Shown: piece by piece, positions 1 through 35,109 of the stretch
How positions within the stretch are numbered: the stretch's first letter is position 1
Layout of the letters: every line of letters begins with the position of its first letter
NCBI GenBank assembly: GCA_021846285.1
Contig: JAJZCB010000035.1
Location: 1-35,109 of the forward strand
DNA length: 35,109 nucleotides
Source: Bacillota bacterium
GTDB lineage: Bacteria > Bacillota > Bacilli > Alicyclobacillales > SLC66
Direction: 5' to 3'
Translations under genes and position numbers: made by a program
The notes under the pieces: model-generated
The model's input: only the letters and a program-made list of their open reading frames with translations
What the model was told of the DNA's origin: nothing
Databases searched by the model: none

Positions 1-1
1 G

Positions 2-848
<847 letters not shown>

Positions 849-887
849 GTCGGGGTCATTGACCATAAGATGGGAAGTGAGCGCGCT

Positions 888-1934
888 ATGAGAGTTCGCT
901 ATTCGCGACAGTCGGTGGGGGATCTCGCTGGGTCGATCGAGCAGTTGGCGCGCGTTCGGGCCGTAGAAGCAACCGACGGTCCGGCTCGCGGCAGCCGACT
1001 TTATATCGTAGAAAACGGCGGTGGACTGGCATTTACCGTGAACGCGGACCGTGGATTCGACATTACGGATTGTACGTTTTCCGGCATTCCAGTGGCCTGG
1101 CGATCGGCTGTCGGCGACGTTCATCCTTCTTACGCCGGCGATGGGGAAGCACGCCTCTTGAGAGCCTTCACGGGCGGTCTGTTCTTCACGGCCGGTTATA
1201 CACAGTTCGGAGCAGCCTGTACGGATGACGGTCACTTCCTTCCTCAGCACGGTTGGGCGACCTTCTTGCCTGCCATGTCGGTTCGCATCGAAAACGGTTG
1301 GGAGGGCGACAACTACAGGCTCCGATTGTCGGGAGAGGTGCGACAGAGTCGACTGTTTGGCGAATGCATCACCCTTCGACGGACATACGAAACAGAACTC
1401 GGCAGCGACTGTTTCTGGATCGAGGATGTGCTGAAAAACGACGGTGCTCACCCGACGCCCCACATGATGCTGTATCACTTTAATTTCGGTTTTCCGCTCA
1501 TCGCTCCGGGAACCGAAATCGTGATGAATGTTGCCAGCACGACTCCGAGAGACGCTGTGGCGGCCGCGGGCCTTAGTCAAGCGCTGCGAATGAGCGAACC
1601 TGAGGCAAACTTTCCGGAGCAGGTTTTTCTGCATGAATTGACGCCGGGGGAAGACGGATTTGGCTCGGTCGCGATTGAAAACCACGGTATCGGTATGGCG
1701 CTGCGGCTGGATTTTGACATGAGCACATTACCTTATCTATATCAGTGGAAGGTGTCAGAGCAAGGTACATATGTTCTGGGCATAGAGCCTGCGAATTGTA
1801 AAGGAATTGGCGGTCGAACGGAAGCTCGATCCAACGGGAGTCTGCAAATGCTTCAGGCGGGAGAAGAGGTGCGGTATCGACTTAAGGCGACATTTGGAAT
1901 TTCTCCGAGACTCGCCATCAGCAATTGTCAGTGA
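888..1934 (+). CDS. DUF4432 family (aldose 1-epimerase-like) protein
   Basis: The protein (348 aa from ATG 888) looks like the DUF4432 group of galactose-mutarotase-fold sugar-binding proteins. It shows the typical N-terminal run with NADRGFDITDC and GIPVAWRS, a central HGWATFLPA segment, HFNFGFPL, and a late GIEPANCKG segment. These proteins are thought to act on aldoses in sugar-catabolic operons, but a reaction is not established. An in-frame ATG at 870 exists, but GGAAGTGA at 873-880 is a better Shine-Dalgarno for ATG 888. It sits 39 bases after the isomerase gene on the same strand and is the last gene of this operon. No clear terminator follows. Confidence 0.8.
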   Translation: MRVRYSRQSVGDLAGSIEQLARVRAVEATDGPARGSRLYIVENGGGLAFTVNADRGFDITDCTFSGIPVAWRSAVGDVHPSYAGDGEARLLRAFTGGLFFTAGYTQFGAACTDDGHFLPQHGWATFLPAMSVRIENGWEGDNYRLRLSGEVRQSRLFGECITLRRTYETELGSDCFWIEDVLKNDGAHPTPHMMLYHFNFGFPLIAPGTEIVMNVASTTPRDAVAAAGLSQALRMSEPEANFPEQVFLHELTPGEDGFGSVAIENHGIGMALRLDFDMSTLPYLYQWKVSEQGTYVLGIEPANCKGIGGRTEARSNGSLQMLQAGEEVRYRLKATFGISPRLAISNCQ

Positions 1935-2054
<120 letters not shown>

Positions 2055-2171
2055 TCATCCCGAGGCTGATACACATACATCAGGTTCAACGACATCTGCC
2101 GCCTCCGGATTCACTTGATGGATGTATTGCATGGCTTCCTCGAAGTCTTGAACGGCTAATGTCAGCCATTT
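2055..2171 (-). pseudogene. ParE/RelE-type toxin remnant
   Basis: On the minus strand, a 38-codon open stretch reads KWLTLAVQDFEEAMQYI, then HQVNPEAADVVE. This matches the N-terminal layout of ParE/RelE toxins (a Trp/Leu strand, then two helices with an I-x-x-NPxAA turn). The fragment has no start codon of its own in this frame, then degenerates and stops at 2055, far short of the about 90-100 residues of the family. It follows immediately after an antitoxin-like remnant in another frame, the normal antitoxin-toxin order. A broken toxin is the best reading; the assignment rests on recalled family patterns. Confidence 0.55.
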
Positions 2172-2310
2172 AACGATCAACTTGAATGGCTTTTATTTGC
2201 CACTCCTGGACTTCGACAAACTCCTCTATGGCCTGAGCAGCTAAGTAGGCCTTTGATCGATCAGTGGCCTCCGATAATGCCTCTACACGTGATTTAGGAG
2301 CCGCGATAGA
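2170..2310 (-). pseudogene. Ribbon-helix-helix antitoxin (ParD/CopG-like) remnant
   Basis: On the minus strand the frame reads KSRVEALSEATDRSKAYLA, then AQAIEEFVEVQEWQIKAI, ending at a TAA in 2170-2172. This is the classic core of ribbon-helix-helix antitoxins partnered with ParE/RelE toxins. The N-terminal beta strand and a start codon are missing. The C-terminal toxin-binding tail is also cut, because the frame stops just where antitoxins normally continue with Gln- and Gly-rich residues. The frame is continuous, through a single TGA, with the HNH-like gene upstream, so that gene's 3' end probably abuts the breakpoint. Confidence 0.6.
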
Positions 2311-2838
2311 TCAAGGTGCGGGAGCTTGGCAATCGGGGTCAACTGCTTCCGCGCCAAGTACACCCTGTCCAGTTCCCCCGGCGCGAGCGCGTTTGACTCG
2401 CACAATGCGTCCATTCTCCACATCCACAATTCGGAACGGCAGTTCACGATCCCATGACCAATAGCGCCGAAACCCATGGGAATTCATCGCGGTCAAGGCG
2501 TAGCGCTTGGCGAACTCCGACAACCACGCGACTACGATCGATTCATTCCATCCAGTAAGCCCCGCCACTTTGACAATGACGGCCTCCTCTGCGGGAAACC
2601 CCTCCAGCGCCGGGTTCCGGTGCCCTCGGTAGCAGTCCCAGCAAACCAGGATGGCGTTATCCACGGAGCGGGATTGATTGGGATCCACCCGACGATAGTG
2701 AGCCACACGCTGATCCATTCTTTGTCCACAGGACTGGCACTGTCCGTTGAATCTTGCGTGCATCTCCTGGATAAACGCGCGATTTGACGAGGTGGATTGT
2801 GGCGATTTCCTGGCGACTGGTTCGTTGATCGGTTTCAT
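2311..2838 (-). CDS. HNH-endonuclease-like small protein
   Basis: The product (175 aa from the ATG at 2838) has a central treble-clef-like segment of about 45 residues: CQSCGQR, then an Arg/His stretch with AHYRR, and later ILVCWDCYRGH. The paired CxxC motifs about 35 residues apart with a His between them resemble HNH nuclease zinc/metal sites, but the standard HNH Asn is not evident, so activity is uncertain. A GGGGG tract (minus strand, about 2848-2852) lies 9-10 bases before the ATG. A longer in-frame extension to 2967 exists but looks low complexity. The C-terminal tail runs directly into an antitoxin remnant, so the last residues may be foreign. It could instead be a non-nuclease zinc protein. 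Confidence 0.5.
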   Translation of the reverse strand: MKPINEPVARKSPQSTSSNRAFIQEMHARFNGQCQSCGQRMDQRVAHYRRVDPNQSRSVDNAILVCWDCYRGHRNPALEGFPAEEAVIVKVAGLTGWNESIVVAWLSEFAKRYALTAMNSHGFRRYWSWDRELPFRIVDVENGRIVRVKRARAGGTGQGVLGAEAVDPDCQAPAP

Positions 2839-3091
2839 GGTAGGTACGGCACCCCCTTGCGATCTTGCCATCTGGCGGGCGCATAGCGTGCGTGATACGC
2901 TCGTATGCGCTCCACCAACCGGCTCATCCTTCGTAGCTCCTTCGTTCGCTTTCACACTAGAGCGCACCTTGTTCTATTCCCCGCGTACGGGCGCCCAAAA
3001 ATACAAGGGCAAGACCAACAATGGAAGATGCTACAACTTATGAATTTGGCCTCCTCCTCACCCTCGCCTCGAGGGACTAGGATTCCGAGTC

Positions 3092-3286
3092 TCACGGCTC
3101 GGCTTTCCTGCTTCTCTGAGGCTTGCCTTGGCGTTTTGCGGAAAGCTTACGTCCGTGCCACGCAGCCTTGTATTCCAGTTGCCGGATGATCTCGCTCCAA
3201 CCGACATTCGCGATGGACTTGGCCAGATTGTGATTGTGGGTCATGTTTACAGTATCTCGCACGACCCGTAAGAAGTCTAGCGCACA
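3092..3286 (-). pseudogene. tnpB: TnpB (IS200/IS605-type) fragment
   Basis: On the minus strand, the frame through the ATG at 3244 reads [16 protein letters not shown], then [18 protein letters not shown]. This is the conserved region of IS605-family TnpB (NxxLAKSIxDxxWxEFxxQLEYKAxWxGR) just before the catalytic zinc-ribbon half. It then passes straight into a basic tail ([14 protein letters not shown]) and stops at 3092. The RuvC-like N-terminal part, the zinc ribbon and the last catalytic Asp are all absent, so this is a dead internal deletion product. The few codons before the ATG (DFLRVV) also look TnpB-like. No intact transposon end or TnpA gene was recognised nearby. Confidence 0.65.
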
Positions 3287-3299
3287 CCTTGTATCCTCG

Positions 3300-3700
3300 G
3301 CCTAAACGTCAAGGTTTTACGGCCCTTCTCGATAAACAGCGCCAGTCCGCGGAGAAAAATCCGTAACGATCCTGCCGCCCTAGCGGGCGGCTACAATCAA
3401 TGTGTTACGATACCCTCCTCTTTTGCCAATGTACACGGTGAAGGTGAATTGGTGGTGCCGAAGCATCCCCTGCCAAGTCTCGACAATCTGAAACTGCCGT
3501 CGCATATAGCGGAGCTACAGTTTTTCCTTGTACCCCTCAGGCAGAGCCGACTGAGCGCTCAAGCCCGTATACAAAGCAACGTTCGAACCGGCAAACGGGG
3601 CTTTCAGATTGAAGTCATCGATGGACCAGACAAACGGATTATTAACCCGATTCTGACGTACGTATCGATTCCTGCTGACGCCATGTTGGGGTATGGCTTA
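3300..3700. other. Decayed, gene-poor stretch with an interrupted minus-strand frame
   Basis: I recognise no functional gene. A minus-strand frame across about 3380-3560 reads LPEGYKEKL, a TAG stop, then LRYMRRQFQIVETWQG and further to TLIVAAR before another stop. The composition is coding-like, and one base change (TGG to TAG) would explain the first stop. It may be a transposase or other pseudogene, but I cannot name the family. Confidence 0.3.
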
Positions 3701-3704
3701 TAAT
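3675..3704 (+). promoter_or_regulatory. Probable sigma-A promoter of the MBL hydrolase gene
   Basis: A perfect TATAAT lies at 3699-3704, and CTGACG at 3675-3680 matches four of six bases of TTGACA with an 18-base spacer. It sits 77 bases before the TTG start of the hydrolase, with no gene between. Confidence 0.55.
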
Positions 3705-3780
3705 AACAAGGAAACTCAGACGTTGCGCAGTTAACGGGCAGGTTACTGGCAGATTGGGCAAGCGAAAAGAGGTGAAGTGA

Positions 3781-4563
3781 TTGGGGATAACCGACTCTTG
3801 GTTTACGGTTGAACAAATTGATAGTGACACCTTTGCTATCAGCGAATATGGACATTGGGAACACGTCCATTCGTTTCTGCTCATTGGTACGGATCATGCT
3901 GTTCTAATTGACACAGGGCTTGGAATCGACAACATAAAGCGAATTACGGATCAGTTGACCGATTTGCCGATTGTTGTGCTTACGACACATGTACATTGGG
4001 ACCATATCGGGAGCCACGGAGAATTTGATAAGTTATACGTCCATGAAAATGAAGCCGATTGGCTCCAGAGTGGAATTAAAGGCTTGCCACTATCAGTGAT
4101 TCGGAGAGATATGGCACGAGAAATCACAATTGCAGTTCCTGAAACCTTTCACCCCGAGACTTACACACCGTTCCAAGGCAATCCAACGGGAATGTTAAGA
4201 GACGGCGACATCATATCCTTGGGGAATCGCACGCTCGAAGTCCTTCATACGCCAGGTCATTCACCTGGTCACGTTTGTGTATACGATAGAACGAATGAGT
4301 ATTTATTCACTGGAGATCTCCTATATGAGGGAACCATCGATGCATTTTATCCGACAACAGAACCCGTTGACTTGGTTAAGTCATTAGAAAGAATATCACA
4401 GTTAGATAGCGTAAATCAGATTTATGGATCGCATCACCGCTTGGGTCTCGAACCAGTCGTTCTTCAAGAGGTAAGGCGTGCTGCAGAGTTTCTTCATGCA
4501 CATGATCTGATCGCCCACGGCACAGGCGTGCATCGGTTTGCAACCTTTAGCTTACATTTTTAG
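3781..4563 (+). CDS. MBL-fold metallo-hydrolase
   Basis: A 260-aa metallo-beta-lactamase-fold hydrolase. The dinuclear metal motif HxHxDH is intact (H70, H72, D74, H75 in THVHWDHIG), followed by the HTPGHSPGH loop with the third His, the metal-bridging Asp in FTGDLLY, and a final His in YGSHHR. The substrate cannot be told: members cleave thioesters, lactones or phosphodiesters. The start is a TTG supported by GAGGTGAAG at 3769-3777 just upstream; no better ATG is in frame. It is monocistronic, with its own promoter and non-coding DNA on both sides. Codon and base use is more AT-rich than the preceding sugar operon, which is compatible with separate acquisition. Confidence 0.88.
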   Translation: MGITDSWFTVEQIDSDTFAISEYGHWEHVHSFLLIGTDHAVLIDTGLGIDNIKRITDQLTDLPIVVLTTHVHWDHIGSHGEFDKLYVHENEADWLQSGIKGLPLSVIRRDMAREITIAVPETFHPETYTPFQGNPTGMLRDGDIISLGNRTLEVLHTPGHSPGHVCVYDRTNEYLFTGDLLYEGTIDAFYPTTEPVDLVKSLERISQLDSVNQIYGSHHRLGLEPVVLQEVRRAAEFLHAHDLIAHGTGVHRFATFSLHF

Positions 4564-5080
4564 AGTCGTGTTCTGTCGCTAAAGGGTGCGAGTGCGACAC
4601 AAGGGGCTCCCGATGACTTTACGATCCCAAATTCGTTTCAGAGTACATGGAACCCGTTTCTTTCGCTGAGTTTGCCGATCTTCTTGACGCCTCCAACTGG
4701 TCATCGCCACAACCAATAGTGATTTTGTAATACACCCCCCCCCCCATCGTGCTGGCTAAACATTTTGAGATATAATAAATGCGGACCTTTCCCATTGTGC
4801 GCTACCGGGGTTCCAGCAGTTCGTGTACGAATTGCCGCCTCCCCCTTCTGCCCGATGTGTTGACTGGACTGCTGCAATAAAGCAGCGGACGTGATTCTAA
4901 ACCCCGGCAACAGGATCCCCGCACTTGTAACGAGAGCAATAGACGCCGCGCGAAATTTCCCCTGCGATTTCAACGCAACATCACCCTCCTGACATCCACG
5001 GTTCCCGGATAGACGCTTCATATGCCAAACAGGTTACACAGTGTGCCCCGGATGACTCAATTGATTTAGGAGGAGTGCTT
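4564..5080. other. Gene-poor intergenic region with an 11-C tract
   Basis: No convincing gene. It contains a homopolymer of 11 C at 4735-4745 and a short plus-strand frame at about 4619-4730 reading YDPKFVSEYM, then EPVSFAEFADLLDASNW, which looks protein-like but has no start and no recognised family. A minus-strand 106-codon frame over 4701-5021 lacks any family signature and is not accepted. Confidence 0.4.
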
Positions 5081-5545
5081 ATGTTCTATAGACGGAAGTC
5101 TTATATCGTAAAGAGTGATTTTGTCGACATTTTCAATGTTCATTTCAATAACACAAACCTGCCTAACCAGATCAAACACGGTGCTCGTCTAATAGGTCGG
5201 TGGATGAAGGCGAATGACGATAATATCACAGAGATTTTTGCCATTTGGGAATATGACAGTTATCAGGACTATATAGACATTGAATCCAAGGTGAGAAGCG
5301 ACGAGGCGCACAACAAACGTATTCAAGACTGGTATGAGAAGAATGGAGGAAGAGAACACGTGTATAAGGAGTACATCTTAGAAGTCAAAAATGAACCATT
5401 AGAATCCACTGTAAATCAGACCAAAGCGCCCTCCTATGGTTGGACATCAGAACCACAAGAGACATCCCCTCCGACTAAATTTGACAATGCATCACCATTT
5501 TCGGATTCCACACAAAATATCGAGAGGCCGAACGGAAGTACGTGA
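5081..5545 (+). CDS. NIPSNAP-family protein
   Basis: The first about 105 residues resemble the NIPSNAP domain, a ferredoxin-like alpha/beta barrel fold related to antibiotic-biosynthesis monooxygenase dimers: FYRRKSYIV, then HFNNTNLPNQIKHGARLIGRW, IWEYDSYQDYIDIE and VYKEYILEV. The remaining about 45 residues are Ser/Pro/Asn-rich and look unstructured. ATG 5081 is chosen because AGGAGG at 5068-5073 is spaced seven bases from it; a GTG at 5075 overlaps the ribosome site. Function is unknown; a cytosolic small-molecule-binding or heme/antibiotic-related role is only a family guess. No operon partner follows. Confidence 0.8.
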   Translation: MFYRRKSYIVKSDFVDIFNVHFNNTNLPNQIKHGARLIGRWMKANDDNITEIFAIWEYDSYQDYIDIESKVRSDEAHNKRIQDWYEKNGGREHVYKEYILEVKNEPLESTVNQTKAPSYGWTSEPQETSPPTKFDNASPFSDSTQNIERPNGST

Positions 5546-6057
5546 ATTGCTCTTTTGAGGAGGCGCTGGAACGCTCTGTTGCTGATGCGGGCGGATAAGT
5601 ATGCGTCACCAAGAACCCAGTGCCTGTTGCACAGTAGGGCCGAAAAATGCAATATGGACGTAAATCTATCGTGAGGTGATGAGTATGGAGTGTGGCGGTA
5701 TCAATCATTTGTTATTTTCCGTCGATCGCATGCGTTGCGAGTGTAATCACGCCGCTGTAGGTGAGAACACCGCCGTCAAAGATCTCGTGCGTATTCCGGC
5801 CATTCCCGCCACTCAATCCGGTAATTCCCAGCCGCTTTCGACCCTACCCTGCGATTACTTATTTACATATCACTCTCGCTCTTGGTTGGCAAGGAATTTT
5901 GCAATTTTCGCATCGATTTCCCCTGCATCTGGATCTTGTGCACGGTGTGAATCAGACCAAAGCGATCAGTTGTTGCAGAATCCCCACCCGCCTATGGTAC
6001 GCACCGTTAACAGTCCACCCGGCGCCTCTCCGCGATGCAGACCCGCGGGTGGCATTT
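5546..6057. other. Intergenic region, no accepted gene
   Basis: A ribosome-site-like GAGGTGATGAGT precedes ATG 5682, but the frame that follows becomes Pro/Ser/Arg-rich without any family feature, so it is not called. A 15-base string, AATCAGACCAAAGCG, at 5950-5964 repeats one inside the NIPSNAP gene at 5414-5428. A hairpin with T-run closes the region (see terminator). Confidence 0.4.
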
Positions 6058-6059
6058 TT
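6015..6059 (+). terminator. Intrinsic terminator-like hairpin
   Basis: CCACCCGGCG at 6015-6024 pairs with CGCGGGTGG at 6044-6052 (one bulged G), followed by CATTTTT to 6059. This is a good plus-strand intrinsic terminator, although the nearest upstream plus-strand gene ends 470 bases away. In the minus direction there is no T-run after the stem. The GGGTGG string recalls T-box antiterminators, but the rest of that consensus is absent. Confidence 0.5.
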
Positions 6060-6159
6060 ATGTGTTTTTCTTCACCCTGTGCTTTCCCTTTTCCCCTCGA
6101 ATCTTCAACTTCTCGATCACTCGTTGCATTTGCTGGTTCGCGGCCGCCTGCCCGAGCAA
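6058..6159 (-). CDS. Possible very small basic protein
   Basis: A minus-strand frame directly after the nitrilase-family gene is open from 6225 to the TAA at 6058-6060 and reads ERLLGQAAANQQMQRVIEK, then LKIRGEKGKHRVKKNT. Composition (helical, then basic tail) looks coding, but there is no ATG or convincing ribosome site; a TTG at 6159 would give 33 residues. It could be the remnant of a longer gene. No family recognised. Confidence 0.22.
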   Translation of the reverse strand: MLGQAAANQQMQRVIEKLKIRGEKGKHRVKKNT

Positions 6160-6184
6160 CCGTTCGTCATCCGTTTCCGACTTG

Positions 6185-6982
6185 TCACTCGTGGAACTTC
6201 TGATATATGTCTGCCCGCCGATTGCCTAGATAGTTCATCAATTCCGTTTGCCGGACTGTCTGAATATCGCAGACGTCCACATCTGCGGTCACCAATTCTT
6301 CATCGTTTCCTCCCTTCACAAGAAATTCGCCTGTCGGTGACACCACACCGCTTACACCAAAGAACAGGGTTGTATTTTCTAAACCCACGCGATTGGCCGC
6401 CGCGACAAACACTTGATTCTCCAAAGCCCGCACCCGAAGGAAGAGTTCCTGATGAGACTCGTACGGAACTGTATGGGCATGGAGAACGACGAAGATATCC
6501 GCCCCCTGCAACGCATACTGGCGAGGGAGTTCTGGAAATTCGAGATCAAATGTCATCATAATGGCTACCCGTTCCCCTGATACCAATGTATGCAAAGGGC
6601 AATCGTCGCCTTGGTGAAAATACTCTTTCTCCTCCGCGAATAGATGTGTCTTTCGAGATATTCCGGTGATGGAACCGTTACGCTCAATCAGGACCGCCGA
6701 ATTGTAGAATCGCCCATTATCCTCTTCCGGAAAACCCATGACCACACCGATGTTCAGTTCCCGTGCTTGCCTGCAAAGTGCCCGAATACTGTCGCCCGTC
6801 AAAGGCTCGGCCAATTGTCGAATGTGATTCCGAATGTAATAGCCTGACAGAAACAGTTCGGGGAAGATGACGTAGTCACATCCCCGCTTGCTAAACTCAT
6901 GGAGAATAGTCAGGGCCCGCGCTAAATTGTGCTCTTTGTCCCCAAGTACACCTCGAACCTGAGCAAGCCCAAGTCGAATCAT
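6185..6982 (-). CDS. Nitrilase-superfamily protein with Thr in place of catalytic Cys
   Basis: A 265-aa carbon-nitrogen hydrolase-fold protein. Of the Glu-Lys-Cys triad, Glu is present (E42 in FPELFLSGY) and Lys is present (K111 in SRKTHLF). The nucleophile position is Thr144: the strand reads AIMMTFDLEFPELP where active relatives have xICYDxxFPE. The rest of the fold, including the ALQGADI helix, the AANRVG strand and the SPTGE turn, is intact, so the gene is not decaying. The protein may be a binding or regulatory pseudoenzyme, or may use another nucleophile. AAGGAG precedes the ATG by about 12 bases. It lies 52 bases downstream of the sigma-54 activator gene on the same strand and is probably co-transcribed with it. 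A normal paralogue with Cys is encoded at 8564. Confidence 0.88.
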   Translation of the reverse strand: MIRLGLAQVRGVLGDKEHNLARALTILHEFSKRGCDYVIFPELFLSGYYIRNHIRQLAEPLTGDSIRALCRQARELNIGVVMGFPEEDNGRFYNSAVLIERNGSITGISRKTHLFAEEKEYFHQGDDCPLHTLVSGERVAIMMTFDLEFPELPRQYALQGADIFVVLHAHTVPYESHQELFLRVRALENQVFVAAANRVGLENTTLFFGVSGVVSPTGEFLVKGGNDEELVTADVDVCDIQTVRQTELMNYLGNRRADIYQKFHE

Positions 6983-7034
6983 AGATTTTTCAGCTCCTTG
7001 TCATGATGGGATCGATAGTTAAACGCAGAACCAG

Positions 7035-8279
7035 TCAAATGGGCATGCCCCTATTGCGATATTTTTGCATTTTTTTGACAATCGTCGACTGGTCTACCTG
7101 AAGAACTTCCGCCACTTTGTAAGTGCTTTGGTATATTGAATATGCATGGATAATCATTTGGCATTCCAACTCTCGCTTCGCTTCCCTCAGCGACCCGAAA
7201 CGCGGATTGGCGGACGCACCCGTTTCCGACGTACGGATGTTGGATGGAAGATGTTCCCACATGATCACCAACTCATCGTGAATGATGAACAGCCTCTCCA
7301 CCAGATTTTCCAACTCACGCACGTTTCCGGGCCAATGGTACGACTCAAACGCCGCTTCGACCAAGGGGTCGAACGATTTTTGTAATCCGTATTTCTCGGA
7401 AAGACGGTTCAAGAAGAGGCGTGCGAGCGGAATAATTTCTTCTCGTCTTTCGCACAGACTAGGAATTTCGATTGGAATGACGTTCAGCCGATAATATAGA
7501 TCCTCGCGAAACTCTCTTTGCCTTACAAGCAGCGGAAGATCACGGTTCGTAGCTGCAATGACGCGCGCGTCAATCATCACTGGGCTAGTCGCGCCGATGC
7601 GACGGATACATCGATCCTGGAGAACTTGAAGCAGTTTGACCTGAAGACTCACGGGGAGATCAGCAACCTCGTCCAGAAATACAGTTCCGCCATTCGCCGC
7701 TTCAAAAATGCCCCTCTTGCCTGAGCGATCCGCACCCGTAAAACTTCCAGGCGCATACCCAAACAGTTCGGCTTCCATCAGAGACTCAGGCAAGGCTCCA
7801 CAATTGACCGAGAGGAAGTTTTGATGCGAACGGCTGCTGGCGTTGTGTATGAGACGGGCGATTCGGCTCTTGCCAACACCGGACCGTCCGAGCAGAAGAA
7901 CCGTAGAATCGACGAAAGAAACCTTTTGCAGAATGTCCTCTACCTGTTTCATTCGGGGAGATTCGCTCAGGAACGGGGGTCTGGAACCGTCGTGTTGTTT
8001 TATGGTGTCTCTCCCGCTGGCTGCGGAGTCCAACCGTAAGCCCACTAATACATGATCTTCGAGACGCACCGCACAGAAACGAATACGCCCCAAATCCAAC
8101 TCCAATATGCGACCATGGCACAACTGGCGAACTTCGCTCTCTATGTCCTGGCGAAACTCAGCGGCGCGACCACCTAAGTGGGTCTTGACCCATTCATACT
8201 GCTCTTGAGACAAGATGAATGGATCACTTGGTGTGATCTGGTTCGTAACCCAGTCCGTTAGTATACGCAATTCATTCAT
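7035..8279 (-). CDS. Sigma-54-dependent transcriptional activator (enhancer-binding protein)
   Basis: A 414-aa bacterial enhancer-binding protein that would remodel sigma-54 RNA polymerase using ATP. The AAA+ domain spans about residues 103-335: Walker A GRSGVGKS (131-138), the sigma-54 contact loop as GSFTGA (178-183, the common Ser variant of GAFTGA), Walker B VFLDE (200-204) and the arginine-finger region FREDLYYRLNV. The C-terminus has a Fis/TyrR-type helix-turn-helix (VAEVLQVDQSTIVKKMQKY). The first about 100 residues form a short sensory domain I cannot assign; no receiver motif is visible, so ligand or protein sensing is likely. AGGAGG lies 9 bases before the ATG. It is divergent from a -24/-12 promoter at 8487, its obvious target. 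Confidence 0.93.
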   Translation of the reverse strand: MNELRILTDWVTNQITPSDPFILSQEQYEWVKTHLGGRAAEFRQDIESEVRQLCHGRILELDLGRIRFCAVRLEDHVLVGLRLDSAASGRDTIKQHDGSRPPFLSESPRMKQVEDILQKVSFVDSTVLLLGRSGVGKSRIARLIHNASSRSHQNFLSVNCGALPESLMEAELFGYAPGSFTGADRSGKRGIFEAANGGTVFLDEVADLPVSLQVKLLQVLQDRCIRRIGATSPVMIDARVIAATNRDLPLLVRQREFREDLYYRLNVIPIEIPSLCERREEIIPLARLFLNRLSEKYGLQKSFDPLVEAAFESYHWPGNVRELENLVERLFIIHDELVIMWEHLPSNIRTSETGASANPRFGSLREAKRELECQMIIHAYSIYQSTYKVAEVLQVDQSTIVKKMQKYRNRGMPI

Positions 8280-8328
8280 GCGCTATACCTCCTCGGGATA
8301 GAACATATCGGGTAGGACCAATGAAAAA

Positions 8329-8349
8329 AAACATTGTAATGATATGTTT
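8329..8349. promoter_or_regulatory. Candidate activator-binding dyad in divergent region
   Basis: AAACAT at 8329-8334 and ATGTTT at 8344-8349 form a perfect inverted repeat with a 9-base spacer, flanked by AATGAAA and a matching TTTCATT. It lies about 140-160 bases upstream of the -24 element, a usual place for enhancer sites of sigma-54 activators. A second, looser inverted pair is TTCAGAAAACAC near 8358-8369 with GTGTTTTTCAGAA near 8455. Confidence 0.4.
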
Positions 8350-8486
8350 CATTAACATTCAGAAAACACTGCGCACTCTGTCATTTAGTCGCATATTTTT
8401 TTGACAAGAGATGAAATTAATCATCATATTAGCACAAAAGACAATGACATTGGTGTGTTTTTCAGAAGACAAAACGGAATCGACCC

Positions 8487-8504
8487 TTGGCATGAAATTT
8501 GCTT
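8487..8504 (+). promoter_or_regulatory. Sigma-54 (-24/-12) promoter
   Basis: TTGGCATGAAATTTGCTT fits the sigma-54 consensus: GG at 8489-8490 and GC at 8501-8502 are separated by exactly 10 bases, with TGGCA before and TTGC after. The start point would fall near 8514, leaving a leader of about 50 bases before ATG 8564. The divergent enhancer-binding protein gene next door makes this a strong call. A TTGACA at 8401-8406 with CATATT 18 bases on could be an additional sigma-A promoter. Confidence 0.85.
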
Positions 8505-8563
8505 ATCGTTATTCAAGCGAAAGAAATTTAAGTAAAAGAACATTTGGAGAAAGGAGTTACAGG

Positions 8564-9421
8564 ATGGACAACAAGGTCACGCTCGGTCTTGTGCAAATTT
8601 CCTGCACGAATCACATTGAAGAAAACATCGAGCGGACCATAGCTCGAGTGATTGAGGCCGCAACACGGGGTGCTCAAATCATTTGCCTACAGGAACTGTT
8701 TGATCTTCCCTATCTTGCCCAGCGGGTAGACATACACGGATACGAACTGGCTCGATCCGTAGAAGAGAACCCTGTTTTGCATAGACTCGGTACTTTGGCA
8801 GGAGAACTTGGCATCGTTCTCATCGTGCCATTCTATGAAAAGGCGGACCGTGGTTTGTACTTCAATACGGCCGCTGTGTTTGACGTTGACGGGCGATTGC
8901 TGGGAACCACAAGAAAATCGCACATCCCTGATGGCCCGCAGTATCACGAGAAGTACTATTTCACACCTGGAAATTCGAATTATCCGGTGTACAGCACGCG
9001 TTTCGGGCGGATTGGAGTTGGGATTTGCTGGGATGAGTGGTTTCCCGAAGTGGCTCGAATCTTAAGCCTCAAAGGTGCAGAGATCCTGTTTTATCCGTCG
9101 GCCATTGGTTCGGAGCCTGACCATCCAGAGTTATCGACAAAACCGATTTGGGAAAAGGCAATTTCCGCACATGGCATTTACAACGGAACCTTCGTGGCTG
9201 TCGTCAATCGAACGGGCAAGGAAGACGAAATGACGTTCTATGGAGGGAGTTTCATCAGCAATCCGTTTGGTGAAATTATCTCACAGCTGAATGGGGAAGA
9301 AGGGGTTCTCGTGCAGGAAATAGACAGAAACGATATTTCTTCTGCACGCCATCTCCTTCAATTCCTGCGAGATCGTCGTCCGGAAACGTATGCACCGCTG
9401 CTCCATCAAGAATTGCGGTAG
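8564..9421 (+). CDS. Carbon-nitrogen hydrolase, N-carbamoylputrescine amidase-like
   Basis: A 285-aa nitrilase-superfamily amidase with complete triad: E44 (CLQELF), K118 (RKSHIP) and C155 (GVGICWDEWFPE). The stretches PQYHEKYYFTPG, EILFYPSAIGSEP and FYGGSFISNPFGE, plus the RDRRPETY terminus, closely follow the N-carbamoylputrescine amidohydrolase/beta-ureidopropionase branch, enzymes that split carbamoyl amides to amine, CO2 and ammonia. ATG 8564 is chosen because AAGGAG at 8551-8556 is spaced 7 bases from it and the frame upstream runs through the sigma-54 promoter. It is the first gene of the sigma-54-controlled unit, followed by an amidohydrolase and an amine/amino acid permease, which suggests catabolism of an N-carbamoyl or amide nitrogen source. 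The exact substrate is inference. Confidence 0.88.
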   Translation: MDNKVTLGLVQISCTNHIEENIERTIARVIEAATRGAQIICLQELFDLPYLAQRVDIHGYELARSVEENPVLHRLGTLAGELGIVLIVPFYEKADRGLYFNTAAVFDVDGRLLGTTRKSHIPDGPQYHEKYYFTPGNSNYPVYSTRFGRIGVGICWDEWFPEVARILSLKGAEILFYPSAIGSEPDHPELSTKPIWEKAISAHGIYNGTFVAVVNRTGKEDEMTFYGGSFISNPFGEIISQLNGEEGVLVQEIDRNDISSARHLLQFLRDRRPETYAPLLHQELR

Positions 9422-9468
9422 GCTTTGCAACAGTGTTCGTCACCTGGTATTAGGGAGGGAGCCGAAAG

Positions 9469-11079
9469 GTGCAAGCAGATTTTGTGTTATCTAGCAATGC
9501 TGTTTTTACGGGGATGAGAAATGAGCCGGAGTCGCTATCCATTGCGGTTGCTGGGCAAACCATCATCGGCATCGGATCGTCGGAGGACGTGGAACCATGC
9601 ATCGGTCCGGTAACGCGACAATTTAAATTTGAAAACCAGTTGATTTTACCTGGTTTTCATGACTTTCACGTTCATCTGATGATGGGTAGTCTCTTTCTCG
9701 ACAGTGTGTGCCTGTCCACAATGCGTTCTGAGCGCGAGGCTGCCATGCGTGTCAAAGAATTTGCAGATGCGCACCCAAACGACTCGTGGATAATTGGTTG
9801 GGGATGGTACAAGGACAACTGGGAACACAAACAATTGCCAAGCAGGCACTCACTAGATGAAGTCGTTCGGGATCGACCGGCATTTCTGTTCAATGCGGAA
9901 CTGCATGGCGCTTGGCTTAACACGCGCGCCCTAGCGGAATTAGGCATTTCTCGAACCACCCCAGACCCGCCCTTTGGTAGGGTGGAGAGAGATAATACCG
10001 GGGATCCGACCGGATTCCTCTATGAAACCGCGATGGGTTTGTGGCAAAATGCATGCATCCTTCCTTGGGGCAAACGCCAGAATCTATTGGATAACTTCCT
10101 GAGACAAGCGCGGCAACTGGGAGTGACGGCTGTGCATGATATGTTTCCTTTGCCAGGGCTCGATTTTGGCGATCTGTCGTTGTACGAGTGGTTTGAACAA
10201 AATGAGCGACTAACATTGCGCCTGCACTTCCTGTCTGCGTTGAACGGCAATTTGGAACAAGCGAGAAACCAGAGAGCGCAATACCGGTCAAAGACATTGC
10301 AATTTTCCGGGTTAAAGCAATTCCTCGATGGAGTTCCGTCCGCCTACACAGCCTTCACGGTCGATCCGTACTCGGACCGACGAGACACATGCGGTGACAC
10401 ACTCATACCTCCAGATGTAATTCAAACATGGGTGGCAGATGCAGATCGTGAAAAGTTTCGCATCCGTTTGCATGCCTGTGGGGACGCAGCCGTCCGCTTG
10501 GGGCTCGATCTCTATGAACATGCCCGCAATCTCAACGGTCAACGTGATTCACGGCACGCCATAGAACATATCGAGGTCATTCATCCGGACGACATCCGTC
10601 GCCTGTCTGACCTGGGTGTGATTGCCTCCATGCAACCTGAACATGTTGCGGCCACACAGTGTTTCACTGACAACCCGTATCGATATCGATTTGCAGGGGA
10701 GCGCTTGCGTTACTTGTGGCCGATGCGCACGTTGCAAAGCCATGGAACATCTATGGCGTTTGGTACTGATTTCCCGGTGGTTGGGTTAAATCCGTTCGTC
10801 TCTGTATATCGTGCTGTGACTCGAGTTCATGACGACGGAGAACCCTCTGGTGGTTGGAATCCAGAAGAACGAATCGCACTGGCCGATGCACTGCGTGCCT
10901 ATACCATGGGTTCTGCCTATGGTGCTTTTCGAGAATCGGAACTCGGAACTTTGGAAGTTGGGAAATTGGCGGATCTAGTGGTGCTTGACCGGAATCTGTT
11001 TCAGATTTCGCCAGATGACATCAAATCAGCGCGTGCCGTGTTGACAATGATGGGCGGTCGAGTCGTGCATCAGGCATAA
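9469..11079 (+). CDS. YtcJ-like metal-dependent amidohydrolase
   Basis: A 536-aa amidohydrolase of the YtcJ/exoenzyme-regulatory AepA type. Seen in order: small beta-sandwich N-terminal strands, the metal-binding HxH (H67, H69 in HDFHVH), the IIGWGWYKDNW segment typical of this subfamily, a later metal His region RLHACGDAA, IEHIEVIH, and the metal Asp in FGTDFPV, then the closing LGTLEVGKLADLVVLD sandwich. These enzymes hydrolyse amide or related C-N bonds; the substrate here is unknown. The GTG start at 9469 is supported by GGGAGGGAG about ten bases upstream. It follows the carbamoyl amidase by 47 bases and precedes the permease, so it belongs to the sigma-54 unit. Confidence 0.9.
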   Translation: MQADFVLSSNAVFTGMRNEPESLSIAVAGQTIIGIGSSEDVEPCIGPVTRQFKFENQLILPGFHDFHVHLMMGSLFLDSVCLSTMRSEREAAMRVKEFADAHPNDSWIIGWGWYKDNWEHKQLPSRHSLDEVVRDRPAFLFNAELHGAWLNTRALAELGISRTTPDPPFGRVERDNTGDPTGFLYETAMGLWQNACILPWGKRQNLLDNFLRQARQLGVTAVHDMFPLPGLDFGDLSLYEWFEQNERLTLRLHFLSALNGNLEQARNQRAQYRSKTLQFSGLKQFLDGVPSAYTAFTVDPYSDRRDTCGDTLIPPDVIQTWVADADREKFRIRLHACGDAAVRLGLDLYEHARNLNGQRDSRHAIEHIEVIHPDDIRRLSDLGVIASMQPEHVAATQCFTDNPYRYRFAGERLRYLWPMRTLQSHGTSMAFGTDFPVVGLNPFVSVYRAVTRVHDDGEPSGGWNPEERIALADALRAYTMGSAYGAFRESELGTLEVGKLADLVVLDRNLFQISPDDIKSARAVLTMMGGRVVHQA

Positions 11080-11169
11080 GCGTCCGCCGATCAAGAGTAC
11101 GGACAATTCTTTTTTATCTCTGTCGTTTGTTTGAACAGTATTGCACTCGAGTTGCAAGGGGGAATTTCT

Positions 11170-12552
11170 ATGTCAGCCAACAACAAAAAGGCACAAGGCT
11201 TGGAGCGGAGTCTGGGATTTGGAACATTGTTGGCCATTGCCGTATCCAGTGTTTCGCCGACGACATCCGTATTCATCAGCTTCGGCTCTATGCTGACCAC
11301 GGTCGGAACAGGTGTGGCGCTCGCATTTCTGGTGGGTGGGGTGATCGCCGTTCTCAATAGTTTGGTGTACGCAGAGTTGGGCACCGCCTTTCCCATTTCC
11401 GGAGGGGCTTATGCCATTATTCTTCGCGTCTTTGGCAAACCATTGGGACTGATCACGGCCATCCTATATCTATTGTTGGGGCTTGGTTCTGTGCCGTCAC
11501 TGGCGATTGGCACGGCGAGTTATCTGAACACCATGTTTCCGGGGATATCGACGACCATTTTTGTGATCGCGGTTATTGTCTTGGCGACTTTGCTCGCCAT
11601 GGCCCGCATACATTCTGCATCTTGGGTGACGGCAGTCATGGTGATACTTGAATTTGCCATCATCATAGCAGTCACCATACTGTGTTTTTCTCACGTAATT
11701 CATCCGCTCTCGCTTGGTTTTACAACACGCGCGGTCGAGGCGAGAGGAATTGGCGGCAGCCTGGGTATCGGGGTTCTGTTTGTTGCTCTGCCCATCACTC
11801 TGTTCTCGTTTTCCGGCTATGAACTGTCCCAAAACTTTTCCGAGGAGACGACCAACGTCCGGAGAGTGCTGTCCCGAACCATCATCATCTCTGCCGTCAT
11901 TGGCGTCGTCATTGAGACGCTGGCTGTGCTAGGATTGACGTTGGCGGCGAAGAATCTCGGAGCCGCTACCTCGGCGACCATGCCTGCGTACGCCATTGTT
12001 CAACAAGCGCTTGGTGGCAACATCGCAACCATTTTGTTGATTGGCGTCATCATTGCCACCCTGGATTGTACAATTGCGGTGAACATGAGCTATATTCGCG
12101 TGTTCTACAATGCAGCGAGAGACGGCATGTTTACCCGACGCTTGTCAGAATGGCTGTCCAATGTATCTACGTCCACGCGCGTGCCAGTGCGGATCGCAAT
12201 CGTTTGGGGGATCATGGTACTCATCATCTCTGTTGTGGGCAGTCTCAGTGCAGTGCTTGCATTCACGGGCGTTGTCCTTGTTCTCATCTATGCGCTGGTT
12301 TCAGTGGCTTCATTCTTTGCCAGACGAAAATTCCCAGAACGAATGGTCTTTCGCATGCCCCTGTGGCCACTTCCTGCACTGCTTGTGCTTATCAGCTTGA
12401 TCTACGTGTTGACCCAGCAAACGCCAAGATTTCTGGAGATCACCGGAGGTGTCATTGTGGTGACAGCGCTGTATTATGCGATCGTGTTGCGAAATGGCTG
12501 GCGCACCCAACGTATCGCCGATCCCGAAGATGTCGTTGACGTACTTGCCTGA
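11170..12552 (+). CDS. APC-superfamily amino acid/polyamine permease
   Basis: A 460-aa integral membrane transporter with about 12 hydrophobic helices. The first helix region SLGFGTLLAIAVSSVSPTTS and the GGAYAI motif after helix 2 mark the APC superfamily (amino acid, polyamine, organocation symporters). ATG 11170 is preferred to the in-frame start at 11131 because AAGGGGG at 11155-11161 is spaced about 8 bases from it and MSANNKK is a normal cytosolic N-terminus. It lies 90 bases after the amidohydrolase gene and probably imports the substrate broken down by the two hydrolases, or exports an amine product. No clear terminator follows. Confidence 0.9.
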   Translation: MSANNKKAQGLERSLGFGTLLAIAVSSVSPTTSVFISFGSMLTTVGTGVALAFLVGGVIAVLNSLVYAELGTAFPISGGAYAIILRVFGKPLGLITAILYLLLGLGSVPSLAIGTASYLNTMFPGISTTIFVIAVIVLATLLAMARIHSASWVTAVMVILEFAIIIAVTILCFSHVIHPLSLGFTTRAVEARGIGGSLGIGVLFVALPITLFSFSGYELSQNFSEETTNVRRVLSRTIIISAVIGVVIETLAVLGLTLAAKNLGAATSATMPAYAIVQQALGGNIATILLIGVIIATLDCTIAVNMSYIRVFYNAARDGMFTRRLSEWLSNVSTSTRVPVRIAIVWGIMVLIISVVGSLSAVLAFTGVVLVLIYALVSVASFFARRKFPERMVFRMPLWPLPALLVLISLIYVLTQQTPRFLEITGGVIVVTALYYAIVLRNGWRTQRIADPEDVVDVLA

Positions 12553-12997
12553 CGCATCCACAACGTGCACTTAAAAACGGCGGGGTTGTCTGTTTAATGC
12601 ATACTAAAAGTGAAAGGAAACGCAGCGTAAAAGTTCACGCCACCGCTAAGTCATTAAAAGGAACGTTTGCCACCACCACCCACCAAGGCCATCGAGAGGA
12701 CAAGAGGTGGGAACGTCTCGTAAAGAACGCCGCCTCTCCGCAGGGGTAGACACTCGAATTCAGAGTCTTCGCCTACGAAAAGGCGGCGTTCCTTGTTGCA
12801 TCAGGCGAATGAACCGCGCTTTTCAATTGTCGAGAACCAAGGCATGGGAGAGAAGAGAAAGTCCAAAGAAGGATGGTCGAACCCTGATGGAATCCTCCCG
12901 AACTGGATTGGCGCGTGATGCGCATTCCCAGTTTGGGGTATTATGAAAAGTCATTTCAAGGAAGAGTGGCTAGTAGCGCGGTGTTCGAGGATTCACT
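12553..12997. other. Intergenic region between permease and broken IS
   Basis: No gene is accepted. A GTG-started 79-codon frame at 12707-12946 is Arg/Ser-rich, runs through strong hairpins and has no family feature. The main content is the structured element at 12663-12791; DNA after it (about 12800-12997) is G/A-rich without recognisable content. Confidence 0.45.
12663..12791 (+). ncRNA. Candidate structured RNA element (strand uncertain)
   Basis: Several nested pairings cluster here. ACGTT (12663-12667) with CCACC (12670-12674) can pair with GGTGG (12706-12710) and AACGT (12712-12716). GAACGCCGCCT (12725-12735) pairs perfectly over 11 bases with AGGCGGCGTTC (12781-12791). Inside it, GTAG (12746-12749) pairs with CTAC (12773-12776) and ACTC (12752-12755) with GAGT (12763-12766). 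This is more structure than chance suggests, but I recognise no known RNA family. It could be an RNA gene, an IS-associated guide-type RNA remnant, or IS-end DNA structure. Confidence 0.35.
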
Positions 12998-13792
12998 TCA
13001 CATAACGGCGGGCTTTCCATAACCCTTAGATTCTGCGGCGTAGGGCTTCGCATAGAGCAGGCGGATTCCGAGCTTTGAGCAAGTGCGCATCATCCACTTC
13101 GTGCGGTATTGTCTCCCATTATCGAAGAACGCTGCATCCGGCGCTCCGTACTTGTGTACCGCTTGACGAAAGCAGTCCTCCACGATGACCTGGTCGAGCG
13201 TGAGGTAAAATTCGGCATGCAGAATCAGCCGCGTTGCATCATCGATCATCGCCACCAGGTACACCTGCTGCTGACTGCCGCGTGGACCGATCGGAAGGTG
13301 CGGCCCATATTTGATGTCGCTCATCCACAACTGGTTACGGTGAGGGTGGGCAAACCGCCGGGCTGCTACGCCCGTTTGCGTCACCATCCGCATATGACGG
13401 CTACTGTATCCAAGGGCCGTCAACCGCTCCTGCAAGGTACTGCGCTTGATTTCACCCGGTTGTGCCTTGCCTTCCCATTCCAGAATCTGAATAATTCCCG
13501 CGACGCTGCGTCCGGGTACCTCTCTGCGCAATACAATGGCTTGCTCCAACAAAGATTCCGGGATCGCTGACCGGGAGGATGTGCCCTTACCCTTAGGCTT
13601 GAGTCCAGAGAACCCGGACTCCTGGTACCGCGCCAGATACCGCCGCACCGTTCGCTCGGATAGGCCCGTCTGTGCACAGACCTCGGCCATGAGCACCCGC
13701 TTTCGGGCCGCATCCAGCCCGGGTGCCAACAGTGGAGCCAACCACTGCACCCGTACAGCCGCCGTGTCTTCTGCTTTTTGATGGTCTTTCAT
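12998..13792 (-). pseudogene. DDE (rve) transposase, C-terminally truncated
   Basis: From the ATG at 13792 (GGAGGTGG seven bases upstream; an in-frame ATG at 13825 is less likely) the product is 264 aa. An N-terminal helix-turn-helix (CAQTGLSERTVRRYLARY) precedes an rve-type integrase core with the first Asp in WMSDIKYGP, a second metal-contact strand in AMIDDATRL, and the second catalytic Asp in AFFDNGRQY. Relatives continue PYxxxSKGKIERF, where the Glu of the DDE triad comes about 35 residues after the second Asp. Here the frame reads AESKGYGKPAVM and stops, so the catalytic Glu and the C-terminal domain (roughly 100 residues) are missing. The break lies at about 13018-13024. The protein cannot transpose on its own. 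Confidence 0.75.
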
Positions 13793-13840
13793 GCCATCCA
13801 CCTCCAATGAAAGAGAGTCTGGCATGAATCTACCGCCGAT

Positions 13841-14347
13841 CTACGTGGACATCCACGCCGAACGGGTTGCTACGTACAAATGAGCGTTGGCTATAGGACG
13901 GACCGTTCTGGCCAGCCATCCGCCAGCATTGCCAACATACCGTCCAAGGTCACGGAGTGCAGAGGGTGTCGGGCTGGACGAAGCCTCGACACACAGGAAG
14001 AATCGTTGCCGCAATGCCTCCAGACATCCACAGGCATACGGGGCCCACCACGCAAACCACGCGCGCCAGCGGTTCAGGGTCGACTCGTCGGCCGACACAC
14101 TGGAGGACTCTCGATTCTCGATGACCTGCTCGATGCTTGACGCTTCATGACGTTTATCGGGAACCAACACATCGGGAAGCTCGTGATGGATCTTGTTACA
14201 GTCGACACAATGCAGACGTCGGATGAGCAACCACTGCTTCCCGCCCGATCCGAGGATCTGACTACGCCGCCTTCGACCGAACAACTCCAGCGCGCCCTGA
14301 CAACAAGGACAAGGCAAGCATTCCGCACTCCTGACCAAAAAAGCCAT
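13841..14347 (-). CDS. DUF6431 domain protein (IS-associated)
   Basis: A 168-aa protein with an N-terminal Cys cluster (C10, C13, C15, C16 in ECLPCPCC) and a following LHCVDCNKIHHELPD segment, typical of the DUF6431 zinc-ribbon proteins encoded just upstream of DDE transposases. A PDKRHEASSIEQVI stretch and the ESTLNRWRAWFAWWAPY segment also match that family. It presumably assists transposition or binds element ends; no reaction is known. It is transcribed toward the transposase, with 48 bases between. The start ATG at 14347 has only a weak upstream purine stretch, so the true start could be slightly different. Confidence 0.65.
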   Translation of the reverse strand: MAFLVRSAECLPCPCCQGALELFGRRRRSQILGSGGKQWLLIRRLHCVDCNKIHHELPDVLVPDKRHEASSIEQVIENRESSSVSADESTLNRWRAWFAWWAPYACGCLEALRQRFFLCVEASSSPTPSALRDLGRYVGNAGGWLARTVRPIANAHLYVATRSAWMST

Positions 14348-14375
14348 CTATATCCGTTCCCAGTAGCTCATACTG

Positions 14376-14384
14376 TGTTATAAT
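14376..14384 (+). promoter_or_regulatory. Extended -10 promoter reading away from the IS
   Basis: TGTTATAAT at 14376-14384 is a perfect TGn plus TATAAT extended -10 element; no good -35 is visible. Transcription would begin near 14391 and almost at once meet the hairpin at 14407-14450. Confidence 0.5.
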
Positions 14385-14406
14385 CACCATACGAGTGTTG
14401 TGTGAG

Positions 14407-14456
14407 AGACCCCTGCGATGACGGTGGTGCGTCATCGCGAAAAGGGGTCTTTCTTT
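14407..14456 (+). terminator. Strong GC hairpin with T-rich tail
   Basis: AGACCCC (14407-14413) pairs with GGGGTCT (14444-14450) and GCGATGAC (14415-14422) pairs with GTCATCGC (14431-14438) around an 8-base loop; the interior bulge is T on one side and GAAAA on the other. TTCTTT follows. It behaves like an intrinsic terminator just downstream of an extended -10 promoter, giving a possible transcript of about 65 bases, or it is the subterminal hairpin of the adjacent mobile element. Confidence 0.55.
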
Positions 14457-14820
14457 ACCTCCGTCAAGGACATTCTACCCGTCAACTTTTGGACAGGCAA
14501 TTCCGTCAGCAATCGGCCACTATACGCTAGCAGAAACATTATTACAAAGAAGAAAAATCGCACTTGCAATTTTTCGAGTAACACATACATAGCGACAGCG
14601 GAAGGTTTTCTCCTGCTTCCCCCTACAAAACAAGCCATGAGACACCATTTTAGCTGTGACGCTCATGGATTGCGCATCCATGGAAAAGATCTCTGAACTG
14701 ACTGTCGAACTGTCAATTGGACAGATGCGGATTCCAAAGGGACCAATGAGTTACTCGCCAGTGCGCGCCATTCGAATGGGTACATATGATAATTGAACTC
14801 AAGTCAGGGGGGCCGTAGAC
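14457..14820. other. Non-coding leader of the nucleosidase gene
   Basis: No gene is accepted. A perfect inverted repeat CATGGAT-N5-ATCCATG lies at 14664-14682 and a smaller CTGTC-N5-GACAG near 14713-14727; either could be an operator. No clear -35/-10 pair was found. Confidence 0.35.
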
Positions 14821-15588
14821 ATGGCGACTGGAATACTGGGGGCTGTCCATCAGGAGATCGCTCTGTTGCGTCAAAACATGCGCATAGAGTCCACAGTGAC
14901 GTACGGCGGAGTTAGATTTACCAAGGGCACCTTGTGCGGGAAGTCCGTTGTGATTGGAATTTCTGACGTCGGCAAGGTCAACGCGGCGCTGGTTGCCCAG
15001 ATTCTGATTGACCGGTTTCATGTCAAACAAATCATCTTTACGGGCACTGCAGGGGCGATACACCCCACTCTTCGGATTGGCGATGTGATTTTATCAACGA
15101 AAACGCAGCAGTATGACGTTAACTTCTCAGCACTGGGATTCCCACCTGGCGTCATTCCCTTCTTGAAAACCTCTGTGTTTGCAGCCAACGCGGGTCTCTT
15201 GAGGGCGGCTGAAATGGGGGCAAAAGAGATCAAACATCGGAAGTTTCGGGTTTTGAGAGGGAAAATCCTCACCGGCGATCAGTTTGTGGCAAACGCTCGA
15301 TTGGGGCAGGAGCTGCGTAAAACCTTCCATGGCGTGTGTGTAGAAGCGGAAGGAGGCGCCGTCGGACAGGTGGCCTTCAGAAACAAAGTGCCATACCTTG
15401 TCATTCGGGGAATTTCCGACAAGGTCGGTGCCACAGGACCCGACAAATATAACCGCTTCGGGAAGATAGCTGCTCGCCATACGCAGCGGATCGTACTGAA
15501 GACGCTGAGAAATCTCCCGTCATCTTGCCCAGGTTGTTCGACCCCGAAGGGAGTGGCACGGGGTGCCATCAGAGCGAATGCAACATAG
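14821..15588 (+). CDS. mtnN: 5'-methylthioadenosine/S-adenosylhomocysteine nucleosidase
   Basis: A phosphorylase-fold nucleosidase that would remove adenine from methylthioadenosine and S-adenosylhomocysteine in methionine salvage. Seen: GILGAVHQEIALL with the N-terminal catalytic Glu, GISDVGKVNAA, FTGTAGAIHPTLRIGDV, LTGDQFV, the substrate loop VCVEAEGGAVGQVA and the catalytic Asp in IRGISDKVG. The usual VEMEGAA motif is VEAEGGA, so the Met contacting ribose is Ala. Length is 255 aa, about 25 more than usual; the C-terminal SSCPGCSTPKGVARGAIR tail is outside the family core. A G-run (GGGGGG) lies about 8 bases before ATG 14821. It appears monocistronic. A related purine nucleoside hydrolase is the main alternative. 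Confidence 0.85.
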   Translation: MATGILGAVHQEIALLRQNMRIESTVTYGGVRFTKGTLCGKSVVIGISDVGKVNAALVAQILIDRFHVKQIIFTGTAGAIHPTLRIGDVILSTKTQQYDVNFSALGFPPGVIPFLKTSVFAANAGLLRAAEMGAKEIKHRKFRVLRGKILTGDQFVANARLGQELRKTFHGVCVEAEGGAVGQVAFRNKVPYLVIRGISDKVGATGPDKYNRFGKIAARHTQRIVLKTLRNLPSSCPGCSTPKGVARGAIRANAT

Positions 15589-15674
15589 AATAGTGCCGCC
15601 CAGCCTACAAAAATAAAAGCAATGATCAGCAGAAACACCCGCCAACTCGTTCGTTCTTGACTCTCCGTATCCAA
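15279..15674 (-). CDS. Possible small membrane protein overlapping the nucleosidase gene
   Basis: On the minus strand a TTG at 15674, preceded by GGAGG at spacing about 9, opens a frame beginning MDTESQERTSW and continuing through a clear membrane segment (VFLLIIAFIFVGWAALFYV) to ALMAPRATPFG. The first about 50 residues look like a genuine single-span membrane protein; the rest is antisense to the nucleosidase and may be read-through after a lost stop. No family recognised. Confidence 0.3.
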   Translation of the reverse strand: MDTESQERTSWRVFLLIIAFIFVGWAALFYVAFALMAPRATPFGVEQPGQDDGRFLSVFSTIRCVWRAAIFPKRLYLSGPVAPTLSEIPRMTRYGTLFLKATCPTAPPSASTHTPWKVLRSSCPNRAFATN

Positions 15675-15746
15675 CGTGTGATCGCCTCCGTTTTCAAAGA
15701 GTTTCGATTCCCGTATTCCGGCAAATGTTCGGACGCATCGGTCCAT

Positions 15747-15832
15747 TTACGCGCCGTCTCCGCTCTCCCCGATCATTTCGACGGATGCAAGCGTAGCCCG
15801 CGCCAATCGCGCCAGGACGTGGTCGTATCCTC
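15747..15832 (-). pseudogene. C-terminal fragment of an unidentified gene
   Basis: On the minus strand, directly after the duplicated GH66 tail, a frame reads YDHVLARLARATLASVEM, then IGESGDGA, ending with TAA at 15747. The composition is coding-like (helical, Ala/Leu/Arg-rich) but no start belongs to it, so it looks like the end of a gene whose front was replaced by the duplicated segment. I cannot name the family. Confidence 0.3.
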
Positions 15833-16059
15833 TTTCGACAGTGTGCGTCGTCCGTAACAACAATGCCGTCACGACGTCTTCTCCACATAAATCATATCCC
15901 AGTACTGCAGGCTTGGAACCGTGAAGGAGATATATCTTTTCCCCCTGAATACGGAGTATGTGTACTTCAATTTTGTGGCGACTCCATTTTGAAAGTCTGG
16001 AGAGGCCGCCTAGACATCCTTGACTTTCTCCTGTCCAACGCAATACTTTACCTGAACGT
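15833..16059 (-). pseudogene. Duplicated 3' end of the secreted GH66 gene (decayed copy)
   Basis: This 227-base segment matches 17284-17510 with no gaps and 6 mismatches that I can count. It encodes the last about 63 codons of the GH66 enzyme, its stop codon and 36 bases beyond. One mismatch changes a Tyr codon (TAT) to TAG inside the copied frame, so it cannot encode the tail. It lies past the oxidoreductase gene in the same orientation as the original. Confidence 0.85.
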
Positions 16060-16135
16060 GGATTTTCGAAGTCGCATTCTTGGTTCGCTTCCTTGCACTG
16101 CTTGGGCCTTGCCTGACCCCTTTTTGAACAGGCTC

Positions 16136-17185
16136 TTAAAGACGAATCACGGTCTTCGTGTAGCTTGCCCTGACGATTGCATCCAGCACCTCTTGATTGC
16201 GATAGCCATCTATCAAACCGGGAAGTCCATCTGGTGAACACCCTTCCAGCATCGCCAAGAAATCGGACCACTGCGAAACTTCACACCGCTTCGGCACTTC
16301 GAGTGTCGTCCTCGCAAGCTGACCCGGGTCTTCCTCACGGATCCAAACCAACTGATTCGGCTCCAGCGTGGAAGCATGAATCGTACCGTTATCGCCGTAG
16401 ATGGATACCTCGTGCTGATTGCCCGAGCCGACGGCGTTTCGCGTTGTTTGGAAGATGCCCATCACATCGCCCGTCATACGCGCTTGGAAGCTCGCGAAAT
16501 CGTCGACTTCGATTTTGACCATCTTCCCGGTCACCGGATCCAGGCGCTCGGGTATAATCGTGTGCAGTTGCGCCGACAGCTCTTGGAATTCGCCGAAGAG
16601 AAACCGGGCCATATCGATCATATGCGAGCCAAGATCTCCAAGCGTACCTGTTCCGGTAATATCCTTATTGAACCGCCACACGTAAGGGTGAGTGTATGGT
16701 GCTGCGCCCCATCCCTGCAAATACTGGAGCGAGAAGCTGCGCACCGCACCTATCTTGCCCTCCCGAACGAGTTCCTGCGCGTAACGGAAAGCCGGCGTGT
16801 AGCGGTAGCTGAAGCCGATCATGGCTGGCACTGGATGCTGTTTGTACAACTCTAGCAGCGGTATGGCCTCCTCGAAGACACGGGTGAATGGCTTCTCAGC
16901 CATAAACGGCTTGCGCGCCTGCAGGCACGCTCGGACGACGTCCGCATGGACGTCGTTTGGTGTTACCGAGACAACCGCATCGACGTCCGGATCTTCGATC
17001 AACTGAACGAAGTCGCCATATCGCTTGTCTGCGGTGATGCCAAGCTGGTCGCCGACTGTAGCCAGCGCATCTGCGTTCACATCGCTGACCGCAACAAACT
17101 CTACTTGGCCGCTCTCGGCAGCTTGCCGAATGTGTGCCTGGACCATCCCGCCCAAGCCGATCAGTCCGATTCTAAACTTGCCCAT
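16136..17185 (-). CDS. Gfo/Idh/MocA-family NAD(P)-dependent oxidoreductase
   Basis: A 349-aa sugar/inositol-type dehydrogenase. The N-terminal Rossmann domain shows GLIGLGGMVQAHI and the acidic strand end AVSDVN; the family EKP motif (with its catalytic Lys) is present in FMAEKPFTR; the C-terminal alpha/beta domain has GTGTLGDLGSHMIDM with the Asp/His pair. These enzymes oxidise or reduce a ring hydroxyl of sugars or cyclitols; the substrate here is unknown. AGAGGAGAG lies about 7 bases before the ATG. It is the last gene of the dextran locus, 134 bases after the secreted GH66 gene, and is bracketed by the 227-bp repeats. It may handle an oxidised or inositol-type glucose derivative. Confidence 0.92.
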   Translation of the reverse strand: MGKFRIGLIGLGGMVQAHIRQAAESGQVEFVAVSDVNADALATVGDQLGITADKRYGDFVQLIEDPDVDAVVSVTPNDVHADVVRACLQARKPFMAEKPFTRVFEEAIPLLELYKQHPVPAMIGFSYRYTPAFRYAQELVREGKIGAVRSFSLQYLQGWGAAPYTHPYVWRFNKDITGTGTLGDLGSHMIDMARFLFGEFQELSAQLHTIIPERLDPVTGKMVKIEVDDFASFQARMTGDVMGIFQTTRNAVGSGNQHEVSIYGDNGTIHASTLEPNQLVWIREEDPGQLARTTLEVPKRCEVSQWSDFLAMLEGCSPDGLPGLIDGYRNQEVLDAIVRASYTKTVIRL

Positions 17186-17319
17186 GTTCGTTCTCTCCTC
17201 TCAGACAATCCTTCAACCGAATCGGTTCCAGTCGAAATTTCCTATAGGGCCATCCCTTAGCATAGTAACTTACATCGGCACTTTTTCGACAGTATGCTTC
17301 GTCCGTAACAACAATGCCG

Positions 17320-19188
17320 TCACGACGTCTTCTTCACATAAATCATATCCCAGTACTGCAGGCTTGGAACCGTGAAGGAGATATATCTTTTCCCCCTGAA
17401 TACGGAGTATGTGTACTTCAATTTTGTGGCGGCTCCATTTTGAAAGTCTGGAGAGGCCGCATAGACATCCTTGACTTTCTCCTGTCCAACGTAATACTTT
17501 ACCTGAACGTTGTGAAATGTCGGAGGGGTCGGTGTACTGGCGGATGAATCTTGCCACAAATTCGTTGTCTGTCGATACAAGTTGATCAGTTGAATCACAT
17601 CATACCCACCTCCCGCTTTGGTGAATGCCCAAACTGTCTGTGGCGACCCATCCTGGCTGACCTTCAGTCCGTGGAGCGCCACACTGTTTTTCGTGTTCAC
17701 AAGCCCTCCGCGAAGCAGATTTTCGTAAGCCACCATAAAGTTATAGTAGGACAGCAATTTCGCTTTAAGAGCAGCGTCCATGATCAGGTTGTGATTCGGG
17801 AAATACGGCGCGTTCAACATCTGTAGATTGTCGCCGAGTTCAATATGGTCTCCGCCGCTGGCAAAAATGGTCGCATCGGCAAGAAGAACACCTGCGTTGT
17901 TAAAATAACCCGGATTCTGTCCAGAAAAGGAGTTTGCGTACGTGCTGTCCAGATAGGCAGCCAGAATCGCAGACTTTTTCCCTTTGCTCAAAGCGTTGAT
18001 TGAGTCGATGGTCGTCTTTAAATCGTTGAATGTCGCCTGTCCTGAATTCGGCCAACATTCCACATAGGCCACCGATTCGTTGGAATGAGCGGCGACAGAC
18101 TGCAAACCGTACTCCCCTACGTCATTAAAGATGATCTCTTTGTGCAAAGATCGGACTGCGTCATTCAGAAACGGGGCGAACGTGGCTTGCAAGTGAACTT
18201 GTTGGCCCTTGGCGTCAAAAACGGTTCCTTGATTGCCCAGTTGGTCCACCTGCCAGCCATCAAACGGATAGGCCTTAAACACGTTGGCTTCCTGATGGAG
18301 AATGTACTGTCTCCATCCCGAATTACCGGGGTTGAACACGTCAATGGCGCTTGTACTCCAACCACCGGGCATGGATACACTGACCTGAAGGGCACCTCCG
18401 TTGTCATAGTAGAGGCCCCAGGCAGGCTTCACGCCGCTGCCGTCCGTCTGGTATCCTGCCCAGCCGCCGTACATCAGATTGTAATTGAATGAAGCCATGC
18501 CCAATTGATGTCCCGCTTGAATCATGTTGAGAATGGTCTGTCGATAGTTGGTGCGCCCGGCAATATCATGCCAGGACGCAGCCGGATGCGCCACAGTTCC
18601 CGCCAGCGGAACGTTGTGTTTCCACTGCCAGTCGTAGAATTGCAACCCGTCGATATGATAATTTTTCAGTTGAGCCAGTTCATGTTGCACCGCTGTTCTC
18701 GACATTTGGGGGTACTCGGATACAAACCCGTAGCGCGGAAACTTTACCCAACTCGATGAAACGTCAATCGCCGTGGCAACCCTTGCGAGGATGGTTCCTG
18801 CTTGCGACCGAATGGATCCTCCTACGAAATATCCCTGATAGTCTTTCGTGGGAGGAGTCCACGTCAACACATAGATACGCGAACTCTTGCCCGGCACGGA
18901 AATGCGTTGGGGAGAAAGGGATCCTGTCGGCTCGGCCAAATGATTCACGGAAATATAGAGGTTGCCCGACAAGGTCCCATCATTCGGATTGGTTACTGAC
19001 ACCTGGAATTTGACGGGTTCTCCAGGATTATAGCGGGCTTTGTTCGTCGTCATGCTTGCTTGCAAAGTAAGCATAGCGGCCTTTTGAACAGTTGAAAAAC
19101 CCAGCGTCGTGATCAGGAGCATTCCGCCGCCCATGATGGTCAACCCCTTGCGCACCCAACCGTTTCTCATTTTATATCTCCCCCGCAT
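17320..19188 (-). CDS. Secreted GH66 dextranase or cyclodextran glucanotransferase-like enzyme
   Basis: A 622-aa GH66 protein. A basic start followed by a hydrophobic segment (about residues 14-38) is a signal peptide; an Ig-like beta domain (about 40-145) precedes the barrel. Likely nucleophile and acid are D310 in YPFDGWQVDQLG and E377 in AYVECWP, 67 residues apart as in characterised GH66 enzymes. The C-terminal part is a beta domain ending at SLQYWDMIYV. GH66 members cut alpha-1,6 glucan internally or make cyclic isomalto-oligosaccharides; the CBM35 insert common in the cyclising enzymes is not evident, which favours dextranase. No cell-wall anchor was seen, so it is probably released. 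It follows the GH13 gene closely, and its own 3' end is duplicated at 15833-16059. Confidence 0.88.
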   Translation of the reverse strand: MRGRYKMRNGWVRKGLTIMGGGMLLITTLGFSTVQKAAMLTLQASMTTNKARYNPGEPVKFQVSVTNPNDGTLSGNLYISVNHLAEPTGSLSPQRISVPGKSSRIYVLTWTPPTKDYQGYFVGGSIRSQAGTILARVATAIDVSSSWVKFPRYGFVSEYPQMSRTAVQHELAQLKNYHIDGLQFYDWQWKHNVPLAGTVAHPAASWHDIAGRTNYRQTILNMIQAGHQLGMASFNYNLMYGGWAGYQTDGSGVKPAWGLYYDNGGALQVSVSMPGGWSTSAIDVFNPGNSGWRQYILHQEANVFKAYPFDGWQVDQLGNQGTVFDAKGQQVHLQATFAPFLNDAVRSLHKEIIFNDVGEYGLQSVAAHSNESVAYVECWPNSGQATFNDLKTTIDSINALSKGKKSAILAAYLDSTYANSFSGQNPGYFNNAGVLLADATIFASGGDHIELGDNLQMLNAPYFPNHNLIMDAALKAKLLSYYNFMVAYENLLRGGLVNTKNSVALHGLKVSQDGSPQTVWAFTKAGGGYDVIQLINLYRQTTNLWQDSSASTPTPPTFHNVQVKYYVGQEKVKDVYAASPDFQNGAATKLKYTYSVFRGKRYISFTVPSLQYWDMIYVKKTS

Positions 19189-19203
19189 CGGTCTGCTGTG
19201 TTA

Positions 19204-20919
19204 TCACGCCAAATACACCCTCGCCTCATAGGGACGCATATCAATCGCCCTGCCCGTCGCGTCCGTCCTGTCGGCTGAGCTGTCATCGCAGCCGTAGTTG
19301 CACAGAATCAGTTTGAAATCTTCTGGCGCCATGTCCAGAGGCCAACAGAACGTCTGTGTTTCGGGCGTAAAATTCAACACGGTCATCAATTGTGAATGCC
19401 CCATCCGCCGTCTAAAAACATACATCTCCTCCTGGTCGGGACTCAGCAATGTATAATCTCCGTAGATCAGGACGGGGGTCTTCCGCCGAAGTTCGATCAA
19501 TCTTCGATAATAATGCAAGACGGATTCCGGATCGTCCATCTGTCGCGTAACGTTGATTTCACGGTAGTTGGGATTGACCTCAAGCCACGGCTTCCCCGCC
19601 GAGAATCCAGCCTGGGGGTCATCGCTCCATTGCATCGGGGTTCGGGCGTTATCACGGCCTTTGCTGTAAATGGCCTCCATGACAGCGGTGATGGGTCGGT
19701 CACCCTTGTCCATCTGTTCCGCATACCAATTCAGGGTTTCAATGTCCCGATAGTGTTCAATATCGGGAAACCGCACATTGGTCATGCCGATCTCTTCGCC
19801 CTGATAGATGAATGGCGTTCCCTGCAAAGTATGCAGCAGGGTAGCCAACATCTTGGCGGACTGTACGCGATAGGCTCCGTCATCGCCGAATCGGGACACA
19901 AGGCGAGGTTGGTCGTGATTGTTCAAGTACAGGCTGTTCCACCCGCGACCGTGCAACTGCGTTTGCCAGCGGCTGATGATGCGCTTAAACTCGCTCAGTG
20001 TCCACGGTTGAATGTTCCACTTGCCGCCAGGCCCAGAATCGATGCCCATCAGTTCGAATTGAAACACCATGTTCAGTTCCTCACGATCAAACCCGACGTA
20101 CTTGAGGGCCTCTTTCGGTGTGACGGACAGGGTCTCGCCCACGGTCACGATATCGTAGCGGGACAACACCTCCGCGTTCATCTCCTGCAAGTATGCATGC
20201 ACATGAGGACCGTTCAGAAACAAAGAACCGCCCCACTCCAGGTCGCCCTCCCCAGGCGCGCTCGGCAGGCCGGGAACCTTGGAGATGGCGTTGATGACGT
20301 CCATGCGAAACCCGTCCACCCCCTTGTCGAGCCACCATCTCATCATGTCGTAGATCTCCGCCCGAAGACTTGGATTATCCCAGTTGAGATCGGGTTGTTT
20401 GGCGGAAAACAGATGCAGGTAATACTCATCGGTCGTCCGGTCCAGTTCCCAAACCGAGCCGCCGAAAAAGGAGGCCCAATTGTTTGGCCGGCCGCCGTTC
20501 TTGTTCGATCGCCAAATGTAATAATCCCGAAAGGGATTGTCTTTACTGTCTCGCGCCTGCTGAAACCATGGATGTTCGTCCGAGGTATGGTTCACCACAA
20601 GATCCATCACCAGTTTCATGCCGCGACTATGCAGACCCTCCAGCAACGCGTCAAAGTCTTTCATGGCGCCAAAGTCCTCCATGATGCCGCGATAGTCGCT
20701 GATATCGTACCCGTTGTCATCGTTGGGGGACCGATACACCGGACTTAGCCAGATGATGTCAATTCCCAGCCACTTCAGATAGTCAAGCTTCGCGATAATT
20801 CCCTGCAAATCACCGATGCCGTCGCCGTTGCTATCCATGAAGCTGCGCGGGTAGATCTGATACACCACCGCTTCCTTCCACCATGAGCTTTGAACATCCC
20901 CGCCCCGCCCGTCTGGCAC
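19204..20919 (-). CDS. GH13 oligo-1,6-glucosidase / alpha-glucosidase
   Basis: A 571-aa GH13 enzyme of the oligo-1,6-glucosidase/glucan-1,6-glucosidase branch, cytoplasmic. It begins WWKEAVVYQIYPRSF, typical of this subfamily, with DSNGDGIGDLQGI, LVVNHTSDEHPWF, nucleophile Asp in GFRMDVIN, acid Glu in VGETLSVTP and the stabilising Asp in LNNHDQPRLVSRFGDD. The Val after the nucleophile Asp (MDVI) is the usual marker of alpha-1,6 preference. GTG 20919 is chosen: the upstream gene ends TAA-GGGGGAA, so its stop overlaps the ribosome site, which gives coupling; a longer start at 20994 would overlap the GH66 gene. It would release glucose from imported isomalto-oligosaccharides. Confidence 0.93.
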   Translation of the reverse strand: MPDGRGGDVQSSWWKEAVVYQIYPRSFMDSNGDGIGDLQGIIAKLDYLKWLGIDIIWLSPVYRSPNDDNGYDISDYRGIMEDFGAMKDFDALLEGLHSRGMKLVMDLVVNHTSDEHPWFQQARDSKDNPFRDYYIWRSNKNGGRPNNWASFFGGSVWELDRTTDEYYLHLFSAKQPDLNWDNPSLRAEIYDMMRWWLDKGVDGFRMDVINAISKVPGLPSAPGEGDLEWGGSLFLNGPHVHAYLQEMNAEVLSRYDIVTVGETLSVTPKEALKYVGFDREELNMVFQFELMGIDSGPGGKWNIQPWTLSEFKRIISRWQTQLHGRGWNSLYLNNHDQPRLVSRFGDDGAYRVQSAKMLATLLHTLQGTPFIYQGEEIGMTNVRFPDIEHYRDIETLNWYAEQMDKGDRPITAVMEAIYSKGRDNARTPMQWSDDPQAGFSAGKPWLEVNPNYREINVTRQMDDPESVLHYYRRLIELRRKTPVLIYGDYTLLSPDQEEMYVFRRRMGHSQLMTVLNFTPETQTFCWPLDMAPEDFKLILCNYGCDDSSADRTDATGRAIDMRPYEARVYLA

Positions 20920-20932
20920 TGCGAATTCCCCC

Positions 20933-22621
20933 TTATTGTTTGGCGCTTTCTGAATCTGTGTTGTAGGGGACAAATACCGTGGCCCACACGTCAAACGACG
21001 GCACCGTCAGAGTAAGTGCCTTCCCGCGAACATGCGATTTCCAGTCTGCGTCTGTGCGGTTCCACCCCGGCGCTTCGGCGCGCTGCACAAAAACGCCATC
21101 CACCGGATGATTCCACTCAATCGATACATCCAGCGGAGGCGCTGGTCGAAACGGTTCCTCGTGCACCGAGTTCCATTCCTCGTGATCCACCCACAACAGG
21201 TTTATGAAATGCAGGACCAACCCCCGCTTTGTCAGTGTCACGCGCACCCACACCGTTCCCATGTCCGGTTCCACGGATATCGGGGCGCCTTGTATGAGAA
21301 TCTCCTCGTTGATCCCGCCGACAAAACTCCAGGACACATCGACCGCATCCGGCGCGGACAGCAGGTCCGCATCCGCTGTGACGATGTCGTACATCGCGCG
21401 CAGGGGATCGTACAGTTCGGGAACCATGGTGTTGTAGTCGGGGTAGTAGGCCTCCGCCAGCATCCCTCCCGCTTCGCCCAGCACCAGATGGAAGCCGCCG
21501 CTGGCAAAAATCACGGCTGTCACGAGCAGGGCGCTCCTGGCGATCGCATCGGGTCGCGTCTCGCGCTTTGCGCCAAAGGATTTCAGGTACGCCGCCAGGA
21601 TGACCTGCTTCGTTCCCGCCGCCTCCCCCCGGACCCTCTCGATGAGCGCAGACAGATGGCGGTAGCGCACCATCGGCGGCCAAACCTCCACATACACGGC
21701 GTCCTGGGCGGAAGCGCTCACCGCATGGATCGGATAGCTTGACACAGCGTTGAAAATCAGACCGGTCTGGCCACCCAGTGTCTTCCGGCACGCGTCTATA
21801 AAAGAGAGATAGGCGTCATCCATCCACATCGTTGTTCCGTTTCGTCTTTGCGCCGACTTCGGAAATCCATACTGATCCAGGTGCAACCCGTCAAACCCGA
21901 ACTGCACCACTCGTCCAAATTCCGCCAGGATATGCTCCCGCCACAGCGAACCCTCCGAGATGTCCATGAGAAAGAAGCGATCAATCAGCGAGTACTGGAC
22001 CCCCTGATTATCATAGATCCCCTGTTCGGGGTGCGCCTGCGCATAGTCTGCCAAAGACGCGTACACCGCCGCATACGCGATTGATGCGGACTGGATCTCA
22101 CGAAGGGCTTGCATACGCGAAGTGATGCCCTCGGTATAGAGTTTTCGGCCCATGGGATCCACAAACTCCGACGTTCTCGGAACGAGCGCGTCGTGACGCT
22201 CCATCCAGTCATAGAACTGCGTGACGTTCAGGTGAAAGTGGCGAAAGAACACCTGCATGTCCTCCTGCGTGTCGGACGGCGCAAAGTTGCAAAGAAAGCT
22301 GTAACGGGGAGCATTGCGCCAATGCGCTCTGACGTCAAACGCGGTGCGGGCCGTCCACGTTGCTCCCTCCCCTTGTAAATCGCAGGCCACGTGGTACCCT
22401 CCCTCCGAAAAGACGCCAAGGTCAACGATCCCTTGTTGGCGCCGCAGTTCCGGCAGTGAGAGACGAACGGCGTGCACGAGAGCATGGTGGTGAAACACCG
22501 TCACCGCCACAGCATCGTCATCGCCACAGTCCGGCGCAATGGTCACAAACACCTGAACCGATTGCTCGGGTCGATATTGCGTGTACACGGGAAACACGTC
22601 AAACGGTTTTGAAGTCTTCAA
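20933..22621 (-). CDS. Cytoplasmic GH66-family protein
   Basis: A 562-aa second GH66 protein without signal peptide. Likely nucleophile and acid are D244 in GFDGLHLDQYG and E312 in VYVEVWPP, 68 residues apart. It shares with the secreted enzyme the VTQFYDWMERHD segment, the ILAAYLKSF strand and the IFASGGFHLVLGE loop, so the two are paralogues of clearly different sequence. The TTG start at 22621 has GGTGAGG just before it, and this region includes the stop of the upstream permease gene, so translation is coupled. Inside the cell it would shorten imported isomalto-oligosaccharides or open cyclic ones before the GH13 enzyme acts. A non-hydrolytic role cannot be excluded. Confidence 0.85.
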   Translation of the reverse strand: MKTSKPFDVFPVYTQYRPEQSVQVFVTIAPDCGDDDAVAVTVFHHHALVHAVRLSLPELRRQQGIVDLGVFSEGGYHVACDLQGEGATWTARTAFDVRAHWRNAPRYSFLCNFAPSDTQEDMQVFFRHFHLNVTQFYDWMERHDALVPRTSEFVDPMGRKLYTEGITSRMQALREIQSASIAYAAVYASLADYAQAHPEQGIYDNQGVQYSLIDRFFLMDISEGSLWREHILAEFGRVVQFGFDGLHLDQYGFPKSAQRRNGTTMWMDDAYLSFIDACRKTLGGQTGLIFNAVSSYPIHAVSASAQDAVYVEVWPPMVRYRHLSALIERVRGEAAGTKQVILAAYLKSFGAKRETRPDAIARSALLVTAVIFASGGFHLVLGEAGGMLAEAYYPDYNTMVPELYDPLRAMYDIVTADADLLSAPDAVDVSWSFVGGINEEILIQGAPISVEPDMGTVWVRVTLTKRGLVLHFINLLWVDHEEWNSVHEEPFRPAPPLDVSIEWNHPVDGVFVQRAEAPGWNRTDADWKSHVRGKALTLTVPSFDVWATVFVPYNTDSESAKQ

Positions 22622-22628
22622 CCTGTCC

Positions 22629-23459
22629 TCACCCTTTCACGGCGCCGGCCATAATTCCTTTCACGATGTAACGCTGGAAGATCACGAACATGATGACGAT
22701 AGGCGCTGTCTGGATGAGAGCGGCCGCGAAAAACTCACCCCACTGCGTACTGTGCTGGCCCTGAAAAAACATCAGGGCAACGGGCAGGGTGAATTTGTTG
22801 GGATTTAGCAAGAAGGTCAGGGCCATCGTGAATTCATCCCAACCGCCCATGAAGTTGAACAAAACGGCTGTCACGAGCGACGGCGTCGCCATGGGCATCG
22901 CGACGCGCGCGAACAGCGTCCATTTGCTCCCACCGTCCATGAGCACGGCATCTTCCAGTTCCAGCGGGATGTCATCGAAGAAGCCCTTCATCAGAAACGT
23001 CGTGAACGGGATCATGCCGGATGTGTAAATCAGGATCAACCCGTACAGGTGGTTGAGCAGCCCCAACGATTCCATCAATTTGAATTGAGGCAGGAGAAAC
23101 GTCATGCCAGGGATCATCATGGATACCAAGAAGGCACGGAAGATGGCATTGCGCCCAAAGAAGCGGTAGCGCGACACGACAAACGCCGCAGCGCACGAGA
23201 TCAGGGTGCCAAGGACCGTCGAGGTGACCGACACATACAGACTGCGCAGGAAGTACCCGGCAAAGTTGTTCGTCTGCCAAGCCCCGACGTAGTTGCCAAA
23301 CGACGCATGATGCGGAAACAGTACGGGCGGGTATTGAAGCGACAGCTGATTGGGTTCCAGAGACACAACGGCCATATACCAAAACGGAAAAACCATGATA
23401 ATGGCGAACGTCAATAGAATCAGAAAGCGGACGATGGTCGCCTTAGAGTTGCCCTGCAT
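22629..23459 (-). CDS. Carbohydrate ABC transporter permease (MalG-like)
   Basis: A 276-aa inner membrane permease with about six helices and the EAA-loop variant LEDAVLMDGGSKWTLFARVAMP, which contacts the ATPase. It belongs to the MalG/CUT1 sugar transporter group. GGGAGG in the end of the preceding gene serves as its ribosome site; the two permease genes are separated by three bases. No ATPase gene is in the locus, so it likely uses a shared MsmX/MsmK-type ATPase encoded elsewhere (inference). Confidence 0.92.
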   Translation of the reverse strand: MQGNSKATIVRFLILLTFAIIMVFPFWYMAVVSLEPNQLSLQYPPVLFPHHASFGNYVGAWQTNNFAGYFLRSLYVSVTSTVLGTLISCAAAFVVSRYRFFGRNAIFRAFLVSMMIPGMTFLLPQFKLMESLGLLNHLYGLILIYTSGMIPFTTFLMKGFFDDIPLELEDAVLMDGGSKWTLFARVAMPMATPSLVTAVLFNFMGGWDEFTMALTFLLNPNKFTLPVALMFFQGQHSTQWGEFFAAALIQTAPIVIMFVIFQRYIVKGIMAGAVKG

Positions 23460-23462
23460 ACG

Positions 23463-24401
23463 TTAGTCCTCCCTCACGTTCAGACTGCGTGGACGGAAGA
23501 TCCAAAACTGAACCATGGTGAACAGGACAATGAGCACCGCAATCAGCCAGGACAGGGCGCTCGCATAGCCGAACTGCAGATTGGTGAAAGCCTGCTGATA
23601 CATCCATACCAGGGGCACCTGTGTCTGGTCAGCCGGTCCGCCCGCCGTCAGAATGTAGATCTGGGTGAACACCTGAAAGGCGCCCATGACCAGAAGGACT
23701 GTGACAAAGAACATGGAAGCGCGAATACTCGGCAGGGTGATTGACCAGAACGAATGCCATTTCCCTGCGCCGTCGATTGCCGCAGCCTCGTACAGTTCAA
23801 CCGGCACCCCCTGCAGAGCGGCCAGAAAAATCATCATGGCCCAGCCGATGCCCTTCCACGATCCAAGAATCGCCGCGACCACGATCGCCTTGTTGGGGTC
23901 GGCTAGCCAGGCAATCGGCGACTGGATGACGTTTAGCGACATCAGGAGCCAGTTGATCAGGCCGTAGTCGGTGTTGAAGAGGTACTGAAATATGTACGTA
24001 ACGACGACCCACGAGGTGATGACTGGCAAATAGTAGATCAGGCGCAACGTCGTCCGACCCGGCATAGGGCGGTCGAGTCCGATGGCCACAAGAAGACCCA
24101 GTCCGAGTTGGAGAGGCACGGACACCACCATGTACAAAATGGCATTGAGAAAAGCGGTAAGGACGATGGGGTCGTTCAGAACCTGACTGTAGTTTTGCAC
24201 CCCCACGAACTGCGCAGGGCCCATAATGGGCCAGTTAGTAAAACTCATGACAAAGGAATACAGGATGGGATACGTGGTAAAGACCAGAAAAAAAGCGAGC
24301 CCAGGAAGCAAAAACAGATAGATGGCGGCATGATGCCGCAGACCTCTATACAAGCGCTGTTTTCTTCGACGCAACGACAGGCCGCTGTACAGCATGGCCA
24401 T
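23463..24401 (-). CDS. Carbohydrate ABC transporter permease (MalF-like)
   Basis: A 312-aa permease with six main helices and the EAA loop ELYEAAAIDGAGKWHSFW, then SITLPSI. The first helix carries the LPGLAFFLVFTTYPI signature of CUT1 MalF-like proteins. GGAGGTGG lies just upstream of the ATG. It partners the MalG-like protein and the binding protein encoded upstream to import oligosaccharides, presumably isomalto-oligosaccharides. Confidence 0.92.
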   Translation of the reverse strand: MAMLYSGLSLRRRKQRLYRGLRHHAAIYLFLLPGLAFFLVFTTYPILYSFVMSFTNWPIMGPAQFVGVQNYSQVLNDPIVLTAFLNAILYMVVSVPLQLGLGLLVAIGLDRPMPGRTTLRLIYYLPVITSWVVVTYIFQYLFNTDYGLINWLLMSLNVIQSPIAWLADPNKAIVVAAILGSWKGIGWAMMIFLAALQGVPVELYEAAAIDGAGKWHSFWSITLPSIRASMFFVTVLLVMGAFQVFTQIYILTAGGPADQTQVPLVWMYQQAFTNLQFGYASALSWLIAVLIVLFTMVQFWIFRPRSLNVRED

Positions 24402-24426
24402 GTCTCCACCTCCATCAAAGAGAGTA

Positions 24427-25641
24427 TCAATACGCGGCCAGGGGAACTTCGAAGAATCGCTCGATAATCAGCATGGCTGCGCCCTGCAGCCACACGTCCT
24501 CACTGCCGTCGTCCGCCACGATCTCCACCTGATCGGCCAGATGGGGGAACACGGACTTGGCCACCACGTCCCGGACCGCCTCCAGAAAAAACTTGGCCGC
24601 GACGGCCCCCTCCCCGCCGATGACGATCTTGTCTGGATTGAACAAGTTGATCAGGTCGGTCACCCCGCAGCCGAGGTTCTCGCCGAGTTCCCGATAGAGC
24701 GACCGCGCCGCTTCATCTCCGACTTGCGCCGCGTAATACAGGGTGGTTGGCGATAGCTTTTGTTCGTCAACCATGGTCTCGAGCAGGGTCGATCCCCCCG
24801 TCGCCGCGATCTCGCGGGCCCTTGCCATCAGAAACTGGTCGGAGGCCAGCACCTCCAGACAACCGCGACGTCCGCATGTGCATAGAGGACCGTGCCTGTC
24901 GATCGTCATATGGCCGAATTCTCCGGCGCCGCCGCAACTGCCGCGATACAGTCGCCTGTTCAAAATGATGCCAGCCCCCACGCCCGGTCCTGTCGTGATA
25001 CAGACCATGTTGCGTGTGGCGGCGGCCGATTCCTGGAGCAAAATCCCGTACGCAAACGCATTCACGTCATTTTCCACGATCACATCCAGCTTGAGAAGCT
25101 CCTCAAGGGCGGCTCGAATGGGTGCATCGCTCCAACCGAGGATGGGACTGTAGCGGCAGGCGCCCGTCTGCGGATCGATGAGTCCGGACGCGCTGATCCC
25201 GAGGCCGAGAATTGACCGCTTGGTCAACCGATGGGCTTTTCTCAGCGCTTCGACACGCGCCGCAATCAGCCCAACCACCACAGCGGGGGCATCTTCTTTC
25301 TGAAACGACAGTTCAACCATCTCCACTTGTCGCGCGCACAGATCAAACAGGGAGATCCAGGCCTGCTGGGCGCCGATCTTCACACCGAAGGCGTAGCGAG
25401 CGGATTCATTGATCTTTAACAGACCCGGCCTCCGGCCCCCGCTCGAATCGCCTTCGCCCACTTCGCGAACGAGTTTGTTGTCCAGCAGTTCCGTCACGAT
25501 GTTGCCGATGGTGGACAGTCCCAGACCGGTCTGCTCCGCCAGTTGCGGCCGCGATATCGGTTCCTGCGCACGAATGCGTTGCAGCACTTGCATGTTGTTG
25601 ATCTCTCGCATCAATTTGCGGTCTGCTTTGGCAATTCCCAT
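24427..25641 (-). CDS. ROK-family transcriptional regulator
   Basis: A 404-aa NagC/XylR-type regulator. An N-terminal winged helix (PISRPQLAEQTGLGLSTIGNIVTELL) is followed by a ROK sugar-kinase-like fold with the SASGLIDPQ glycine loop, VENDVNAFAYG, TGPGVGAGI, GGAGEFGHMTI and the zinc motif CTCGRRGCLE. It probably represses or adjusts the dextran locus in response to glucose or an isomalto-sugar. Its placement between the binding protein and permease genes is unusual in order but keeps it within the operon, so it may autoregulate. A hairpin in the 81-base spacer abuts its weak ribosome site (GAGCGAGGG). Confidence 0.92.
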   Translation of the reverse strand: MGIAKADRKLMREINNMQVLQRIRAQEPISRPQLAEQTGLGLSTIGNIVTELLDNKLVREVGEGDSSGGRRPGLLKINESARYAFGVKIGAQQAWISLFDLCARQVEMVELSFQKEDAPAVVVGLIAARVEALRKAHRLTKRSILGLGISASGLIDPQTGACRYSPILGWSDAPIRAALEELLKLDVIVENDVNAFAYGILLQESAAATRNMVCITTGPGVGAGIILNRRLYRGSCGGAGEFGHMTIDRHGPLCTCGRRGCLEVLASDQFLMARAREIAATGGSTLLETMVDEQKLSPTTLYYAAQVGDEAARSLYRELGENLGCGVTDLINLFNPDKIVIGGEGAVAAKFFLEAVRDVVAKSVFPHLADQVEIVADDGSEDVWLQGAAMLIIERFFEVPLAAY

Positions 25642-25651
25642 GAGTATCCCT

Positions 25652-25698
25652 CGCTCTTGTGTAAAGACAAGAGCGGAGTCTTGACCTCGACCCCGCTC
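25652..25698 (-). promoter_or_regulatory. Two mutually exclusive hairpins between binding-protein and ROK genes
   Basis: In the transcribed (minus) direction GAGCGG (25698-25693) can pair with CCGCTC (25676-25671), followed by a TTGTCTTT stretch like a weak terminator. Alternatively CGCTCTTG (25675-25668), overlapping the second half, pairs perfectly with CAAGAGCG (25659-25652), whose end merges with the ROK ribosome site. The two folds share bases and cannot coexist. Confidence 0.5.
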
Positions 25699-25722
25699 CG
25701 TTTGCGACTCTAAAGCCTCGAA

Positions 25723-27012
25723 TCAGTTGGAGGCCAAGAGTGCATCCACCTGCTGGGTCGCTTGATCCAGCGCCGCCTTGACCGTTTCCTTGCCCTGGGC
25801 GGCCAATGTCACGGCGTTGCCGATGGCCGTGTTCACCTGCGTGTAGTTCGGGATGGGCGGCCGAGCCACGCTCGTATTCAGTTGCATCCGAAACACATTG
25901 TAATAAGCGAGGCCCTTGAGCACCGGCGAAGGGGGCAGGTTTTTGAGCGTGGACATCTGGCCCGCCGCCTCCATCATCGACTGCGCATACGGCGACATCA
26001 TGAACTGTTCGAACGCCCAGGCTGCCTTTTCATGCGCAGGATCCGTATTGAACACGCCGATGTTCTCGCCGCCGACAACTTCACGGGATCCCCCCAGGCC
26101 AGCCGGGAACAGGGACAGCTTGTAATGAACTTTTGGATACTGTTGCTGCATGGTTGGCACATCCCAGGGCCCTTCGTCGATCATCGCGTATTGTCCCTGC
26201 GCAAAGCCTGTCATGTCGCCGTTGGCGCCAGGCAAGAGTCCCGTTATGTATCCTGCCTTGCTCAGACTGATCAGCGTGGTGATGGCGCGCACGGTTTTCG
26301 GACCGTTGAGATACCCGTTGGCGGTCTTCAAATCGGGACTCAGGACGGAGCCGCCAAAGGACGAAATCCACGGCACCAACTGCCAGAGATCGACCCCGGC
26401 TCCCGCCATATATCCATACGCCTTGGTCTTGCCCTGGCCGCTTGTCATCTTCTTGATGTCGGCGATGAACTGCGCCATGGTCGCGGGCGGCTGCTTAATG
26501 CCATGCTTGGCGAGGACCGCAGTATTGGTAAACAGCACCTTCGTGTTCGTGTCAAGAGGAAGCCCGTAGTACTTTCCATTATACAGGTTGGTGGACAGCG
26601 GACCAGGAAACACATTCTTGCTCAGGGCGGCAAATCCGGGCAGGCTGTTCTCCGCCATCAGGGTTCCCAGTTTCGCCAATTGCGGCGTCCAAATGATATC
26701 CAACCGAGCGACGTCCGGCAGTACACCACCAGCGGCGGATGTCAGCAGCTTCTGCTGCATGGCGCTGTACGGGAGCGTAACATTCTGCACCTTGATCCCC
26801 GGATGGCTCTTCTCAAAGGCAGGGATGATATCTTTGACAATTGTCTTTTCCTCATTGTCAGTCGCGTTGTATGCATTCCAGAACGTGATGGTAATTGGCG
26901 CCGACGTACGCCGAACTGGCGCCCTTTGTGCGGCGGCCGCACTGGTAAAGCCGGTCATCGTGCCAAGAGCCATCAGAGTGGCCAAAGCAGGAAGAAAGCG
27001 TTTCCCTTTCAC
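25723..27012 (-). CDS. Sugar ABC transporter extracellular solute-binding protein
   Basis: A 429-aa family 1 (MalE-like) binding protein: ITITFWNAYNATDNEEKTI at the start of the mature part, ending in the KAALDQATQQVDALL helix typical of the family. The N-terminal hydrophobic segment (residues 6-25) ends in SAAAAQ, a signal-peptidase-I-like site, with no lipobox Cys, unusual for a Gram-positive binding protein. GTG 27012 is the start, with GGGGGTG just before it. It is the first gene of the dextran locus. The ligand is inferred from context to be isomalto-oligosaccharide. Confidence 0.92.
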   Translation of the reverse strand: MKGKRFLPALATLMALGTMTGFTSAAAAQRAPVRRTSAPITITFWNAYNATDNEEKTIVKDIIPAFEKSHPGIKVQNVTLPYSAMQQKLLTSAAGGVLPDVARLDIIWTPQLAKLGTLMAENSLPGFAALSKNVFPGPLSTNLYNGKYYGLPLDTNTKVLFTNTAVLAKHGIKQPPATMAQFIADIKKMTSGQGKTKAYGYMAGAGVDLWQLVPWISSFGGSVLSPDLKTANGYLNGPKTVRAITTLISLSKAGYITGLLPGANGDMTGFAQGQYAMIDEGPWDVPTMQQQYPKVHYKLSLFPAGLGGSREVVGGENIGVFNTDPAHEKAAWAFEQFMMSPYAQSMMEAAGQMSTLKNLPPSPVLKGLAYYNVFRMQLNTSVARPPIPNYTQVNTAIGNAVTLAAQGKETVKAALDQATQQVDALLASN

Positions 27013-27321
27013 ACAAACACCCCCGTATTTTTTTGGTTTGATGCAGTAGTTCCTTGCACGTTCCCCTCCATCTGTGACTCAGGAAATACCACAACCACCT
27101 CCCACAGAAAACAACATACTACATTCACAATAGAAAGTAAACAGTATGTTTCGAGTTTATGGCTAGTCTTATTTCCGCGGTTATCATACTGAAAAACCAC
27201 TACATACAACAGAATCTCTGGCAGTCATCTCTCCAAATTGATCTATTTACTTTCTGCGATAACTGTAGTAAGTTGTTGGCCGAGATGAGATGGGCGGAGA
27301 AAACCGGATATCGGGAGGGGT
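27013..27321. other. Divergent intergenic region, likely holding both promoters
   Basis: The 309 bases separate the dextran locus (minus) from the efflux operon (plus). AAAC-AGTAT-GTTT at 27139-27151 is a perfect inverted repeat and a candidate operator for the ROK regulator or another repressor. AT-rich hexamers occur on both strands, but I could not pick a convincing -35/-10 pair for either gene. Confidence 0.4.
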
Positions 27322-28023
27322 GTGGCGAATATTCTGCGCGCAGAAAACATCAGTCGAATCTATGGAAGCGGTGACAGGGCCGTCTCGGCGTTAAGAGGGG
27401 TCAATATCGAAATTCCGAAGACGAGTTTGGTAGTGTTACGAGGCAGATCTGGTTCGGGTAAAACAACTCTCTTGAATATATTGGGTGCGCTCGACCGGCC
27501 GAATACCGGAGAGGTTTTATTTGATGGTCGAGAGATTGTGAGTCTCTCAGAAAGGGAGCGCGATGAGTTCCGAAGGACAAAAATTGGATTCGTGTTCCAA
27601 TCATTCGGACTCATCCCTTATCTGAGCGCATACGAAAATGTCGAATTTGGTCTGCGCCTGGCCGGGGTGCCACTGGATATATGGAAGACCAGGGTTTCCG
27701 AGGCGTTGGATTGGGTCGGGATATCAAAGAGGGCCTCGCACCGCACCCATGAGATGTCCGGCGGTGAGCAGCAACGATGTGCTATCGCTCGCGCTATCGT
27801 GCACAGGCCGGCGCTTATTTTGGCGGATGAGCCAACCGCCGAACTGGACAGCAAAATGGCCAGGCAAGTGATGATGGTGTTTCACAGATTGTCTCGTGAA
27901 TGGCAGATATCTGTGGCCATGACATCACATGACACCGCAAGTATGGAGGTAGCCGACTATGTATTCGCGATGGAGAGCGGTAAGGTCGTCGTCGAACGAA
28001 CTTCAAGCGAGTTTCTTGCATAA
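27322..28023 (+). CDS. ABC transporter ATP-binding protein (LolD/MacB type)
   Basis: A 233-aa ATPase: Walker A GRSGSGKT (41-48), Q-loop FVFQSFGLIP, signature MSGGEQQR, Walker B LILADEPTA and H-loop TSHD. The LolD/MacB/FtsE group works with FtsX-type permeases that move lipids, peptides or drugs by mechanotransmission rather than through a channel. GTG 27322 is preceded by GGGAGGGG. It overlaps the adaptor gene by eight bases, so the genes are co-translated. It is the first gene of a four-gene unit. Confidence 0.93.
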   Translation: MANILRAENISRIYGSGDRAVSALRGVNIEIPKTSLVVLRGRSGSGKTTLLNILGALDRPNTGEVLFDGREIVSLSERERDEFRRTKIGFVFQSFGLIPYLSAYENVEFGLRLAGVPLDIWKTRVSEALDWVGISKRASHRTHEMSGGEQQRCAIARAIVHRPALILADEPTAELDSKMARQVMMVFHRLSREWQISVAMTSHDTASMEVADYVFAMESGKVVVERTSSEFLA

Positions 28024-29011
28024 GACAATTCCTTTTTTGTCAATTGTGTCGTTTTCAGCTCTTTTAGTTGGATGCTCCCTGCTTCCACAGCAGGTGCAGC
28101 CTGTGCAACCGCCGCTGGTTAAGCCGACTTCGGTTGCCTACTCAACTACAAAGGTGCAGCGCGGTACAATCGAAAATGTGGTTTCCGGGTCCGCAAGTTT
28201 TATCTCTTTAAAGCAATATGACCTAAGTATGCCTGATCCGACAGGTAGGATTACTGAGATTGACGTAGAAGCTGGGCAACAGGTACACCAAGGGGAAGTG
28301 CTCGTCCAGACGGATACATCGCAACAGCAATATCACTTGCAACTGGCACAACTGCAGTTGGAGAAAGACCAAATCACTGTGAACCAGTTAAAATTTCAAA
28401 AGGCCAATACGTATCAAATTCAAACTGCTCGGCTCAGTGTACAAACAGACGAAGTAAAAATAGGCTATTTAAGGAGACAAATACAGGATGGCACATTGGT
28501 TTCACCTATTTCAGGGATTGTCACCTCAATGTCCTCATTAAAAATCGGCGACTCGGTCACGCCGTATCAAAATCTTGTATCTATTTCAAATCCCCATGAT
28601 TTGACGCTCACCTATGATTCATCTGACGGGTCGGATATCGCTAACGTCAAGGTGGGAATGGTCGCAAATTTGCGCTACAATGGCGTGTCTTTTACAGGCC
28701 GAGTGGTTGAGGTGCAGGCGAATTTGCCAATGTCGGATGTAACGCTGAACATATTGCCCGACAGTCTCCCGCCTGGGGCAAAAATGGGAGGTCAGGCAAC
28801 CTATTCAATCATTGTGCAACGCAGCACGAATGCGATCATTGTACCTTCGAATGCCGTAAACACAACAGGCGACCTGGGTAATAGCGCGTCAGTTCGAGTC
28901 CTCCGCGGACAAACAGTATCTTACGTGACCGTCCAGACGGGTATTCAGACGGGAACTGAGACTCAGATACTGAGTGGGCTGAAGGAAGGCCAAAATGTGA
29001 TACTGAACTAG
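28016..29011 (+). CDS. HlyD/MacA-like adaptor lipoprotein
   Basis: A periplasmic-adaptor-type protein of 331 aa from the TTG at 28016. A short signal (MHKTIPFLSIVSFSALLVGC) ends in a lipobox LVGC, so it is membrane anchored. A lipoyl-like half (ITEIDVEAGQQVHQGEVLV), a coiled-coil hairpin (about 100 residues, Gln-rich) and the second lipoyl half (DGTLVSPISGIVTSM) follow, then beta-barrel strands. An in-frame ATG at 27959 would add 19 residues inside the ATPase gene and lengthen the signal, so TTG 28016 is favoured but not certain. It overlaps the ATPase gene by eight bases. Confidence 0.85.
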   Translation: MHKTIPFLSIVSFSALLVGCSLLPQQVQPVQPPLVKPTSVAYSTTKVQRGTIENVVSGSASFISLKQYDLSMPDPTGRITEIDVEAGQQVHQGEVLVQTDTSQQQYHLQLAQLQLEKDQITVNQLKFQKANTYQIQTARLSVQTDEVKIGYLRRQIQDGTLVSPISGIVTSMSSLKIGDSVTPYQNLVSISNPHDLTLTYDSSDGSDIANVKVGMVANLRYNGVSFTGRVVEVQANLPMSDVTLNILPDSLPPGAKMGGQATYSIIVQRSTNAIIVPSNAVNTTGDLGNSASVRVLRGQTVSYVTVQTGIQTGTETQILSGLKEGQNVILN

Positions 29012-29025
29012 GAGGAGGCGCTCCG

Positions 29026-31887
29026 GTGACGATATTTCGCATCATCGTCCGCAAAATGCTTAACACCCGTTGGCTTGTAGCCAGTTGGTTGATTGGCATG
29101 TTGATTACGGTATCGCTCGTGTCTGTCATCCCTATCTACACAAATGGACTGCTGAAGAACCTTCTCATCAAGAACATTGAATCGCAACAGGTAGTCAACA
29201 GTCAGGCTTTGAATTACCCGGGGGGTCTGACCGATGTTCTATCGTTCCTGACGCCTCCAGGTAAATCCTCAAAATATCTCTACACGGCTGAAAAACAGTT
29301 CAATACCTCCATTGCAAGCTATGTTGGGCTTCCGGTGCTGTCAAAGTACACGGAGTTGGACACAGTTGCGCTTTCATTCTCGGCGCCTGGGTCGGGAATA
29401 GATTACAGTGGCGCGAACCTCGTGTTGACTACCATGACCGATTTGGACAAGCACATAAAACTTGTCAGCGGACAGTTGCCGGATACCCGCCCCATTCACA
29501 ATGTATATGAAGCACTGGCGCCGGTCACGGCCATTCAAAATCTGGATGTCTCCATTGGAGAGACGCTAACTGTGAAGTCGCCCACGACGAGTTCCAACAA
29601 TTTCGTCAAGGTAAAAATAGTGGGTGAATTTGAGCAGAAACCTGGACGCGATCCGTATTGGGCATATCCGCTGTCCAATTGGAAGACGAATCTATTTATA
29701 CCCGATAATCTATTCCGTAACACCTTCATCACTGGCGCTCATCCATGGCTCGGATATGAAAATTTATACTCTGCCTTCGATTATCACCAAACCACGTTTA
29801 GCAACATTCCACATCTACTGAATGTGGTGAATATTCTTCAAACTGAGGGCGAGAATTTTCTCGCCGAGGCAAGTTTTCCCATGGCGAGTGTTTTGCCGGG
29901 ATATATTGACCAAGCGCACCAGTTAAAGCTTATGATGTGGGCAATCGATATACCCGTGATGATCATGCTGCTGTTCTACATGTTGATGATATTCAAGCTC
30001 ATTATCGACAGAGAGCGAACCGAAATTGCAGTTCTCCATAGTCGTGGGGCGACTCGACGGCAGATATCTCTCAGCTATCTGATTGAGGTTGGGATTTTAG
30101 GGCTCGTGTCGTTTGCTGTAGGACCAATGATCAGCTTGGGAATCACGGAATGTCTTGGCGCTTCCAATGGATTCCTGGAATTCGTAGGGCGCACTGCCCT
30201 GCCAGTAAAACTTGGTCTTACGGCGTACGTATATTCTCTATGCAGTGCCGTTGCCTGTTTGATAGTCGTTATGATTCCCGTGATAAGCGAAACAAAGTCT
30301 AACATTGTAAGTTCCAAACAACGTATGACAAGGTCCGCCGGGCAGTCCATCTGGCACAAGTATTTCTTGGATGCAGCCCTGTTGCTTGTAGCTGGATACG
30401 GTTGGTTTACCATCCAGCAGACGCACAGTGAAATCCTGAATTCCGAGATGAACATTTACAACGGACTCAAGATTAATCCATTGTCGTTTGTGATACCTGC
30501 CTTGTTCGTCATCGGAGCGGGATTGATGTGTCTGCGTTTCTATCCTTGGTTGGTCCGGCTTGTTCAGTGGGCCACCCGTAGGCGTCTTCAGCCTGCCGCC
30601 TACATCGCCTTGAATCAGGTTGGGCGTTCCCCCAAACAATACCATTTTTTGATGTTGTTTTTTATCATGACCATTGCGGTCGGAACGTTCAGTGCAAGTG
30701 TCTCCAGAACCATCAATACAAACCTGCAACAACAAATTCAGTACTCGAGCGGCGCCAACATCAATCTGCAAGAACAGTGGATACAAGTTCCGAATTCTTC
30801 GCCTTCTGCGGCCTCCAACCAGCCGCCGTCTGTGCAGGGAGATGCTTTGTCGTTTTCTGTTGTTGAACCGCCGTTTGCTCGGTATGCCCTACTGCCAGGT
30901 GTAGCACACGCTGCACGCGTATTCACTCAAAATCAGGTACAGGCTGCAGCATCCAATGGAAACCAAACTTCACAAACTGAATTGATGGCCATTGATCCGG
31001 CAGACTTCGCGCAAACGGCTTGGTTCAAACCATCGTTGTTACCCTATTACTGGTGGGGGTATCTGAACCTCCTATCCTCCAATCCCAAAGCATGTCTCAT
31101 CAGCCAATCACTAGCGAAGATGTTGGGCGTAAAATTGGGGAACACCATTAGCCTTCAATGGCAGGGCTCACAGTCGGCAACCTTCGAAGTATACGGAATT
31201 ATTGGATATTGGCCATCCTGGAATCCGTATGATACCAGAGGCCAAACGAACACAAGTGAAGCGCCGTCGCTGGTTGTGGCTAATTTGTCGTACGTGCAGA
31301 TAGATATGGGCGTTCAGCCGTACCATGTGTGGCTCAAGCTAAAGCCGGATGCGACCGTCAACCAGGTATACATCGGTCTTGAGAAAGCCCATATTCCACT
31401 ACTGAGCATATCGAATACTCAGCAGCAGATAGACCAAATGAAGTCCTCGCCGTTCATCATGAGTCTGAACGGAAGTTTGACGCTTGGATTCGTCATCGCA
31501 ATGCTAATCACGCTGTTGGGTTTTCTGTTGTATTGGCTGCTGACCCTGAGCGCTCGCAAGGTACAATTTGGCGTGTTTCGCGCCATGGGTTTGTCGTTAC
31601 GGCGGTTGGTGTCGATGCTGATTTGGGAGCAGTTGCTGACCTCCGGGGTTGCTTGCGTCCTCGGCGGCGCCATCGGCTATGGAACCAGCAAATTGTTCGT
31701 CACACAGTTCGCGTTATACTTCTCTGCCACCCAACAGGTTCCGCCGTTTCAAGTCATATTTAAATCTCTGGATGGTGTAAGAATCTATTCGGTTGTCCTG
31801 TTCATGCTCTGTATCGGTATTGGATTCATTTGGTGGATGTTGTCCCGTCTCAGAATGCATCAGGCGATTAAGCTCGGAGAGGATTGA
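29026..31887 (+). CDS. Large FtsX-like ABC permease
   Basis: A 953-aa permease with two FtsX-type halves. The first helix is near the N-terminus, followed by a large extracytoplasmic domain of about 260 residues, a helix block around residues 305-480, another extracytoplasmic domain, and a final block with GVFRAMGLSLRRLVSML and a closing helix. This tandem layout is like the MacB/YtrF-type duplicated permeases of Bacillota. AGGAGGAGG lies about seven bases before GTG 29026. The substrate is unknown: antimicrobial peptide or lipid export are common for this type. Its stop overlaps the region where the second ATPase begins. Confidence 0.9.
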   Translation: MTIFRIIVRKMLNTRWLVASWLIGMLITVSLVSVIPIYTNGLLKNLLIKNIESQQVVNSQALNYPGGLTDVLSFLTPPGKSSKYLYTAEKQFNTSIASYVGLPVLSKYTELDTVALSFSAPGSGIDYSGANLVLTTMTDLDKHIKLVSGQLPDTRPIHNVYEALAPVTAIQNLDVSIGETLTVKSPTTSSNNFVKVKIVGEFEQKPGRDPYWAYPLSNWKTNLFIPDNLFRNTFITGAHPWLGYENLYSAFDYHQTTFSNIPHLLNVVNILQTEGENFLAEASFPMASVLPGYIDQAHQLKLMMWAIDIPVMIMLLFYMLMIFKLIIDRERTEIAVLHSRGATRRQISLSYLIEVGILGLVSFAVGPMISLGITECLGASNGFLEFVGRTALPVKLGLTAYVYSLCSAVACLIVVMIPVISETKSNIVSSKQRMTRSAGQSIWHKYFLDAALLLVAGYGWFTIQQTHSEILNSEMNIYNGLKINPLSFVIPALFVIGAGLMCLRFYPWLVRLVQWATRRRLQPAAYIALNQVGRSPKQYHFLMLFFIMTIAVGTFSASVSRTINTNLQQQIQYSSGANINLQEQWIQVPNSSPSAASNQPPSVQGDALSFSVVEPPFARYALLPGVAHAARVFTQNQVQAAASNGNQTSQTELMAIDPADFAQTAWFKPSLLPYYWWGYLNLLSSNPKACLISQSLAKMLGVKLGNTISLQWQGSQSATFEVYGIIGYWPSWNPYDTRGQTNTSEAPSLVVANLSYVQIDMGVQPYHVWLKLKPDATVNQVYIGLEKAHIPLLSISNTQQQIDQMKSSPFIMSLNGSLTLGFVIAMLITLLGFLLYWLLTLSARKVQFGVFRAMGLSLRRLVSMLIWEQLLTSGVACVLGGAIGYGTSKLFVTQFALYFSATQQVPPFQVIFKSLDGVRIYSVVLFMLCIGIGFIWWMLSRLRMHQAIKLGED

Positions 31888-31895
31888 ATCCATCC

Positions 31896-32921
31896 ATGAT
31901 TAACTGTGAGAATTTAGTAAAAATATTCAAAGTTGCTGATGTGGAAGTTGTCGCCTTGCAAGGTCTTGATCTCTTTATAGAAACAGGCGAAATGATGGCT
32001 ATTATAGGGAACAGCGGGAGTGGAAAGTCGACGCTGCTGAACATGCTGGGTGGTCTGGAACGACCATCGGCAGGAAAGTTGGAGGTGAATGGGAACGACC
32101 TGCTGCGGATGTCTGACCGTGATCTGGTTCGTTATAAGCGTGAAACAGTCGGCTTTGTTTGGCAAAACCAGGCCCGCAACTTGATTCCCTATCTGTCCGC
32201 AGTTCAGAATGTCGCATTGCCGATGTTGCTAAGCGGGCGAAGTCAGGATAGACATTCATGCCTGAGTTTTGCGAAGCAAAATCTCACGCGCGCCACCAAC
32301 AACCGGGTCGAAAATGCGCCTGCGGCGATTTTCCGGGATAAACGTGCTCGCGAATTGCTGGAGATGGTGGGACTGAGTCATCGGTTACACCATCGACTGG
32401 GCGAGTTATCCAGCGGAGAACAGCAACGCATAGCCATCGCCGTCGCCATGGCAAATAATCCGAAGCTACTGCTTGCCGATGAACCGACAGGCAACCTCGA
32501 TTCGGAGACAGCCAATAGGATTCTCGATGTATTTGCGGAACTCAATAGCACTTTTGGGACCACAGTGGTCATCGTGACGCACGATTTGGCATTGGCCAAG
32601 AAGGTGGATAGAGTGATGGCCATCCGGGATGGCAGGGCGGCGAGTGAAATTATTCGCCGCACCGCTCCGCGGGCGCTCGAAGAACTGACCCGTCAAATGC
32701 ACACGGTGGACGCGGAGTCTGACGAATCAACGGCGTCAGCATGGGATGAGGGTGCCTCGACAGAAACGGACACCCAGGAGCATGTAGAATTGGCGGTTGT
32801 AGATAGCGCAGGTAGATTGCAGATTCCTGGAGAGTATCTCGCGGCCATCGGCGCGGACGGAATGAAGCGGCTTCGGGTGGAATTATCAAACGAAGTCATT
32901 GTGATTTCACGGCCCAAATAA
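31896..32921 (+). CDS. ABC ATPase (LolD-type) with AbrB-like C-terminal tail
   Basis: A 341-aa ATPase: Walker A GNSGSGKS (38-45), Q-loop VWQNQARNLIPYL, signature LSSGEQQR (171-178, Ser for the first Gly of LSGGQ), Walker B LLLADEPTG and H-loop VTHD. Between Q-loop and signature is an insertion of about 35 residues (114-148). After the ATPase core come a linker of about 40 acidic residues and a tail (298-341) reading LAVVDSAGRLQIPGEYLAAIG, then LRVELSNEVIVI, which resembles an AbrB/SpoVT swapped-hairpin DNA-binding domain. The start is uncertain: TTG 31884 is also in frame; ATG 31896 fits the family start but is 13 bases from GGAGAGG. Confidence 0.88.
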   Translation: MINCENLVKIFKVADVEVVALQGLDLFIETGEMMAIIGNSGSGKSTLLNMLGGLERPSAGKLEVNGNDLLRMSDRDLVRYKRETVGFVWQNQARNLIPYLSAVQNVALPMLLSGRSQDRHSCLSFAKQNLTRATNNRVENAPAAIFRDKRARELLEMVGLSHRLHHRLGELSSGEQQRIAIAVAMANNPKLLLADEPTGNLDSETANRILDVFAELNSTFGTTVVIVTHDLALAKKVDRVMAIRDGRAASEIIRRTAPRALEELTRQMHTVDAESDESTASAWDEGASTETDTQEHVELAVVDSAGRLQIPGEYLAAIGADGMKRLRVELSNEVIVISRPK

Positions 32922-33008
32922 ATCGCAAAGTGTAGAATCGAGCATCATCAATGTCACGCAAGCGAGGTGCGAACCTGTCTCGCAGCGCAATTCCAACCTG
33001 TGCCCAGT

Positions 33009-33038
33009 TTGTGCAACCAGCCTCGGTTACGATATAAT
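33009..33038 (+). promoter_or_regulatory. Sigma-A promoter of the MFS gene
   Basis: TTGTGC at 33009-33014 and a perfect TATAAT at 33033-33038 are 18 bases apart, 51 bases before the MFS start codon, with no gene between. Confidence 0.65.
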
Positions 33039-33088
33039 AGCAGCTAACTGCGCGTAAGAAACGCCGCGCTAACCGAAGGAGGGTTTGA

Positions 33089-34648
33089 ATGAGTTCCACT
33101 GCATCTTCTGGCGCACGCGACAGTGAACACGATCACGCCCAGAAACACGCTACGTCAAAAACCTGGGTGATCATCGCAGTCATGTTGGCCATGTTCCTGG
33201 CCGCACTCGACATGACAATCATAGGAACCGCGATGCCCAGCATCATTGGCGATTTACACGGAGTCTCCATCTATAGTTGGGTATTCTCCGCCTATCTGCT
33301 GACATCGACTGTGCCCATTCCGCTCTTTGCAAAACTGTCAGATATGTACGGCCGCAAGAAACTGTTTATCATAAACTCTGCGATCTTCACCATCGGATCG
33401 CTGCTCTGCGGCGTTTCCAACAACATGCCCGAACTGATTGCGTTTCGCGCGTTGCAAGGGGTTGGCGCCGCAGGTGTATTGCCGATCGCGTTGACGATCG
33501 TCGGCGACGTATTCACCCTCGAACAACGAGCGCGAATTCAAGGGTTCTTTTCCGCGGTCTGGGGAATCTCCGCCATCATCGGACCGCTTCTCGGCGCCTT
33601 TATCGTCGAATATTCCAGTTGGCGCTATGTGTTTGAAATCAATGTTCCGATTGGCATCCTAGTGATGATTGTCCTCGGACTCACGTTTAAGGAACATGCC
33701 TCGCACAAGGCGCACAAGCTCGACTGGTTAGGCACCCTTTTGCTGACCACGGGCGTGACCGTGCTTTTGTTGACGTTGATCCAACACAGCGATCATCTGG
33801 CCGCGCCCTATTCACTGGCCATGTTTGCTGTAGCGGGAATCCTGCTTGCGGCCTTTGGTTTCTGGGAACAGCGCGCCAAAGAGCCTGTTCTGCCATCCGC
33901 TATTTTCCGGCACCGCATGATCCTTGTGGCCAATCTCGTGAGTTTCTTTGGCGGCATGATCCTGTTCGGACTCATTTCTTATATTCCCCTTTTTGTGCAG
34001 GGCGTTCAGGGAGGATCGCCGACACTTGCCGGGCGCGCGATCACGCCGATGATGGTTGGCTGGCCTTTGGCGGCGCTCGTAGGGGGCCCGCTGATTATGC
34101 GCATTGGCTATCGCATCGTTGGCGTCGCCGGGGGGACGCTCATTGCGGTAGGCTCCTGGATTCTGATCGCAACCGGTGCGCCTCACACCCTCGACATCGA
34201 CGCCGGCCTGCTCCTGATCGGTTTGGGAATGGGGCTCACTTTAACTGGACTGCTCATCGCTGCGCAAAACGCCGTCGCCTGGAATCTGCGCGGCGCGGTG
34301 ACCGGGTCCAACCAGTTCTTTCGAACGATCGGCGGATCCATCGGCGTCGCCGCCATGGGTGCCATCCTGAATCAACAGATGGCGACACGCGTCGCGGCCT
34401 CTGGGCTCGCATCCAAAGTCAATCTAAACAGCGTGACAGAGTCGCTCTTGAAAGCGAAAGCCCGCGCCGCGCTCGCGCCGTCGATTCGCACAGCATTCAC
34501 CCGCATGTTTGGCGGGGCCTTGCACGATGTGTTTATTGCCAGTTTCGTATTTGCGGTCACCCTGTTTGCGCTGGTCCTGTTCATTCCCGGCGGCAAAGCG
34601 CACAAACATGCGGCCGCGCATCAAGCAGAATCACAACCTCGGCGTTAA
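33089..34648 (+). CDS. DHA2-family MFS drug exporter
   Basis: A 519-aa major facilitator protein with about 14 helices, the DHA2 (EmrB/QacA) layout. The first helix reads AALDMTIIGTAMPSI with the Asp typical of DHA2 (motif D1-like), motif A is LSDMYGRKKLF, and motif C-like GISAIIGPLLGAF is in helix 5, the mark of drug/H+ antiporters. The substrate is unknown. GGAGGG lies about seven bases before ATG 33089, and a good promoter is just upstream. It is convergent with the amidohydrolase gene that follows. Confidence 0.92.
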   Translation: MSSTASSGARDSEHDHAQKHATSKTWVIIAVMLAMFLAALDMTIIGTAMPSIIGDLHGVSIYSWVFSAYLLTSTVPIPLFAKLSDMYGRKKLFIINSAIFTIGSLLCGVSNNMPELIAFRALQGVGAAGVLPIALTIVGDVFTLEQRARIQGFFSAVWGISAIIGPLLGAFIVEYSSWRYVFEINVPIGILVMIVLGLTFKEHASHKAHKLDWLGTLLLTTGVTVLLLTLIQHSDHLAAPYSLAMFAVAGILLAAFGFWEQRAKEPVLPSAIFRHRMILVANLVSFFGGMILFGLISYIPLFVQGVQGGSPTLAGRAITPMMVGWPLAALVGGPLIMRIGYRIVGVAGGTLIAVGSWILIATGAPHTLDIDAGLLLIGLGMGLTLTGLLIAAQNAVAWNLRGAVTGSNQFFRTIGGSIGVAAMGAILNQQMATRVAASGLASKVNLNSVTESLLKAKARAALAPSIRTAFTRMFGGALHDVFIASFVFAVTLFALVLFIPGGKAHKHAAAHQAESQPRR

Positions 34649-34677
34649 ACGAAGAAGTGTTCCGAAATATTCCTGCC

Positions 34678-34718
34678 AACGGTCGCTAACGGTCGCTGCT
34701 GGCCATCACTGGCCATCA
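34678..34718. repeat. Two adjacent perfect 10-bp tandem duplications
   Basis: AACGGTCGCT is present twice (34678-34687, 34688-34697) and, after one G, CTGGCCATCA is present twice (34699-34708, 34709-34718). The stop codon of the minus-strand amidohydrolase lies in the left copy of the second pair. Confidence 0.9.
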
Positions 34719-35109
34719 AGTCCTCGAACCATTTTTCCTTGTTGCAGGATATACACGATACGCTCCTTAAACCATACCAATGGTTCATCCATGGATCCCG
34801 AGATTAGAACCAGGTCAGCTCGATAACCGGTTTGGATGCGACCAATCTCATGTCCGAGTCCGATATTATCTGCGGCCTGCGCGGTTGCCGCATTGAGGGC
34901 TTGAAGTGGCTCAAGCCCGTACTCTACCAACAGCGTGAGTTCGTGGGAATTTTCCCCATGTCGATTAAAAGGTGTTCCCGCGTCCGTGCCCAAGGCGATC
35001 CGAACCCCGGAGCGAATCGCATTTTTTATATTCGCCTGTCGTATGGAGGCCAACCGCCGAGCCTTATCCACTGCGTAAGCGGGAATGCCGTGGGCGGTTC
35101 CATATTCAA
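34706..35109 (-). CDS. Metal-dependent amidohydrolase, C-terminal part (cut by window end)
   Basis: The last 134 residues of an imidazolonepropionase-like amidohydrolase; the frame is open through the window end, so the N-terminal part with the HxH motif is not visible. The metal-binding Asp is in IALGTDAGTPFN, followed by HELTLLVEYGLEPLQALNAAT, and the closing beta-sandwich GRIQTGYRADLVLISG. Such enzymes hydrolyse cyclic amide or peptide-like C-N bonds (prolidase and imidazolonepropionase relatives). It is transcribed toward the MFS gene. The product ends RGLDGQ within a 10-bp tandem duplication. Confidence 0.88.
   Translation of the reverse strand, partial: EYGTAHGIPAYAVDKARRLASIRQANIKNAIRSGVRIALGTDAGTPFNRHGENSHELTLLVEYGLEPLQALNAATAQAADNIGLGHEIGRIQTGYRADLVLISGSMDEPLVWFKERIVYILQQGKMVRGLDGQ

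Follow-up and report, generated by a model that had tools for sequence, protein, structure and literature searches.

What does a nitrilase-fold protein do once its catalytic Cys has given way to Thr? The question is raised by a gene in the window (the whole 35,109-nt stretch of DNA analysed here, from a Bacillota bacterium), which sits beside the gene for a sigma-54 activator (bEBP) and across from a divergent operon encoding a Cys-bearing paralogue (Table 1). A preliminary description, made from the letters alone, had proposed a retained pseudoenzyme or altered chemistry, with ligand sensing or heteromeric partnership as the role. Our analysis indicates that the Thr144 protein is probably a former nitrilase, repurposed as a ligand-sensing co-regulator of the activator.

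Table 1. Features of the module and its divergent operon in the window
Feature	Position	Strand	Basis
Nitrilase-fold protein, 265 aa, Thr144 at the nucleophile Cys site	6185..6982	-	Uninterrupted ORF, PF00795, AF2, relatives
Thr144 codon ACA, nucleophile-elbow position	6551..6553	-	Translation and alignments
Sigma-54 activator (bEBP), 414 aa: N-terminal ~100 aa, AAA+ domain with GSFTGA loop, HTH_50	7035..8279	-	Pfam, translation
Weak enhancer-like palindrome CAATGA-N6-ACATTG, 3 mismatches to TRATGA-N6-TCATYA	8319..8336	.	Motif scan
Enhancer-like palindrome TAATGA-TATGTT-TCATTA, perfect copy of the shared motif	8337..8354	.	Motif scan
Second enhancer-like palindrome AGATGA-AATTAA-TCATCA, 1 mismatch	8409..8426	.	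Motif scan
Sigma-54 (-24/-12) promoter of the divergent operon, TGGCATGAAATTTGCT	8488..8503	+	20 of 21 weighted points; 0/500 shuffles as good
Cys nitrilase paralogue, 285 aa, C155; AguB-like, near N-carbamoylputrescine amidase	8564..9421	+	TIGR03381 318 bits, cut-off 410
Amidohydrolase family 3 protein, divergent gene run	9469..11079	+	Pfam
APC-type amino acid or amine permease, divergent gene run	11131..12552	+	Pfam

The loss of the catalytic Cys with Glu42 and Lys111 intact, as first described, was borne out by the open reading frame, the profile search and the alignments. The CN_hydrolase profile (PF00795) matched the entire 265-aa protein at 190 bits (cut-off 23.2). The structure prediction suggested earlier was run with AF2 and 20 relatives and returned a confident nitrilase fold (mean pLDDT 93.9), whose top PDB matches, all full length at Z ~36, were mouse Nit2, PH0642 and the Pyrococcus abyssi nitrilase; the full-length profile match and the fold place the protein in the nitrilase superfamily. 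Glu42, Lys111, the second Glu (E118) and Thr144 fall within the motifs PELF, RKTH, EEKEYF and TFDLE, respectively, and Thr144 aligns with the nucleophile column of the relatives and, in the solved nitrilase 3ivz, opposite the Cys of an MICFD stretch. By the Glu-Lys-Cys triad the protein would not be an active superfamily enzyme: it keeps the Glu and the Lys, and the Cys is gone. None of its four Cys residues (35, 70, 128 and 238) is conserved among the relatives. It falls outside AguB (TIGR03381), at 102.9 bits against a curated cut-off of 410, and in a by-eye comparison it apparently lacked the Glu by which MtCPA positions the distal amine, so the identity of a ligand cannot be read off.

The one point that speaks for a lone mutation, a sequencing error or a decaying pseudogene is the rarity of such a substitution. 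A pattern-seeded contig scan (one genome per species) would by itself have suggested a lone mutation, as it returned Cys relatives alone, mostly 27–36% identical to the Thr144 protein. A class-wide genome search with the whole protein revealed a Thr/Ser group (41–50% identity), and a search in one family contributed another four, bringing the relatives to 14 (~40–51% identical) in seven other genomes. With the window's protein the sample comprises 15 copies in eight genomes, of a single evolutionary origin, with Thr at the nucleophile position in 11, Ser in four and Cys in none. Conservation in orthologues had been named beforehand as the check on the Thr, and the counter-case, in which they all carry Cys, did not hold. 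A stand-in Cys was also sought: no Cys elsewhere is conserved in the group, and one relative is devoid of Cys. Three base changes separate a Cys codon (TGY) from ACA, which rules out a single read error, and the codon varies synonymously among the group (ACA, ACT, ACG or ACC for Thr; TCC or TCG for Ser). In the two closest nitrilase pairs dN was 4–9% of dS (dN/dS values 0.029/0.70 and 0.067/0.71). Against the three base changes, the 14 further sequences, the low dN/dS and the intact fold, the lone-accident account has next to no probability; the earlier claim that the protein is not decaying was upheld on the same relatives, substitution rates and fold, and on these comparisons neither decay nor sequencing error would explain Thr144.

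The Thr/Ser proteins form a lineage of their own. Scored with a group profile, the 15 reached 319–465 bits and the best Cys relatives less than 260. They made up one clade (support 100/99) in a tree of 58 proteins from which the nucleophile column had been removed, and again in a tree of 51 proteins (100/100); the catalytic Cys would most simply have been lost once, in the ancestor of this clade, with a hydroxyl residue kept since. Eleven positions distinguish the clade from its Cys sisters, showing that the change exceeds a swap of nucleophile; among these positions are Gly83 and Leu167 (each 15/15), the latter mostly Asn or Pro in the sisters. The module looks rare, since a phylum-wide draw of 398 genomes added no further member. 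Viral contigs held no match to the Thr144 protein, and the plasmid collection gave relatives of <40% identity only, among the matches listed; the gene of a Sulfitobacter plasmid relative (L170) had no sigma-54 activator beside it.

Conservation of this kind might also be expected of an enzyme with altered chemistry, that is, a slow or different amidase with a Thr/Ser nucleophile, making or destroying an inducer and for that reason sitting with a regulator gene. Purifying selection is strong, the residue is a hydroxyl in 15/15 (Thr/Ser, never Ala or Gly), and Glu42, Lys111 and Glu118 are invariant throughout. We nonetheless judge this reading unlikely: replacing Cys by Ser in a plant relative left reactivity strongly reduced (PMC4812014), Thr and Ser have been swapped inside the clade, as would hardly happen under a tuned nucleophile geometry, and further positions differ from the Cys sisters, Leu167 for example. 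A variant of the sensor proposal, to which we give only slight credence, is a covalent chemosensor, in which the Thr/Ser would attack an amide or carbamoyl ligand to give a slow-hydrolysing ester adduct, the acylated form switching the activator; this would account for the retention of a hydroxyl alongside Glu, Lys and Glu. In beta-lactam sensors, acylation is on Ser.

A regulatory role is indicated by the company that the gene keeps. The adjacent gene, taken for a sigma-54 activator in the preliminary description, is one (PF00158 at 215 bits, HTH_50, GSFTGA at residue 178). A bEBP gene lies immediately upstream of the Thr/Ser gene on the same strand in 15/15 loci, with a gap of –7 to +9 nt in 14 of them and 52 nt in the window, and occupies that position for 0 of the 49 Cys relatives with room upstream; by gene linkage the Thr/Ser protein is a candidate trans-acting bEBP regulator, like PspA, HrpV or NifL in function. 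The corresponding Fisher P of 8e–14 ignores shared ancestry and overstates independence, the pairing having one evolutionary origin. All eight genomes with the module also have an RpoN (sigma-54) gene. Distance matrices of nitrilase and activator correlate, with r = 0.85 for the N-terminal part of the activator and r = 0.90 for the AAA+ part. A gene co-transcribed with the activator could instead be a bystander that acts elsewhere, for instance as a general amide buffer; we think this very improbable, given that the pair persists through changes in operon content and ~50% protein divergence.

No Pfam domain was matched, even at E = 1, by the first ~100 aa of the activator, which could themselves be a sensor. 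Among the best ~50 activators of the class, the N-terminus of the window's activator was matched only by nitrilase-paired activators, with one exception, from residue 35. Within subgroups this part is 24–26% conserved, against 57–60% for the nitrilase, poor conservation of the kind expected if the partner does the sensing. A structure model of the activator from its single sequence was unusable (mean pLDDT 34).

Each of the 15 activator–nitrilase pairs faces a divergent operon, and a –24/–12 promoter faces the pair in 15/15 of the gaps, 13 of them no more than 350 nt from the activator start and the remaining two starting at nt 341 and running just beyond the 350-nt limit; the chance background is 0.016 sites per 350 nt. 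The palindrome TRATGA-N6-TCATYA, with at most one mismatch, occurred at 21 sites in the 15 gaps (12 loci), against a mean of 0.085 and a maximum of 1 after shuffling, an enrichment that is partly by construction, as the motif was built from some of these gaps and the shuffles preserve base composition only. Promoter and palindromes together would place the divergent operon under the neighbouring activator.

The first divergent gene, described earlier as a paralogue with C155, is real, with its numbering taken from the ATG at 8564 rather than from the listed ORF start at 8411. The listed start precedes the sigma-54 promoter; the ATG at 8564, with AGGAG before it, follows the promoter and is probably the true start. 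The catalytic triad of this paralogue appears intact from its sequence. Across loci the operons encode a transporter of the APC or SSF type, except that two Ser-type loci (L097 and L099) have an aldehyde dehydrogenase beside the nitrilase instead; further genes, depending on the locus, encode a Cys nitrilase (AguB-like or of another kind), a protein of the histone-deacetylase family or an amidohydrolase. The histone-deacetylase family includes acetylpolyamine amidohydrolases. Operon content points to amide or polyamine catabolism, and the substrates it suggests are candidates only. Agmatine deiminase was dropped as a pathway partner: it had no match in the window's genome, which leaves a full agmatine–carbamoylputrescine route unsupported there. 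At L162, the operon nitrilase facing a Ser-type module (10997–11851, +) carries Ser (AGC, in IMSSYDLEFPE), with TGC in its L097 and L099 sisters; this Ser is an independent replacement of Cys. Also encoded in the window are a small NIPSNAP-like protein beyond the 3' end of the module (5075–5545, +; PF07978 at 21.9 bits, slightly short of the 22.3 cut-off) and, by the permease end of the catabolic genes, ORFs that resemble an IS-type transposase (HTH, integrase-like) on reading their translations (12998–14347, –).

A Cys paralogue is present in the divergent operon at 13/15 loci, and nitrilases oligomerise, so that the Thr/Ser protein might join the Cys nitrilase of the operon in a heteromer, as a partner or an allosteric subunit. 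This seems improbable to us, as the Thr/Ser gene is co-encoded with the activator and not with the enzyme, and the enzyme in the operon differs in subfamily between loci, being AguB-like in only some of them. At L161 the sigma-54 operon encodes a symporter and an enzyme of the histone-deacetylase family but no nitrilase, which speaks against the heteromer being obligate, and at L162 the operon nitrilase itself has Ser. Among the readings offered in the preliminary description, that of a retained pseudoenzyme acting in ligand sensing or regulation emerged as the best supported, and the heteromeric partner was weakened.

The window's own genome contains a second kind of pseudo-nitrilase, which overlaps a Cys nitrilase-like gene (L006, contig C127, 1243–2244 (–) and 11–1282 (–)) and has Gly for Cys (GVIVGRDAYYPE), His for Glu and Gln for Lys. 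Both genes lie downstream of an amidohydrolase, the dead copy being coupled to an enzyme-like gene and not to a regulator. Weak matches occur in similar positions in two genomes of the same genus, and a second such set lies on contig C75 (L007, L009).

How a retired nitrilase could inform an activator is suggested by two precedents. With its Cys mutated to Ser, plant N-carbamoylputrescine amidohydrolase retained its binding properties at strongly reduced reactivity, and crystals of this mutant with putrescine were obtained (PMC4812014). Where a sigma-54 activator has no regulatory domain itself, partner proteins such as PspA and HrpV control it (PMC7057263). By analogy, the Thr/Ser protein may accommodate in its pocket an amide or carbamoyl compound, either the operon substrate or a related one, and control the activator, turning the ligand over very slowly or not at all. 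The likely site of its contact with the activator would be the N-terminal part or the AAA+ ring of the latter; ligand would alter this contact, and the activator, on TRATGA-N6-TCATYA, would then open the –24/–12 promoter. The sign could be either of two: the free form may restrain the activator, as with PspA or HrpV, or the bound form may assist it.

If this proposal is right, an enzyme has here given rise to the sensor of a sigma-54 activator, in the form of a nitrilase-fold pseudoenzyme linked to an operon in which catalytic relatives of it are often encoded. The module would then serve as a clean system for the transition from enzyme to signalling protein and as a compact starting point for biosensors of amides or polyamines, and 'carbon-nitrogen hydrolase' annotations beside sigma-54 activators may denote non-enzymes. 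Pseudoenzymes and trans-acting bEBP regulators are each known kinds; in the open-licence literature searched we found no nitrilase pseudoenzyme with sigma-54, no description of a nitrilase-fold protein as such a regulator and no such module.

Among known systems, the amidases PH0642, P. abyssi nitrilase and Nit2 (1j31, 3ivz, 2w1v, 6ypa) are alike in full-length fold, at ~31% identity, and in Glu and Lys; they differ from the Thr/Ser clade, in which the Cys is Thr/Ser and the gene is tied to a sigma-54 activator. AguB/CPA (TIGR03381; MtCPA 5h8k, 5h8l) shares the fold, its engineered C158S mimics the natural substitution, and an AguB-like enzyme is encoded in the putatively controlled operon, whereas the Thr144 protein belongs to a different subfamily and lacks the catalytic Cys. 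For PspF and HrpS, a separate protein (PspA and HrpV, respectively) controls the bEBP (PMC7057263), as we propose for the Thr/Ser protein, whose contact with its activator is a putative one. The window's activator differs in its ~100 extra N-terminal residues. NifL acts on NifA, and NifL–NifA is likewise a gene pair; to our knowledge none of PspA, HrpV and NifL has a nitrilase fold. In the AmiC–AmiR system the sensor, AmiC, folds like a periplasmic binding protein and the regulator, AmiR, works as an antiterminator, with no sigma-54, unlike the Thr/Ser module. The likeness there is one of arrangement: in the Pseudomonas aliphatic amidase operon too, a sensor gene lies beside a regulator gene, and the operon controlled is that of an amide hydrolase (PMC5259723).
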